From NCBI RefSeq assembly GCF_003384935.1, contig NZ_QTTQ01000011.1, positions 62,001 through 126,000 on the forward strand: 64,000 nucleotides of DNA. Direction: 5' to 3'. Each line of letters starts with the position of its first letter. Within the stretch, counting starts at the first letter, position 1. This DNA is from Lutibacter oceani. GTDB lineage: Bacteria > Bacteroidota > Bacteroidia > Flavobacteriales > Flavobacteriaceae. The position numbers and the translations under genes are program-made. The notes under the pieces were generated by a model. The model saw only the letters and a list, made by a program, of their open reading frames with translations. It was not told the origin of the DNA and did no database searches. Positions 1 to 64,000 of the stretch are shown here, piece by piece.

Positions 1-309
1 AGCCTCATCTATGCTATAAATTTCAATATCAGGTGTATAAGTAGCTAGTAAACTCATAACTCTATGACTCATATCTCCATACAAGGCATAATTTGATGAA
101 AATACGTGAATATTGTTTTTTTCAAACAACTCCTTAAATTTAAATGCAGGTGCTCCCATAGGTACTCCTAATGCTTTTGCTTCATTACTACGTGCAATAA
201 CACAACCATCATTATTGGATAAAACCACTATTGGCTCATTCCTTAAATTAGGTCGAAACACGCGTTCACACGATGCGTAAAAATTATTGCAATCAACTAA
301 AGCATACAT
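1..309 (-). CDS. umuC: DNA polymerase V catalytic subunit UmuC, partial
   Basis: This is the N-terminal 103 codons of a Y-family translesion polymerase; the rest lies beyond the left edge. The protein begins [18 protein letters not shown], carrying the first catalytic aspartate ([11 protein letters not shown]), then a '[14 protein letters not shown]' segment and 'YSIDEA', which holds the further catalytic acidic pair of the palm. These match UmuC rather than DinB. The ATG lies 3 bases after the umuD stop, so the two genes form a umuDC operon. With UmuD it would make error-prone polymerase V. Accessory umuDC pairs are common on mobile islands of Flavobacteria, which fits the position here. Confidence 0.93.
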
Positions 310-312
310 TTT

Positions 313-762
313 TTATACATTTTTTATAACTGTAGTAACAATTCCCCAAATAATAAAATCATTATCCGCAGTGACTTTTATAGGTTGATACTTTTCATTT
401 TCAGCTACCAACCAAATAATATCTTTTTCAATTTTTATGCGTTTTACGGTAAACTCTCCATCAATAAAACAGACAGCAATTTTATTATTTACAGGCTCTA
501 AACTTTTGTCAATAATCAATAAATCCCCATTATTCAATCCGGCATTTATCATACTATCACCTTTTACTCTACCATAAAATGTAGTGCTAGGGTTTTTTAC
601 AAACTCTTTATTCAAATCAATGGCAGCATCTAAAAAATCATCCGCAGGACTTGGAAACCCTGCGCTAATACCACTTTCAACAAAAGGTAAACTTATGCTT
701 GTTGAGGTATCCGCTGAATAAATTTCTAAGGTGCTTGTTTGATGTAATTTCAAAAGTTTCAT
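313..762 (-). CDS. umuD: UmuD-like S24 family autoprotease
   Basis: 149 residues, the normal length for UmuD. The family self-cleaves on contact with RecA filaments to give UmuD', the polymerase V accessory subunit. Visible marks are an Ala-Gly pair at the expected cleavage position (ISAGFPSPADD), the nucleophile serine in 'VKGDSM', and the general-base lysine in 'TVKRIK'. There is no N-terminal helix-turn-helix, so it is not LexA. It is the first gene of the umuDC pair. Expression is probably damage-inducible, but I could not identify a LexA box for this lineage in the upstream region. Confidence 0.93.
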   Translation of the reverse strand: MKLLKLHQTSTLEIYSADTSTSISLPFVESGISAGFPSPADDFLDAAIDLNKEFVKNPSTTFYGRVKGDSMINAGLNNGDLLIIDKSLEPVNNKIAVCFIDGEFTVKRIKIEKDIIWLVAENEKYQPIKVTADNDFIIWGIVTTVIKNV

Positions 763-781
763 TTTTTATGATTTGTTTTTA

Positions 782-817
782 CAAAATTAAGTTTTTATAA
801 AACACATATTCCACAAA
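782..817 (-). promoter_or_regulatory. possible umuDC promoter
   Basis: Read on the minus strand, TAATTTTG (plus-strand 782-789) fits the Bacteroidota -7 element TAnnTTTG. A TTTG (plus-strand 814-817) lies 24 bases upstream, slightly farther than usual for the -33 element. It sits about 20 bases before the umuD ATG. This is motif matching only. Confidence 0.35.
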
Positions 818-869
818 CAGAGTGAAAGTAATTAACCATTTTTTTATACAACCTCCAAACGATAATACA

Positions 870-1138
870 ATACAAAAAAAATAAAAAAAGACAGCAAAAC
901 TCGGTTGTTCCCTTCTCCAGCCGCACAACACCTTTCAAGGTCAAGCCCTTTGGGTTTTGAAAAAAATCTCCACCTCACAAATGTTCGTCTCCGTTTTTTT
1001 ATAAAAACACAGGTCGTATTTTTCTCAAAAACCTTGACAGGCTACCCCTCACAACCAGTAACATTGCTTTCTTTTTTCTTTTTGTTTCAAAATTTATGTG
1101 TGCGGAACGCAGTGAAGCATAACTTTAATTGCGTACCT
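870..1138. other. compositionally distinct leader upstream of the DUF6943 gene
   Basis: This stretch is clearly richer in G and C than the flanking DNA and has runs such as CCAGCCGCACAACACC and GACAGGCTACCCCTCAC. On the plus strand it is open in the same frame as the downstream gene for 78 codons from a TTG at 905, but the translation is low-complexity and unconvincing. The section from 763 to 869 holds the umuDC promoter region and poly-A tracts. The element may be an untranslated leader, a structured RNA or a remnant of an older gene; I cannot decide which. Confidence 0.4.
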
Positions 1139-1543
1139 ATGTCTAATTTTGAAATCAAAACCCACCAACCAGGAAGAGTCTACAACACACCCCACTTTTT
1201 TATCTTATCGAAAGGCTTAAACAGTGGCAGGCCGATGAACCAGCCTTGCCCCAACTGTTTTGTAATTACAACAGCTGCAGAACCAACCCGGGAATCCTTG
1301 TATTATTTATGCTTATCACTTAAAACAGGGCAATTCTTCAGTTATTATTTAAAAGGAAGTGTTATCCCTTTTATCAGTATTTCAGATGCTAAAAGAGTAA
1401 TCAATGAAGCACTTCAAAACAACCAGGAACAACAATGGCTAATCAAAGTTGAAAAACTCAAAAAAATCAATGCTTTTGAAGAAAACCTTAAGCAGCAACT
1501 TTCAACAATCAAGCAATTAAAAATTGCGTTGTTGAGGTCTTAA
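1139..1543 (+). CDS. DUF6943 family protein
   Basis: 134 residues if started at the internal ATG (MSNFEIKTH). I prefer this start because the 78-codon extension from a TTG at 905 reads as noise, while conserved-looking sequence begins here. The core has 'ILSKGLNSGRPM' followed by 'PCPNCFV', with a CxxC-like P-C-P-N-C pair, and 'GSVIPFIS' before a C-terminal helical region rich in Lys and Gln. I recall these as features of DUF6943, a small Bacteroidota family of unknown function often carried on mobile islands. A terminator follows directly. Function unknown. Confidence 0.7.
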   Translation: MSNFEIKTHQPGRVYNTPHFFILSKGLNSGRPMNQPCPNCFVITTAAEPTRESLYYLCLSLKTGQFFSYYLKGSVIPFISISDAKRVINEALQNNQEQQWLIKVEKLKKINAFEENLKQQLSTIKQLKIALLRS

Positions 1544-1554
1544 AAATCAACCAT

Positions 1555-1582
1555 AAAAGCCTGGCTTCCAGCTAGGCTTTTT
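1555..1582 (+). terminator. terminator after the DUF6943 gene
   Basis: Stem AAAAGCCTGGC / GCTAGGCTTTT (11 pairs with one G-U) around loop TTCCA, ending in a T run. It begins 11 bases after the DUF6943 stop. Confidence 0.85.
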
Positions 1583-1598
1583 ATCAAAAACCAATAAA

Positions 1599-1964
1599 AT
1601 GAAAATCATTATTGCAGGAAGTCGAACCTATACCGACTACAAAAAACTATCTGAAGTATGTGACCAGTTTCTCCAGGATCAAACCGATATTGAAATCGTT
1701 AGCGGTTCTTACTACAAAGGAGCTGACAAACTTGGTGAGCAATACGCAAAAGAGAGAGGTTATAAAATAACCCAATTTCCAGCCGACTGGAAAAGATTTG
1801 GAAGAGCTGCTGGACCAAAACGAAATGAACAAATGGCAAATTATGCTAACGCATTAATTGCCTTTTGGGATGGCGCCAGCAAAGGAACCAAACATATGAT
1901 TGATTTAGCGAAAAGTACAGGTTTAAAAATTTATATAAGCCAAATTAATTCAAATGAAATCTAA
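1599..1964 (+). CDS. DUF2493 (YspA-type SLOG) protein
   Basis: 121 residues. It starts 'MKIIIAGSRTYTDY', the typical GSR(x)F/Y opening of DUF2493, followed by 'SGSYYKGADKLGEQYAKERG', 'FPADWKRFGRAAGPKRN' and 'AFWDGASKGTKHMI'. The family belongs to the SLOG superfamily, Rossmann-like folds thought to bind nucleotide-derived ligands or NAD/ADP-ribose, and is frequent in phages and islands. Biochemical activity is not settled. It lies alone between the terminator at 1582 and a long AT-rich spacer, on the same strand as the PIN-like gene downstream. Confidence 0.85.
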   Translation: MKIIIAGSRTYTDYKKLSEVCDQFLQDQTDIEIVSGSYYKGADKLGEQYAKERGYKITQFPADWKRFGRAAGPKRNEQMANYANALIAFWDGASKGTKHMIDLAKSTGLKIYISQINSNEI

Positions 1965-2172
1965 ATTCATTTTAAATTAACAACAACCATATTTTTTAAA
2001 CTCTTTTTTATTAAATTAGTACATCGAAAAAATTGCTAATTTCAAAAATAAATAGAACAAATAAATACAAACATTTATCTTAATATTAAAAAAGATATAC
2101 AGTCCAATTTGTTTGGATTTAATAAATTATTGGGAAGATAAAAAAAACTGCTAACTAACAACCAAAACACCT

Positions 2173-4158
2173 ATGAAAGACAATACTTTAATGACTTATT
2201 CACTTCTTTCACATTTGAAAGAGACTAATGATTCAGACCATAGTAGTATAGTTGCAATTTTTTTTCCAATTGTTAAAAAAGCTATAGTTGAATTCGCAAA
2301 TGAAAGCAAATGTACAAGTGTTAGAGGAAAAAATATTTCAGAGATTCAAGTGAAAATATCAGAGTATTTTGGTTTAGATATTCCAAGTGCAGTTTTAGAT
2401 TTCATTTTATCTCAGATTAGTAAGGAAATATCGGACGAAAAGGTTTTTGCATATTATAACGACAAAGGCTTTGTTATTAATTCTTTTATATTTAGCGATA
2501 TAGACGAAGAGATAGATTCAGAATATAATAATTTACAAATACTTAAAAATGATTTTGAACAATTCTGTCAATTACATAATTCTATTTCTAATTTTGATGA
2601 ATTAATTAGATTTATTATATCTCAAAAAATCGATTTGTTTGCAGACAAAAACAGTACTGATTTTGATTTCAATTATATCATTCCGAAATATATTTCTAAC
2701 AAATTTTCAGACACCAAAACATTTAAAATCATTAGTGATATTTATCTGGGGAGTTTAATGTCTTCATACCTTGAATTCAATATTAATAAACCTGTATCAA
2801 AGTCAGAATTACTAATCGATACTAATTTCTTTATTAGTCTAATCAATTTAAATACTCACGAGTCTTATATTACATGTAAACAACTTTTTGATATTTGTAC
2901 AAAAATGGGTTTTAGGTTCTCGATTCTTTATAGTACAATTGAACAAGTAAAATTTTTACTAAGCTCTAGGATACAGGATTTTGCAAATAAAGACATTGGT
3001 CTGACAAACGAAGCAGATGTATTTGGAGCCTGCATAAGACGAAATATTGATAAAACACAATTGGAAAGAATAAAAGATAGTGTTGATTCTACAATTCAGA
3101 AATTTGGTTTTGATATTATTCATGCCACTAGAATTAAAGACTTAATTATCAAAGCGAAAAAAAGTGAAAAATATAAAGAGCTATTGGTAATAAGAAAAAA
3201 TCAAAAATTAAGTGCATTAAATGACACTGTTGCATACTATTATGTATTGGGGAAACGTGGAAATAGTATTCAAGAATTTTCAGATGTAAAATGTTGGTTT
3301 TTGAACAATTCTTATCATAGTGATTACTATACAGGAATAGGTTTTAAATTGCATCAAAGATTTAAAATATCTGCAAATGAACTACTTTCACTTTTATGGT
3401 TAGCAAATCCAAGTCAGGATAGTATTAATGTAAGAACTTTGGCAAAAGGAGGATTATCAACATATATAGCAAAGTATAGGAAAAATAAAGTGCCAAGTAT
3501 TAAGGTAATTCGAGACATTAATTCTAGAGCAAAATCAGCATTAGAGAATGGAGACATTGTTGAAAAAGATGTTTATGCAATAAGTATCAGAATGGCTGAG
3601 GGGCAATTAACAAATGGTGAAGCATCGGAATTAGCGGCAGCACCAGATGAGGACTTCATTGAAACTGTTAAAACCTTCTCAAAAAATGATGAAAAGATAT
3701 TTGAAAAATTAAATCAGCAGCAAGAAGAGATTGAAAAACAGACAGTATTACTAAATAAATTAATGGAAAGTGAAGTCCTGAAAAAATTTGAAATTGCATC
3801 TAATAAATACATATCAAAGCTAGAGAAAGAAGTTGAATTAAATTTTGCTAAAAAAAGCATCAAGATAAATAATGTTGCTTGGTTATACTTGATTGGTCTT
3901 ATTATTCTTATTGCATTATGGTTCATTAATTACAATTACAGTAACACAATTAATCCATTACTTGCAACTTTAATAGCTTTGGTATTATTTATCTCCTCCT
4001 TTTTCATAAGATTTGTAGAACATAAAACGGTATTGAAATGCATAAAATTTACATTTCTAAAAAGAAGTCGCTTAATCATAAAAAATGAAATCATAGAAGA
4101 TTTGGAAAAAAATTACAGAATTATGAATACAGAACCTCATATTGAAGATTTTAGATGA
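2173..4158 (+). CDS. PIN-like nuclease protein with C-terminal membrane hairpin
   Basis: 661 residues; no named family recognised. The N-terminal 200 residues are helical, and part (about residues 45-100) could be a winged-helix fold. Residues about 210-385 resemble a PIN domain: 'LLIDTNFFISL' gives a first metal-binding aspartate (D216), 'STIEQVKFL' a possible glutamate, and 'ALNDTVAYYYV' another aspartate (D351). The fourth PIN motif reads 'FLNNSYHSDYY', so the usual last aspartate is displaced. Residues about 480-560 are charged and coiled-coil-like. Two membrane segments follow (about 567-587 and 593-614), then a basic cytoplasmic tail. A membrane-tethered RNase in an island fits a defence or stress role, but that is inference. 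Confidence 0.6.
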   Translation: MKDNTLMTYSLLSHLKETNDSDHSSIVAIFFPIVKKAIVEFANESKCTSVRGKNISEIQVKISEYFGLDIPSAVLDFILSQISKEISDEKVFAYYNDKGFVINSFIFSDIDEEIDSEYNNLQILKNDFEQFCQLHNSISNFDELIRFIISQKIDLFADKNSTDFDFNYIIPKYISNKFSDTKTFKIISDIYLGSLMSSYLEFNINKPVSKSELLIDTNFFISLINLNTHESYITCKQLFDICTKMGFRFSILYSTIEQVKFLLSSRIQDFANKDIGLTNEADVFGACIRRNIDKTQLERIKDSVDSTIQKFGFDIIHATRIKDLIIKAKKSEKYKELLVIRKNQKLSALNDTVAYYYVLGKRGNSIQEFSDVKCWFLNNSYHSDYYTGIGFKLHQRFKISANELLSLLWLANPSQDSINVRTLAKGGLSTYIAKYRKNKVPSIKVIRDINSRAKSALENGDIVEKDVYAISIRMAEGQLTNGEASELAAAPDEDFIETVKTFSKNDEKIFEKLNQQQEEIEKQTVLLNKLMESEVLKKFEIASNKYISKLEKEVELNFAKKSIKINNVAWLYLIGLIILIALWFINYNYSNTINPLLATLIALVLFISSFFIRFVEHKTVLKCIKFTFLKRSRLIIKNEIIEDLEKNYRIMNTEPHIEDFR

Positions 4159-4322
4159 AAGATAAACCCAGCCCACAACAAAGATGTATAAAATTTATGC
4201 TTTCATTTAAACTAAATTTAAAACGATAAACATTTAACAAACTATTTGCTTTAACCGAAAAATTTCCGATTTTCCAGTTGCTCAAATTTTATAAAAATCC
4301 ATTAAACACTACATGTCTTAAC

Positions 4323-4357
4323 AAAAAATGCCTGGCTAAAATAGCTAGGCATTTTTT
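4323..4357. terminator. bidirectional terminator between PIN-like gene and minus-strand cassette
   Basis: Stem AAAAAATGCCTGGCTA / TAGCTAGGCATTTTTT (16 pairs with one G-U) around loop AAA. It works in both directions, ending the convergent PIN-like gene and the minus-strand cassette at 4356-5921. Positions 4159-4322 otherwise hold no gene. Confidence 0.85.
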
Positions 4358-4550
4358 ATGATTTATTTTTAGAGGAATTTGAATCTGAAAACAATTTCCT
4401 CAGCACATAAGAAACAAAAAAACTTACAACTGCCCCAATAACAGCCATTACAACCGTAAAAACAACATCGTGTAAGCTGATATTAAAAATAGTAGAAAGA
4501 AAAGTACCTCCAACAATTCCGTAGCGTAATTGTATATCATTATTAGCCAT
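4356..4550 (-). CDS. small membrane protein of the island cassette
   Basis: 64 residues from the ATG at 4550 (MANNDIQLRY); a longer start at 4571 is possible but overlaps the preceding gene further. It has a glycine-rich segment followed by one strong hydrophobic helix (about residues 25-48, 'VVFTVVMAVIGAVVSFFVSYVL') and a charged tail 'RKLFSDSNSSKNKS'. It overlaps the end of the upstream 74-residue gene by 8 bases, suggesting translational coupling. Size and topology are holin-like, but no family is recognised. Confidence 0.6.
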   Translation of the reverse strand: MANNDIQLRYGIVGGTFLSTIFNISLHDVVFTVVMAVIGAVVSFFVSYVLRKLFSDSNSSKNKS

Positions 4551-4767
4551 TGTCTTCACTTTCATTGTCACTAACTACCGCCTGGCTTACAGCAGTCGCC
4601 ACAGTTCCGGCAACTGTTAAATAGGTGGCAATGGTTATAATGGTTGCAGGCAATGCAATGGGAGCTGCAATAATAGCACCTCCAGCAGTTGCTAAAGCAA
4701 TGCCAATGTTTCTCAATTTTCTAAAAAAAGATGGAGTTGGTTTTTGATAACGTTCTAGTAATTTCAT
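4543..4767 (-). CDS. small Ala/Thr-rich membrane protein of the island cassette
   Basis: 74 residues. A basic N-terminus (MKLLERYQKP...FFRKLRN) is followed by a long Ala/Gly/Ile/Thr-rich hydrophobic stretch (about residues 27-65) that could form one or two membrane helices, and an acidic tail 'SDNESEDNG'. It lies 3 bases after the DUF5675 gene and overlaps the next gene, so the three are probably co-transcribed. Its size suits a holin or a small pore protein. That role is inferred only from its neighbours. Confidence 0.6.
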   Translation of the reverse strand: MKLLERYQKPTPSFFRKLRNIGIALATAGGAIIAAPIALPATIITIATYLTVAGTVATAVSQAVVSDNESEDNG

Positions 4768-4770
4768 AAG

Positions 4771-5166
4771 TTAGTTTTTAATAGTTAAGGTTACTTTTTC
4801 TTTTCGGTCAAATGCTTGGTAACAAACAGAAAGTATTTTCTGAAAAACAATCCGAGATTGTAATCCTTTGGCAATCCCTGTAAGTGAACTTACAGGAGCT
4901 ATACAGCCTTGCAATTCTTTGTTAGCATCATTGGCAGGATGAATCAAAATCAAACTTCTTTTTGGTATATTTTGGAGTATTAAATGATGTTTAAACTTGT
5001 CAGAATACCGAGGTTTTAATTCATACACACCTTCAGGAATACAAGACACTCTTTTTGCATTTTCTTTCCAGGGCAGTTCAATACAAAAACCTACAAATTG
5101 GTTATTGATAAAAAGGGCACCGTTGGTACCCTCTTTAAAATACGTTCTATGTAAAACAAGTTCCAC
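4771..5166 (-). CDS. DUF5675 family protein
   Basis: 131 residues. The N-terminus 'MELVLHRTYFKEGTNGALF' and the core 'PEGVYELKPRYS', 'LIHPANDANKELQGCIAP' match DUF5675, a family seen in Bacteroidota phage-like and secretion-related cassettes. The His-Pro-Ala-Asn followed by Gly-Cys-Ile resembles the HxxN...GCI arrangement of L,D-transpeptidase-like cell-wall enzymes; this similarity is my own reading and is unproven. Its start codon overlaps the stop of the 251-residue gene by one base. Next to two holin-sized proteins it could be the cell-wall part of a lysis or release module. Confidence 0.75.
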   Translation of the reverse strand: MELVLHRTYFKEGTNGALFINNQFVGFCIELPWKENAKRVSCIPEGVYELKPRYSDKFKHHLILQNIPKRSLILIHPANDANKELQGCIAPVSSLTGIAKGLQSRIVFQKILSVCYQAFDRKEKVTLTIKN

Positions 5167-5921
5167 TATACCGTATCAACTTTTACAATTGACAATGCAT
5201 TGTAGGAACCATTTTTCAACGGATACATAGCGCCATTTACCTCTTGGTAAAATTCAATTCCCAAAACCTGAATTACAGGTAATACTGAATTTGCAGATAA
5301 AGCTGCCATCAAATCAATTTGAGCAGTGTCGGAGCTGTCATAAGGCAATACAGCAGTTTCATCACTTTCAAAAACAGAAGTTTCAGCAGCGAAATCAATC
5401 TCAGCAGCACCCATAACAATTTTAAAATGAGTAGTCCCAGCTGGAGCAGCAACTCGAATCGTTGGAGCAAAAGGGGCAATACTCAATACAGCTTCTCCAG
5501 TAGGTCTTGCAAACACTTCTGTAAAAGGAGTAAATAATGTAGCTCCTAATTTTCCATTAAGATTGAATTCAAAACCTTTTAATAGTTCTAAATTTCCATC
5601 TTGAACAGTTCTTAAACCACGTTCATTTGTGGTGTCAGTTTTTACAATTTTCAAAAGATCAGTAGTTAATCTGCTAACCACTCTTTTATCTTTTGCATTC
5701 TGCAAAAGAATACGAATCGCATTTCTAACTAATTTTCCACCTTTACCAGCAGTTCCAAATTCAGAACCATTTTCACGCGTTCTTTGAAACGCTGGATCAT
5801 TGGCAATTCTTGAGGCATCCACACCACCTTTTTCACGTGCAAGATGTCCGTCACTTGTTTTGTAAAAGGAAATACCTCCTATAGTTCCTTTTAATTTAAT
5901 AATACCACTTTGTCTAGCCAT
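5166..5921 (-). CDS. conserved hypothetical protein, first gene of the DUF5675 cassette
   Basis: 251 residues, no named family recognised. The N-terminal 70 residues are basic and glycine-rich (ARQSGIIKLKGTIGGISFYK ... REKGGVDASRI ... FGTAGKGGKLVRNAIR), which recalls short structural or DNA-handling proteins that recur in Flavobacteria. The middle is helical (about 70-105), and the C-terminal 130 residues are Ala/Val/Thr-rich beta sequence resembling an immunoglobulin-like fold. There is no signal peptide. It heads the minus-strand unit 251-residue gene, DUF5675, two small membrane proteins. Function unknown; a phage-derived structural protein is one option. Confidence 0.6.
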   Translation of the reverse strand: MARQSGIIKLKGTIGGISFYKTSDGHLAREKGGVDASRIANDPAFQRTRENGSEFGTAGKGGKLVRNAIRILLQNAKDKRVVSRLTTDLLKIVKTDTTNERGLRTVQDGNLELLKGFEFNLNGKLGATLFTPFTEVFARPTGEAVLSIAPFAPTIRVAAPAGTTHFKIVMGAAEIDFAAETSVFESDETAVLPYDSSDTAQIDLMAALSANSVLPVIQVLGIEFYQEVNGAMYPLKNGSYNALSIVKVDTV

Positions 5922-6076
5922 AATTACTTAAAATTTTTAATTCTCAACAAATGAACCTATCTTTAAGTGAAAATTAAAAAACCAACAACCATCCATTCCG
6001 AAACATCCAATTTGTTCCGAATTAAACACAGATAAAGTATAGATACTGGTAGGATAAAGTATGGATAGAGTATGAA

Positions 6077-6280
6077 ATGAAAATAATTAGAGCCTGCATA
6101 TACCCAAAAGACATTCAATGCATCACTGGCAGAACTGAACGCTATGGTCGTAAATTGCTCAATGAAATAAAAGTGCATTTTGGGAAGGAATCACATCAAT
6201 TTATTACTTCAGAAGAATTCGCAGAATACAGTGGCATCAACATTGACATTGTGAACGACTATTTACAGAAAGTATCATAA
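6077..6280 (+). CDS. small conserved hypothetical protein
   Basis: 67 residues, beginning 'MKIIRACIYPKDIQCITGRT' and continuing 'ERYGRKLLNEIKVHFGKE' and 'FITSEEFAEYSGI'. The pattern suggests a helix-turn-helix or other small nucleic-acid-binding fold: a basic helix, then a second helix that looks like a recognition helix. I recall similar short proteins beside DUF5675-type cassettes in Flavobacteria. It is divergent from the 5166-5921 gene and is the last island gene before the attachment-like site. The antisense frame at 5963-6178 is less plausible. Confidence 0.6.
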   Translation: MKIIRACIYPKDIQCITGRTERYGRKLLNEIKVHFGKESHQFITSEEFAEYSGINIDIVNDYLQKVS

Positions 6281-6439
6281 CATTTGCTATGTTTTGGTGT
6301 TATTTGATGGTTTAAATTTTGTATATTTGTTATCAAGATTGAGAGTTTAAAACTCAACAATGGCTATCAAAATTTAGGTCAACAAATCGGTCAACATATA
6401 AATACAAGGCTCAGGAAAACCCAATGTTTACAAGGGAAA

Positions 6440-6471
6440 TTCAAATAAGTTTGAATCCTGTCGAGGTCACA
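6440..6471 (+). other. possible attachment-site remnant: tRNA 3' end
   Basis: TTTGAATCCTGTCGAGGTCA (6450-6469) reads like a T-loop, the 3' half of the T-stem (CCTGT), the 3' half of an acceptor stem (CGAGGTC) and a discriminator base. No 5' part of a tRNA lies upstream, and the sequence before the T-loop does not pair with the T-stem. The T-loop side forms a perfect inverted repeat, ATTCAAA-4 bases-TTTGAAT, as at tyrosine-recombinase crossover sites. A terminator follows. This suits a right attachment site regenerated when an island integrated into a tRNA gene. Positions 6281-6439 hold no gene, but GGTCAAC occurs twice (6378 and 6391 regions), a possible integrase arm site. Confidence 0.5.
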
Positions 6472-6491
6472 ATACAACTTGCAAAAAGTTT

Positions 6492-6530
6492 CAAAACCGT
6501 GTTAATTATAAAATTATCACGGTTTTATTT
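6492..6530 (+). terminator. terminator after the tRNA-like remnant
   Basis: Stem AAAACCGTG / CACGGTTTT with inner TAATT / AATTA pairing, then TATTTT. It lies about 20 bases after the tRNA-like 3' end. From here to 6758 the sequence is AT-rich with no gene visible. Confidence 0.7.
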
Positions 6531-6758
6531 TACTTAGACTTTTATATTAAATATTATCATTTTATATTTAAAGCTAATAAAACGCCATATTTTTTTAATA
6601 CTCATAAAATTTGGTTGCAAAGCATAACAAACTATTTTCTATAAGCATTTTTAACGTTGCTATTTTGATTTTAATTTATCCATAGTTTATTAAAAAATGA
6701 AAAAATTGAAAGTAACCTTTTATAATTATTTAGTTATTAAAATTGTTAATTTTAAATT

Positions 6759-6781
6759 GTAAACGTATATTTAACACTTAT
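6759..6781 (+). promoter_or_regulatory. candidate operator of the Nudix-type regulator (own promoter)
   Basis: GTAAACGT-ATATTTA-ACACTTAT is an imperfect palindrome with two 8-base arms and a 7-base spacer. It shares CGTATATTT(A/G)AC and its spacing with the site before galT at 7556. The centre, TATATTTA, is close to a Bacteroidota -7 element, so binding would cover the promoter. It starts 65 bases before the preferred ATG. Confidence 0.55.
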
Positions 6782-6823
6782 TAAAGTTGCGTGTTAAAAA
6801 AGAATTTTTTAAATAGTAAATCT

Positions 6824-7504
6824 ATGTATAAAAACAAACAAAAACTTTTAATAGCTGTTGATTGTATAATTTTTGGATTTGATTCTGAGCAAATAAAACT
6901 ATTGCTATTTAAAAGAAAAGTGGAACCCTACAGCGGAAATTGGTCGTTAGTGGGAGCCTTTATAAACGAAAATTTAAGTTTAAATGAGGCAGCACAAGAA
7001 ATTTTATTTGAATATACTGGATTAAAAGACATTTATCTTGAAGAACTACAGACGTATAGCAAAGTTGATAGAGATCCTGGTGAACGCGTAATTTCAGTAG
7101 CTTTTTTTAGCTTAACGAGAATTAATGAAATTGTTGAAGAAAGTGTTGAAAAATTTGATGCACATTGGTTTAATTTAGATGAAATTCCTGAACTTATTTT
7201 AGATCATAGAGAAATGGTTGATAATGCGATAACCAAACTAAGGCAAAAAGCACGATACCAACCAATAGGATTTGAATTACTCCCCGAAAAATTCACAATT
7301 CCACAATTACAACTATTGTACGAGTGTATTTATAATAAAAAACTGGATGACAGAAATTTTAGAAAAAAAATATTCTCCTATGACATCCTTACTAAAACCG
7401 ATTTAAAAGATAAATCAACATCAAAAAAAGGTGCTTTCTTATATAAATTTAACAAGAAAAAATTCGACAGTTTTATAGCTAATGGCTATAACTTTGAATT
7501 ATAA
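6824..7504 (+). CDS. Nudix-fold transcriptional regulator (NrtR/AraR type), probable galactose regulator
   Basis: 226 residues from the ATG at 6824; a GTG at 6791 would add 11. An N-terminal Nudix domain (about residues 5-140: 'DCIIFGFD', 'LLLFKRKVEPYSGNWSLVGAF') is followed by a winged helix (about 150-226) with 'FTIPQLQLLYECIY', 'LDDRNFRKKIF' and 'GAFLYKFN'. The catalytic Nudix box GX5EX7REUXEEXGU is degraded: after GAFINENLSLNEAAQ comes EILFEYTGL, lacking the Arg and the paired glutamates, so it should sense rather than hydrolyse. In Bacteroidota this architecture includes the arabinose regulator AraR. The position beside galTK and the shared palindrome suggest control of galactose use. 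Confidence 0.85.
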   Translation: MYKNKQKLLIAVDCIIFGFDSEQIKLLLFKRKVEPYSGNWSLVGAFINENLSLNEAAQEILFEYTGLKDIYLEELQTYSKVDRDPGERVISVAFFSLTRINEIVEESVEKFDAHWFNLDEIPELILDHREMVDNAITKLRQKARYQPIGFELLPEKFTIPQLQLLYECIYNKKLDDRNFRKKIFSYDILTKTDLKDKSTSKKGAFLYKFNKKKFDSFIANGYNFEL

Positions 7505-7555
7505 AAAGTTTCAATTAACATATTCATATTTATAAGTATTTTTTTATTAATTTTA

Positions 7556-7578
7556 TTAAGCGTATATTTGACGTTTAA
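7556..7578 (+). promoter_or_regulatory. candidate operator/promoter of galTK
   Basis: TTAAGCGT-ATATTTG-ACGTTTAA is an 8-7-8 palindrome with a single arm mismatch. It contains TATATTTG, a perfect Bacteroidota -7 element (TAnnTTTG), 43 bases before the galT ATG. The same architecture precedes the Nudix-type regulator at 6759. Confidence 0.65.
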
Positions 7579-7620
7579 TAATCGATATTAAGGTTCAAAC
7601 CTTAAGAAATTAATTAAATT

Positions 7621-8637
7621 ATGAATTCACATTTGGAAAATCATCCGCATAGAAGATTAAATATACTTACCGAAGAATGGGTATTAGTATCCCCACATCG
7701 TACTAAAAGACCTTGGCAAGGAAAAACTGAGTCTAACGAAAAAAAAGAACAAATTTCTTACGATCCGGAATGCTACCTATGCCCTACCAATTCAAGAATT
7801 AGCGGTACCAAAAACAATGATTATAAAAATACAAATGTTTTTACAAACGATTTTGGAGCACTTTTAAAAGATACTCCTGCTTTTAATTACAACAATGGAC
7901 TTCTAAAAGCTGAAGGTGAAAGTGGTATTTGTAAAGTAATTTGTTTTTCGCCAAATCATTCTTTAACAATTCCTGATATGGATATTCCTTCTTTGGTAAA
8001 AGTTGTTGAAACTTGGCAATCTGAATTCCAAAAGTTAGGAACTGATAGTAATATTAATTATGTTCAAATATTTGAAAATAAAGGAAGTGTAATGGGGTGT
8101 AGCAATCCTCATCCTCACGGACAAATATGGGCACAAAAGTCTGTTCCAACTGAAATTATAAAAAAAACAGCTACGCAAAAGGCTTTTTACAAAAAAGAAG
8201 GGATTAGTTTATTGCAAAAATATATTGAACAAGAATTAAAAGATGGTACTAGAATTATTTCTGAAAATAAGAATTTTGTAACCCTAGTTCCTTTTTGGGC
8301 AGTTTGGCCTTATGAAGCTATGATAGTTCCTAAAAGACAGATGGCTACTATAAATGAATTAACAGCTGAGGAAAATGTTGATTTTGCACAACAATTAAAA
8401 ACTTTAACCCAAAAATACGATAAGCTATTTAATACTTCATTTCCATATTCTTCTGGAATTCATCAGGCTCCAACAGACGGAAAATCGTACAAGGAATGGC
8501 ATTGGCATATGAGTTTTTATCCGCCATTATTAAGATCGGCAACCGTGAAAAAATTTATGGTAGGGTATGAAATGTTTGCAATGCCTCAGAGAGATGTAAC
8601 TGCAGAATTTGCTGCCCAACAATTAAAGTCATTATAA
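7621..8637 (+). CDS. galT: galactose-1-phosphate uridylyltransferase
   Basis: 338 residues, normal length. Leloir pathway enzyme in the cytoplasm that exchanges UMP between UDP-glucose and galactose-1-phosphate. The active-site H-P-H motif is in 'NPHPHGQIW' and the UMP-accepting region precedes it in 'GCSNPHPHG'. A zinc-type cysteine pair appears in 'CYLCPTNSR', and the N-terminus has 'LTEEWVLVSPHRTKRPWQG', typical of the family. A second histidine cluster, 'EWHWHMSFYPP', is also present. It is followed 36 bases later by galK, forming an operon controlled from the operator at 7556. No galM, galE or sugar transporter is adjacent. Confidence 0.96.
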   Translation: MNSHLENHPHRRLNILTEEWVLVSPHRTKRPWQGKTESNEKKEQISYDPECYLCPTNSRISGTKNNDYKNTNVFTNDFGALLKDTPAFNYNNGLLKAEGESGICKVICFSPNHSLTIPDMDIPSLVKVVETWQSEFQKLGTDSNINYVQIFENKGSVMGCSNPHPHGQIWAQKSVPTEIIKKTATQKAFYKKEGISLLQKYIEQELKDGTRIISENKNFVTLVPFWAVWPYEAMIVPKRQMATINELTAEENVDFAQQLKTLTQKYDKLFNTSFPYSSGIHQAPTDGKSYKEWHWHMSFYPPLLRSATVKKFMVGYEMFAMPQRDVTAEFAAQQLKSL

Positions 8638-8673
8638 CCTTTTCAATAGCTTTTCATTTAAAATAAAAAAATT

Positions 8674-9810
8674 ATGAAAGATCTAAATTTCACAAATAAA
8701 GAATCAGATTTAATAATAAATTCGCCAGGTAGAATTAATATTATAGGTGAACATACCGATTATAATAATGGTTTTGTACTGCCAACTGCTATTGATAAAA
8801 AAATTGAATTTAAATTTAAAAAAAATAATACACCTTCAACTTGTAATGTTTTTAGTGCAAACTTTAACACTAGTTTTTCATTTGATTTAAACAATGTTAA
8901 ACCGAGCAAAAAGCAATGGGAAAACTATATTTTAGGAGTTATTTATGAAATTCAACAGCTATCAAATAAGCTTGAAGGATTTGACTGTATACTGAATAGT
9001 GATATTCCGGTAGGTTCAGGAATAAGTTCTTCAGCAGCTTTGGAATGCGGATTAGCATTTGGTTTAAATGAGTTGTTTAAATTAAACTTCACAAAAATAA
9101 CATTGGTTGAAATTGGTCAAAGAGCTGAACATAATTATGTTGGAACAAAATGTGGAATCATGGATCAGTTTGCTTCAGTAATGAGTAAAGCAGGTCATGT
9201 TATTTTATTAGATTGCCAATCGTTAGATTATGAATATGTTCCTATTCAAATAAAACCCTATAAAATAGTACTTCTAAACACTAATGTATCACATAATTTA
9301 GCAGATGGTGAGTACAATAAAAGAAGAAAAACCTGTGAGCAAGGTGTAGCAATTATTCAAAATAAATATCCAACTGTAAAATCTCTACGTGATGTATCTT
9401 CAGAAATGTTGGCTGAATATAAAAATGAATTTTCTGAAGAAATGTTTAATAGATGTAGCTATGTAATTGACGAAAAAATACGCGTTTTAAATACTGTTGA
9501 AGCATTAAAAAACAATGAACTTAAAGTAATGGGTAAAAATATGTATGATACGCATTCAGGATTGCAAAATTTATATGAAGTGAGTTGTCCTGAATTAGAT
9601 TTCTTGGTCGACTTTTCAAAGAATTTTGACGAAGTTATTGGAGCGAGAATGATGGGTGGAGGTTTTGGGGGCTGTACAATTAATATTGTACATGAAAACG
9701 CTGTTGAGAAATTCACAGAAGCAGCATCAGAAGCCTATTTTAACAAATTCAATATTAAATTAACAGCTTTTGAAGCTAATCCAAGCGAAGGAACTTCTAT
9801 TAAAAAATAA
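8674..9810 (+). CDS. galK: galactokinase
   Basis: 378 residues. GHMP kinase that phosphorylates galactose at C1 with ATP, the first committed step of the Leloir pathway. The galactokinase signature 'GRINIIGEHTDYNNG' is near the N-terminus. The ATP-binding GHMP motif 'PVGSGISSSAALE' follows at about residues 112-124, a catalytic aspartate region in 'KCGIMDQFAS', and the C-terminal glycine motif 'MMGGGFGGC'. It is downstream of galT on the same transcript and ends at a strong hairpin at 9943. Confidence 0.97.
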   Translation: MKDLNFTNKESDLIINSPGRINIIGEHTDYNNGFVLPTAIDKKIEFKFKKNNTPSTCNVFSANFNTSFSFDLNNVKPSKKQWENYILGVIYEIQQLSNKLEGFDCILNSDIPVGSGISSSAALECGLAFGLNELFKLNFTKITLVEIGQRAEHNYVGTKCGIMDQFASVMSKAGHVILLDCQSLDYEYVPIQIKPYKIVLLNTNVSHNLADGEYNKRRKTCEQGVAIIQNKYPTVKSLRDVSSEMLAEYKNEFSEEMFNRCSYVIDEKIRVLNTVEALKNNELKVMGKNMYDTHSGLQNLYEVSCPELDFLVDFSKNFDEVIGARMMGGGFGGCTINIVHENAVEKFTEAASEAYFNKFNIKLTAFEANPSEGTSIKK

Positions 9811-9942
9811 CTTAATAATTAGCAAACAAGAAAAAGTAATTTTAAAACGAACTTAAATTTCAAATAAATAATTATTTTTTTTAGAAGTATGATAAAAGTC
9901 ATAGAATATACTCTCAATTAACTATATTTTTGAACTATATTT

Positions 9943-9972
9943 CATTACTTACTTGAAATAAGTAATGTTTTT
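9943..9972 (+). terminator. galTK terminator
   Basis: Stem CATTACTTA / TAAGTAATG (9943-9951 with 9959-9967) around a 7-base loop, followed by TTTTT. Confidence 0.75.
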
Positions 9973-9991
9973 GATTTTTTTAGTTAGTAGT

Positions 9992-10031
9992 AAAAAAAAA
10001 AGAGAATTTGGCTTTCAAATTCTCTTTTTTT
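9992..10031. terminator. bidirectional terminator between galK and the CBM48 gene
   Basis: Stem AAAAGAGAATTTG / CAAATTCTCTTTT around loop GCTTT with an A run before and a T run after. It suits the convergent minus-strand CBM48 gene as well as readthrough from galK. Confidence 0.8.
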
Positions 10032-10072
10032 GTGTTCACTAATAATGTGTATCATTTAGTAAATAATGCTAT

Positions 10073-10384
10073 TTACAATGTAACTACAGAATTTTCTTCT
10101 GCACCTAAACCACTATTCACATATTTATCCGCACTTTCGTCGTTTACCCACTTTTCTCCATCCAATAAATATTTAAATTGGAATTCATTTTCAGTAGGTA
10201 GGTCAATGGTTACTTTAAACGAACCATTTTTTAACTTTTTCATAATAATTGGTTCAGCAGTGTTCCAATTATTGAATTCTCCCAACAAATCAACTTTTTC
10301 AGCACCTAAAGCAGCTTCTTTTTCCATTAGAAAAGTTACTTTACAAACTGGCTTACTCTTTAAAAATTGTTTCTTTAAACTCAT
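10073..10384 (-). CDS. isoamylase early-set (CBM48) glycogen-binding domain protein
   Basis: 103 residues, a single stand-alone domain with no signal peptide. 'KVTFLMEKEAAL', 'KVDLLGEFNNWN', 'FKVTIDLP' and 'EFQFKYLLDGEKWVND' follow the AMPK-beta/isoamylase N-terminal fold; the F-N-N-W and the Y-L-D-G-x-x-W tryptophan pattern would contact alpha-glucan. Such short proteins occur in many Bacteroidota and probably tether partners to glycogen, though partners are unknown. It stands alone between galTK and the carboxylase operon, reading toward galK. Confidence 0.85.
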   Translation of the reverse strand: MSLKKQFLKSKPVCKVTFLMEKEAALGAEKVDLLGEFNNWNTAEPIIMKKLKNGSFKVTIDLPTENEFQFKYLLDGEKWVNDESADKYVNSGLGAEENSVVTL

Positions 10385-10769
10385 AATAATTTTAATTAAT
10401 ATTATACAACAAATTTAACTCATTTGTATGTAATGTTTTACAACTCTATTTTCATATTTATATTCTATATTATCCTATAAACATATTTTTTAAATTTAAG
10501 GTTAATTATATACAACTTATGTTTTTTTAGGAGTATCTAAAACCAAATTAAAATGAGTAAAATTACAACTTTAAAATTTTAAACTACTTTTATTTAATTC
10601 TCAATTAAAACTTATCTTTTTTAAAATATTCTTATTAAATACATACTATTTTATATTGAAAAAATATTTTTTGTAAAAAAATGACTTAAATCATCGTTTT
10701 ATTAATTAAAAATGAAAAACTTTACAAGACAAAAAATATGAATTAGCAATTCAAGTTATAATAAGTATT
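10385..10769. other. intergenic AT-rich region with no gene seen
   Basis: 385 bases between two divergent genes, carrying the promoters of the CBM48 gene and of the carboxylase operon. It is very AT-rich, with many A/T tracts. I could not place a convincing -33/-7 pair, hairpin or short gene in it. Confidence 0.5.
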
Positions 10770-11255
10770 ATGGAAAACTCTTTTAATGTAAAAATTAATG
10801 ACTCTTTTGAATTTAATTTAAAAGAGTATGATACTGAAAAATTAGATGTTTTAAGGCTATCAAAAACGAAATTTCACGTGATTAGTAACAACAAATCTTT
10901 CGTAATTGATCTTAAAAAATCTGATTTCAATCACAAAAATTATATTGTTAGTGTTAACTCTAACAGTTACAGTATAATTATTGATAATCAATTAGATACA
11001 CTCATTAAACAAATGGGGTTTTCGGGTGGTACTTCAAAAAAAGTAAATGATATTAAGGCTCCAATGCCAGGTTTAATTTTAAGCGTAAACGTTAAAGAAG
11101 GTCAAGAAGTTGTGAAAGGAGAAACCTTACTAATTTTGGAAGCAATGAAAATGGAAAATGCTATTGGAGCTCCAAAAGATGGCTTTATAAAAACTATCAA
11201 CATTAAAAAAGGCGGAACTGTTGAAAAGGGAGCACTTATGATTGAAATGGCTTAA
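10770..11255 (+). CDS. biotin carboxyl carrier protein of acyl-CoA carboxylase
   Basis: 161 residues. The C-terminal 70 residues are a biotinyl domain: 'APMPGLILSVNVKEGQ' then 'LLILEAMKMENAI', where the central lysine (K127) is the biotin site. The N-terminal half is a variable domain usual for carrier subunits of propionyl/methylmalonyl-CoA carboxylase. It heads an operon with biotin carboxylase 10 bases downstream and the carboxyltransferase after that. Together these make a three-subunit enzyme, in contrast to the fused alpha subunit of many other bacteria. Confidence 0.93.
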   Translation: MENSFNVKINDSFEFNLKEYDTEKLDVLRLSKTKFHVISNNKSFVIDLKKSDFNHKNYIVSVNSNSYSIIIDNQLDTLIKQMGFSGGTSKKVNDIKAPMPGLILSVNVKEGQEVVKGETLLILEAMKMENAIGAPKDGFIKTINIKKGGTVEKGALMIEMA

Positions 11256-11265
11256 AAATTATAAC

Positions 11266-12708
11266 ATGAAAAAAATATTAATAGCAAATAGAGGAGAAAT
11301 TGCCATTAGAGTTATGAAAACTGCACGTAAAATGGGGATTAAAACAGTAGCGGTTTATTCTAAAGCAGATAGAAATGCTCCACATGTTAGGTTTGCAGAT
11401 GAATCAGTTTGTATTGGCGAAGCTCCATCAAATAAATCATACCTGCGAGGTGACAAAATAATTAAGGAAGCTAAAAAGTTACAAGTAGATGGAATACATC
11501 CTGGTTATGGATTTTTAAGTGAAAATGCAAATTTTGCAGAATTATGCGAAAAAAATAATATCATTTTTATTGGTCCTAAATCTAAATCAATTAAAATGAT
11601 GGGTGACAAATTAGCAGCTAAAGATGCTGTTAAAGATTACAATATCCCAATGGTTCCTGGAGTAGATAGAGCAGTAACAAATCCAACTGAAGCAGCAGAA
11701 ATTGCAAAAGAAATAGGTTTCCCAATATTAATAAAAGCTGCAGCCGGTGGAGGAGGAAAAGGAATGCGAATTGTGGAAAAAGAAGCAACTGTTAAAGAGC
11801 AAATGGAACGAGCCATTAGTGAAGCAACTTCAGCCTTTGGAGATGGCTCCGTTTTTATCGAAAAATATATAACTTCACCACGCCATATAGAAATTCAAGT
11901 ATTAGCTGATAGTCACGGAAATATACTTCACTTTTTTGAAAGAGAATGCAGCATACAACGCCGTCATCAAAAAGTGGTTGAAGAAGCACCTTCATCTATT
12001 TTAACACCTGAATTAAGAGAGCAAATGGGACAAGCCGCTATTAAAGTGGCTCAATCTTGTGATTATTTAGGTGCTGGTACCGTAGAATTCTTAGTTGATA
12101 CTAAATTAAATTTCTATTTTTTAGAAATGAATACGAGGTTACAAGTAGAACATCCTGTAACTGAACTTATTTCTGGAGTAGATTTGGTTGAGCAGCAAAT
12201 TAATATTGCGCGTGGCGAAGCTATTACATTAAAGCAAGAAAACCTTAAAATTAATGGTCACGCAATTGAATTACGGGTATATGCAGAAGATTCCATGAAC
12301 GATTTTTTACCAAGTATAGGTACCTTAAATACTTATAAGATTCCTGTAGGTAAGGGAATTAGAGTTGATGATGGCTTTGAAGAAGGAATGGATATTCCAA
12401 TTTATTACGACCCAATGTTATCTAAATTAATTACCTATGGAAAAACACGTGAAGAAGCAATTCAAAAAATGATTGAAGCTATTAATAACTATAAAATTGA
12501 AGGCGTTTCTACAACACTTCCTTTCGGAAAGTTTGTTTGCGAACATATAGCTTTTAGATCCGGTAATTTCGATACACATTTTGTAAAAAATTATTACACA
12601 CCTGAAAATCTAAAAGAAGAACTAAATGAAGAAGCAAAATTAGCAGCCTTAATTGGTTTAAAAATATATCTTGAAGATCAAAAACAGCTTAAAATACCTA
12701 TTAACTAA
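11266..12708 (+). CDS. biotin carboxylase subunit of acyl-CoA carboxylase
   Basis: 480 residues from the ATG at 11266 (MKKILIANRGEIAIRV); an in-frame ATG at 11242 falls inside the previous gene and is unlikely. ATP-grasp enzyme that carboxylates biotin on the carrier. 'ANRGEIA', 'DGIHPGYGFLSENA', 'AAAGGGGKGMRIV', the 'EKYITSPRHIEIQV' strand and 'FLEMNTRLQVEHPVTE' are all present. It lacks a carrier domain of its own, which is supplied by the gene just before it. Most likely acts on propionyl-CoA with the PccB-like subunit downstream. Confidence 0.94.
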   Translation: MKKILIANRGEIAIRVMKTARKMGIKTVAVYSKADRNAPHVRFADESVCIGEAPSNKSYLRGDKIIKEAKKLQVDGIHPGYGFLSENANFAELCEKNNIIFIGPKSKSIKMMGDKLAAKDAVKDYNIPMVPGVDRAVTNPTEAAEIAKEIGFPILIKAAAGGGGKGMRIVEKEATVKEQMERAISEATSAFGDGSVFIEKYITSPRHIEIQVLADSHGNILHFFERECSIQRRHQKVVEEAPSSILTPELREQMGQAAIKVAQSCDYLGAGTVEFLVDTKLNFYFLEMNTRLQVEHPVTELISGVDLVEQQINIARGEAITLKQENLKINGHAIELRVYAEDSMNDFLPSIGTLNTYKIPVGKGIRVDDGFEEGMDIPIYYDPMLSKLITYGKTREEAIQKMIEAINNYKIEGVSTTLPFGKFVCEHIAFRSGNFDTHFVKNYYTPENLKEELNEEAKLAALIGLKIYLEDQKQLKIPIN

Positions 12709-12729
12709 CCACTTAAAATATTTGATATC

Positions 12730-14283
12730 ATGGAAACTCAAATGGATACAAAAATTGAAAAATTAGATAAAAGAGTTGCATTGGCTCATTTAGGTGGTGG
12801 TGAAGAACGAATTAAAAAACAACACGCCAAAAAGAAGTTAACTGCACGTGAACGAATTAATTATTTATTAGACGAAGGTTCTTTTGAAGAAATGGGTGTT
12901 TTAGTTACGCACAGAACAACTGATTTTGGAATGGAGGATCAAATATTTTTTGGTGATGGTGTTGTAACTGGCTATGGAACAATTGAAGGAAGATTGGTAT
13001 ATGTTTTTGCTCAAGATTTCACCGTTTTTGGAGGAGCTTTGTCTGAAACTCATGCTGAAAAAATATGTAAAATAATGGATCAGGCCGTTAAGGTTGGTGC
13101 ACCTTGTATTGGCTTAAACGATTCTGGTGGAGCGCGGATTCAAGAAGGTGTTAGATCATTAGGTGGTTATGCGGATATTTTTCATCGAAATGTACAATCT
13201 TCAGGAGTTATACCACAACTTTCCGCTATTATGGGACCTTGTGCTGGCGGCGCTGTTTATTCCCCTGCAATGACAGATTTCACTATTATGGTTGAAGATA
13301 CAAGCTACATGTTTGTAACAGGACCTAATGTTGTAAAAACTGTAACTAATGAAGAAGTTACGGCAGAAGAATTAGGTGGAGCAAGTACACATTCATCAAA
13401 ATCTGGAGTAGCACACTTAACTTCAGCAAACGACATCCAATGCTTAGATGATATAAAAAAATTGCTAAGTTATATGCCTCAAAACAATAAAGAAACTACT
13501 AAAAAATTTCCTTATGAATTAGGAGAAGAACTAAGACCTCATTTAATTAACCTAATTCCTGAAGATGCGCATAAACCTTATGATATGCATGATGTAATTA
13601 AGGGAATTATTGATGAAGATTCTTTATTTGAAATTCAAAAAGATTATGCTGAAAATATTATTGTAGGTTTTTCAAGATTGGCAGGACGAAGTATAGGTAT
13701 TGTTGCCAATCAGCCAATGCAATTAGCTGGGTGTTTAGACACAAATAGTTCTATAAAAGCAGCCCGGTTTACACGCTTTTGTGATTGCTTTAACATTCCT
13801 TTATTAGTATTAGTTGATGTTCCTGGATTTTTACCTGGAACAGATCAAGAATGGAATGGTATTATAAAAAATGGAGCTAAATTATTGTATGCTCTAAGTG
13901 AGGCAACCGTTCCTAAAATTACCGTAATTACACGCAAAGCTTATGGTGGAGCATATGATGTTATGAACTCTAAACATATAGGTGCTGATATGAATTTTGC
14001 CTGGCCTACTGCCGAAATTGCAGTTATGGGTGCAAAAGGTGCTGCTGAAATTATTTTTAAAAATGAAATTAAATCGGCTGAAAATCCTGAAGAAAAATTG
14101 AAAGAAAAAGAGGCCGAATATGCTTTTAAATTTGCAGACCCATACAGGGCAGCTAGACGTGGTTTTATTGATGAAGTTATTTATCCTAAAAATACAAGAA
14201 GAAAGTTAATTAAAGCTTTTCAAATGTTAGAAGGCAAAGAAGTAAACACTCCAAAAAGAAAACACGGAAATATCCCTTTATAG
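12730..14283 (+). CDS. pccB: propionyl-CoA carboxylase beta-type carboxyltransferase
   Basis: 517 residues, the usual length for PccB/MmdA. It transfers carboxyl from biotin to an acyl-CoA. Typical segments are '[18 protein letters not shown]', '[17 protein letters not shown]', '[14 protein letters not shown]', '[12 protein letters not shown]', and the C-terminal '[12 protein letters not shown]' and '[11 protein letters not shown]' oxyanion motifs. A second ATG 12 bases in is an alternative start. It closes the operon at a terminator at 14301. The product (methylmalonyl-CoA) would link to B12-dependent mutase metabolism; the B12 enzyme in this window at 25952 has isobutyryl-type residues instead. 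Confidence 0.93.
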
Positions 14284-14300
14284 TAATTATTTAAAAAAAG

Positions 14301-14328
14301 AAAAATCCCGATTTAATCGGGATTTTTT
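14301..14328 (+). terminator. terminator of the carboxylase operon
   Basis: Stem AAAAATCCCGATT / AATCGGGATTTTT with a T run, 18 bases after the pccB stop. Confidence 0.9.
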
Positions 14329-14423
14329 GTAAGGTTTATTTTAAATATCGTCTAAAATAACAAGAGTTATATCTTTTTCATTTTTTATTAAATAATGTTC
14401 TTTTTGGTTAAGTAACTCTTTGG

Positions 14424-14451
14424 AAAAGTCGGTATTTATATCGACTTTTTT
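14424..14451 (-). terminator. terminator of the tpiA-prmA-clpS unit
   Basis: AAAAGTCG / CGACTTTT stem around a 10-base AT-rich loop. It touches the clpS stop codon on the minus strand; the region between 14329 and 14423 holds no gene. Confidence 0.7.
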
Positions 14452-14725
14452 AAACTATTTCAGCAGATAATCCTTTATTTAATAATTTTGAACAACGCGA
14501 TTTCAAATCGTTATATTCACCTGTTTTAACAGTACACTTACCTTTATAATGCACTAATATTGTACATTGTTCCGCCTGTTCTAAAGTGTGTTCACAAACT
14601 TCAATTAAAGAATCAATAACAAAATCAAATGTGTTTACATCATCGTTAAACAGCACAATCTCAAATTGATTTGTTTCCTCCTCTAATGTTTCTACTTCCT
14701 CTTGTATTTTTCTTTTAGTACTCAT
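14450..14725 (-). CDS. clpS: ATP-dependent Clp protease adaptor ClpS
   Basis: 91 residues. Adaptor that binds N-degron substrates and hands them to ClpA(C)P. An acidic flexible N-terminus (EEVETLEEETNQ) precedes the conserved core: 'IVLFNDDVNTFDFV', where Asn-Asp-Asp lines the N-degron pocket, then 'VCEHTLEQAEQCTILVHYKGKCTVKTG', where the histidine of 'VHYKGK' faces ClpA. It is the last gene of a probable tpiA-prmA-clpS unit, 17 bases after prmA. Confidence 0.95.
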   Translation of the reverse strand: MSTKRKIQEEVETLEEETNQFEIVLFNDDVNTFDFVIDSLIEVCEHTLEQAEQCTILVHYKGKCTVKTGEYNDLKSRCSKLLNKGLSAEIV

Positions 14726-14742
14726 TTTGCTAAAATAAAAAA

Positions 14743-15573
14743 TTATTTATTATACTTCAAAGCTACCCAGTTATTTCGTTCAATAATTTTATCAATTTTA
14801 AAATTATATTTAGAAACTTCCGCATCAATAACTGGAATGTCTTCTTGATAAAAACCACTAAATAAAATTACTCCATCATCTTTTAAACAATTCATATATG
14901 ATTCCATATCATTCAACAAAATATTTCTATTAATATTTGCTATAATTACATCGTATTTTTTGTTTAATAATAAAGCGGCATCTCCTTCAAAAACTGAAAT
15001 ATGTTTGCAATTATTACGCTCAACATTTTCAATTGAATTTAAATAACACCAATTATCAATATCAATTGCATCAATAGGCATTGCTCCTTTCATTTCAGCG
15101 AAAATTGCCAAAATTCCAGTTCCACAACCCATATCTAAAACCTTTTTATTAGACATATCCATATCTAATAAATGTTGTACCATCATATGAGTTGTTTCGT
15201 GGTGCCCAGTTCCAAAACTCATTTTTGGTTCAATTATAATATCATATTTTAAATTTGGATTTTCGTGAAATGGAGCTCTAATACTTACTAAATCATCTAC
15301 CTGAATTGGATTGAAATTTTTTTCCCATTCACTATTCCAGTTTGTTTGTTCAATTACCTCTTCAACATAAGAAATTTTAAACTCATCAGAATTTAAAATC
15401 TGAATATCATTTAAAATACCTTCATTCCAATCGTTTTCTTGAATATAAGCTGTTACACCATCTTCATTTTCAACAAAACTTTCAAAGCCGGCAAAACCTA
15501 ATTGGGCTATTAAAATTTCATTTCCAGGTTCCATAGGAGAAACCTTAAAAGTGTAACCAATATAATTTATCAT
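14743..15573 (-). CDS. prmA: ribosomal protein L11 methyltransferase
   Basis: 276 residues from the ATG at 15573 (MINYIGYTFKV). A longer reading from 15615 adds a 14-residue tail unlike the family. SAM-dependent enzyme that trimethylates ribosomal protein L11. The SAM site is 'VLDMGCGTGILAIFAEMKGA', preceded by the PrmA-specific 'EPKMSFGTGHHETTHMM' and followed by 'DVIIANINRNIL'. It lies between tpiA and clpS on the same strand. Confidence 0.93.
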   Translation of the reverse strand: MINYIGYTFKVSPMEPGNEILIAQLGFAGFESFVENEDGVTAYIQENDWNEGILNDIQILNSDEFKISYVEEVIEQTNWNSEWEKNFNPIQVDDLVSIRAPFHENPNLKYDIIIEPKMSFGTGHHETTHMMVQHLLDMDMSNKKVLDMGCGTGILAIFAEMKGAMPIDAIDIDNWCYLNSIENVERNNCKHISVFEGDAALLLNKKYDVIIANINRNILLNDMESYMNCLKDDGVILFSGFYQEDIPVIDAEVSKYNFKIDKIIERNNWVALKYNK

Positions 15574-15657
15574 AAATATGTTGTTTATAAATGCAAAAAT
15601 ACGGTTTCCTTTCAATTTGAAAGATAACCGTATCTTAATATTATTATAATTTATTTT

Positions 15658-16416
15658 TTAGAATGATTTCACTAATGAAATAAAACTATCAGCTTTTAAA
15701 GCTGCTCCTCCTATCAAACCTCCATCAACATCTTGTTTAGAAAATATTTCTTTGGCATTTCCAGGATTTACACTTCCTCCGTATAAAATTGAAACATTAT
15801 CTGCAACTTCTTGGTTGTATTTATCTGCAACAATTTTTCTAATAAAAGCATGCATTTCCTGCGCTTGTTCTGGTGAAGCTGTTTCTCCAGTTCCAATTGC
15901 CCAAACTGGTTCATATGCTAAAACAATATTTTTCCAGGCTGTAGCTTCTAAATGAAATAATCCATTTTTAATTTGACTTTCTACTACATTAAAATGATTT
16001 CCAGCTTTTCTATCTTCTAAAACCTCTCCAAAACAGAAAATTACTTCTAAATCATTTGCCAAAGCTGCATCCACTTTTTCAGCTAAAATAGCATCCGTTT
16101 CACCAAAATATTCACGTCGTTCAGAATGCCCTAAAATAACTGTTTTTAAGCCTAAAGATGTCAACATTTCTGCAGAAATTTCTCCAGTATATGCGCCACT
16201 TTTTGCTTGGTGCATGTTTTGAGCAGCAACTTCAACAATTGAACTCTCAGTTACCTTAATTACTTCACTCAAATTTACAAATGTTGGTGCAATAATTACT
16301 CTTGTATTATTTAGACTTAAATCTTTTACATTGCTAACTATTTCATCAGCCAATTGAGTTGACTCTTGAACAGTTTTGTTCATTTTCCAGTTACCTGCAA
16401 CTATTTGTTTTCTCAT
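15658..16416 (-). CDS. tpiA: triosephosphate isomerase
   Basis: 252 residues, full length. Glycolytic TIM barrel converting dihydroxyacetone phosphate to glyceraldehyde-3-phosphate. The active-site lysine is in 'GNWKMNKT', the electrophilic histidine in '[14 protein letters not shown]', the catalytic glutamate in '[20 protein letters not shown]' (flexible loop 6), and phosphate-binding glycines are in '[12 protein letters not shown]' and 'GGLIGGAAL'. First gene of the unit continuing to prmA and clpS. Confidence 0.97.
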
Positions 16417-16541
16417 TATTATATATTTTACTTTATTTTGTTCTTTTTAATCTTACAAATTTACACTTTTAAGTTGAAAAAAGGCTTGAAAAAAAGGACT
16501 GTTTCCGCAATCGTTTTCGATTGATTTTCAACTAAAAGGCA

Positions 16542-17618
16542 TTATTTTAAACGAATTCTTGGATCTAATAATCCATAAATAATATCAACCAAAATATTTA
16601 TTAAAATAAACATAGAAGCTATTACTAAAACACTACCCATTATTATTGGTAAATCCAACGTATTTAACGCGTTTACAATTTCTTTTCCTAAACCATTCCA
16701 GTTAAAAATATACTCAACAAAAACTGCACCAGCTAACATAGATGCAAACCATCCAGACACTGCCGTAACAACAGGATTTAAGGCGTTTTTTAACGCATGT
16801 GTTTTAATAATTTTATACGTTGAAAGCCCCTTTGCTTTGGCTGTTCTAATATAATCCTGATTTAGAACTTCCAATAACGAATTTCGCATTAATTGTATTA
16901 CTACTGCCAATGGCCTAATTCCTAAAACAATTGAAGGAAGTATCAAGTTTTTCCATTGAATGTATATTTTTTCGCCAAAATCATCCACTTCATACAAGCT
17001 ACCTGTCATATTTAAATTTGTGTATTTATGCAAAACAAACCCAAAAAACCAAGCAAAAAGTATCGCTGAAAAAAACGAAGGAACACTCATACCTAATGTG
17101 CTAATTATTGATACAATCCTGTCAAAAAATGAATCTTTATACAATGCTGAAAGTATTCCAAAAAGTATTCCAATTAGTATTGCTAATGTTATTGATGAAA
17201 CTGCAAGAATTGCGGTATTTGGGAGTGTTTCCGCAATTACATCTGAAACATTTTTATCATTCTTTTGAAATGATTTTCTTAAATAAGGATATTTTATAAC
17301 CAACTCACTTTCACCAATATTAAATAAACTTGTAAACCTATATTTTTCTTTATTTAAAAATGTATAATTATCTGAATTTTTACTATGAATTGAAATTGGA
17401 GATAAATCATTTAAATAATATAAATATTGAGTAGTAATTGGCTGATCAAAACCATATTTTTTTCTAATATTTTGAAGTTGCTCTGTATCTTCTCTCTGAT
17501 CTAACATCATTCGTGCAGGATCTCCGGGCAATACATTAAAAAGAAAAAATATAACCGTAATAACGCCAAACAGCGTAAGAATTCCGTAAAATGTTTTATT
17601 TACTATATAATTAAACAA
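16542..17618 (-). CDS. ABC transporter permease, DppB/OppB family
   Basis: 358 residues. Inner-membrane permease of peptide-type importers. It has an N-terminal helix ending 'FNVLPGDPARMML', a periplasmic loop (about residues 60-130) and five C-terminal helices carrying the EAA loop 'YIRTAKAKGLSTYKIIKTHALKNAL'. It ends 'DPRIRLK', typical of the family. No partner permease, ATPase or binding protein is adjacent, so its system must be completed elsewhere. In Bacteroidota these permease genes are often scattered. It is divergent from pyrF. Confidence 0.92.
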   Translation of the reverse strand: MFNYIVNKTFYGILTLFGVITVIFFLFNVLPGDPARMMLDQREDTEQLQNIRKKYGFDQPITTQYLYYLNDLSPISIHSKNSDNYTFLNKEKYRFTSLFNIGESELVIKYPYLRKSFQKNDKNVSDVIAETLPNTAILAVSSITLAILIGILFGILSALYKDSFFDRIVSIISTLGMSVPSFFSAILFAWFFGFVLHKYTNLNMTGSLYEVDDFGEKIYIQWKNLILPSIVLGIRPLAVVIQLMRNSLLEVLNQDYIRTAKAKGLSTYKIIKTHALKNALNPVVTAVSGWFASMLAGAVFVEYIFNWNGLGKEIVNALNTLDLPIIMGSVLVIASMFILINILVDIIYGLLDPRIRLK

Positions 17619-17664
17619 AAGCTATTATTTAAAAAACAAATATAACTTAAAGTATTAAAATTAC

Positions 17665-17672
17665 TACTTTTG
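17665..17672 (+). promoter_or_regulatory. -7 promoter element of pyrF
   Basis: TACTTTTG is a perfect TAnnTTTG match 21 bases before the preferred pyrF ATG at 17694. Its position argues against an earlier TTG start at 17670. Confidence 0.55.
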
Positions 17673-17693
17673 CGTAATTCTTTATTTGAACTT

Positions 17694-18515
17694 ATGAACA
17701 GACAAGAACTTATTTCACAAATTCAACAAAAAAAATCGTTTTTATGTATTGGTTTAGATGTTGATTTATCAAAAATCCCAACCCATTTATTAGCCGAAAA
17801 AGATCCCATTTTCGAATTCAACAAACAAATAATTGATGCCACACATCATTTGGCTGTTGCTTACAAACCAAATACTGCTTTTTATGAAGCTTATGGAATT
17901 AAAGGATGGCAAGCTTTAGAAAAAACAATAAATTATATGAATGTAAATTATCCAGAATTATTTACTATTGCTGATGCTAAACGTGGAGATATTGGGAACA
18001 CATCAACAATGTATGCAAAAGCTTTTTTTGAAGATTTAAATTTTGATTCAGTTACTGTTGCACCATATATGGGAAGTGATTCTGTAGAACCTTTTTTAGC
18101 ATTTGAAAATAAAAACACCATTCTTTTAGCATTAACTTCTAATAAAGGTGGCCTAGATTTTCAAGGATTAAAAACCGAAAATGAAGAGTTGTACAAAAGA
18201 GTTTTAAAAACTGCATTAACTTGGAAAAACTCTAATAATTTAATGTTTGTAGTTGGCGCTACCAAAGCTGAATATTTTTCGGAAATAAGAAAAATAATAC
18301 CAAATCATTTTTTATTAGTTCCCGGAGTTGGTGCTCAAGGTGGTAATTTACAAGATGTTTGTAAATACGGATTAAACAAAGATTGTGGTTTACTTATAAA
18401 TTCCTCCAGAGGAATTATTTACGCTGGAAATAATGAAAATTTCGCGAAAGCAGCTCAAAAAGAAGCAAAAAAACTACAACAAGAAATGGAAATTATTTTA
18501 AATGAAAATAGTTAA
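17694..18515 (+). CDS. pyrF: orotidine 5'-phosphate decarboxylase
   Basis: 273 residues from the ATG at 17694 ([10 protein letters not shown]). Last step of UMP synthesis. '[15 protein letters not shown]' opens the barrel, and the catalytic Asp-Lys-Asp network is in '[15 protein letters not shown]'. The phosphate-binding region is '[12 protein letters not shown]' and '[12 protein letters not shown]'. The length and the order of the motifs match the longer bacterial/actinobacterial-type PyrF. Its 3' end overlaps the following BtuF-like gene by 14 bases, so the two are co-translated. Confidence 0.95.
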
Positions 18516-19308
18516 AGATCAGATTGGAAGGGAAATTACACTAAAACAAACTCCAAAAAGGATTGTTTCTTTAGTTCCATCACAAACTGAGTTATTATAT
18601 GATTTAGCCTTAGAAAATGAACTAGTAGGAATTACCAAATTTTGCGTTCACCCCTTTCACTTAAAATCCACAAAAACTATAGTAGGAGGCACAAAAAAAG
18701 TTGATTTCGAAAAAATTAAGGCTTTAAATCCTGATTTTATTTTGGGCAATAAAGAAGAAAATTCCTATGATTTTTTACCTGAATTAGAAAAAATTGCTCC
18801 AACCTATTTTTCTGATGTAAACACTATTCAAAATTCCGTTGATTTAGTTTTAAGATTGGGTTCAATATTTAACCGAAGAACAGAAGCTGATAATTTGGTT
18901 CATAAAATCGAATTTAAATTAAATGATTTTAAACAATTTATAAAAGATAAACCAACAAGGAAAGTTGCCTATTTTATTTGGGCAAAACCTTGGATGGTTG
19001 CAGGTAATGAAACCTATATTAATGAAATGTTACAACTAAATAAGTTTGAAAACATTTATAAGAATATGAGTAGATACCCAAAAGTGGAAATTAACAAAAT
19101 TAGACATGAAGGAGACCCTGATGTAATTATTTTATCTTCAGAACCTTTTCCGTTCAAAGATGAACACGCTTTGGAAATTGGAACTTTTACTAACAGATCT
19201 ATAACCGTTTTTGGAGATGGTGAAATGTTTAGTTGGCCAGGTTCAAGAATGCTTTTAGCTTTTGATTATTTTAAAGAATTACATACAAAATTAGAAAGCC
19301 ATTTTTAA
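18502..19308 (+). CDS. BtuF/FepB-like helical-backbone substrate-binding domain protein, no signal peptide
   Basis: 268 residues. The fold is that of periplasmic binding proteins for cobalamin or iron chelates: '[17 protein letters not shown]', 'GITKFCVHP', '[16 protein letters not shown]' and '[14 protein letters not shown]' in the expected order. Unusually, it begins directly in the domain ([15 protein letters not shown]) with no signal peptide or lipobox, so it should be cytoplasmic unless the start is wrong. An upstream extension would run further into pyrF. No ABC permease or TonB receptor is adjacent. Ligand unknown. Confidence 0.85.
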
Positions 19309-19367
19309 AAATTAAGTCAGAAAAAACCGTCAACCTCAAACAAATTCAGTATGAATATAAGAAACTT

Positions 19368-19403
19368 AAAAAGCCTTCCAAATTAATTTGGAAGGCTTTT
19401 TTT
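19368..19403. terminator. bidirectional terminator between BtuF-like and DUF4197 genes
   Basis: AAAAAGCCTTCCAAATT / AATTTGGAAGGCTTTTT, a perfect long stem with a T run, between two convergent genes. Confidence 0.93.
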
Positions 19404-19423
19404 ATCAATTTAAAGTATTTCTA

Positions 19424-20125
19424 TTAATCTTGTAAAGCAAAGACCTTCTTAAGCAAATCAGAAGTTCTACTGCTAACTTTTTCTCTAATTTCTTTTTCTT
19501 CAACTTCAACCATTATAAAAACACCTTTTAAAGCTTCGCCAGTAACATAATCTGTTAAATCAGGATTTACATCATTTGTTAATGGTAAGGCATTGTATTT
19601 TGTAATTAAATCAGTCCAGATTTTATCTGCTCCAACTTTTTGGAATGAATTCGCAATAATCGGATTAAATTTTTGATACAACGCTTCAGAAGTTGCAGCC
19701 TGTAAATATTGGGTTGCAGCATTTTTTTCGCCTAATAATATATTTTTAGCATCTGTAAACGACATTCCTTTAATTGCATCAACAAAAATAGGAATTGCTT
19801 CTCCAACTGCATCTTCAGCAGCCCTATTTAATACTTTTAAACCTTCATCAGCTAATTTAGACAACCCTACAGATCTTAAAACATTATCTACTTTTTGTAA
19901 TTCTTCAGGAAGTAAAATTCGAGTTAACTCGTTTTTAAAAAAGCCGTCTTCAACTGCTAACTTTGTAACCTGATTAGTAATCCCATTGTTTAAAGCCTCT
20001 TTTAAACCTCCAACAATTTGATCATTAGTAACAACTCCATTTGGTAATTGGTTAATAACTTGTTGCAATTCTGAACAAGCAGAAAATTGAAAAATTACAG
20101 CAATTAATAGTATTCTTTTTAACAT
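19424..20125 (-). CDS. DUF4197 family lipoprotein
   Basis: 233 residues. The N-terminus 'MLKRILLIAVIFQFSACSE' is a lipoprotein signal with the lipobox Cys at residue 17. The mature part is alpha-helical, with 'GLKEALNNGITNQVTKLA', 'LPEELQKV', 'NRAAEDAVGEA', 'AIKGMSFTDAKNILLG' and 'ATQYLQAATSEAL', the conserved core of DUF4197. Function of the family is unknown; it should sit in the periplasm or outer membrane. It lies downstream of the small DUF5522 gene on the same strand. Confidence 0.9.
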   Translation of the reverse strand: MLKRILLIAVIFQFSACSELQQVINQLPNGVVTNDQIVGGLKEALNNGITNQVTKLAVEDGFFKNELTRILLPEELQKVDNVLRSVGLSKLADEGLKVLNRAAEDAVGEAIPIFVDAIKGMSFTDAKNILLGEKNAATQYLQAATSEALYQKFNPIIANSFQKVGADKIWTDLITKYNALPLTNDVNPDLTDYVTGEALKGVFIMVEVEEKEIREKVSSRTSDLLKKVFALQD

Positions 20126-20153
20126 TTTTTAATTTCTTAAGTTAATCTTACTC

Positions 20154-20324
20154 TCACTTTTCTACTTTTCCAGTGTTTTTATTAAAACCAAAAGGACAGT
20201 GTTTACAACCATTTTTACAGCAATACCCTCTTTTTAAATGGTACTTTTCTGTAAAAACTCTGTACCCTTCTTCAGATAAATAAAAATCATCTGAATCCAA
20301 TTCTGAAAAATTATTTTTATACAT
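20154..20324 (-). CDS. DUF5522 small cysteine-rich protein
   Basis: 56 residues, read directly from the minus strand: ATG at 20322-20324, TGA at 20154-20156. The product has 'YLSEEGYRVFTEKYHLKRG' followed by a cysteine cluster 'YCCKNGCKHCPFGF', the hallmark of DUF5522, which may bind a metal. Function unknown. It lies 28 bases before the DUF4197 gene and probably shares its transcript. Confidence 0.85.
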   Translation of the reverse strand: MYKNNFSELDSDDFYLSEEGYRVFTEKYHLKRGYCCKNGCKHCPFGFNKNTGKVEK

Positions 20325-20514
20325 AGATTTCGCAAAAATAGCAATTTAAATGTTACCTTATTAACACAAATTAATTTCAAATACATTAAATTTATTGTTG
20401 ATATAACATTTATTGGATGAAATTTATATTATAGTTTTTATCTATTTAAAAATAAAAACAATCGATTTTTATTATTTATTGATTTTGTCTAGTTTTGTTT
20501 TAAATAAACTTATT

Positions 20515-21993
20515 ATGAAAAATAAAAAAACAGTAACAACAGCAGCCGGTGCTCCCGTTAAACATTATGAAGATACTCAAAGTGTAGGCGCTAGAGGTCC
20601 ACTTTTATTACAAGATTACTTTTTACATGAAAAATTAGCTCACTTTAACAGAGAACGTATTCCTGAAAGAATTGTTCATGCAAAAGGATCTGGTGCTTAT
20701 GGTAAATTTACAGTAACTCATGATATTTCAAAATTCTCACGAGCAAAATTATTTTCAAAAATCGGAAAAGAAACAAAAATATTTGTTCGTTTTTCTACAG
20801 TTGGTGGCGAAAAAGGTTCTGCTGATACAGAAAGAGATCCTAGAGGTTTTGCTGTAAAATTTTATACTGAAGATGGAAATTGGGATTTAGTAGGTAATAA
20901 CACACCTGTTTTCTTTATTAAAGATCCTAAAAAATTCCCTGACTTTATTCATACTCAAAAAAGAGATCCTTATACAAATTGTAAATCACCAACAATGATG
21001 TGGGACTATTGGTCTTTAAATCCTGAAAGTTTACACCAGGTTTTAATTTTAATGTCTGATAGAGGTACTCCTCTGGGATATCGTTTTATGAATGGTTACG
21101 GAAGTCATACTTTTTCTTTGGTAAATGACAAAAATGAACGCGTTTATGTGAAGTTTCATTATAAAACTATGCAAGGAATTAAAACTTTTACAGATGCAGA
21201 AGCAACTGAAATGAAAGCAAAAGATCCTGATTTTTCTCAAAGAGATTTAGTTAAATCGATAGAACACGGACATTTTCCAAAATACGCTTTAAAAATTCAG
21301 GTAATGACTGATGAACAAGCTAAATCTTTTAAATGGAATCCTTTCGATTTAACAAAAGTTTGGCCACATGCAGAATATCCACTACAAGATGTTGGAATTT
21401 TAGAATTAAATGAAAATCCAGACAATTATTTTGCACATGTTGAACAAGCTGCTTTTGCTCCTTCTAATTTAGTTGATGGAATTGGTTTTTCACCTGATAA
21501 AATGTTACAAGGAAGAATTTTAGCATATCCAGATGCTCACAGATATAGAATAGGAGTTAACTATGATGCACTTCCTGTAAATAAGTGCCCTTATGCAACA
21601 AATAATTACCATAGAGATGGTGCAATGCGTTTTGATGACAACGGTGGAAGCGCACCAAATTATCGTCCAAATAGCTTTGATGAATTAATAGAAGATGACA
21701 ATTATAAAGGCATTCCTTATGAACTTGATAGTAACGTGGCGGGATATTTTGATAGAAATGAAAATGATGATGACCATTTTACACAGCCAGGAAACCTATT
21801 TAAAATAATGACTCCAGAAGCAAAATTAAATACAATTAATAATATTGTAGGAGCAATGAGTGGTATTTCTGGCCCTAAAAAAGATGAAATTATTAATAGA
21901 CAATTATGCCACTGGTTTAGAGCAAATGTTGACTTAGGAATGGGAATTGCAAAAGGTTTAGGTGTAGAAATAGATCCTAAATTATTAAAATAA
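20515..21993 (+). CDS. catalase
   Basis: 492 residues from the ATG at 20515 ([15 protein letters not shown]). An in-frame ATG at 20413 would add 34 hydrophobic residues that are not catalase-like and lie in the promoter region. Monofunctional haem catalase. The distal histidine is in '[16 protein letters not shown]' and the distal asparagine in '[12 protein letters not shown]'. The proximal haem tyrosine is in '[16 protein letters not shown]', and '[21 protein letters not shown]' is also typical. The length fits small-subunit catalases. TAGTTTTG at 20490-20497 is a good -7 element for it. Confidence 0.96.
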
Positions 21994-22017
21994 CTTAAGG
22001 TAAAACTTACTATAAAT

Positions 22018-22050
22018 AAAAAACATTCTGATTTCTCAGAATGTTTTTTA
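22018..22050. terminator. terminator between catalase and DUF4136 genes
   Basis: AAAAAACATTCTGA / TCAGAATGTTTTTT stem with loop TTTC; it serves both convergent genes. Confidence 0.9.
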
Positions 22051-22071
22051 TTTATGAATAATTATTATTTT

Positions 22072-22605
22072 TTATTTCTCAGCACCTGGAGGATATTTTG
22101 CCATTATTTCAGCTACAAATGATTTAATTCTTTCTTCTTTTTTTGCAACATTACCAGAAGTTGTTAAACCTCCACTTCCAATTCCTTGCCAAACTAATTC
22201 TTTCTTTTCAGCATCAATTAAATCTACAAATAAAGTGCCTTCCGTATATTTTGAAATATGCATTCCATAATTTGGACCATAATACCAAGGATGCCATCCG
22301 AAATAAATAGAACTATTATTATAAACATCAACTTTTTGACGAGATTTTGTAAAAATATTAACCAATAAATCAGGGTTTTCAGATTTTGTAAAACCTTTAG
22401 CTAACAGTTCAGTTTCAACAGCTTTTAAAATTCTACGTTTATCTAAATCCGAAATCTCAACTTTATCAATCCCTTTTTTATAAAAAGCAAATGTTTTATA
22501 GTTAGAAAAATCTGTAGCTGTATCATAATCGGAAGTAACTCGAACCGAGCTGCAAGATGCTACTAAAAAAAGTAAGGCTAACGGGAGTAATTTAATGGCT
22601 TTCAT
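22072..22605 (-). CDS. DUF4136 family lipoprotein
   Basis: 177 residues with a lipoprotein signal 'MKAIKLLPLALLFLVASCSS'. 'VTSDYDTATDFSNYKTFAFY' at the mature N-terminus, 'LLAKGFTKSENPDLLVNIFTK' and 'YTEGTLFVDLIDAEKKELVWQG' are the DUF4136 pattern. A Trp/Tyr/Gly-rich loop 'YFGWHPWYYGPNYG' is included. Function unknown, predicted envelope-localised. It follows hutU after 18 bases on the same strand, but a metabolic link is not evident. Confidence 0.9.
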   Translation of the reverse strand: MKAIKLLPLALLFLVASCSSVRVTSDYDTATDFSNYKTFAFYKKGIDKVEISDLDKRRILKAVETELLAKGFTKSENPDLLVNIFTKSRQKVDVYNNSSIYFGWHPWYYGPNYGMHISKYTEGTLFVDLIDAEKKELVWQGIGSGGLTTSGNVAKKEERIKSFVAEIMAKYPPGAEK

Positions 22606-22623
22606 TTTAAAAAAATTTTACTG

Positions 22624-24624
22624 TTAAAATAAATCTTGTAATAAAGAATCGTCTACTAAATTTGGTAATGTTACTTTCAATTTGGGTTCAACTTGCATTG
22701 CTCTTTTAATTGCAAAAATTGAACCTTTATTTCTTGCCCAATTTCGTCTTGCAATCCCATTATTAACATCCCAAAAAAGCATACTATTCAATCGCTTTTC
22801 TGCTTCTATACTACCATCAAGAACCATACCAAAACCACCATTTATAACTTCACCCCAACCTACTCCTCCTCCATTATGAATGGATACCCAAGTTGCGCCT
22901 CTAAAACTATCACCTATTACATTTTGTATTGCCATATCAGCTGTAAATTGCGACCCATCATAAATATTAGAAGTTTCTCTGTATGGAGAATCAGTTCCAG
23001 AAACATCATGATGGTCTCTTCCTAGTACAATTGGTGCAGAAATTTCATTATTTTTAATTGCATTATTGAACGCTTCTGCTATTTTTATTCTTCCTTCAGC
23101 ATCAGCATATAATATCCGAGCTTGCGAACCAACTACTAATTTATTTTCTTGCGCACCTCTAATCCATTGGATATTATCAGACATTTGCTGCTGAATTTCT
23201 TTTGGTGAATGCTTTTTAATTTCCTCCAATACATCACAAGCAATGGTATCTGTTTTCTCTAAATCAGTAGGATTTGCACTAGTGCATACCCAGCGGAATG
23301 GACCAAAACCATAATCAAAACACATGGGTCCCATAATATCTTGTACATAACTCGGATATTTAAAGTCTATTCCGTTAGCAGCCATAATAGCTGCTCCTGC
23401 TCTACTTGCCTCTAATAAAAAAGCGTTTCCATAATCAAAAAAGTAAGTTCCTTTTGCTGTATGTTTATTAATTGCATCAGTTTGTCTTCTTAAACTTTCT
23501 TGCACTTTTTCCTTGAATAATGCGGGGTTTTCAGCCATCATTTTATTAGAATCTTCAAATGAAATTCCAACAGGGTAATAACCACCTGCCCAAGGGTTAT
23601 GTAACGATGTTTGGTCAGAGCCTAAATCAACATATAAATCTTCTTCTGCAAATTTTTCCCAAACATCAACAATATTTCCTAAATAAGCAATTGATACAAT
23701 TTCTTTGTTTTCTTTTGCTTTTTTAACGCGTTCAACTAATTCATTTAAATCAGTTATTTTTTCATCAACCCAACCTTGAGTTAAACGAATCTCTGTAATT
23801 TTCGGATTCACTTCGGCACATACTGTAATACAACCTGCTATATTTCCGGCTTTTGGTTGTGCACCACTCATACCTCCCAAACCTGAAGTCAAAAATAATT
23901 TCCCCGATAAATCTTCTTCATTTTTGGCAATTTTTCTCCCGGCATTTAATACCGTAATTGTTGTTCCATGTACAATTCCTTGTGGACCAATATACATATA
24001 ACTTCCTGCAGTCATTTGACCATATTGGGTAACTCCCAAAGCATTGTATTTTTCCCAATCGTCCTGTTTACTGTAATTAGGAATCATCATACCGTTTGTA
24101 ACCACAACTCTCGGTGCGTTTTTATGTGAAGGAAATAAACCCATTGGATGTCCCGAATAAACGGCTAACGTTTGATTTTCAGTCATTTCACTTAAATATT
24201 GCATCATTAATAAATATTGTGCCCAATTTTGAAAAACAGCTCCGTTACCACCATAAGTAATTAATTCATGTGGATGCTGAGCAACTTCATAATTCAAATT
24301 ATTTTGAATCATATGCATAATTGCTTTTGCCTGCTCACATTTTCCCGGATACTCATTTATTGGTCGCGCATACATTTTGTAATCTGGACGAAAACGGTAC
24401 ATATAAATTCTACCATATTCTTTTAACTCTTCAGCAAATTCTTTTGCTAACTGTACATGGTGTTTAGGCTCAAAATAGCGTAAAGCATTTTTTATTGCCA
24501 ATTCCTTTTCAGGTTTTGTTAAAATATCTTTACGTTTTGGCGCGTGATTTATAGTTGTATTATATGTTTTTTCTGAAGGTAATTCAGAAGGAATTCCTTG
24601 TTTTATTTGCTCTTGAAATGTCAT
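22624..24624 (-). CDS. hutU: urocanate hydratase
   Basis: 666 residues, the longer form seen in Bacteroidota. It converts urocanate to imidazolone propionate in histidine breakdown using tightly bound NAD. 'LITYGGNGAVFQNWAQY', 'AVYSGHPMGLFPS', 'GPQGIVHGTTITVLNAGR', 'LFLTSGLGGMSGAQPKA' and 'GVGWGEVINGGFGMVLDG' follow the urocanase core with its NAD glycine motif. No hutH, hutI or hutG is within the window. The leader contains a 14-base inverted repeat just before the ATG. Confidence 0.95.
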   Translation of the reverse strand: MTFQEQIKQGIPSELPSEKTYNTTINHAPKRKDILTKPEKELAIKNALRYFEPKHHVQLAKEFAEELKEYGRIYMYRFRPDYKMYARPINEYPGKCEQAKAIMHMIQNNLNYEVAQHPHELITYGGNGAVFQNWAQYLLMMQYLSEMTENQTLAVYSGHPMGLFPSHKNAPRVVVTNGMMIPNYSKQDDWEKYNALGVTQYGQMTAGSYMYIGPQGIVHGTTITVLNAGRKIAKNEEDLSGKLFLTSGLGGMSGAQPKAGNIAGCITVCAEVNPKITEIRLTQGWVDEKITDLNELVERVKKAKENKEIVSIAYLGNIVDVWEKFAEEDLYVDLGSDQTSLHNPWAGGYYPVGISFEDSNKMMAENPALFKEKVQESLRRQTDAINKHTAKGTYFFDYGNAFLLEASRAGAAIMAANGIDFKYPSYVQDIMGPMCFDYGFGPFRWVCTSANPTDLEKTDTIACDVLEEIKKHSPKEIQQQMSDNIQWIRGAQENKLVVGSQARILYADAEGRIKIAEAFNNAIKNNEISAPIVLGRDHHDVSGTDSPYRETSNIYDGSQFTADMAIQNVIGDSFRGATWVSIHNGGGVGWGEVINGGFGMVLDGSIEAEKRLNSMLFWDVNNGIARRNWARNKGSIFAIKRAMQVEPKLKVTLPNLVDDSLLQDLF

Positions 24625-24636
24625 AATATTGAATTT

Positions 24637-24676
24637 ATAGTTTAGAATTTAATCGAAAATTAAAATTCTAAACTAT
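24637..24676 (-). promoter_or_regulatory. perfect inverted repeat in the hutU leader
   Basis: ATAGTTTAGAATTT (24637-24650) and AAATTCTAAACTAT (24663-24676) form a perfect 14-base stem with a 12-base loop, 12 bases upstream of the hutU ATG. On the minus strand a -7-like TATATTTG (plus-strand 24769-24776) would give a leader including it. It may be an operator or a leader hairpin. There is no T run, so it is not a usual terminator. The rest of 24677-24955 holds no gene; a small AACTC-6-GAGTT repeat is at 24691. Confidence 0.5.
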
Positions 24677-24955
24677 GGATAACGAATATCAACTCTAAAG
24701 TGAGTTAACGCTATACATATTTTATATTTGAAGTGAAAAATATCCAAGATATTTATTTTAGTGTGTAACAAATATAATGTAATTTGGTTTGACTTTTTAA
24801 TAAAGTTTGTTGTTATGATAATAATATTTAAATAGATGTTACCTAAAACAACAACAATGCTTATAAAAATATTAGTCTAGAAAGAAAGGCCTATCAAAAC
24901 AAACAAAATTTAAATCACCTGAATAATAGAGAACAATTTGATTTTATTTCTTATT

Positions 24956-25810
24956 TTAATTAAAAACTACTGTTTTATTTTTAAACACCAACACCTTTCG
25001 TTTTGTGTGTAATTTAAGTGCTCTTGATAATACTATTTTCTCTAAATCTCTTCCTTTTAAAATAAAATCTTTAATTGAATGCGTATGTGAAATACGAGTA
25101 ATATCCTGCTCAATAATTGGACCTTCATCTAAATCTTCAGTAACATAATGACTTGTTGCTCCAATAATTTTCACCCCACGTTTAAATGCTGAATGATATG
25201 GTTTTGCTCCCGGAAAAGCAGGTAAAAAAGAATGATGAATGTTTATAATCTGGTTTGGATATTCTTCAATTAATTTTGGAGAAATAATTTGCATATAACG
25301 TGCTAAAACAATAAAATCAATATTATGTTCTTTTAATAATTTTAATTGCGCTTCTTCAGCTTCATTTTTAGTTTCCCTAGTTACTTTTATACAATAATAA
25401 GGGATGTTGAAATTTTTTGCAATATGCTCCAAATCTGGATGATTGCTAATAATTAAAGGAATTTCCACCTCTAATTCATTAGCACTATACCTACTTAAAA
25501 TATCATATAAACAGTGCTCATATTTTGAAACAAATACAGCCATTTTAGGCTTTAAATCTGAATCGTGTAAACGCCAAGTCATTTCAAATCTATCACCAAT
25601 AACTTCACTAAAAACATTTTTAAAAACACGTAATGAAAACGATTCCTTTGAAAATTCACATTCCAATCGCATAAAAAACATATTATCTTCCCTATCAACA
25701 TGTTGATCTATATATACAATATTACCATTTTGCTGATGTATAAAATTGGTAACAGAAGCAATTATACCTTTACTGTCTTTACAATTTATTAGAATTGTTA
25801 TTCTTTTCAT
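24956..25810 (-). CDS. purU: formyltetrahydrofolate deformylase
   Basis: 284 residues from the ATG at 25810 (MKRITILINCKDSKG). The in-frame start at 25864 adds a hydrophobic extension not seen in PurU. An N-terminal ACT domain ('KGIIASVTNFIHQQNGNI') is followed by the formyltransferase-type hydrolase domain with 'YCIKVTRETKNEAEE', the catalytic 'INIHHSFLPAFPGAKPYHSAF' histidine region, and 'GATSHYVTEDLDEGPIIEQD' with its aspartate. It makes formate and tetrahydrofolate from 10-formyl-THF. It is divergent from the B12-dependent mutase. Confidence 0.94.
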   Translation of the reverse strand: MKRITILINCKDSKGIIASVTNFIHQQNGNIVYIDQHVDREDNMFFMRLECEFSKESFSLRVFKNVFSEVIGDRFEMTWRLHDSDLKPKMAVFVSKYEHCLYDILSRYSANELEVEIPLIISNHPDLEHIAKNFNIPYYCIKVTRETKNEAEEAQLKLLKEHNIDFIVLARYMQIISPKLIEEYPNQIINIHHSFLPAFPGAKPYHSAFKRGVKIIGATSHYVTEDLDEGPIIEQDITRISHTHSIKDFILKGRDLEKIVLSRALKLHTKRKVLVFKNKTVVFN

Positions 25811-25951
25811 TACTAAAAATTTAAACGCCAAAATTATATAAAAAAGTCGCAGCTTGTACCGCAATTAAAATTGTTATCTATTTAATAATATTTGACTTCT
25901 ATTTTTAAAAAATTCATAAATTGCACTCAAAATAAGAGTATATTTTACGAA

Positions 25952-28900
25952 ATGAAAAAAATAGCGCCATACAAACCAATTAATAAAGTTAGAATTGTAA
26001 CCGCAGCATCACTTTTTGATGGACACGATGCGGCAATAAATATCATGCGTAGAATTATTCAGGCTACTGGTGTTGAAGTAATTCATTTAGGTCATGACAG
26101 AAGTGTTGAAGAAGTTGTAAACTGTGCAATACAAGAAGATGCAAATGCAATAGCAATCACCTCTTATCAAGGTGGACATATGGAGTATTTTAAATATATG
26201 TTCGACTTATTGAAAGAAAAAGGTGCGTCACATATTAAACTATTTGGTGGCGGTGGCGGTGTAATTCTTCCTTCAGAAATTGAAAATTTAATGAATTATG
26301 GAATTACTCGTATTTATTCTCCCGATGACGGTAGAAGTATGGGCTTACAAGGAATGATAAATGATATGATTGAAAAATCTGATTTTCCAACAGGGGAAAT
26401 TATTGATTTTGATATTACAGATTTAATAAAAAAAGACTCCTTACAATTAGCAAAGGCTATTTCTGCAGCTGAAAACTTTTCAGAAAAACATATTGAATTT
26501 ATAAATGAAATAAGGGAACAAGCCAATAAATCTACAATTCCAGTTCTTGGTATTACTGGTACTGGAGGTTCTGGAAAATCATCTACTGTAGATGAATTGG
26601 TAAGAAGGTCTTTAATTGATTTTCCAGAAAAAACAATTGCAATAGTTTCTGTTGATCCTTCAAAACGCAAAACTGGTGGTGCTTTATTAGGTGATAGAAT
26701 TAGAATGAATTCAATAAAAAATGAACGTGTTTATATGCGCTCTTTGGCTACCAGACAATCAAATTTAGCATTGTCAAAACATGTTAGTGATGCAGTTGCT
26801 GTTTTAAAAGTTGCAGGTTTTGATTTGGTTATTTTAGAAACTTCAGGAATTGGACAAAGTGATACTGAAATTTTAGACCATTCCGATGTTTCATTATATG
26901 TAATGACTCCAGAATATGGAGCTGCAACTCAGTTAGAAAAAATTGATATGATTGATTTTGCAGATGTTATTGCCTTAAATAAATTTGATAAAAGAGGCTC
27001 TTTAGACGCCTTACGTGACGTTAAAAAACAATACCAACGCAATCATAATTTATGGGAAAACGATCTAGAATCAATGCCTGTTTACGGTACAATTGCTTCA
27101 CAATTTAACGACCCTGGAACCAATGAATTATACACAGTTCTTATTGAAAAGTTAAATAAAAAAACAGCAAATAATTTTAAAAGCACATTTATAATTGCTG
27201 ATAAATTAAGTGAAAAGCAATTTATTATTCCACCAAACAGAACACGTTATTTATCGGAAATAACAGAAAACAACAGGTCTTATACAAAAGCAAGTTTTCA
27301 ACAAAAAGAAGTTGCTCAAAAATTATATGGAATTTATAAAACCATTGAATCTGTATCAACTGTGAAACTGAGTCTGTCGAAGTTTGGAATAGAGGAAGAG
27401 AGTCTTCGACAAGCTCAGACTGACAATAATATCAACTTTTTAAAATTATTAATTTCAGAATTTGACCGGGTAAAAACGGATTTAAATCCACACAATTGGA
27501 ACATCATTTTAAACTGGGAAACAAAAAAACAATCGTACAAAAATGAATTGTATTCCTATAAAGTACGAGATAAAGTTATAAATATTAAAACGCATAGCGA
27601 ATCACTTTCTCATATTAAAATTCCAAAAATAGCCCTACCAAAATATGAAGCTTGGGGAGATTTGCTATTATGGAGTTTAGAAGAAAATGTTCCTGGAGAA
27701 TTCCCATATACATCTGGGCTTTTTCCCTTCAAAAGAACAGGTGAAGATCCAACTAGGATGTTTGCAGGTGAAGGAGGTCCAGAACGCACCAACAGACGTT
27801 TTCATTATGTAAGTTTAGGCTTACCCGCAAAACGTTTGTCAACTGCTTTCGATTCGGTTACTTTATATGGAAATGATCCTGATATTCGTCCAGATATTTA
27901 TGGTAAAATAGGAAATGCAGGTGTTTCTATTTGTTGTTTAGACGATGCAAAAAAACTATATTCAGGTTTTGATTTAACAAATCCTATGACATCTGTTTCA
28001 ATGACAATTAATGGTCCAGCACCAATGATGCTTGGTTATTTTATGAATGCAGCCATTGATCAGGAATGTGAAAAATACATTATTGAAAATGATTTAACAG
28101 CCGAAATTGAAGCGAAAATTGCTTCAATTTACAAGAAAAAAGGTGTTGAACGTCCAAAATACCAAGGAGAACTTCCTGAAGGAAATAATGGTTTAGGCTT
28201 GCTACTTTTGGGTGTAACCGGTGATGAAGTTTTACCTTCAACAGTTTATCAAAATATTAAAAATAAAACTATTGCTAAAGTCCGTGGAACAGTACAAGCC
28301 GATATTTTAAAAGAAGATCAGGCCCAAAATACATGTATTTTTTCAACTGAATTTGCGTTACGTTTAATGGGTGATGTTCAGGAATATTTTATTACAAATA
28401 ATGTACGAAATTTTTACTCAGTTTCAATTTCTGGGTATCATATTGCTGAAGCTGGTGCAAATCCAATTTCACAATTAGCGTTTACTTTAGCTAATGGTTT
28501 TACTTACGTGGAATACTATTTATCTAGAGGAATGGACATTAACAAATTTGGTCCAAACTTATCATTTTTCTTTTCAAACGGAGTAGATCCAGAATATGCA
28601 GTAATTGGACGCGTTGCTCGTAAAATTTGGGCAAAGGCACTAAAAAACAAGTACGGTGCAAACCCAAGAGCACAAATGTTAAAATATCATATTCAAACAT
28701 CTGGTAGAAGTTTACATGCCCAAGAAATAGACTTTAATGATATAAGAACAACCTTGCAAGCCTTGTATGCTATTTACGATAATTGCAACAGTTTACACAC
28801 CAATGCTTATGATGAAGCCATAACAACGCCAACCGAAGAAAGTGTTAGAAGAGCAATGGCTATTCAACTAATTATTAATAAAGAATTAGGATTAACCAAA

Positions 28901-29383
28901 AATGAAAATCCAATTCAGGGATCATTTATTATTGAAGAGTTAACAGATTTGGTTGAGGAAGCAATTTATGTTGAATTTGACAGGATTACCGAGCGTGGAG
29001 GCGTTTTAGGTGCCATGGAAACTATGTACCAACGTAGTAAAATTCAAGAAGAAAGCTTGTATTACGAAACCTTAAAACACAATGGTGATTTCCCAATTAT
29101 TGGTGTAAATACATTTTTAAGCAGTAAAGGATCTCCTACAATTTTACCACAAGAAGTAATTAGAGCAACTGAAGAAGAAAAACAATATCAAATAACTGTT
29201 GTTGAAAATTTAAATAAAGGTAATTCTGAAAAAGTTGAAAAACAACTTGATTTATTAAAGCAAAAAGCCATTAATAATGAAAACATTTTTGAGCAATTAA
29301 TGGAAGCTTGTAAAATTTGTTCAATTGGTCAAATTACGGAAGCTTTATTTGAAGTTGGCGGACAATATAGAAGGAATATGTAA
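25952..29383 (+). CDS. icmF: fused B12-dependent acyl-CoA mutase (IcmF type)
   Basis: 1143 residues from the ATG at 25952 ([15 protein letters not shown]); the upstream ATG at 25892 adds 20 atypical residues. Order: B12-binding domain (about 10-140; base-off motif '[12 protein letters not shown]' and '[11 protein letters not shown]'), a MeaI/G3E-type GTPase chaperone (P-loop '[10 protein letters not shown]', then '[11 protein letters not shown]' and 'ALNKFDKRG'), a linker, and the mutase barrel (about 560-1143). Substrate-pocket residues align as Phe604 ('[15 protein letters not shown]') and Gln792 ('DQAQNTCIF'), the isobutyryl-CoA mutase pair, instead of the Tyr/Arg pair of methylmalonyl-CoA mutase. 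It probably interconverts isobutyryl- and butyryl-CoA. The linker contains a palindromic DNA element (27361-27424). Confidence 0.92.
27361..27424 (+). repeat. palindromic repeat element inside the icmF linker
   Basis: Arms ACTGAGTCTGTCGAAG (27367-27382) and CTTCGACAAGCTCAG (27404-27418) pair with two differences around a 21-base AG-rich loop. The type CTTCGACAAGCTCAG...CTGAGCTTGTCGAAG is, to my recollection, a dispersed intergenic repeat in Flavobacteria. Here it is in frame and adds roughly 21 residues ([20 protein letters not shown]) between the GTPase and mutase domains. Confidence 0.65.
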
Positions 29384-29414
29384 ATTTTAAGCAACTACAA
29401 ACTCATTATAATAA

Positions 29415-29446
29415 AAAAAACTCCAAACTTTCGTTTGGAGTTTTTT
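29415..29446. terminator. terminator between icmF and S46 peptidase genes
   Basis: AAAAAACTCCAAAC / GTTTGGAGTTTTTT stem with loop TTTC, between convergent genes. Confidence 0.92.
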
Positions 29447-29464
29447 ATACACTTTTTTTAATTT

Positions 29465-31669
29465 TTATTTTTTTGGATGCACCAAATTCATTTCGTCAAT
29501 TAGGTTTTGTGCACCTGCATATTTATCAATAATAAATAACACATAACGAATATCTACCATAATACTTCTAACAATATCTGCGTCAAAATATAAATCACTC
29601 ATAGTTCCTTCCCAAGTTGTATCAAAAGCTAAACCTATCATATTTCCATAAGCATCAACAACCGGACTTCCAGAGTTACCACCGGTCATATGGTTAGTTG
29701 ATAAAATATTTACAGGCATTTTGCCATCTTCACCATACTGTCCATAATCTTTAGCTTTATATAAATCTTGTAATTTTTGTGGTACATCAAACTCGTAATC
29801 ACCTGGCACATATTTTTCCATTACACCTTTTAAATAAGTTTGAGTTGTATAATAAACTCCATCTTTTGGTTCATATCCCTGTACCATTCCGTAATTTACT
29901 CTTAACGTACTATTAGCATCTGGAAAAAAGCGTTTTTCTGGAAAAACTTCCATTAAAGCTGTCATATATTCTTTTTGAACAGCTTCAATTTGTAAATTTA
30001 ACTCTTGAAATTTCGGTTCAATTTTAGTGTAAAAAACAGTGTGTAATTCTTTACCAAATTTATATGCACTGTCTTCATTTAACTTTTTTATTACCTCTTC
30101 TGCAGACCCACTCAATAATTCCGTTGCATTTTCTAATGAAGTTAATTTAGAAGTTGCATAAACTTCATTAGTTAAATTGGTAAAATCTGCATTTACCATA
30201 TTAGAAGGCAAAAACTCTTTTGGAGATTTATTAGCATATAATTTAATCAATTTTTCAAAAACGGGCTTATCAACTTCAGCGCTGTAGTTCTTAAATTTAC
30301 CTTCAAAACTATTTAAAACAGCATCTCTTCTATTTTCAAAAGAAGCTTCTCCACCTCTTAAAAAAGCCTGTTCTAATTGATAAGCACTAAAAGTAATATT
30401 TAGCAGCTCAACATTCCTATAAGCAACTTCAACCCAATAATCACGAGCTAATGCAACACTTTCAATTTCTTTGTATAATGTTTCAAAATCAGATAATAAG
30501 GTTTTATAACCTACTAAATCTTTTTCTTCAACTATTTTAGAAAATTCAGCTTCAAGTTCACGTTTCTTTTCAATAGCATTTGTTTGATGAATTCCTTGAC
30601 TTTCACCAATCCATTTTTTCCAATAATTAGCAATAGAGGCAAATTTAGAAGCATATTGTATTTTAATTGCAGGGTCTTTACGCATATAAGTATCTACAAT
30701 TTTTAAGGCATTGTCTCTTATTTCAATTTTTGCAGGATTCAATACATTTACAATTTGATCTACACCAACTGCAGGTAAATACTCATTTGTACGTCCTGGA
30801 AAACCAAACACCAATGTAAAATCATTCTCTTCAACACCATCTAAAGATATCGGTAAATAGTGAGCAGGTTTGTAAGGTTTATTGTCTTTTGAATAGGCTG
30901 CTGGTCTGTTATTTTCATCCGCATAAATTCTAAACATAGAAAAATCTCCAGTATGGCGTGGCCACATCCAGTTATCAGTATCTGCACCAAATTTTCCGAT
31001 TGATGTTGGAGGTGCACCCACCAAACGAACATCTGTAAATTTTTCAGTTACAAATAATAAATATTGATTTCCTTTAAAAAAAGATCTTATATAAGAATCT
31101 TGCCACTCCTCTTTTTGAGCCCCTTTATTAACTTTTAGAATATTTTGATTGATTAATTTCATTTTTGAAGCCTCATCCATATCGTCAGACACACCTTCAA
31201 AAACTTGTTGTGTAACATCATCAATTCTTTTAATAAAAGTAGCGCTCAAACTTTCATTTGGTAATTCTTCATCATAACTCATTGCCCAAAAACCATCTTT
31301 TAAATAATCATGTTCAACCGATGAGTGTGACTGAATTACTCCATAACCACAATGGTGATTTGTTAATAACAATCCGTTTGGTGAAATAATTTCTGAAGTA
31401 CAACCTCCACCAAAATGCGCAATTGCATCTTTTAAACTTGAATTGTTCACATCATAAATATCATTTACAGACATTTTCATTCCTAATTGTGCCATTTCCT
31501 GAGCATTCATTCCTTCTAATAATGAAGGAATCCACATTCCTCCCTGAATATCTCTTGTATCTTGTATAACTGTAGTTTCAACTTTTTGAACTATCTGTGT
31601 TGTTTCTTGTACCGTTTTACAAGAAATTGTTAAAAGTGCTATTAATAAATAGAGTTTTATATATTTCAT
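29465..31669 (-). CDS. S46 family dipeptidyl peptidase, lipoprotein, variant specificity
   Basis: 734 residues. The signal 'MKYIKLYLLIALLTISCKT' has a lipobox Cys. Trypsin-like S46 fold: catalytic His in 'LLLTNHHCGYG', Asp region in 'GADTDNWMWPRHTGDFSMFR', and Ser in 'MTGGNSGSPVVDA'. These enzymes release dipeptides from peptide N-termini in the periplasm. The residue that decides P1 preference in known members (Arg in acidic-specific DPP11, Gly in DPP7) is Thr684 here ('LAFDTTWEG'), so it may differ from both. It is closely similar to the tandem gene just upstream, 24 bases away, pointing to duplication. Confidence 0.94.
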   Translation of the reverse strand: MKYIKLYLLIALLTISCKTVQETTQIVQKVETTVIQDTRDIQGGMWIPSLLEGMNAQEMAQLGMKMSVNDIYDVNNSSLKDAIAHFGGGCTSEIISPNGLLLTNHHCGYGVIQSHSSVEHDYLKDGFWAMSYDEELPNESLSATFIKRIDDVTQQVFEGVSDDMDEASKMKLINQNILKVNKGAQKEEWQDSYIRSFFKGNQYLLFVTEKFTDVRLVGAPPTSIGKFGADTDNWMWPRHTGDFSMFRIYADENNRPAAYSKDNKPYKPAHYLPISLDGVEENDFTLVFGFPGRTNEYLPAVGVDQIVNVLNPAKIEIRDNALKIVDTYMRKDPAIKIQYASKFASIANYWKKWIGESQGIHQTNAIEKKRELEAEFSKIVEEKDLVGYKTLLSDFETLYKEIESVALARDYWVEVAYRNVELLNITFSAYQLEQAFLRGGEASFENRRDAVLNSFEGKFKNYSAEVDKPVFEKLIKLYANKSPKEFLPSNMVNADFTNLTNEVYATSKLTSLENATELLSGSAEEVIKKLNEDSAYKFGKELHTVFYTKIEPKFQELNLQIEAVQKEYMTALMEVFPEKRFFPDANSTLRVNYGMVQGYEPKDGVYYTTQTYLKGVMEKYVPGDYEFDVPQKLQDLYKAKDYGQYGEDGKMPVNILSTNHMTGGNSGSPVVDAYGNMIGLAFDTTWEGTMSDLYFDADIVRSIMVDIRYVLFIIDKYAGAQNLIDEMNLVHPKK

Positions 31670-31693
31670 GGTTTTATTGTTTATTTTCTATAA

Positions 31694-33895
31694 TTATTGT
31701 TTTGGGTGTACTAAAGTCATTTCTTCAATTAATCTTTTTGCTCCTGCATATTTATCAACTATAAATAATACATAGCGAATATCAACCATTATATTTCTGC
31801 AAATATCTGGATCATAATTCATATCACTCATTGTTCCTTCCCATACTCTATCGAAATTAAGACCTATTAAATTACCATAAGCATCAATTGCCGGGCTACC
31901 TGAATTTCCTCCAGTTGTATGGTTTGTACCTATAAAACAAACTGGCATTTTACCATTTTCTGCATACTGACCATAATCTTTTGCCTTGTATAAATCTTGC
32001 AATTTTTGAGGCACATCAAATTCATAATCACCAGGAACATATTTTTCCATAACACCTTTTAAATAGGTTGTTGTGTTATAATAAATACCATCTTTAGGCT
32101 CGTAACCTCTAACTTGTCCGTAAGTAACACGAAGTGTGCTATTTGCATCAGGAAAGAAACGTTTATTAGGAAAAACTTCCATTAATGCTTTCATATATTT
32201 TTTTTGAACTGCTGCTAATTCCATATTTAATTGTTGAAATTTAGGCTCAATTTTGTTATAAAAAATAGTGTGAAATTCTTTACCAAACTCGTAAGCTTTA
32301 TCCTCGTTCAACTTTTTAATTACTTCTTCGGCAGAACCCGTTAACATTTCTTGCGCTTCTTCTAAAGTTGTTAATTTAGAATTTGAATAAATCTCATTTG
32401 CTAACTCCTTAAAATTAACACCTTGCAAATTACTTGGTGAATAATTTTTAGGAGATTTTTGAGCATACAAAGCAACCAATTTTTCAAATACAGGTTTATC
32501 AACTTCGGCGCTGTAGTTTTTAAATTTGCTTTCGTAACTATTTAAAACAGCTTCTCTTCTACCTTCAAAAGCTTCCTCACCACCTCTTAAATAAGCTTGT
32601 TCTAATTGGTAGGCACTAAATGTAATATTTAACAATTCAACATTTCTGTAAGCGACTTCAACCCAATAATCACGTGCTAACGACACACTTTCAATTTCTT
32701 TGTATAATGTTTCAAAATCAGCTAATAATGTTGAATAACCAACCAAATCTTTCTCTGCTACTATATTAGAAAATTCAGTTTCTAAATCTCTTTTCTTTTG
32801 AATAGCATTCGACTTTTCAATCCCTTGATTTTCGCCAATCCATTTTTTCCAATAATTAGCAATTGAAGCAAATTTAGATGCATATTTAATTTTTATTGCA
32901 GGATCTTTACGCATATAAGTGTCTACAATTTTAAGAGCATTTTCTCTAACTTCAATTTTTGCCGGATTTAATACATTTACAATCTGATCTACTCCAACAG
33001 CTGGTAAATACTCATTTGTACGTCCTGGAAAACCAAAAACCAATGTAAAATCTTTTTCAGCAACACCGTCTAATGAAATTGGTAAATAATGATTTGGTTT
33101 ATATGGAACATTTTCTTTTGAATAATCTGCTGGTTTGTTATTTGCATCTGCATAAATTCTAAACATTGAGAAATCTCCAGTATGGCGTGGCCACATCCAA
33201 TTATCCGTGTCTGCACCAAACTTACCAATTGCCGAAGGTGGCGCACCAACCAATCTAACATCAGTGTACTTTTCTGTAACAAACAATATATATTGGTTTC
33301 CATCATAAAAGGACTTTATATTTGAATCTTGCCAGGTTTCTTTTTGAGCAGCTTTGTTTACTTTTAATATATTTTGATTGATTAGCTTCATTTTAGAAGC
33401 TTCATCCATTTCATTTGTAACTCCTTCAAAAACTTCAGAAGTTACATCGTCAATTCTTTTAATAAAAGTTACAGACATGTTTGGGTTTGCTAATTCTTCT
33501 TCGTAACTCATAGCCCAAAAACCATCTTTTAAATAATCGTGATCTACAGATGAATGCGATTGAATTGCTCCGTAACCACAATGGTGATTTGTTAACAACA
33601 ATCCGTTTGGAGAAATTATTTCTGAAGTACAACCTCCATTAAAATGTACAATTGCATCTTTTAAACTTGAATTATTTACATCGTAAATATCCTTGGCAGT
33701 TAGTTTGCTTCCTAACTGTTGCATTTCTGTTTCATTTACTCCTTCCAACAAAGAAGGAAGCCACATTCCGCCTTGTATTTCACGTGTATCAACCACGCTT
33801 GGGGTTTCAATTTTTACTGTTTCAGTAGTTTCCTGAACCGTTTTACACGAAACGATTATTAAGGCTAATAATAAATAAAGTTTTATATATTTCAT
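31694..33895 (-). CDS. S46 family dipeptidyl peptidase, DPP11-like
   Basis: 733 residues, with lipoprotein signal 'MKYIKLYLLLALIIVSCKT'. Catalytic motifs 'LTNHHCGYGAI', 'GADTDNWMWPRHTG' and 'TTGGNSGSPAIDA' are intact. The specificity position carries arginine (Arg683 in 'LNFDRVWEGTMSD'), as in Asp/Glu-specific DPP11. It would cleave dipeptides with acidic second residues for amino acid uptake. First gene of the tandem S46 pair and divergent from the DUF819 membrane protein gene. Confidence 0.95.
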   Translation of the reverse strand: MKYIKLYLLLALIIVSCKTVQETTETVKIETPSVVDTREIQGGMWLPSLLEGVNETEMQQLGSKLTAKDIYDVNNSSLKDAIVHFNGGCTSEIISPNGLLLTNHHCGYGAIQSHSSVDHDYLKDGFWAMSYEEELANPNMSVTFIKRIDDVTSEVFEGVTNEMDEASKMKLINQNILKVNKAAQKETWQDSNIKSFYDGNQYILFVTEKYTDVRLVGAPPSAIGKFGADTDNWMWPRHTGDFSMFRIYADANNKPADYSKENVPYKPNHYLPISLDGVAEKDFTLVFGFPGRTNEYLPAVGVDQIVNVLNPAKIEVRENALKIVDTYMRKDPAIKIKYASKFASIANYWKKWIGENQGIEKSNAIQKKRDLETEFSNIVAEKDLVGYSTLLADFETLYKEIESVSLARDYWVEVAYRNVELLNITFSAYQLEQAYLRGGEEAFEGRREAVLNSYESKFKNYSAEVDKPVFEKLVALYAQKSPKNYSPSNLQGVNFKELANEIYSNSKLTTLEEAQEMLTGSAEEVIKKLNEDKAYEFGKEFHTIFYNKIEPKFQQLNMELAAVQKKYMKALMEVFPNKRFFPDANSTLRVTYGQVRGYEPKDGIYYNTTTYLKGVMEKYVPGDYEFDVPQKLQDLYKAKDYGQYAENGKMPVCFIGTNHTTGGNSGSPAIDAYGNLIGLNFDRVWEGTMSDMNYDPDICRNIMVDIRYVLFIVDKYAGAKRLIEEMTLVHPKQ

Positions 33896-33996
33896 TTAAA
33901 TAATTTTTTAACAAACAAAGATAAGATTCCTGTTGTATTATTTTTATGAAAAATATCATAAAAAGGGTTAAATTAGCCGAAATTCAAAATTTATAT

Positions 33997-35298
33997 ATGG
34001 ATAACACACCCTTTTTTACACAAGACACAATTAGCTTCGGAATTTTAATGCTAACACTTGGTTTCGTTTTTTATACTTCATCAAGTGAAAACAAGCGTTG
34101 GAAAAAGTTTTATAAATACGTACCTGCATTACTTATGGCTTATTTATTACCTGCCATATTTACTTCTGCTGGAATTATTGCGCCAGAATGGGAAACAGTT
34201 AATGAAATTGGAGAAGTAACAAAACATAGTTCACAATTATATTATGTAGCCAGCAGGTTTTTATTACCAGCTGCTTTAATTTTAATGACATTAAGTATTG
34301 ACTTGAAAGCTGTGTTTAATTTAGGTCCAAAAGCATTAATAATGTTTTTAACCGGCACTGTAGGAATTGTAATTGGGGGTCCAATTGCTATTATGCTAAT
34401 TTCAGCTATTTCACCAGAAACTGTTGGTGGTGCTGGCCCAGATGCTGTTTGGAGAGGATTAGCTACCTTGGCAGGAAGTTGGATTGGTGGTGGAGCAAAC
34501 CAAGCTGCAATGTTGGAAATTTACGAATACAACCCCAAGAAATACGGTGGAATGGTTTTAGTTGATATTGTAGTTGCTAATATTTGGATGGCAATTGTGT
34601 TAATTGGAATTGGAAAATCGAAAAAAATTGATAAATGGCTAAAATCTGACACTTCTGCTATTGAAAAATTAAAAGAAAAAGTTTCAACCTATTCTTCAAA
34701 AATTTCAAGAAACCCTTCTTTATCCGATTTAATAATAATTTTATCAATTGCATTTACAATTGTTGGTTTTTCTCATTTTGGTGCAAATGAAATTTCAAAT
34801 TTTCTTTCATCTAATTTTGAAGCAGTTAGCGATAAAAGTTCTGCACTTTCTTCATTTGGATCTCAATTTTTTTGGATGATAAGTATTGCAACCATAATAG
34901 GTATAATTGCTTCTTTTACAAAACTAAAAACTTATGAAGGAGCGGGTGCAAGTAAAATAGGAAGTGTATTTATTTACATTTTAGTAGCAACCATTGGTAT
35001 GAAAATGGATTTGAGTAAAATCTTAGAAAATCCAGGACTAATTTTAATTGGAATTGTTTGGATGACAATTCACGTAATTTTATTAGTTTCTGTTGCCAAA
35101 CTTATTAAAGCTCCTTACTTTTTTCTTGCTGTTGGAAGCCAGGCTAACGTTGGTGGTGCTGCATCTGCGCCAGTTGTTGCTGCAGCGTTTCACCCTTCAT
35201 TAGCAACTGTTGGTGTTTTGTTAGCTGTTTTTGGCTATGTGGTTGGAACATACGGTGCTATGCTTACTGCTGAATTAATGCGAATAGTTGCTCCTTAA
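33997..35298 (+). CDS. DUF819 family membrane protein
   Basis: 433 residues from the ATG at 33997 (MDNTPFFTQDTISFG); an ATG at 33946 would add 17 residues and I could not exclude it. About ten to twelve membrane helices are visible. Typical DUF819 segments include 'AGPDAVWRGLATLAGSWIGGGANQAAM', 'YGGMVLVDIVVANIWMA' and 'VGSQANVGGAASAPVVAAAFHPSL'. The two-fold glycine-rich, Asn-containing motifs resemble those of sodium-coupled symporters; a transport role is likely but the substrate is unknown. Its position beside two extracellular dipeptidyl peptidases makes peptide or amino acid transport one possibility. Confidence 0.88.
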   Translation: MDNTPFFTQDTISFGILMLTLGFVFYTSSSENKRWKKFYKYVPALLMAYLLPAIFTSAGIIAPEWETVNEIGEVTKHSSQLYYVASRFLLPAALILMTLSIDLKAVFNLGPKALIMFLTGTVGIVIGGPIAIMLISAISPETVGGAGPDAVWRGLATLAGSWIGGGANQAAMLEIYEYNPKKYGGMVLVDIVVANIWMAIVLIGIGKSKKIDKWLKSDTSAIEKLKEKVSTYSSKISRNPSLSDLIIILSIAFTIVGFSHFGANEISNFLSSNFEAVSDKSSALSSFGSQFFWMISIATIIGIIASFTKLKTYEGAGASKIGSVFIYILVATIGMKMDLSKILENPGLILIGIVWMTIHVILLVSVAKLIKAPYFFLAVGSQANVGGAASAPVVAAAFHPSLATVGVLLAVFGYVVGTYGAMLTAELMRIVAP

Positions 35299-35352
35299 AT
35301 TTTATATTATTTAAAATAAAAATTAGATATTTGTCTGCCAAAACTTAATAAA

Positions 35353-36048
35353 ATGAAAAAAATATTTAACAGTTTACTAATAATTACACTTTTAATTTCT
35401 TGTGGTAAAAGTAAAACTGGAAGCATGGTTGTAAATGGAAACATTGATGGCTTAAAAAAAGGAACTGTTTATTTGCAAAAATATAAAGATACTTTATTGG
35501 TTTCTGTTGATTCTGTTCAGTTAAATGGACTTAGTTCTTTTATTTTAGTTGACGAACTGGAAAGTCCTGAAATTTATTTTATTACGCTTGATAAAAAAGC
35601 AGATGAACGTATCACATTTTTTGGAGAAAAAGGAGAAATAACTGTAAATTCTAAACTTGAAAAATTTTCAACCTCTGCGAAAATTACAGGTTCAAAAAAC
35701 CAGGAAAAGCTAGAAGAATATAATGATATGTACAGACAGTTTAATGGAAAACAGTTAGATTTTTTAAAGGAAAAATTTGAAGCTTCAAAAATTAATGATA
35801 CTGCAGAACTTTCAAATATTGAAAAAAAAGAAGCTAATTTAATAAAACGCAAATATTACTTTACCACTAATTTTGCAATACAAAATGCGGATAAAGAAGT
35901 TGCTCCTTACATTGCATTAACAGAATTATATAATGCTAATATTAAATTATTGGATACTGTTAATAATTCATTAACCGACAATATTAAAGCTTCAAAATAT
36001 GGAGTTGAATTAGAAAATTTTATTGAAAAAATTAAAAAAAACAACTAA
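35353..36048 (+). CDS. DUF4369 domain lipoprotein
   Basis: 231 residues with lipoprotein signal 'MKKIFNSLLIITLLISCGK'. 'MVVNGNIDGLKKGTVYLQKY' and 'SVDSVQLNG', then 'PEIYFITLDKK' and 'ITFFGEKGEITVNS' make the beta-sandwich DUF4369 pattern (often found before a thioredoxin domain). Here no thioredoxin domain follows; a helical C-terminus ending 'KIKKNN' takes its place. Envelope-localised, function unknown. A hairpin at 36072 ends the gene. Confidence 0.85.
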   Translation: MKKIFNSLLIITLLISCGKSKTGSMVVNGNIDGLKKGTVYLQKYKDTLLVSVDSVQLNGLSSFILVDELESPEIYFITLDKKADERITFFGEKGEITVNSKLEKFSTSAKITGSKNQEKLEEYNDMYRQFNGKQLDFLKEKFEASKINDTAELSNIEKKEANLIKRKYYFTTNFAIQNADKEVAPYIALTELYNANIKLLDTVNNSLTDNIKASKYGVELENFIEKIKKNN

Positions 36049-36071
36049 TTATTTAAACCTTTTACAAATTT

Positions 36072-36098
36072 AAAGCAACTCTATGGAGTTGCTTTTTC
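36072..36098 (+). terminator. terminator after the DUF4369 gene
   Basis: AAAGCAACTC / GAGTTGCTTT stem with loop TATG and a T run. Confidence 0.85.
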
Positions 36099-36165
36099 AT
36101 TTTTACACTAAGCTTGTAACATTTTAATTATAAATGCTACTAATAATTGAAACCAACTCAAACTT

Positions 36166-36660
36166 GTGAATAAAGAACTTGAACATAAATTTATTTCTGA
36201 ATTTCAAGAACATCAGAAAATAATTCATAAAGTATGTAGAATTTATACAAACAATCAGGAAGCGCACAACGATTTGTTTCAAGAAATTACAATTCAGCTT
36301 TGGAAAGCATACCCAAAGTTTAGAGGCGATTCCAAACTTAGTACTTGGATGTATAGAATTGGGTTAAATACTGCAATTACTTTATACAGAAAATCTAAAC
36401 GAACTATAAAAACGCAGGATTTTGACACTGTTTTACATAGAATTAAATCTACTGATTATGACAATACAGAAGAAGAGCAACTAAAATTGATGTATAAAGC
36501 AATACATCAGTTATCAGATATTGACAAAGGTTTAATCTTTTTGTATTTAGAAGATAAAAACTATAAAGAAATATCCGAAACATTAGGTATTTCAGAAGTG
36601 AATGCACGCGTGAAGATGAATAGAATAAAGACGCGCTTAAAAACAATATTAAATCCGTAA
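36166..36660 (+). CDS. ECF-type RNA polymerase sigma factor
   Basis: 164 residues with a GTG start. Sigma-70 region 2 spans about residues 10-80 ('NDLFQEITIQLWKAYPKFRGDSKLSTWMYRI') and region 4 about 105-160 ('YKEISETLGISEVNARVKMNRIKTRLK', a clear helix-turn-helix). The Ser/Thr-rich linker lacks extra domains, so this is a plain ECF factor. Three bases downstream starts a membrane protein gene that probably controls it. Confidence 0.94.
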   Translation: MNKELEHKFISEFQEHQKIIHKVCRIYTNNQEAHNDLFQEITIQLWKAYPKFRGDSKLSTWMYRIGLNTAITLYRKSKRTIKTQDFDTVLHRIKSTDYDNTEEEQLKLMYKAIHQLSDIDKGLIFLYLEDKNYKEISETLGISEVNARVKMNRIKTRLKTILNP

Positions 36661-36663
36661 ACT

Positions 36664-37305
36664 ATGGATGAATTAGATTTATTAAAAAAAGACTGGAAAA
36701 AGCAAGATGCTAGTTATCCGGAATTATCTTATAACGAGATATATAAATTAATACATAAAAAATCCTCTTCAATTGTAAAATGGATTTTTATAATATGTAT
36801 TGTTGAACTTTTATTTTGGAGTGGTTTAAATTTATTAGTTCCTGAAAAATATTTGGAAATATATGATAAGTTTAATTTAAGAACTTTTTTATATGTTACG
36901 CAAGTAATACATTACTCTATTGTATTCATCTTTATTTATTTGTTTTATAAAAATTACAAAGCAATATCAGTTACTGAAACAACCAATTTATTAATGCAAA
37001 AAATAATTAAAACCCGTAAAACAGTTAACTATTACGTGTATTATAATATTGCGTTATATGTTTTATTATCAGTTATTGTAAATTTCATTATGTTTTCAAA
37101 TCCTGAGACAATGATTGAAGCCCTTAACCCAAATAATAAAATTAATGTTTCTGGAGCTAAGTTTTTAAATATTATGCTAATAGCACAAATAATTGCATTA
37201 GTAGTTATTATTGGACTTTTATGGATTTATTACAGAATTATTTATGGAATTTTATTAAAACGTTTAAATAGAAATTACAAAGAATTGGAAACCTTAGAGT
37301 TTTAG
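36664..37305 (+). CDS. membrane protein coupled to the ECF sigma factor, probable anti-sigma
   Basis: 213 residues. A short cytoplasmic N-terminus 'MDELDLLKKDWKKQDASYPELSYNEIY' is followed by four membrane helices (about 38-58, 78-98, 123-145, 167-190) and a basic C-terminus. The N-terminal 'LKKDWKK' with helical follow-up is typical of Flavobacterial membrane proteins that follow ECF sigma genes. It has no cupin or zinc anti-sigma motif. Function is inferred from gene order and the 3-base gap. Confidence 0.7.
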   Translation: MDELDLLKKDWKKQDASYPELSYNEIYKLIHKKSSSIVKWIFIICIVELLFWSGLNLLVPEKYLEIYDKFNLRTFLYVTQVIHYSIVFIFIYLFYKNYKAISVTETTNLLMQKIIKTRKTVNYYVYYNIALYVLLSVIVNFIMFSNPETMIEALNPNNKINVSGAKFLNIMLIAQIIALVVIIGLLWIYYRIIYGILLKRLNRNYKELETLEF

Positions 37306-37316
37306 GTGAAACTATA

Positions 37317-37358
37317 TAAAACAAAAGATTCCTGTTAAAACAGGAATCTTTTGTTTTA
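37317..37358. terminator. terminator between the sigma/anti-sigma pair and the M49 peptidase gene
   Basis: AAAACAAAAGATTCCTGTT / AACAGGAATCTTTTGTTTT, a very long perfect stem; it separates convergent genes. Confidence 0.92.
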
Positions 37359-37376
37359 TTAAAAAATTTCTTATTT

Positions 37377-39029
37377 CTATTGCAAGCCTAATGCATCAAT
37401 CCTTTGTTCAAAAATAACATCAACAGGTATATTAGCTTTACTCAATTTATCTAAATCACTTTGTAAATCTTCAGAAATAACACCTTTTTCAGTAACTAAT
37501 TTAGCAACACCTTCATAATCTCCATTACCCTGTAAAGTCAAAATAAGATTCGACAAATCTTTCATTGCACCTTCCATTTTATCATAATTTACTTTATAAG
37601 TGCCATCTTCATTTTTAGTAAAAGCACCTTTTTCTTTAAAGAAATTAAAACGAATCATATTTGCTTTACCATGTGCACTAGAAGCACCAAAACGAACTGA
37701 CCTAAAAATACTAGTCATAAAGGTGGTCATATAATCTTTCATATCACCATCTATTTCACCTTTTTTATGTAATTGTTGTACCATATACAACCCTAAAATA
37801 TCGGCTTTTCCTTCTTCAAGAGCAGAAGCCAATTCTTTTAATGAATTTCTTACAGTGCCTTTATTATTTATAGTATTTTTTATTCCTAAACCGTGTGCAA
37901 CTTCATGAAACATTGTATTTGCAAAAAATGCATCAAAAGTTATGTGTTTTCGCTGACTTTCATCAATTAAACTTTCTGAAATTGGCACTAAAATTTTATC
38001 AAACTTTGCACGCATTGCATTTTTTAACTGCAACCTTCTAGATCCATTTTTTAATTGAACTTCTTCATCATTTGGCAAGTTAATGGCTATAGTTTTACTT
38101 CCCGAGTTACAGTCACCTGCATAATAAACTACATCATACGCATTTAGTTCAGAATCTGTTCCCGGAGTCTCTTTCTTATAAGCCTCATCTACTGGTAAAC
38201 CCACTTGTAATTCAGGTAAAAATTGTGCAAACTTCTCTAATTTTTTACTCCAAACCATATCCTTAATCAGCACATAACCTTCGTGTGATGCCTTATTACC
38301 AAACAACTGATCTTCATATGTTTCAATTGGACCAATAACAACATCTAACCTATTGGTTTTCATATCCATCCAAGCAAAATCACTCTGTTGGTATTTATCA
38401 TCTAAGAATGCTTGTGAGCGTAATTCTAAATATTTTTTCAACCCTGTATCTTCAGCTAATTTAGATGCTTCTAACAATAAATCTGAAACTTCTTTTACCT
38501 GACTTTCAAATTGCTGATGGTACCAAACTGTTTTTAAAGTTCCATCCTCATTTCGTTTAACAAAAGTGTATAAACTTGATTTATTTTCATCATCAAAGCT
38601 TTCAAATTCTTCTTTAGTCATATCAGCAGGGTAGTAATTAGCTCCAGCTGGCTTTCCTCCAATTCCATCAACAAAAGGTGCATTTCCTGCTAATCTATCC
38701 CAAGGACCATAATTTATTTCAACAAATTTTTTGGTATCCTCATCTGTTATTGAAGCCATTAAAGATTCTCTATCTCCATAAGCTTCATACCAAAATAATT
38801 CATTCATTTTGTCTGCTGCTTTAATTAATATCGGCAACATTTTTCTTTCATTTTCTGTTAAAACACTTACATCTGATGTTAGCTTAAATGGTACATATTT
38901 ATTTAAATTTTTACTCATATCAACCAAATTTTCTTCAACTGTAATTTGTTTTGTAGGCTTACGTGCTTCCTTATCTTCCTTACAAGAAAACAAAACTGTT
39001 AAAACCATTAATACTATTATTTTTTTCAT
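37377..39029 (-). CDS. M49 (dipeptidyl-peptidase III) family lipoprotein with HEXXH motif
   Basis: 550 residues with lipoprotein signal 'MKKIIVLMVLTVLFSCKED'. The zinc motif is 'FHEVAHGLG' (His375-His379), the five-residue HEXXH form. Most DPP III enzymes have the six-residue HEXXGH form. The third ligand is in 'LEEGKADILGLY'. A 'YYAGDCNSGSKTIAINLPND' stretch is typical of the Bacteroidota branch. It probably removes dipeptides from short peptides at the outside or in the periplasm. It is separate from the S46 pair. Confidence 0.88.
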   Translation of the reverse strand: MKKIIVLMVLTVLFSCKEDKEARKPTKQITVEENLVDMSKNLNKYVPFKLTSDVSVLTENERKMLPILIKAADKMNELFWYEAYGDRESLMASITDEDTKKFVEINYGPWDRLAGNAPFVDGIGGKPAGANYYPADMTKEEFESFDDENKSSLYTFVKRNEDGTLKTVWYHQQFESQVKEVSDLLLEASKLAEDTGLKKYLELRSQAFLDDKYQQSDFAWMDMKTNRLDVVIGPIETYEDQLFGNKASHEGYVLIKDMVWSKKLEKFAQFLPELQVGLPVDEAYKKETPGTDSELNAYDVVYYAGDCNSGSKTIAINLPNDEEVQLKNGSRRLQLKNAMRAKFDKILVPISESLIDESQRKHITFDAFFANTMFHEVAHGLGIKNTINNKGTVRNSLKELASALEEGKADILGLYMVQQLHKKGEIDGDMKDYMTTFMTSIFRSVRFGASSAHGKANMIRFNFFKEKGAFTKNEDGTYKVNYDKMEGAMKDLSNLILTLQGNGDYEGVAKLVTEKGVISEDLQSDLDKLSKANIPVDVIFEQRIDALGLQ

Positions 39030-39100
39030 GTTTATATATTATTGAATTTAATTTATAAAATTACAAAAAAATTAAGGATAAATGACGTTATAAAATAGCA

Positions 39101-39904
39101 TCAAGAGTGAAAAAACATATTTCCTTTTGCTTCTTTAATTAAGTTTTTTTCATCCAGAGATAATTCTACCGGAGAAATATAACCGTCGTTTGATTCAGGT
39201 GATCTAGCATCCCCAAAATAAGTATTCACTTTTATTTTTAGTATATTTTGGTCTATACCCTTTGCCCCTGTAAAAGCTGCAATTTTAGAAATAATTTCTA
39301 TAGGTTTTTCAACTATATCATTAAACGCAATTTTTAGCAATTTATCTGATTCAGGCAATTGCATAACAGTATTGTATGATTCCAAGTATGCTTGAAGAAA
39401 CATTTTAGCTTCATCAAAACTATTAATCATTTGAATTCCTTTAGCTGATTTTATACAGGCTTCTATATCTCGATAAATATAAATTACCTTACTATCCGGC
39501 AAACAACCTCTGAATACATTTATATTTCCTCCGGTCCATCCTGGTTGCTTAACACCCCATACATTTCTGTTTTCTTTTTTTGCATATTCCTGAAAAAATT
39601 GAATATGTGAAAGAAAAGCCTTCTCCATAGATTCGAGGTAATCATCAACATTTGGTAACAGATCAGGAATCCACTGATTTAAATGACCGTTTAACATCGA
39701 CTGGAGCAATGCATCCCTTTGATTTTTATCAATTGAAAGAAACAACTTTCTATGAGTTAATTGGTTGACTAAGAAAAAAATATCATTTGCAGCATTTTCA
39801 CCGTAAATTAATGAGTTTGAAGCAGAATTTAATAATCTAACTAATAGTGTTGTACCCGAACGCTGACAAGGTGAAGTTATTAAGACAGGTGATATTTTAT
39901 CCAT
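39101..39904 (-). CDS. sulfotransferase family protein
   Basis: 267 residues, cytoplasmic (no signal). The 5'-phosphosulfate loop is 'SPCQRSGTTLLVRLLN' near the N-terminus and the 3'-phosphate region is 'KVIYIYRDIEACIKSAKG', with the helix 'WGVKQPGW' between, as in PAPS-dependent sulfotransferases. The acceptor is unknown. It is divergent from a second, different sulfotransferase, with about 150 bases between the starts, and lies at the left end of a surface-protein locus. Confidence 0.88.
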   Translation of the reverse strand: MDKISPVLITSPCQRSGTTLLVRLLNSASNSLIYGENAANDIFFLVNQLTHRKLFLSIDKNQRDALLQSMLNGHLNQWIPDLLPNVDDYLESMEKAFLSHIQFFQEYAKKENRNVWGVKQPGWTGGNINVFRGCLPDSKVIYIYRDIEACIKSAKGIQMINSFDEAKMFLQAYLESYNTVMQLPESDKLLKIAFNDIVEKPIEIISKIAAFTGAKGIDQNILKIKVNTYFGDARSPESNDGYISPVELSLDEKNLIKEAKGNMFFHS

Positions 39905-40054
39905 AATGTAAAATGAAATAATTTACTCACAATATAAGAGGAATTATCTGTTTAACAAATCCAAATAAATATTTTAGCTTTATTAATTTGTATATATTCA
40001 CAACCACAATATTTTTTATATTGCTACAACTAATTTAACAATTGAATTTATAGA

Positions 40055-40630
40055 ATGATTATTTCTCATACTTTAAAAATAATTTTTATCCATGTTCAAA
40101 GAACAGGAGGTTCAACAATTATAAATCTGCTAAAAAATCAATTGGGTAATAATATTGAAATTTTATCACAACACGGAAACGCAAGAACTTCAGAAACTTA
40201 CTTATTAGAAGAATATAAAGATTATTATACTTTTGGATTTACAAGAAATCCTTGGGAGAGAATTTTATCTTGGTATTCATTAATTCATAAAAACGATAAA
40301 AAAAGTCTAGCACAGGAAAGAAAAAGGTTTGAAATATTTATTGAATCTGATTATGCATCAGATTTTACCACTCAACAATTTCATTATAATACACTAGATT
40401 ATTTTTCTAATAAAAAAGGAATATTAAAAGTAGATGAAATATTACGTTATGAAAATTTCGAAAATGAGATTCTAAAACTATTTAATAAACTGAATTTACC
40501 CTTAACAGAAATTCCAATAACCAACAATACAAACCTTAAAATATTTCAAGATTTTTACACAAAAAAAAGTAAAAATTTAATTGCCGAGAAATGCAAAAAG
40601 GATATTGAGTACTTTAACTATGTTTTTTAA
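40055..40630 (+). CDS. sulfotransferase (family 2 type)
   Basis: 191 residues, shorter than the divergent neighbour and only distantly similar. The PAPS loop is 'IIFIHVQRTGGSTIINLL', and the 3'-phosphate motif is 'TFGFTRNPWERILSWYS', the RNPWxRxxSxY pattern of the carbohydrate-type sulfotransferase family. No signal peptide. It may sulfate a glycan; the nearby adhesin and collar proteins suggest a cell-surface product, but that is inference from position. Confidence 0.85.
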   Translation: MIISHTLKIIFIHVQRTGGSTIINLLKNQLGNNIEILSQHGNARTSETYLLEEYKDYYTFGFTRNPWERILSWYSLIHKNDKKSLAQERKRFEIFIESDYASDFTTQQFHYNTLDYFSNKKGILKVDEILRYENFENEILKLFNKLNLPLTEIPITNNTNLKIFQDFYTKKSKNLIAEKCKKDIEYFNYVF

Positions 40631-40728
40631 ACACATACAAAGAACCAAGCAAAAATTAATTCAATAATAAAACTTATAAAACTCTACATTTAGATTGAGT
40701 TTCTCAGCTAAAAAAATACTTAAAACCT

Positions 40729-41727
40729 ATGATTAAAAAGAAAATAATTGCTGATATAAAAAATTTAACTTCCCCGTTAATTAAAAACTCATCCAATGAT
40801 GATCTGATTAAAAAAAATCTAGATCAAATTCATATTCATTTTAAAAATATTACGGAAATTTCGGGATTCGATTTTAAAATTGAATATTTAGCAGCAATTC
40901 CTGCAGCAAAAGGGAAAGCACTTGGATTAAATCATGCGGCTCAATGCTTATTGGACTATAAGAGAACTGTAAAATTCTTAACTGCAATTATTTTAGCAAT
41001 TCAAGAAAAGCAAAAAACACACCCAGGTGAGTTAATTAATGTGTTTTATGCTGGTTGTGGCCCTTATGCGCCATTTATAACTTTAGTGGCCTCTTTTTTT
41101 AAACCTGAAGAAATACAATTTAACTTACTTGAAATTAATAAAACCTCGCTTGAATCTGCTAAAAAATTAATTAACACATTAGAATTATCTGACTATGTTC
41201 AAGAATTTTATTTAGCTGATGCAGTAACATTTAAAATTCCTAATCCTGAAAAATTCCATATTCTTATAAGTGAAACATTAGATGCATTATTATATAGAGA
41301 ATGTTATGTTCCTATATTATATAATCTATTGCCTCAATTCAACAAAAATATCATTTTAATACCTGAAAATGTGCTTATTAATCTGAATTTATTAACGCAT
41401 TCAGAAAATTCTAAAGAGTTTTCTGAAAATAAAATGAATACTATTCTAAATGTACGAGAAGTTATTTTATCAAAAACGCATAATGGTACAATTCCCTCTC
41501 AACTATCAGATAAAAAATTTGATTTAAAGCTATTAGACCTGAATCATACCAAAAAAATTTTGTTAGATACCCAAGTTCAAATTTATAAGGATATTTTTCT
41601 TAACAGAAATGAATCATCATTAACAATTCCTTTTGAAATAAAATTAGAAGAAAATTCTGAAAATAATTTTATTGTTTTTACCTATTTTATGCAACCCAAT
41701 ATAGAATTAAGATACAATTTTCAATAA
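40729..41727 (+). CDS. SAM-dependent methyltransferase-like protein (PRMT-like)
   Basis: 332 residues. A helical N-terminus with 'AAIPAAKGKALGLNHAAQCLLDYKRT' precedes a Rossmann fold: 'VFYAGCGPYAPFITLVASFF' (SAM glycine motif), 'FNLLEINKTSLESAKKLI' (acidic ribose ligand) and 'YLADAVTF'. The segment 'ILISETLDALLYRE' recalls the double-glutamate loop of protein arginine methyltransferases, and a beta domain follows. The target is unknown. It is 98 bases after the sulfotransferase on the same strand. Confidence 0.7.
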   Translation: MIKKKIIADIKNLTSPLIKNSSNDDLIKKNLDQIHIHFKNITEISGFDFKIEYLAAIPAAKGKALGLNHAAQCLLDYKRTVKFLTAIILAIQEKQKTHPGELINVFYAGCGPYAPFITLVASFFKPEEIQFNLLEINKTSLESAKKLINTLELSDYVQEFYLADAVTFKIPNPEKFHILISETLDALLYRECYVPILYNLLPQFNKNIILIPENVLINLNLLTHSENSKEFSENKMNTILNVREVILSKTHNGTIPSQLSDKKFDLKLLDLNHTKKILLDTQVQIYKDIFLNRNESSLTIPFEIKLEENSENNFIVFTYFMQPNIELRYNFQ

Positions 41728-41954
41728 TTAATAATTAGCCAAACATCTAAGCCAAAATTAGCTCAAAAATTCAAATACGTTTATTCAAAAGAATACTTAA
41801 AAAATTTTTTTTTGTTTAAACTACTACTACAATTTATTTATTTTTTTCCACATTTTATTACAAAAAAATAACCGTTAATATTTTTTATCATTCTTTTTTT
41901 ATGAAAGTTATGTAACATTTATTACATTTACAATACTAACTAATTAAATCATTT

Positions 41955-42509
41955 ATGAAAATTCACCCTTCCCGAAGGTTGTTTTTGCGCAATACCGCAA
42001 TAGCAACCACAGGCGTAGCGCTACTTTCTTCAACTACATTTGCAAATACTTTAACTAGTAATAATTGCCCTTTTGATGGTTACAATCCTTATGCAGAAGA
42101 AAAGACAGATTTAAGAACTTCGTCATTGTTCGGAAAACATTTACATGTTAAAGGTGAAATTTTTGATACAACTGGCACTCATAAACTTTCTAATGCAACA
42201 GTTGAAGTTTGGCATTTATCTCCTAATTCAACAAAATATAAGCATAGAGCAAAATTAAAAACCAATACTTTTGGTGAATACCATTTTATAACGGATTTTC
42301 CGAATAAAGAAATTGGCAAGGGTTCAAGAATATACTTTAAAGTTTCTTATAAAAGCGCTACTTATTTCACAGAATTATTAGTAAATGATTTTGGAGCATA
42401 TATAACAAGCAAGCATTGGGAAGAAAATAATCAATTAAATAGTAAGTTATTCCCAATAAAGAATTCCAATATTAATAACTCTGTTATAACATTTAATATA
42501 TCTATTTAA
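41955..42509 (+). CDS. exported intradiol-dioxygenase-like protein lacking the His pair
   Basis: 184 residues. The N-terminus 'PSRRLFLRNTAIATTGVALL' is a twin-arginine-like signal with an Ala-rich core, cleaved near 'TFA'. The mature domain matches the intradiol ring-cleavage dioxygenase fold: 'GKHLHVKGEIFDTTGTHKLSNATVEVWHL', 'NTFGEYHFITDFP'. The conserved region that should hold the iron-binding His-x-His (as in PPHIHFKV) reads 'SRIYFKVSYKS', and only one Tyr-x-His-like site ('KYKHRA') remains. It therefore probably cannot cleave catechol and may be a structural or ligand-binding protein. It lies 15 bases before the first collar protein, so it is likely co-transcribed with it. Confidence 0.75.
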   Translation: MKIHPSRRLFLRNTAIATTGVALLSSTTFANTLTSNNCPFDGYNPYAEEKTDLRTSSLFGKHLHVKGEIFDTTGTHKLSNATVEVWHLSPNSTKYKHRAKLKTNTFGEYHFITDFPNKEIGKGSRIYFKVSYKSATYFTELLVNDFGAYITSKHWEENNQLNSKLFPIKNSNINNSVITFNISI

Positions 42510-42524
42510 CTTAAAAAAAACACT

Positions 42525-43091
42525 ATGTCATCACCATTACTAGGATCAGTTATTATGTTTGCAGGAAATTTTGCACCACGAGGGTGGGCATTTTGCGACG
42601 GACAATTATTAGCTATTAGCCAAAATACTGCACTTTTCTCAATATTAGGTACTACCTATGGAGGAGATGGAAGAACAACTTTTGCATTACCAGATTTAAG
42701 AGGTAGAGCACCTATTGGATCGAGAACTGGCCCTGGGTTATCACCTATCAATTTAGGGCAAAAATCTGGAACTGAAACTAATACTTTAAATACTACGCAA
42801 TTACCAAGTCACACCCATATAGCGCAAGGAACAACAAAAGTATCTAATGCTGATGGAACAACAAATAACCCTGATGGTAAGGTTTTGGCTGTTGGAAAAG
42901 CAGTTGCAGACAGGACAACTAGTTATAATGCAAATATTTATGGCGATACAGCTAATGCAAACATGGCTTCTAATAATGTTACTGTTACTGTTGGAAGTAC
43001 AGGTGGAAATTTACCCATAAATAATAGACCTCCTTTTTTAGCAGTTAATTATATTATTGCTCTGCAAGGAATTTTCCCATCTAGAAACTAA
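42525..43091 (+). CDS. phage tail collar domain protein, copy 1
   Basis: 188 residues. The N-terminal 60 residues are a tail-collar domain (microcystin-dependent-protein type): 'MFAGNFAPRGWAFCDGQLLAI', 'TTYGGDGRTTFALPDLRGRAPIG', then a low-complexity Asn/Thr/Gly region, 'LPSHTHI' and the C-terminal 'NNRPPFLAVNYIIALQGIFPSRN'. There is no signal peptide. It lacks other phage structural genes nearby, so it is a cellular tail-fibre homologue. The next gene is a close duplicate. Confidence 0.9.
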   Translation: MSSPLLGSVIMFAGNFAPRGWAFCDGQLLAISQNTALFSILGTTYGGDGRTTFALPDLRGRAPIGSRTGPGLSPINLGQKSGTETNTLNTTQLPSHTHIAQGTTKVSNADGTTNNPDGKVLAVGKAVADRTTSYNANIYGDTANANMASNNVTVTVGSTGGNLPINNRPPFLAVNYIIALQGIFPSRN

Positions 43092-43116
43092 TTTACAAAC
43101 TCTTAAATTTTATACC

Positions 43117-43683
43117 ATGTCAACACCATTAATGGGAACAATTCAAATTTTCGCAGGAAACTTTCCTCCTAGAGGATGGGCATTTTGCGATGGACAATTA
43201 TTAGCAATTTCTGGTAATAGTGCCCTATTTTCAATCTTAGGCACCACTTATGGAGGAGATGGAAGAACAACTTTTGCATTACCCGATTTAAGAGGTAGAG
43301 AACTTATAGGTCCAAGACGAGGTCCTGGATTATCTGATTTTAGATTAGGACAAAGATCAGGAACAGAAACTAATACTTTAAATAATACGCAATTACCAAG
43401 TCATACTCATATAGCGCAAGGAACAACAAAAGTATCTAATACTGAGGGAACAACAAATAACCCCGATGGAAAGGTTTTAACTGTTGGAAAAGCAGTTGTT
43501 GATAGGACAACTAGTTATAATGCAAATATTTATGGCGATACAGCTAATACAAACATGGCAACAAATAATGTTGCTGTTACAGTTAGCAATACAGGTGGAA
43601 ATTTACCAATAAATAATAGATCACCTTATTTAGCAGTTAATTATATAATTGCGATGGTAGGAATTTTCCCTTCAAGAAATTAA
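43117..43683 (+). CDS. phage tail collar domain protein, copy 2
   Basis: 188 residues from the ATG at 43117 (MSTPLMGTIQIFAGNF); the in-frame ATG at 43057 lies inside copy 1. The collar domain 'PRGWAFCDGQLLAISGNSALF' and 'TTYGGDGRTTFALPDLRGRELIG' and the same C-terminal Asn/Thr-rich region and 'VNYIIAMVGIFPSRN' show it is a tandem duplicate of copy 1. Differences are clustered in the loops after the collar (for example RRGPGLSDFRLG versus TGPGLSPINLG). A terminator follows at 43693. Confidence 0.9.
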   Translation: MSTPLMGTIQIFAGNFPPRGWAFCDGQLLAISGNSALFSILGTTYGGDGRTTFALPDLRGRELIGPRRGPGLSDFRLGQRSGTETNTLNNTQLPSHTHIAQGTTKVSNTEGTTNNPDGKVLTVGKAVVDRTTSYNANIYGDTANTNMATNNVAVTVSNTGGNLPINNRSPYLAVNYIIAMVGIFPSRN

Positions 43684-43692
43684 AATAAAAAA

Positions 43693-43718
43693 TCTGGAAT
43701 TTTAATTCTAGACTTTTT
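43693..43718 (+). terminator. terminator after the collar gene pair
   Basis: TCTGGAATT / AATTCTAGA stem (one G-U) with a two-base TT loop, then a run of T. Confidence 0.65.
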
Positions 43719-43852
43719 ATTAATGTTATAAAATGACTATTTACACTTGTTTCTTTATAGAAAATTAAACTTGTGAATTTTTTTAAAAAGAATTGTTATT
43801 GTTTTAATCCCCCTATTTTCACAATAAATATTTATAATCAAACCAAATTATT

Positions 43853-46800
43853 ATGAAAAACATTACTCATAGCGCATATTTTACTCATTTAATTTTTTTT
43901 TGTGAAAAGTTCTATTTTAATAGGATTAAAAAACTAACAAAGAAACCTATTAAAACATTAATTATACTCTCATTATTATTTGGCTTTAACTTACAGGCTC
44001 AAACAACCATAGATTTTGAAGGATTAGGTTATACAGATAATCAACAATTTGGAACATCAACCAATATAAGTATTTTTACGTTTGCAATTAATGCTTCTGG
44101 ACCAGGTGACGATATCACATTCGATGATGGCACTGTTGTCGGAACAGGAACAGGATCTCTTTATGACGATAATATTGATATTGGGGGAATAACTAAATGG
44201 ACTATTTCAAGAACTGATGGAAATGAATTTAAATTGGAGAGTATTGTAATTCTAGATTCTGGAATTGGTGCTTCTTCTAGCGGTACAATTAAAGCTTTTA
44301 AGAATAGTCTTCAAGTTGGTGCTACGGTTAATATTAACTTTGATGGTATTCAAAATTTAACAGCAAACACCGACTTCGAAAATATTGACGAAATTCAGAT
44401 AGAAGCTGCAGATATTAATTTTTTTATTGATGATTTAGTATATAGCTCAGCAGTTGGAACCGTAATTGCTCCAACCGTATTAAGCACTGCAGCAACATTG
44501 GTAGGGTCAAATGATGCGACATTAAATGGAAATGTAATTGCAGACGGAGGAGCTACTATAACTGATAGAGGGTTTGTTTATGCGCTTACTTCAACTGATG
44601 CTACTCCAACTAGAGCAGAAGCAAATGGTACTACAATTATTGATGTTCCAGAAGGAGGAGTTACAACTGGAGTATTTAATCAAGCTATTTCTAGCTTAGT
44701 TTCTTCTAGTGAATATAGCTATATAGCTTATGCAACTAATAGTGTTGGTACTACTGAAAGTTCAGTACAAACCTTTACTACTGGTGTATCAATAGGAACA
44801 GGGCAAGCTATAATAGATTTTAACTCACTGGGGTATTTGGATAACGAACAGCTAACAACATCAACATCTGTAAGTATTTTTACTTTTGAAATTGACTCTT
44901 CAGGACCAGGTGATGACATCACATACGATAATGGTTCTGGTGCAGGAGGTACAGGATCAGGAGCCCTTTTTGATGATAATTTAGATGTAGGAGGCATAAC
45001 CAAATGGACTATTTCAACTACAAATGGTGATAATTTTAAATTTGTAAGTATTTTAATTCAGGATGCTGGAGTTGGCGGATCAACTAGCGGCACAATTAAA
45101 GCATTTAAAAGTGGTGTTCAGGTTGGTTCTACAGTAAATATTAATTTCAATGGCAATCAAAATTTATCATCCAATTTAGATTTCCAAAATATTGATGAGA
45201 TTCAAATAGAAGCTACAGATATTAATTTTTACATTGATGATTTAGTATATGAAATCCCAATGTTTACAGCTCCCGCCGATTTATGTCTTGATGCAGGTAA
45301 CCAAGCAGGCTTAGGAGGTGGTGTTCCATCAGGTGGCGTTTATTCGGGTCCTGGTGTTACCGACGGTGGAAATGGAACAACCTATAGTTTTGATCCAGCC
45401 ACAGCTGGAGTTGGAACACATACAATTACATATACTACAAGTGTTGGGGCAGCCAGTGACGATATAGAAGTATTTGCATTACCTATTGTAACTTTTACTG
45501 CCCTTGCAGATTTATGTTTAAATTCAGGTGTTCAAACAGGCCTTGGTGGAGGATCCGCTACTGGTGGTATTTATTCTGGAGCTGGTGTTACAGATAATGG
45601 AAATGGATTAACTTATAGTTTTGATCCTGTAGCAGCTGGTATTGGAACACACACAATAACTTATACATTTACAGATACTAATAGCTGCACAAACAGTGCT
45701 TCTGATACTGTTGAGGTGTTTGCATCACCTGTTGTAACTTTTACTGCTCTCGCAGATTTATGTATTGATGCTGGAACACAAACTGGCCTTGGTGGTGGAA
45801 CTGTAACTGGTGGAGTATACAGCGGAGCTGGAGTAACAGACGATGGTAATGGATTAACTTATAGTTTTAATCCTGCAGCTGCAGGTGTTGGAACACATAC
45901 AATAACTTATACTTTTACCGATGGAAACAGTTGTACAAATTCAGCTTCTGATAATGTTGAAGTATTTGCTTTGCCTACCGTTACATTTACTGCCTTAGCA
46001 GATCTTTGTGTTGATGCAGGAGTTCAAGCTGGTTTAGGTGGTGGAACTGCAACTGGTGGAGTATATTCAGGTACTGGAGTTACTGATGATGGCAACGGAA
46101 TGACATATAGTTTTGATCCTGCAGCTGCAGGTGTTGGAACACATACAATAACTTATACTTTTACCGATGGAAACAGTTGTACAAATTCAGCTTCTGATAA
46201 TGTTGAAGTATTTGCTTTGCCTACCGTTACATTTACAGCCTTAGCAGATCTTTGTGTTGATGCAGGAGTTCAAGCTGGTTTAGGTGGTGGAACTGCAACT
46301 GGTGGAGTATATTCAGGTGCTGGAGTTACTGATGATGGAAATGGAATGACTTATAGTTTTGACCCTGCCACAGCAGGTATTGGAATACATACAATAACTT
46401 ATACATATACTAATAGTAATGGCTGTACAAATAGCGCATCTGATGATGTTGAAGTGTTTGCATTACCAACTGTTACTTTTACTGCACCAGCACCCGATGT
46501 ATGCATTGAAGATGCTGTTGTAACAGGTTTGGGTGGTGGAATGCCAGTTGGTGGTGTTTATAACGGTACAGGAGTTACAGATGATGGAAATGGGACTACT
46601 TTTAGTTTTGACCCTACAGCGGCTGCTCCAACAGGAGGAAATATTACGGTAACCTATACTTTTTCTGATACCAATGGATGTACAAATAATGCAAATGATA
46701 CTATTTTTGTAGATCCTGTTTGTTGTGAACTTATTGTAGATTGTGTAAATATTGTAGATACTCCATTATCTTGTAGAGCAGATTTACCTCCAGTAGATTT

Positions 46801-49573
46801 TGATTTACCAATTATAACTGATTCTTGTGGAGAAGTAACGCAATCAGCTTTAACAATTATCCCAGGAAATTCAGGATGTCCTGGAGATCCAGTAATAATT
46901 TCTAGAACATACTTTCTTAGAGATAAAAATGGAAATACAGCAGAGTGTAAACAAACCTTTACTGTTGAGAGTACAAATAACCCAACAGTTACACCTGCTT
47001 CAACTACGTATTCAGAAAACTTAGATGCTAACTGCGAATTCATAATACCAAATTATGCAGCCTTAGCAACTTCAACAGCTGATTGTGGAAATGCTACAAT
47101 AACTCAAAGTCCTGTTGCGGGTACTGTTATAAGTGGTGTAATGGATACTACTATTACATTAACAGCTACAGATTTTTGTGGAAGAACTGCTATGGCTGAT
47201 ATTATACTTACAACCGTGGATGCAACACTTCCAACAGTAATTACAAAAAACATTACTGTTCAATTGAACACATCAGGAAATGCTAATATAAATGCAGCTG
47301 CTATTGACGATGGCTCAACTGATAATTGTGGTATTGCTTCATATGCCGTGAGTCCAAATGCTTTTACCTGTGCCAATATTGGAGAAAACACAGTTATTTT
47401 AACAATAACAGATATAAATGGGAATAGTAATTCTGAAGAAGCAATCGTTACTGTTGAAGACAACATACCACCAACAGTTCTTATTAATGATATAACGGTA
47501 CAGTTAGATGCTGATGGAACTGCAACAATTACTGCAGAACAAATAGACAATGGGTCTTTTGATAATTGTGGCATCAAACTTATCAGTTTATTCCCTGTAA
47601 GTCAAAGTTTTGATTGTTCAAATATTGGTGAAAATCAGGTGAAATTTTTAGTTATTGACACTAGTAATAACGTTTCTGCTGCTTTTGCAACGGTTACTGT
47701 TGAAGATGTTATTGCACCAACTGTAATTACTCAAGATATTACGGTACAATTAGATTCAGATGGACTCGCAAGTATCACACCTGAGCAAATAGACAACGGT
47801 TCAACAGATAATTGTAGCATTGAAAGTTTAGTCTTGGATATTTCAACATTTGATTGTACTGCTGTTGGAGAAAACACGGTTACTTTAACTGTAACTGACG
47901 TGGATGGAAATAGTACAAGTGCAGATGCAGTGGTTACCGTTGAAGATTCCATTGCTCCAACTGTAATTACTCAAAATATTACAGTTGAATTAGACGCTAA
48001 CGGAACTGCTTCAATAACTGCAGAAGATATAGATAATGGCTCTTCTGATAACTGTGAAATTGAATCTATCGAATTAGACATAACAACTTTTGATTGTACT
48101 AACGTTGGTGAAAATACAGTTACATTAACAGTAACAGATGTAAATGAAAATACTGCTTCTGGAAATGCAATAGTAACCGTTGAAGACACCATTGCTCCAA
48201 CAGTAATTACTCAAGATATTACAGTTGAATTAGACGCAAACGGAACTGCTTCAATAACTACAGAAGATATTGACAACGGTTCAACTGATAATTGCAGCAT
48301 TGAAAGTATAACGTTGGATATAACAACTTTTGATTGTACTGCTATTGGAGAAAATACAGTTATCTTAACAGTAACGGATGTAAATGGCAACACAGCTTCT
48401 GGAAATGCAACGGTTACTGTTGAAGATGCAACAGCTCCAACAGTAATTACGCAAAATATTACAGTTGAATTAGATGCTAATGGAACTGCTTCAATAACTA
48501 CAGAAAACATTGACAATGGATCTTCTGACAATTGTGATATTGAATCGTTAGAATTAGACATAACAACTTTTGATTGTTCAACTATTGGAGAAAATACAGT
48601 TATATTAACAGTAACAGATGTAAATGGCAACACAGCTTCTGGAAATGCAATTGTAACTATTGAAGAAACTACTGCTCCAACTGTAAGCTGTGCAGCACCA
48701 TTCACTTTACAATTGGATGAAACAGGAAGCGCAACAATTACTGTCGAGGATATTAATAATGGAAGTTCAGATAATTGTGGAATTGAATCTATGAGTATTG
48801 ATGTTACTTCTTTTGATTGTTCTAATATTGGTGAAAACTCAGTTACTTTAACAGTAACGGATACAAGTGGAAATACAAGTACCTGCACAACTATAGTAAC
48901 TATAGCAGAAACTACTGCTCCAATAGTAATTACACAGAATATAAGTGTAGAGTTAGATAGTAATGGAAATGCAACCATTAGTCCCGAAGATATAGATGAT
49001 GGCAGTTTTGATGCCTGTGGAATTGCTTCTATGAGTTTAGATCAAACTACATTTAATTGTCCAACTTTAGATGCGCATACCGTAACCCTAACTGTTATTG
49101 ATAATAATGGTAATACTGCTTCTGAAATAGCACTCGTAACTTTCACTTCAGATGATATGGATAGTGATGGTATTGCTGATATGTGTGATGATGATCTAGA
49201 TGGAGATGGCGTTAACAATAACCTCGATAATTGTCCTACAGTTGCAAATACTAACCAAGCAGATTTAGACAGAAACGGAATTGGAGATGTTTGTGATCAA
49301 GGGGAATTAGAAATCCCTAAAGGGTTCTCCCCAAATGGAGATGGAACAAATGATGAGTTTATCATTGCCGGACTTCATAAATACCCGAATAACAGTATTC
49401 AAATCTATAACCGTTATGGAAATATGGTGTATGAATCCAACAATTATCAAAATTATTGGGATGGTGTTTCTTCTGGTAAAACCAGAAAATTACCTGCAGC
49501 ACCTTACTTTTACGTGCTAAGCGTAAACGGAGGTAGCAAAATAGTTAAAGGATGGGTTTATATCAATTATTAA
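43853..49573 (+). CDS. giant repeat adhesin with type B T9SS C-terminal domain
   Basis: 1906 residues. A signal peptide ends near residue 50 ([15 protein letters not shown]). Then: two copies of a 150-residue beta domain beginning '[18 protein letters not shown]' (51-199) and '[18 protein letters not shown]' (320-468), separated by an FN3-like domain. Six ~82-residue repeats (470-950) follow with '[20 protein letters not shown]' and '[10 protein letters not shown]'. After a cysteine-rich connector come eight HYR-like repeats of ~80 residues (1126-1764, 'DNCxIES', 'CTxxGENTVxLTVTD'). Thrombospondin type 3-like calcium motifs ('[18 protein letters not shown]') span 1767-1815. The end has the gliding-motility-type signature '[13 protein letters not shown]' plus 'FYVLSVNGG', exporting it by T9SS type B. 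Confidence 0.93.
45250..46720 (+). repeat. tandem ~246-base repeats in the adhesin (six copies)
   Basis: Copies 3 to 5 are close at the DNA level; 45871-46073 equals 46117-46319 with one mismatch visible (45991 T versus 46237 A). Period 246 bases, 82 residues. Confidence 0.9.
47227..49145 (+). repeat. tandem HYR-like repeats in the adhesin (eight copies)
   Basis: About 240-base units recognised by ACTGTTGAAGA..CAACAGTAATTAC starts and GATAATTGT(G/A) motifs. They create long but false antisense reading frames at 47260-48978. Confidence 0.88.
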
Positions 49574-49585
49574 GAAAAAAATCAT

Positions 49586-50560
49586 ATGAAAAATATAGTT
49601 AAAAATATCGTATTTGTAATTGCCTTATGTACTACAATACAAAGTTTTGGACAACAAGATCCATTATATACACAATACTATAATAACTTTAGCTTAATCA
49701 ATCCTGCCTACTCCGGTAGTCACGGATTGTTTACAGCTACGGCAAACATAAGAAGTCAGTGGGCTGGTGAAGCTGGTGGTCCTGAAACACAGACACTTTC
49801 GTTACACGGACCAACTGGTAAAAATGTTGGCTTAGGTTTATCTATAGTAAATGATGAAGTTTATGTGCTTAGTGAAACCCATGTATATGCAGATTTTTCA
49901 TATTCAATTTATCCTACTGAAAATTCAACACTGGCTTTTGGTTTAAAAGCCGGAGGTAGTTTTTTAAATGTGGATTTACTAAAATTAGGAATTGAAAACG
50001 ATAATTTATTCAGTGAAAACCTAAACGAATTTAATCCAAATATTGGGGCTGGTGCTTTTTATTATACAGATCGGTTTTATGCAAGTTTATCAACTGTAAA
50101 TATTTTACAAACAAAACATTACAATAAAAACAATGCAGTTGTATCAAGTGCTACTGATGAAATGATTTTTTATCTATCATCGGGGTATGTATTTGATTTA
50201 GGAGAATCTTTTAAACTAAGACCTTCTTTTATGTTAAGAGGTGTTAATGGGAGTCCGTTATCAACAGATATTTCTGCAAGTATTTTATGGTTAGATAAAT
50301 TAGAGTTTGGAATCTCACATAGAATTGATGAATCAATCTCTGGCCTTTTCCAACTAAGATTAACAGACAACCTAAAAATAGGCTATACCTACGATGCCAT
50401 AACTTCGGAACTTTCTAATTACAATAATGGTTCACACGAATTTAGCATTATCTTAAATTTAGGAAAAGAATCTTCAAACAGAAAACCCCCTTTTTATTGG
50501 ATGAAAAGTAAAAATTCTGAGGAGATTCAAAAAATTGAAGAACAAGACATCGAAAATTAA
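49586..50560 (+). CDS. PorP/SprF family outer-membrane protein
   Basis: 324 residues with a signal peptide ending near 'IQSFGQQ'. The mature start 'QDPLYTQYYNNFSLINPAYSGS' and later 'FSYSIYPTENSTLAFGLKAGG' and 'IGYTYDAIT' match PorP/SprF, a beta-barrel family in which SprF is needed for secretion of its neighbouring type B CTD protein, SprB. It starts 12 bases after the giant adhesin, so it is almost certainly the partner for that protein. Confidence 0.93.
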   Translation: MKNIVKNIVFVIALCTTIQSFGQQDPLYTQYYNNFSLINPAYSGSHGLFTATANIRSQWAGEAGGPETQTLSLHGPTGKNVGLGLSIVNDEVYVLSETHVYADFSYSIYPTENSTLAFGLKAGGSFLNVDLLKLGIENDNLFSENLNEFNPNIGAGAFYYTDRFYASLSTVNILQTKHYNKNNAVVSSATDEMIFYLSSGYVFDLGESFKLRPSFMLRGVNGSPLSTDISASILWLDKLEFGISHRIDESISGLFQLRLTDNLKIGYTYDAITSELSNYNNGSHEFSIILNLGKESSNRKPPFYWMKSKNSEEIQKIEEQDIEN

Positions 50561-50570
50561 ATTCTATATA

Positions 50571-50609
50571 AACTAAAAAGAGTCTCAAACAGAGGCTCTT
50601 TTTAGTTTA
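50571..50609. terminator. terminator after the PorP/SprF gene
   Basis: AACTAAAAAGAG / CTCTTTTTAGTT stem around TCTCAAACAGAGG; serves convergent genes. Confidence 0.85.
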
Positions 50610-50621
50610 TACACCAATAGA

Positions 50622-52223
50622 TTATTCTTTTTTATTTATTCCATCAATTATTTGTTGAATTCTATTAAAATCAATATTATAATCAGCTGCTATGCTTTTT
50701 TTCTCTGGAAATTGTTCTATCATTACTGTTGTTGAAGGGAAAGCAAAATCTACTCCAATTTCAGCAGCCAACTTCAAAATAGCTAAATGTAAACTATGTT
50801 TTGAGGCTTGTTCGATATTCCAATCCAGCTGCACAAAATATACATTTAAAAGTATTAGTAAAGAAGAATCTCCAAAACCAGAAAATTCAACATTAAAAGC
50901 ATCATCTCGCGTTTCTGGGTGTAATTCTATAATTTTACGAACTCCTTTTACAAAAGCATCTATAAGTTCAGGTGGCGTATCATAACGCAATCCTAAATTA
51001 GTTGTGTATCTTCTATATGCGCGTAAACCTTTGTTATTTACAACCATTTCAGACAATGCACTATTAGGAATTTGATAAACAGAGGTATCTGCTGCTCTTA
51101 CAGTTGTTGATCTAAACCCAACAGTTTCTACCGTACCCACAACAGTTCCTGCCTCAATCCAATCACCAATATGGAATGGTTTATCAACAAAAATCATTAC
51201 GGTTCCTATCAAGTTTTTTACCGTATCTTGAGATGCTAAAGCGACGGCTATACCTCCTATTGAAGCCCCTGCAATAACAGTAACTGGCTCAATTCCAAAT
51301 AATGTAAGTAATTTAAGTAATCCTACAAAAATTACAATTCCTTTTAAAAAATTATGAAGTATTGGAACTAATTGATCATCCAATTTACCATGAGTAGATT
51401 CTGCATAATCAGCATAAATATCCATAACCACCTTCACTAGTTTTAAGAATACATAAATCCAAAAAACTGTAACCATAATATTTAAAGCTAAAAATATAAA
51501 AGTATTTATATCTAAAGGAAGCTCTAAGGAAGGTAATTCTTTTTTTAAAAACCAAATTAGTATTAATAAAACAATTGGACGTGTTAATTTTTTTAGTGCT
51601 AATTTAATTTTATCATTAGATTTATGAATAATCCAATATTGTACTTTTTGCAAAATTAAATACACAATCTTTTTTAGAATGTAAAATAAAGCAACACAGA
51701 TAAGTGCTAAAATTAACAAACCTAAATATTGCCATAACTCTATTTTGAATAGTTTTTCATGTCCAAATTCCGGAATAATTTGTTGTAATTTTTCAGTATA
51801 CCAAGGAAAAGTTCTTTTATAAAGTTCATTTATTTTACTAGTGGTTTCTGATGAATAATACCAGCTATCGCCTATTCTTTCAACATAAACTTCAGGCATT
51901 CTATATGGAAATAACACGTATCTATTCCCAATTTTATAATCTGTTGTATCAGAATAAAATTTATCTTTTGGTATCTTGGAAAAATCTACCTTCAAGCCTT
52001 TTCCATCTAAAATTTTCTTCAATTTAATAGCTGCATCTTCAGCATCTTTTCCTTCAAAACCATATATTGTTTGAGCAGCTTTTTCAGGTTCAAAAGAATC
52101 TGGTTGTAAGAAATATAAATGTGTGTAAATTGTTGAATTTGGATTACTAAGATCTACTTTTACTTTATTTTGGGCAATAAGAGTATATGAAAGTAATATG
52201 AAAAATAAAAGTATTTTTTTCAT
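50622..52223 (-). CDS. MscS family mechanosensitive channel
   Basis: 533 residues. A signal-like N-terminus is followed by a soluble periplasmic domain (about 25-165), four membrane helices, and the channel core: pore-lining 'GASIGGIAVALASQDTVKNLIG', beta domain 'PFHIGDWIEAGTVVGTVETVGFRSTTVR' and 'VYQIPNSALSEMVVNN', then an alpha-beta C-terminal domain. It is a large MscS type that releases osmolytes under osmotic downshock. Separate from the adhesin unit by the terminator at 50571. Confidence 0.93.
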   Translation of the reverse strand: MKKILLFFILLSYTLIAQNKVKVDLSNPNSTIYTHLYFLQPDSFEPEKAAQTIYGFEGKDAEDAAIKLKKILDGKGLKVDFSKIPKDKFYSDTTDYKIGNRYVLFPYRMPEVYVERIGDSWYYSSETTSKINELYKRTFPWYTEKLQQIIPEFGHEKLFKIELWQYLGLLILALICVALFYILKKIVYLILQKVQYWIIHKSNDKIKLALKKLTRPIVLLILIWFLKKELPSLELPLDINTFIFLALNIMVTVFWIYVFLKLVKVVMDIYADYAESTHGKLDDQLVPILHNFLKGIVIFVGLLKLLTLFGIEPVTVIAGASIGGIAVALASQDTVKNLIGTVMIFVDKPFHIGDWIEAGTVVGTVETVGFRSTTVRAADTSVYQIPNSALSEMVVNNKGLRAYRRYTTNLGLRYDTPPELIDAFVKGVRKIIELHPETRDDAFNVEFSGFGDSSLLILLNVYFVQLDWNIEQASKHSLHLAILKLAAEIGVDFAFPSTTVMIEQFPEKKSIAADYNIDFNRIQQIIDGINKKE

Positions 52224-52297
52224 TTTAAAGTATTTTTTTAACTAAAAGACAAATTTATGACTTTAATTTTTAGCAATAAATGATAGCAACTGAATTA

Positions 52298-54232
52298 TTA
52301 TCTTTTTTTTCTTTTGCTGAATTTCTTTTTCTTTCTTGAATTAAAAGAAACTGTATCATTAAAAGTATCTTTTACTTTTTCAGCTTTATTTTTCCTCCAG
52401 GAATTTGTTGAAGGAAGCAATTTTTGAAGCAAATCTTGTCTACCAACTTTAGTAAGTGTATTTCTAATCCAAGCCTGATTTTCCCTTTTATACCAAAAGA
52501 AAAAACGGTGTTGCTCCTCCTTTTCATGTTTTGTTTTAGGTGTTTTAGTAGGCTTTAATGTATATGGATGATAACCGCTATAATAAATAACAGTAGCAAC
52601 TGTCATTGGTGTGGGTGTAAAACCCTGAACTTGCTCCAACTGAAAACCCATATCTTTAGTTTCTGCAGCTAAATTTGCCATATCTTCCACCTCACAGGCT
52701 GGATGATTTGAAATAAAATATGGAATTAATTGTAAATTTAATTTTTTACGAATATTAATTTTATCAAAACGCTCTTTAAACTTATGAAAATATGTGAAGG
52801 AGGGCTTTCTCATTAATTTTAAAACTGGATCAGAGGTATGCTCTGGCGCTACTTTTAAACGACCTGAAACGTGTTTAGTCATCACCTCTTCTGTATAATC
52901 ATCTAATTCCTTTGGATCGGCAAGTTTATTAAACTCTGGAACTAACATATCATGTCTAATTCCACTTCCAATAAAAGATTTTTTAATTTTTGGATGCCTA
53001 TCAACTGCTTTATAAAGTTCTGTTAACGGTTTATGCGAAGTATCTAAATTATGACAAATTACAGGTGAAATACAAGAAGGTGAAACACATTTATCACAAA
53101 TTTCCTGAACCTTACCTTTCATTTTATACATATTTGCCGAAGGGCCACCAATATCAGATAAATAACCTTTAAAATCTGGCATATTTGCAACCTGTTCTAC
53201 TTCTTTTAAAATAGATTCCTGACTTCTGCTAGCAATAAATTTACCTTGGTGTGCTGAAATAGTACAAAAACTACAACCACCAAAACAACCTCTGTGAATA
53301 TTAATAGAAAACTTAATCATTTCAAACGCAGGAATTGGTCCGCGCTTATTATATTTTGGATGTGGTAAACGGGTAAAAGGTAAATCGAAAGAAGCGTCAA
53401 TTTCAGCTTCAGTCATAGTCTCATAAGGCGGGTTTATTACCAACTTTGAATCTCCAACATCCTGAAAAATTCGATCTGCAAATAATTTATTAGACTCCTG
53501 CTCAATAACTTTAAAATTAGAAGCAAACAGTTTTTTATCTTTCAAACAAACTTCATGTGAATGAATTGAAACATCATTCCAATTTTTATTTTTAGGAATT
53601 TCTTCTTTATTTTTCAACAAAAAAGCAGTTTGTTTTACAGTTGTTAAGCTTGAAAACGGTACACCTTTTTGCAATAGACTTACAATTTCACGCAAAGGTT
53701 GTTCTCCCATTCCATATACTAATAAATCTGCTTTAGAATCTTTTAAAATTGTTGGTTTTAAAGTATCGCTCCAATAATCGTAATGTGTAACTCTTCGCAA
53801 AGAGGCTTCAATTCCACCAATTAAAACAGGTATATTGGGAAATTTTTCTTTTAAAATATTACTATATACTGTAGTTGCATAATCGGGTCTAAAACCTTTG
53901 TCTCCATTTGGTGTGTAAGCATCGTTATCTCTTTTTCTTTTACTAGCAGTGTAATTACTAACCATTGGATCCATACAACCACCTGTAACTGCAAAAAACA
54001 TTTTAGGAGCTCCAAGCTTTGTAAAGTCCTGTAAGTTATCATGTACACTTGGTTGTGGAACAATTGCAACTCGCAAACCATAACTTTCTAAAATTCTACC
54101 AACTACAGCATGTCCAAACGCTGGGTGATCTACATAGGCATCTCCGCTAAAAAGAATTACATCTAATTCCTCCCAACCCCTAAGTTTCACCTCTTTATTA
54201 GTAGTAGGTAACCAATCTGAAAGTTTATTCAT
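52298..54232 (-). CDS. ygiQ: YgiQ family radical SAM protein
   Basis: 644 residues from the ATG at 54232 (MNKLSDWLPTTN); starts 6 or 15 bases earlier are possible. An N-terminal domain with 'LFSGDAYVDHPAFGHAVVGRILE' and 'FFAVTGGCMDPMVSNYTASKRKRD' is characteristic of YgiQ. The radical SAM cluster motif is 'RGCFGGCSFC', with three cysteines spaced CX3CX2C. A second cysteine set, 'ICDKCVSPSC', follows. The C-terminus is strongly basic (KKKKFSKRKKR). The reaction is not established. Confidence 0.92.
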   Translation of the reverse strand: MNKLSDWLPTTNKEVKLRGWEELDVILFSGDAYVDHPAFGHAVVGRILESYGLRVAIVPQPSVHDNLQDFTKLGAPKMFFAVTGGCMDPMVSNYTASKRKRDNDAYTPNGDKGFRPDYATTVYSNILKEKFPNIPVLIGGIEASLRRVTHYDYWSDTLKPTILKDSKADLLVYGMGEQPLREIVSLLQKGVPFSSLTTVKQTAFLLKNKEEIPKNKNWNDVSIHSHEVCLKDKKLFASNFKVIEQESNKLFADRIFQDVGDSKLVINPPYETMTEAEIDASFDLPFTRLPHPKYNKRGPIPAFEMIKFSINIHRGCFGGCSFCTISAHQGKFIASRSQESILKEVEQVANMPDFKGYLSDIGGPSANMYKMKGKVQEICDKCVSPSCISPVICHNLDTSHKPLTELYKAVDRHPKIKKSFIGSGIRHDMLVPEFNKLADPKELDDYTEEVMTKHVSGRLKVAPEHTSDPVLKLMRKPSFTYFHKFKERFDKINIRKKLNLQLIPYFISNHPACEVEDMANLAAETKDMGFQLEQVQGFTPTPMTVATVIYYSGYHPYTLKPTKTPKTKHEKEEQHRFFFWYKRENQAWIRNTLTKVGRQDLLQKLLPSTNSWRKNKAEKVKDTFNDTVSFNSRKKKKFSKRKKR

Positions 54233-54400
54233 TATCATATTTTGCAAAAATACACTAAATAAAACAATTCTAAATAAGACTTTTTAAAGAACCTCATTTA
54301 ACCTATTAAAGTTAATAAATGTTAATGAGTGTTAATATATTAAACCTTTCAATTTCAGTTTAGTCAAAGAGGTATAAAACAAAATAAAACATTTAATATT

Positions 54401-54877
54401 ATGAAAAAATTAATAGGATTAACAGCTATAGTTATATTATTTTCTTTAACTATTTCTGCACAAGGACAAAATCAAAGACAAGGTAAAAGAGCTGACTTTA
54501 CTCCAGATCAAATGGCAACACTGCAAACCAAAAAAATGGCATTGCATTTAGATTTAAATGAAAACCAGCAAAAAGCTATTTATAATTTAAATAAAAAAAA
54601 TGCTGAAGAACGTGAAGTGCTTAGAGCTGAATTTCAAAAAAACAAAGAACAAGGAACCCCTTTAACAAGTGATGAACGTTTTGCACGAGAAAATATAAGA
54701 TTGGGAAGACAACTTGCTCATAAAAATGAACTAAAAAAGATTCTTACAGATGAGCAATTTGAAAAATGGGAAGCAACTAATAATTTCAATAAAAAAAGAG
54801 GAAATAAAAAAATAGGAGACAGACAAGGCATTAAAAAAGGAGATGCTTCAAGAAAGCAATACAAAAACAGAAGTTAG
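54401..54877 (+). CDS. Spy/CpxP-like periplasmic protein
   Basis: 158 residues with signal peptide 'MKKLIGLTAIVILFSLTISAQ'. The mature protein is helical and rich in Lys, Gln and Arg: 'FTPDQMATLQTKKMALHLDLNENQQKAIYNL' and 'LKKILTDEQFEKWE', the last matching the LTxxQ-type motif of Spy/CpxP chaperone-like proteins. Similar short proteins occur in many Bacteroidota. The role (periplasmic chaperone or stress protein) is by analogy. Confidence 0.7.
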   Translation: MKKLIGLTAIVILFSLTISAQGQNQRQGKRADFTPDQMATLQTKKMALHLDLNENQQKAIYNLNKKNAEEREVLRAEFQKNKEQGTPLTSDERFARENIRLGRQLAHKNELKKILTDEQFEKWEATNNFNKKRGNKKIGDRQGIKKGDASRKQYKNRS

Positions 54878-54962
54878 TTTAGTTAATAGTTTTTTAATGA
54901 AGTCGTAATTTTATTTGTATCCTAAAAAACAAAAGGGTATTCTAATAAAATAACTTCACAAA

Positions 54963-54998
54963 AAAACACGAAGGTTTAAACCTTCGTGTTTTTTTTAT
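54963..54998. terminator. terminator between Spy-like gene and the 55023 gene
   Basis: AAACACGAAGGTTTAAACCTTCGTGTTT is a perfect palindrome followed by T run; it acts in both directions. Confidence 0.93.
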
Positions 54999-55022
54999 AT
55001 TTTATAATTTTTATTTTAAAAT

Positions 55023-55421
55023 CTATAATAAAGATTTTACATAACGTCTATGCATTCTTTTAAAAAGAATTAACTCTTTTCTAAGCATTCTTACAAAATC
55101 CTTACCGTTTATTTTTGTATTTTCTAATTTTAGGCAATTAGCATACAAACTATCAATAAAAAATTGAAGTGATTTAGCGTATTTTAATTTTATTATTGGA
55201 TTTTGTTGAATTTCTGTTTCAGCAATTTTTGGAACTAACCCTAGAGAGTCCATAACCAAACTATTTGCAAATCTGTCTGATTCTTTTTTAGATAAATACA
55301 TAGATTGTATATCCTTTTCATTTGTTATATACGCAGCTATATGACGCGATAAATGAAAAATTTCAATTGATTTTTGATAAATCAAAGACTGTTTTAAATT
55401 ATATTCAGTAGAATCAAACAT
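55023..55421 (-). CDS. conserved hypothetical helical protein
   Basis: 132 residues, predicted almost entirely alpha-helical in about four segments: 'SLIYQKSIEIFHLSRHIAAYI', 'YLSKKESDRFANSLVMDSLG', 'YAKSLQFFIDSLYANCLKLE' and 'FVRMLRKELILFKRMHRRYVKSL'. The first resembles the opening of four-helix-bundle proteins of Bacteroidota ('four helix bundle' or S23-intervening-sequence-like). No signal peptide. Function unknown. It is divergent from the Lrp/AsnC gene. Confidence 0.55.
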   Translation of the reverse strand: MFDSTEYNLKQSLIYQKSIEIFHLSRHIAAYITNEKDIQSMYLSKKESDRFANSLVMDSLGLVPKIAETEIQQNPIIKLKYAKSLQFFIDSLYANCLKLENTKINGKDFVRMLRKELILFKRMHRRYVKSLL

Positions 55422-55539
55422 TTGTTAAAAAAAATTCAATCAAATTTACTCTGTATTTTAAATTTTTATATTTAATTTCTAAAGTTATTTTTAATATTAA
55501 ATTAAAATTTTAATATTTTTATAGCTTTAAACTTTAAAA

Positions 55540-55989
55540 ATGAAATTAGATACTATAAATTGGAAAATACTAACTTGTTTACAACAAAATGCAAGGCAAT
55601 CAAATACAGAAATTGCACGTAAAGTTGGTGTAACTTCACCCGCTGTTGCTGAACGTATTCGAAAAATGGAAGATGCTGGAGTAATTGAAGGGTACCATGC
55701 AAAAGTTTCTCATTCTGAAACTGAACATCAATTAAAAGCTATTATTACCTTAAGAGCGTTTATGGGAAGATTAAAACCCTTTCTAGAAACCGTTAAAAAT
55801 TTTGATGAAGTAGTTAATTGCTATAGAATTACTGGAAACGAAAATATTGTAATGGAGGTTGTATTAAAAAACCAAAAACATTTAGAAAAATTTATTGATA
55901 AATTAATTACATATGGTGAAACTCGCACACATATTGTACTCTCAAATGTTGTTGAAAACAATCCGATTATTAAAAGATTACCTGCTTAA
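55540..55989 (+). CDS. Lrp/AsnC family transcriptional regulator
   Basis: 149 residues. N-terminal winged helix 'DTINWKILTCLQQNARQSNTEIARKVGVTSPAVAERIRKMEDAGVI' with a DNA-recognition helix, then a RAM effector domain 'GYHAKVSHSETEHQLKAIITLRAF', 'VVNCYRITGNENIVMEVVLK' and 'YGETRTHIVLSNVVENN'. The order and length are standard for Lrp/AsnC regulators that sense amino acids. The target genes are not apparent from the neighbourhood. Confidence 0.95.
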   Translation: MKLDTINWKILTCLQQNARQSNTEIARKVGVTSPAVAERIRKMEDAGVIEGYHAKVSHSETEHQLKAIITLRAFMGRLKPFLETVKNFDEVVNCYRITGNENIVMEVVLKNQKHLEKFIDKLITYGETRTHIVLSNVVENNPIIKRLPA

Positions 55990-56004
55990 AACTTTAAAAT
56001 TCAT

Positions 56005-58542
56005 TTAATTTCTGGGAACTGAAATTTTACTACCTAAAAAAAGTGCATTATAAAACAACCTGTTTGTACCATACCAAGCACCTCTAAAATTAGGATTATC
56101 AGCAAACATAATAACACGTCCTTTGCCCAAGGAGCTTACAATTAAGGATGCTGAGGGTTTTAATTTTTCTTCTAAATTTTTGTTTGAAATATAACCATCA
56201 ATATGTGGGTTTTTAGTGTATTTAGCAATTGTTGAATATGCATTTTTACTTGGCGCTAAATAAACAGAATTATTTTTATAAACCGATAATTTATTTGAAT
56301 GGTAACCAAAACCTAAAGGATGTGTTATGTCTAGTTCAACTTCAAAAATTGCACCCCCTAAACGTTCTCTTCCAATATTTTCAGAAGCATCTACATAAGG
56401 TAATCTTTCCACTAAAATTTCATTTTCATTTGTTTTAGGCAATTTTGTAAGATTCTCTTTTACTAATTTTTTATCTATTGCCCATTTACTTGCACCAGCA
56501 ATGGTTATTAAGGTATTTCCATTAGAAATCCACTGCTTTAACTTACCTATTTGAAGTGAATCTAAATTATTATAATTTCCGGAGACCATTACTATTGTTG
56601 TATATTTTTCTAGAGAGGCTCTATTAAAATTATTCATTCTAATTTTAGTTATTGGCATATGAATTCTTGTATCAAGTAAATGCCAAACTTCTCCTGCTTC
56701 AGAAGAACTTACGCCTTCTCCAATAAACATTGCTACTTTTGGCTTTTCAATTGCCATTTGATTTCTACTTCCTAAATCAATACCTACATTACTAAAACCA
56801 GAATTTACTGTATATACAGGAACATTATATTTTTCTTTAGCATTTTTAACAATTTCAAAAACGGCATCACTCGATTTTTTTTGTTTACTAACAGGAATCA
56901 TAATAGTTCCGTAATTAAACTTTTTTAAACCTTCAGTTGTCTTAATACTAAAAGGTTTAAAAGCTGAAGTAACTTTAATTCCTTGAGATTGCATAAAATA
57001 TAAAGCTGCAGCCGCATTATAATCGTCCCAATCTAATAGGTAAGCATAAGAAGTTTTACTGATTTTTGGTGTAATTACCATATTTTCAGTACTGGTAATT
57101 TCTTCGCCCAATTTTACATTTTTTAACTCTTTTGAAGGCATATTATAAAAATTAGCTAAACTCCATGCTGAAGCATCATAAAAAACACTATCTCTATATT
57201 TATTATACGTTTCAAAAACAGTTTGTACCATTCTTTTTTGTGGTTGATTTACAGGAACAATAAATTTAGCGTCATTTTTAAATACTTTAATTTTATGAAT
57301 CAACAACTTATCTATAAAATATTTCGTTCTGGTTTTATCAAAACTATCACCAAATTCATAAGCTACAGTACTATTTTTAGGTAATTTTAATTGTGTTGAT
57401 TTAAAGAAATTTTGTTGATATTTTCTAAGATATTCTTTGTTTACAACCGCTGCTTTTATGGTTGAAAAACTAGAAATATATTGATTTCTAATTGTAAATG
57501 GAAAGGTTATTTTACCAAATTCAGTATCTTGTATATGACCTCTTGAACTTGCTTGCTCAAATAATAAAGCGAGTCCGCCTTGCAAATCTGGATACGAAGA
57601 CCCGTATCCTGGATACGTACCATCAAATGCCTCTTTTGTAAAATAAAAAGAACCAACACTATCTAATGCCGAAGCAAAAAAAGTAGCAAAAAGGTTATTT
57701 AAATCTTCATAATTTTCCTTTGGCATGATAGGATTTTTTGATCCTATTGGCTTCATAGGCTCAAAAAAATAAGTGCTATTTGTACCCATTTCGTGAAAAT
57801 CTGTCACAACATTTGGATACCATTTATGATACCAATTTAATTTTCCGCTACTTTCAGGATTAACTGCCAATAACCAATCTCTATTTAAATCGAACCAAAA
57901 ATGATTGGTTCTTCCTCTTGGCCAAGCCTCATTATGTTCCGCATCCAAAGGATCAGACACTAAAGTGTTTGCTCTAAGTTGATTTACCCAATTTGTATGA
58001 CGATCTCTACCATCAGGATTAATTGTTGGATCAATAAAAACTACTGCATTTTTCAAATAGTTTAATACTTCGGTATTATTTGAAGCTACTAAAGTATAAG
58101 CAACCAACATTGCAGCTTCTGAACTTGAAGGTTCATTGCCATGCACACCATAACCTAGATTTATAAAAATTGGAATTTCATTATAATTATTAGGTGATAA
58201 ATTAGGGTTTGAAAATTTTAAATGCGATTCTTGAAGACTGCCTATATTTTGTAAATTTTCAGAAGAACTTATAGTAAGCATTATCAATTTTCTATGTTCA
58301 TGTGTTTGACCATATATTTCAATTGAAGCTCTATCTGATAATTCAGCTAATTTATTAAAGTAGGCAACTATTAAATCGTAGCGCGTATGTTGTGCTCCTA
58401 TTGGGTATCCTAAAAATGCTTCTGGTGAAGGTATTTCAGGGTTAAATGGTGCTTTGCTTTTTAAAAAATAATCTTGAGAAGCAACAGAAAATATTGTAAA
58501 TACTATTAATATTACCGAAAAATACAGTTTTTTATAACCCAT
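56005..58542 (-). CDS. M14 family zinc carboxypeptidase
   Basis: 845 residues with a signal peptide ending near 'SVASQDY'. The M14 domain holds the first zinc pair in 'GYGVHGNEPSSSEA' (His, Glu), the catalytic-site region in 'FIDPTINPDGRDRHTNW' and 'FWFDLNRDWL', and a further 'VTDFHEMG' zinc-type histidine. The length far exceeds plain carboxypeptidases, and the C-terminal 450 residues look like a glutamine-amidotransferase-like Rossmann domain ('KVAMFIGEGVSSSEAGEV', 'IVMVSGNY'). Secreted; likely a protein- or peptide-degrading enzyme of the envelope. Confidence 0.9.
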   Translation of the reverse strand: MGYKKLYFSVILIVFTIFSVASQDYFLKSKAPFNPEIPSPEAFLGYPIGAQHTRYDLIVAYFNKLAELSDRASIEIYGQTHEHRKLIMLTISSSENLQNIGSLQESHLKFSNPNLSPNNYNEIPIFINLGYGVHGNEPSSSEAAMLVAYTLVASNNTEVLNYLKNAVVFIDPTINPDGRDRHTNWVNQLRANTLVSDPLDAEHNEAWPRGRTNHFWFDLNRDWLLAVNPESSGKLNWYHKWYPNVVTDFHEMGTNSTYFFEPMKPIGSKNPIMPKENYEDLNNLFATFFASALDSVGSFYFTKEAFDGTYPGYGSSYPDLQGGLALLFEQASSRGHIQDTEFGKITFPFTIRNQYISSFSTIKAAVVNKEYLRKYQQNFFKSTQLKLPKNSTVAYEFGDSFDKTRTKYFIDKLLIHKIKVFKNDAKFIVPVNQPQKRMVQTVFETYNKYRDSVFYDASAWSLANFYNMPSKELKNVKLGEEITSTENMVITPKISKTSYAYLLDWDDYNAAAALYFMQSQGIKVTSAFKPFSIKTTEGLKKFNYGTIMIPVSKQKKSSDAVFEIVKNAKEKYNVPVYTVNSGFSNVGIDLGSRNQMAIEKPKVAMFIGEGVSSSEAGEVWHLLDTRIHMPITKIRMNNFNRASLEKYTTIVMVSGNYNNLDSLQIGKLKQWISNGNTLITIAGASKWAIDKKLVKENLTKLPKTNENEILVERLPYVDASENIGRERLGGAIFEVELDITHPLGFGYHSNKLSVYKNNSVYLAPSKNAYSTIAKYTKNPHIDGYISNKNLEEKLKPSASLIVSSLGKGRVIMFADNPNFRGAWYGTNRLFYNALFLGSKISVPRN

Positions 58543-58640
58543 GAAAATTTGATTGAAGATTGAACTTTAAAATTAACAATTAAATATACTAATAAACATT
58601 AAAATTCTATTTATTTTATTGCTAAGTAATTATTGTAACA

Positions 58641-60755
58641 CTAACCTTCCCTATCAATAATTGTTAGTGCCAATCTAATTTTAAAATACTCAATTTCGGC
58701 ATTTAAATGCTCAAAATAAGGTTTTAAAGCTTGCGGGCTTTCTAATGTTGCTTTCGCCAGTCTCACTTTCTCTACTTCTTCTCTGCTTACAAAATCATAA
58801 ATTTCAATGGCTTTTCCTTCTGTATATAACAATGCTAAATGTGAAAAAATAGTGGTAGATTTTAAATTACGTTTTTCAGCAATTTCATCAATCGTTAAAC
58901 CTTCTTTATATAAATCAAAAGTTATTTTATGAGTATCTCTCTTTTTACGCGTTTTTATTTTCTCGTTTGAAAAAGCAATAATTTCAGCAATAAAATCTTC
59001 TCCATAAACTTCTAATTTACGCTGTCCTACCCCACTTATATCTAAAAGGTCAGCTTCACTCATTGGTCGTGCACGCTCCATTTCTTTTAAAGTTGCATCA
59101 TTAAAAACCAAATATGCAGGTATATTTTCTGCCAATGCAATTTCCTGACGTAAATTTCGTAAACGTTCAAATAAACTATCCTTCTTCGGTTTTTTAGTTT
59201 TAGTAGTTTTTTCAACAACTGGCTGCTCTTTATACTCAATAGGTTTAGTTAAATTAACAACTTCATTTTCAAACAATACTTTTTTAGAAAAATCAGTTAA
59301 GTGCAATGCATTATTTTTATGAAATGCAATTTCGCAATATCCTTGATTAATTAACTGAATAATATATTGTTGCCAATCTCTCCAGGAAATCTCTTTTCCA
59401 ACTCCGTGAGATTTTAATTTATCATAACCTTTATCTAAAATAGTTGCATTTTGTGCTCCACGCAAAACATCAATTACAGTTCCAATAGCTTCACTTTCTT
59501 TTAAACGAGTGATTACAGAGAGTGCTTTTTGAGCAATAATGGTTCCGTTAAAAAGTTGAGGAGGATTTTTGCAAACATCACAATTACCGCAGTTTTCAGC
59601 TAATAATTCACCAAAATAACTTAATAATATTTTTCTTCGGCAAGTAGTGGCTTCAGAAAATTGTTTTATGCGTTCTAATTTAGCAACCTGAACTTCCTCG
59701 TTACTAGCTCCATTCATGAATTTTCGAAGTTGAATAACATCCGAATAACTATGAAATAACAATGCGTTTGCTTTTAAACCATCTCTTCCACAACGACCAA
59801 TTTCCTGATAATAGCCTTCAATATTTTTAGGCATATTATAATGAATTACCCAGCGTACATTAGATTTATCTATGCCCATTCCAAAGGCAATAGTTGCACA
59901 TACAACTTGCGTTTTATCGTAAATAAAATCTTCTTGTGTTTTAGTACGTTCTGCAAAATTTAATCCAGCGTGATAAGCTGCTGCCTTTATACCTTGCTGT
60001 TTTAATTTATTAGCAATTTGTTCCGTTCCTTTTCTACTTAAGCAATAAATAATACCCGATTCCTTGGGTTGTTTTTCAATAAATTTAATGATTTGAGAAA
60101 TCCGATCATTAGCAGGCCGAACTTCTAATTCAATATTTTTTCTGTCAAATGAAGCAATAAATTGTGTTGCCTTTGGTATATTTAATTGCTCTATGATATC
60201 TGCTCTTGTAGCTTTATCTGCAGTGGCAGTTAAAGCAATAATTGGTGTATTTGGTAAAGTGTTTTTTAAAAATCCTAATTGCTGATATGAAGGTCTGAAA
60301 TCGTGTCCCCAGGATGAAATACAATGCGCTTCATCAATTGCGATACAGCTAATATATGTTTCATTTAAAATATTTTGTAAAAATGATAAACTTTCTGGTG
60401 CTACATATAACATTTTCAACTCTTTGCTATAAATTTTATCAAAAATTTCATCTTGCTCAAACTTTTCCTGACTGCTATTGTAAAAATCTGCCAAAATACC
60501 ATTTGCTTTTAAGCCATCAACCTGATCTTTCATTAAAGCAATTAAAGGTGAAATAACCAACGTTAAACCATTAAACAACAAAGCAGGTAATTGAAAACAA
60601 ATAGACTTTCCTCCACCTGTTGGCATTATAACTAAATTATCATTTTTAGTAAGTACTGATTCTACTATTTGCTCTTGTTGATCCCGAAAACTGTCGTATC
60701 CAAAATATGTTTTTAAAGTAGGAAGTAATTTATCTTTTGTTTCTTTTAACAGCAT
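58641..60755 (-). CDS. recQ: ATP-dependent DNA helicase RecQ
   Basis: 704 residues. Helicase motifs: Walker A '[14 protein letters not shown]', DEAH box '[20 protein letters not shown]', 'ALTATADK', '[14 protein letters not shown]' and '[10 protein letters not shown]'. The RecQ zinc domain is visible as '[12 protein letters not shown]' with 'CGNCDVC'. An HRDC domain and a C-terminal helix-turn-helix ('[26 protein letters not shown]') follow. It unwinds DNA in recombination and repair. Confidence 0.96.
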
Positions 60756-60962
60756 TAATTAATTTTTTCACAAAAATACATTTTATTAACAAATTAGTAG
60801 AAATTGAAATTATTTGTACAATTTTTAGCTTTATTTCAAAATACATATCAGATACGCTAATACATTTAACATATAATAATTTTAAAGCATTAATCTTAAT
60901 CAACAAAGGAGTTTTAACATCATAGCAACCAAAAAAATAGTGAATTCCAAGTAAATCTTTCG

Positions 60963-60970
60963 TATTTTTG
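60963..60970 (+). promoter_or_regulatory. -7 promoter element of the gatA operon
   Basis: TATTTTTG is a perfect TAnnTTTG match 41 bases before the first gene of the operon. The 255 bases from 60756 to here hold no other gene I would support. Confidence 0.5.
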
Positions 60971-61010
60971 CAAACTTGAAGTTTAACTTAGAAAACTAAT
61001 TAATAAAGAC

Positions 61011-61277
61011 ATGAGTAAAATAATGACAGTAGACGTTTTGTCTAGTATTAAAGGAGCACAACCATCAGAGGCTGTGAACAAACTATTTGATGTAATTAAA
61101 AATGCGCATCCAACTGATAATTCCTTAAATAATGTCAATTATAATTGTGTGTCAGTAAATAATTTAAGAGAAGATGTTGTTGTAGAGAGTTCGGCTATGG
61201 AAAAACAAATAATTTTAGAAAACTTTCCGAACAAAAAAAACGGTTATTTAGTAGTTGCTAAAGTTATAGAAGATTAA
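61011..61277 (+). CDS. small hypothetical protein in the gatA operon
   Basis: 88 residues from MSKIMTVDVL; a start at the second Met (MTVDVLSSI, 61023) is also possible. It does not look like GatC, lacking that family's N-terminal 'I..L..LA.L..' helix. It has an N-terminal helical region with 'SSIKGAQPSEAVNKLFDVIKNA', a hydrophilic middle and a C-terminal strand 'NGYLVVAKVIED'. The gap to gatA is 2 bases, so it is translationally linked. No family recognised; perhaps a partner or regulator of the amidotransferase. Confidence 0.6.
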   Translation: MSKIMTVDVLSSIKGAQPSEAVNKLFDVIKNAHPTDNSLNNVNYNCVSVNNLREDVVVESSAMEKQIILENFPNKKNGYLVVAKVIED

Positions 61278-61279
61278 AA

Positions 61280-62677
61280 ATGGAATCTCAAATAAAAAAA
61301 ATACACCAACAATTGGTGTCGAAACAAATTACTTGTACAACTTTAGTGCAAGAAAAATTAGACTTACTTAAACAAAACAAATACAATTCAGTAAACTCAT
61401 TATTAGATACTTTAGCTTTAAATTTAGCTTCTAAAGTAGATGCTAAAATTGCTAACAATGAAGAAATAGGATTGCTGGAAGGAATTCCTTTTGGAATTAA
61501 AGATGTTTATATGTTACAAGGAACTTATACAACTGCAAGTTCTAAATTATTAAAAAATTACAAATCCGCTTATACTGCAAGTGCAATTCAAAAATTGTTA
61601 GATGCAGGTGCAATTCCTATAGTAAAAGAAAATTGTGATAGTTTTGGTCACGGATCTTCCAGTGAAAACACCATTTTTGGAGCTGTAAAAAATGCCATAA
61701 ACCCTGAACTTGTTGCTGGGGGTTCAAGTGGAGGTTCTGCCGTTAATGTTGCTAAAGAGTACACAGTTTTTTCAATTGGTGGAGATACTGGAGGTTCTAT
61801 TCGTCAACCTGCTGGCTACAATCATATTTATGGTTTAAAACCTACTTATGGAAGAATTTCTAGATACGGTTTAATGGCATATGCCTCAAGTACGGATTGT
61901 GTTGGTCCTTTAGCTAAATCTGTTGAAGATATTCGTATTTTGTTGAATGTAATGAGTGGAAAAGATCCTAAAGATCAAACTTCTATTACTTCAACTGAAA
62001 TTAGTGAAAAAGCTATTTTAAATAACAATATAAAAACAATTGGATATTTTAAAAACTTTATTGAAAGTGAAGCTATTGATCCAAAAATAAAAGCTGATTT
62101 TTTAACAAGTATTGAAAAGATAAAAGCAACAGGAATTAAGGTAAAAGCATTGGATTTCTTTAAATCTGATATTTTAGTTTCAACATATTATACATTGGCA
62201 ATGGCCGAAACAGCTTCAAATTTATCGCGTTTAGATGGTACTAATTATGGAAACAGGATTGAAGCAGAAAATTTAATTGAAACATACGCTGTAACACGTT
62301 CTGAAAACTTTTCAGAAGAAACAAAACGTAGAATTGTTGGTGGTAATCAGGTTTTATCACAAGGTTTTTCTGATGAAATTTATTTAAAGGGATTGGCGTT
62401 AAGAGATCAGATTTCTGAAAATTTCAAAAAAGATTTTGAAGAAGTTGATATCATTTTATCACCAGTTACACCAAGCACTCCACCTAAAATTGGTGAAAGT
62501 TTAAAGGATCCACACGCTATGTATTTATCCGATGCATATACCGTTGGATTTAGTTTAGGGCAATTACCTACGTTAACAGTACCTCAAGGAACTGCAACGG
62601 GCTTGCAAATTACAGCTGCAAAAAACAATGATGAACTTGTATTGAAGTTTGCTAACTTCTTAAAAGAAACAATATAA
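61280..62677 (+). CDS. gatA: Asp-tRNA(Asn)/Glu-tRNA(Gln) amidotransferase subunit A
   Basis: 465 residues. Amidase-signature enzyme. The catalytic triad is Lys in 'PFGIKDVYM', cis-Ser in the 'GGSSGGSAVN' loop, and the nucleophile Ser in 'GDTGGSIRQPAG'. The signature glycine/serine stretch and the following 'GLKPTYGRISRYGLMAYASSTDCVGP' fit GatA rather than other amidases. It overlaps gatB by one base in TAATG. Confidence 0.93.
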   Translation: MESQIKKIHQQLVSKQITCTTLVQEKLDLLKQNKYNSVNSLLDTLALNLASKVDAKIANNEEIGLLEGIPFGIKDVYMLQGTYTTASSKLLKNYKSAYTASAIQKLLDAGAIPIVKENCDSFGHGSSSENTIFGAVKNAINPELVAGGSSGGSAVNVAKEYTVFSIGGDTGGSIRQPAGYNHIYGLKPTYGRISRYGLMAYASSTDCVGPLAKSVEDIRILLNVMSGKDPKDQTSITSTEISEKAILNNNIKTIGYFKNFIESEAIDPKIKADFLTSIEKIKATGIKVKALDFFKSDILVSTYYTLAMAETASNLSRLDGTNYGNRIEAENLIETYAVTRSENFSEETKRRIVGGNQVLSQGFSDEIYLKGLALRDQISENFKKDFEEVDIILSPVTPSTPPKIGESLKDPHAMYLSDAYTVGFSLGQLPTLTVPQGTATGLQITAAKNNDELVLKFANFLKETI

Positions 62678-64000
62678 TGGAATTGGAACAATTAAATGCG
62701 GCCATAAAAGCCCACGATTTAGAATTGGTAATTGGATTGGAAACACACGTTCGATTAAATACCAAAACCAAGTTGTTTTGTTCTTGTCCAAATCAAGAAA
62801 TTGAAACACCAAACACAAATATATGCTCAGTTTGTACTGGGCAAATGGGGGTTTTACCAGCTATAAATAAAGAAGCAATTACAAAAGCTATTTATTTTGG
62901 TAAAGCAGTAGATTCTTCATTTGAAAATGAAGTAATATCTTGGGATAGAAAACATTACGAATATCCAGACAACCCTAAAAATATTCAAATTACCCAGTTT
63001 CATAACCCAATAATTCCTGACGGACACGTTTCTTGTTACCGTAATGATGGTTCTCAATTTACAGTGAATTTAACGCAGGTTCATATTGAAGAAGATGCTG
63101 CTAAATTAATGCACGAGAAAAAGATTTCTTTGGTTGATTTTAACAAAGCTGGAGTGCCATTAATTGAGATTGTTACAGAACCTTGTATTCGTAATATTGA
63201 AGATGCTTCAACTTACGCACAATACATTCAACGTATTGTTCAAAATTTAGGAATTTCAGAAGCAAACCTTGAAAAAGGCGAATTTAAATCGGATGTTTCG
63301 GTGTCTTTACGTAAAAAAAGAAGCTACGATTTAAATCCACGTACCGAAATAAAAAACTTAAATTCGTTTAAGTTTATGGTTGATGCTTTAAAGGAAGAAA
63401 TTGAAAAACAATTCAATTATTATGTTGAACATAAAGAGTTTAGACCAGACCAAACCACCGTTTTGTGGGATGCCGATTTAAAGCAAACCAAAACAATGCG
63501 TAAAAAAGAATTTGAAGCAGATTACCGTTTCATTTCTGAACCAGATTTACCTTTTGTTAGCATTAAAAACGAAATTAAAGCTATAAATGTAGATTCTAGC
63601 GCTTTACCTTTTGCTGTTGAAACTATTTTAATTAAAGGAGGTGTTTTACCACAAGATGCAAAATTTTTTACTGCAGATGCTGTCCGCTCTAAAGTATTTA
63701 TGGATATAAATAAGGTGTTAAAAGATCCTTCATTTGTTGCAAAAACGTTAGTAAATAATATAAAACCTGAAGATTATGCAGCTATTAATAGCATTGAAAG
63801 TTTAATCGAAATTTTTCAATTATTTAAAGCTGAAAAAATCACAGCTGTTTTGGCTCAAAATGGAATTACTGAATATTTAAAAGACAGAACTTTTGATTAT
63901 AAGCAGTATTTTGAAGAACATACCATTTCTGAAGAGCAAATTACAGCAGCTATTCAAACTGTTATTTCAGAAAATGAGGCGATTGCTAATGATATTAAAT
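62677..64000 (+). CDS. gatB: Asp-tRNA(Asn)/Glu-tRNA(Gln) amidotransferase subunit B, partial
   Basis: Begins MELEQLNAAIKAHDLELVIG and runs off the right edge after about 441 residues. 'VIGLETHVRLNTKTKLFCSC' and 'NICSVCTGQMGVLPAIN' carry the zinc cysteine set of GatB. 'EISWDRKHYEYPDNPKN' type sequence and 'KFFTADAVRSKVF' follow. The YqeY-like C-terminal domain is cut. Its ATG overlaps the gatA stop codon (TAATG), the classic coupled arrangement of subunits A and B. Confidence 0.93.
   Translation, partial: MELEQLNAAIKAHDLELVIGLETHVRLNTKTKLFCSCPNQEIETPNTNICSVCTGQMGVLPAINKEAITKAIYFGKAVDSSFENEVISWDRKHYEYPDNPKNIQITQFHNPIIPDGHVSCYRNDGSQFTVNLTQVHIEEDAAKLMHEKKISLVDFNKAGVPLIEIVTEPCIRNIEDASTYAQYIQRIVQNLGISEANLEKGEFKSDVSVSLRKKRSYDLNPRTEIKNLNSFKFMVDALKEEIEKQFNYYVEHKEFRPDQTTVLWDADLKQTKTMRKKEFEADYRFISEPDLPFVSIKNEIKAINVDSSALPFAVETILIKGGVLPQDAKFFTADAVRSKVFMDINKVLKDPSFVAKTLVNNIKPEDYAAINSIESLIEIFQLFKAEKITAVLAQNGITEYLKDRTFDYKQYFEEHTISEEQITAAIQTVISENEAIANDIK

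Follow-up and report, generated by a model that had tools for sequence, protein, structure and literature searches.

An in-frame REP-like inverted repeat in the IcmF linker of Lutibacter oceani and probable turnover of repeat families at the same site in Flavobacteriaceae

In the window—the 64,000-nucleotide stretch of Lutibacter oceani contig NZ_QTTQ01000011.1 analysed here—icmF contains, between its GTPase and mutase domains, an inverted pair of short repeat units that recur between genes of the same genome and are translated without loss of frame (Table 1). Across Flavobacteriaceae, this one site is held by units of several repeat families. The element is probably a captured REP-like inverted dimer, lying in a linker whose repeat content has been replaced repeatedly by other families, and its peptide a passenger. 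This reading is carried by the identity of the units with genomic repeats, their frame, the occupation of one site by several families, a codon signature, units nested within units, and one mosaic gene.

The in-frame element and its copies elsewhere in the genome

The listed icmF open reading frame (ORF), which starts at TTG 25892 and runs without interruption, encodes a product with the Pfam domains B12-binding, MeaB and MM_CoA_mutase. Its best solved relative is 4XC6, a fused isobutyryl-CoA mutase, and the nearest named icmF locus is from Lutibacter (Flavobacteriaceae, 85%). The arms given in the original prediction, CTGAGTCTGTCGAAG (27368–27382) and CTTCGACAAGCTCAG (27404–27418), were found, in frame and in an unbroken ORF. 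At full extent the arms were 22 nt each (27361–27382 and 27404–27425), 77% complementary and spaced 21 nt apart, while the right unit is better bounded at 27401–27425 (AGTCTTCGACAAGCTCAGACTGACA), with an AGTCT/AGACT stem of its own. The right unit bears the tag TGTC and the left reads TGTG; one relative (L028), with TGTCAAACTGAGCCTGTCGAAGT at the left-unit position, has TGTC on both. The right arm of the window ends in CTGAC; in relatives, units of repeat family R2 end in ATGAC and those of family R3 start with GTCAT.

Table 1. icmF and the parts of its in-frame element (window coordinates)
Feature	Position	Strand	Basis
icmF, encoding a fused GTPase/acyl-CoA mutase (start ATG 25949, 1144 aa)	25949..29383	+	ORF list, Pfam, 4XC6
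Complete element, in frame; two REP-type units as an inverted pair, tags outward, residues about 471–493	27361..27425	+	Inverted repeat, fold, frame
Left unit TGTGAAACTGAGTCTGTCGAAG, encodes VKLSLSK with overlapped codons	27361..27382	+	
Purine-rich loop, encodes FGIEEES; last three bases (27401–27403) are part of the right unit	27383..27403	+	
Right unit, minus-strand reading TGTCAGTCTGAGCTTGTCGAAGACT; plus strand encodes SLRQAQTD with overlapped codons	27401..27425	-	Intergenic copies in the same genome

Further copies in this genome had been predicted, and they are abundant: with up to 2 mismatches allowed, the genome (3.38 Mb) gave 31 places for CTTCGACAAGCTCAG, compared with 2 for a reversed control. 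Two of the 31 are the icmF arms; 27 of the 29 others lie outside any ORF of at least 80 aa and two inside, which supports the view that a palindromic repeat, usually intergenic, is translated here in the icmF frame. One match within an ORF (L004, 2 mismatches) is taken as chance. Some intergenic copies form inverted pairs oriented as in icmF (L009, L018), and one (L011) is identical to the right unit AGTCTTCGACAAGCTCAGACTGACA at 24/25 bases, by eye. Of the 24 places with the R2 pattern in the same genome, one is in the gene of an AMP-binding enzyme and the other 23 lie outside ORFs.

Genome-wide searches covered four of six motifs: R1 was found in 24/40 genomes (a copy count that left out the genus genomes G004, G013, G014, G015 and G025), R2 in 33/38, R3 in 19/38 and R4 in 15/17, and the reversed controls gave 0, save for a single match in the R1 search. 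By coordinates, at least three R3 places lie in icmF and seven in a menE-like gene. The highest genome count (58) was that of G019, in which CTGAGCCTGTCGAAG copies stand exactly 240 bp apart on two contigs (C34:13035–14249, six copies; C160:110311–111765, seven copies), a tandem array bearing the repeat.

Length, repeat content and codons of the IcmF linker

The original prediction saw the segment as a private addition of about 21 residues, absent from most close relatives, and in this it was wrong: the linker of the window is 53 aa, measured from the YGIYKT to the NPHNW anchor, and all 218 rows labelled Flavobacteriaceae have one of similar length, at least 48 aa. After removal of duplicate rows (L020, L050, L130 and L131), 237 linkers remained, of which 226 were 48–75 aa and 11 were 30–36 aa long; 233 were distinct, the four further pairs that share a linker including none with a repeat match. 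The 11 short linkers, about 17 residues shorter, came from seven of the eight genomes of other families in the order, one Chitinophaga-labelled row and three rows without a family name, and none from a Flavobacteriaceae-labelled row. Long linkers also occurred in L046 (another family), in the Crocinitomix-labelled L093 and L099, and in the Chitinophaga-labelled L086. Within the family sample, the linker query matched in 118/149 genomes. The Cupriavidus enzyme 4XC6 is about 20 residues shorter at the linker site in pairwise alignment. Taken together, the long linkers of the family rows, the short ones of the 11 others and the shorter 4XC6 suggest that the linker gained about 17 residues or more, either at the base of Flavobacteriaceae or before it. 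Species differ in the repeat family filling the linker, not in the presence of the linker. In one genome of another family (G046, contig C2:434763–438124), icmF is seemingly split around residues 580–645, downstream of the linker.

A strict scan with six motifs gave 46 matches in 39/237 linkers, all 39 distinct, compared with 0 matches in flanking coding DNA totalling 104,028 bases. All motifs except R1 had been picked after the linkers were read, and synonymous recoding is for that reason the fairer control; in 100 runs it gave a mean of 1.73 sequences and a maximum of 5, against 39 observed. The recognisable units belong to at least four families (R1–R4) confirmed elsewhere in these genomes. 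The 39 linkers comprise that of the window, those of 19 genomes of its genus and of 12 genomes of 12 other coded genera, and those of seven records: two from Flavobacterium, one each from Lutibacter and Polaribacter, and three without a genus name. With looser thresholds, 41 of 47 matches in 110 complete icmF genes fell at residues 465–500; this set includes L050, which repeats L034, the linker of G021 being identical to that of this named Lutibacter record. In R1, R2 and R3 the left unit is in plus and the right unit in minus orientation, except in L055, L060 and L062, where the right-hand unit, too, is plus. In three further linkers (L107, from Winogradskyella, L182 and L247) an additional peptide follows QNDK (AISTEGGTTEEESQ, GGTTEEESQ and VIPTEGGTTDEESQ, respectively), apparently a further repeat family.

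The same segment in distant genera had been named beforehand as evidence against capture. It was found in part: two orthologues without a genus name, from outside the host genus set (L070 and L114), share the arm type, which does not refute capture, given that the site is occupied recurrently.

At the strict thresholds, 198/237 linkers held no unit, so descent of those linkers from repeats is a matter of inference. The same figure bears on the idea that the hairpin, placed as it is between the GTPase and mutase domains, serves to pause translation or acts on mRNA stability. The predicted RNA fold of 27355–27430 is stable, if not extreme (-21.9 kcal/mol, z = -2.5), and the site lies between two folded domains, as that idea would have it; since 198 orthologues are without a recognisable unit, however, a structure like this is not a general feature of the linker, and a role of this kind is very unlikely.

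Another reading is chance or convergence at the protein level, with the linker peptide itself selected and its repeat-like DNA coincidental. For the codon comparison, 13 orthologues were picked by the peptide ILKQVQ[ND][ND], not by DNA, and replaced an earlier R2 group that was biased by having been picked by DNA match. The Leu codon was CTG in 11/13 (background 7/132; Fisher p = 2e-10), the second Gln codon CAG in 13/13 (15/88; p = 5e-9) and the last Asp codon GAC in 11/12 (17/80; p = 4e-6), all three tests ignoring relatedness. Among the 13 genes, the pairings required by the two stems of the repeat were seen (ATT with AAT in 8/8, ATC with GAT in 3/3); in a wider list of 23, L179 breaks the pairing (ATT with GAT). 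In the own-type linker group, synonymous codon conservation was not raised. As the linkers retain rare codons at the positions for which the repeat calls for them, we conclude that these linker codons are dictated by the repeat DNA and not by the peptide. Convergence can point to LSLSK..LRQAQ and ILKQVQND, which we read as plausible helix formers, but it is contradicted already by these codons and their agreement with the stem, and further by the recoding null (mean 1.7 against 39 sequences) and by the copies of the same DNA between genes, so that it is hardly credible.

Probable turnover at the linker and at two further genes

On a linker-free IcmF tree, the genus's own-type linkers, eight in number, did not form one clade (AU p = 3.5e-6), although this was a quick tree from which the long branches L049, L106, L114 and L115 were left out, and the group was named after the first tree had been seen; exchange within icmF, moreover, weakens arguments from trees. 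One mosaic gene was found. Compared per interval, the icmF genes of G002 (L027) and G023 (L033; a genome with 7% contamination) were 76–100% identical outside the linker and 44–64% identical at residues 466–505. The linker of L027 is own-type, and residues 492–520 were closest to L031 (G016; 92 and 91%). From these identities, the gene looks like the product of a short-tract exchange, in effect a linker swap.

Own-type linkers went together with a high number of own-type repeats in the genome (7 vs 25 genus genomes, p = 0.0005, with icmF copies removed and kinship ignored). A counter-example is G032, which has 38 own-type copies and another linker type, and for R2 the corresponding trend between copy number and linkers was not significant (p = 0.056).

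Nested units were found at the linker and in purL. In the icmF linker of L035, an R2 unit is interrupted by a 21-nt block, and with the block removed a perfect 26-nt R2 unit is restored; in L250, removal of a 24-nt R4-like block leaves an outer unit with 1 mismatch. In purL, 24-nt blocks lie inside an R1 unit in L298 and L306, and removal again leaves 1 mismatch, the outer purL unit having been picked after purL was read. By comparison, 80 draws of coding-DNA pieces gave 8–12 mismatches. The linkers of L038 and L248 keep 5 outer mismatches after removal of the inner block, and purL of L293 and L296 does not resolve as nested units.

The purL gene, with FGAR-AT domains, houses one in-ORF R1 copy of the window's own genome. 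A search of 25 genus genomes gave 22 genus rows; read off the alignment, 10 of these have a unit at this site and 12 have none, nor do six rows of other families. L307 and L308 did not align. A motif scan gave matches in 12/30 rows; among them, those of L288 and L299, loose and at nt 28, are taken as chance. About 60 codons upstream there is a second in-frame repeat site, seen in six rows (L280, L290, L294, L296, L298 and L300). Two R3 units (G012:C1:560822–560849 and G006:C196:37498–37525), which by their distance from the purL match are probably inside the gene, mark a candidate third site further downstream.

The R2 unit inside the AMP-binding enzyme (Pfam AMP-binding) of the own genome is read as HAELVSASH; we read the enzyme as menE-like. 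Its loop scores a unit in 18/22 genus rows and 0/8 rows from other families, two of the six motifs used having been written after the rows were seen. Both purL and the menE-like gene are thus probably subject to the turnover proposed for the icmF linker.

A simpler history would have a single palindrome enter icmF in an ancestor and then diverge by vertical descent, the differences between linkers being decay products, a possibility that the portions of PMC3767692 drawn on here raise for RPE-4, RPE-6 and RPE-7 of Rickettsia. Several observations suit it: the segment varies little in length among the 218 family rows, every one of which has it, the positions and frames of the units coincide, and a loop with acidic residues after G[IL] is common to linkers with other arm types. 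In G023, moreover, both R3 places are genic, one in icmF and one in the menE-like gene, so that no intergenic source of R3 was seen there. Decay of one insertion does not, however, readily yield near-exact copies of different genomic families at one spot, own-type linkers scattered on the tree, units nested within units, or filled and empty alleles at purL, and we consider it unlikely. The purL alleles, the multi-family site and the nested units argue instead for repeated occupation.

Likeness to known repeats and a proposed mechanism

REPIN and REP-RAYT systems are inverted pairs of REP units that occur in many copies. The icmF element resembles them in being an inverted pair of REP units; it differs in that a profile search of the own genome for the Y1 transposase (PF01797) found none, 5/14 control genomes being positive. 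Among the 30 genomes searched (own included), 15 had PF01797 and 15 did not; given this and its absence here, a RAYT is not favoured as the mover.

A further likeness is to CGTC-tagged REPs, as defined by Di Nocera et al. 2013 (PMC3733652). In the portions of that paper drawn on here, Bacteroidetes are among the phyla, the repeats are mostly intergenic, some intragenic ones lie in frame in enzymes, and different REPs occupy about the same recB site in two Xanthomonas species (PMC3733652). The units described here share with them the CGTC/TGTC tag, the short palindromic unit, the inverted dimers and the mostly intergenic location. The R2 unit of relatives (ATTCTGAA-CTTGT-TTCAGAAT) also fits their 8–9 bp stem with a 4–5 nt loop, which the unit of the window does not show, pairing over 5 bases before a mismatch step (by eye). 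Unlike them, one site is here held by several families across many genera, and the same portions of PMC3733652 name neither icmF, purL nor menE.

The likeness to Rickettsia palindromic elements (RPEs) drawn in the original prediction is apt, RPE-4, RPE-6 and RPE-7 being closest (PMC3767692, PMC3733652). As far as the parts of PMC3767692 used here describe them, these are in-frame palindromes at the same loci in rickettsial orthologues, sometimes from different RPE groups; an ATGAC motif is frequent among RPEs, solvent-exposed positions are reported, and the choice between a hot spot and a common origin is left open for these three groups. Fusions with RPEs are reviewed in PMC10969869, likewise drawn on in part. 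The icmF element is similar in lying in frame in an existing gene and in having many genome copies (PMC3767692). Its host, however, belongs to Flavobacteriaceae and not Rickettsia, its units are mostly intergenic, and the two are likened by description, not by sequence; and, compared with the parts of PMC3767692 cited, there are here several families at one site, empty alleles and nested units. The last three features favour a hot spot over a common origin, and because repeated occupation is seen in a family with named strains, the choice between a hot spot and one diverged insertion becomes testable. The kind of element is known, then; what is new is that, in Flavobacteriaceae, different families recurrently occupy the same enzyme loops. 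Text searches of the open-access literature found no paper for a repeat sequence or the AELVSAS peptide.

We propose that the tagged REP-like inverted dimer sits in frame between two IcmF linker helices, at a spot that would tolerate extra residues and so act as a landing loop. After the putative insertion at or before the base of the family, the repeat content would have been swapped repeatedly for other REP-like families, and the data suggest two routes. In one, species exchange linker alleles over short tracts; in the other, a resident unit receives a new one in its hairpin loop, the inserted length being a multiple of 3 nt. The linker peptide would most likely be a tolerated and neutral passenger. 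An AlphaFold model built with 35 sequences (mean pLDDT 59.3 overall, 82–89 in blocks of residues 451–520) places the repeat-coded stretch, with a short helix at 483–489, between helices 443–470 and 495–509; weak as the model is outside the linker, such a placement would agree with a position at a helical hairpin's tip. It is conceivable, though we hold it only tentatively, that the loops of IcmF, PurL and the MenE-like enzyme are self-renewing landing pads across the family, in which the resident REP hairpin is the preferred target of the next REP family, with in-frame lengths and a cycle of nesting, trimming and allelic exchange.

Repeated occupation of this sort provides a route by which mobile-type DNA can alter enzyme loops without breaking genes, and is a warning that such linker peptides need not mirror conservation at the protein level.

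Elsewhere in the window, at 29465–31669 and 31694–33895 on the minus strand, two adjacent genes encode similar proteins of 734 and 733 aa, a tandem paralogue pair that we take to be S46-type peptidase-like.
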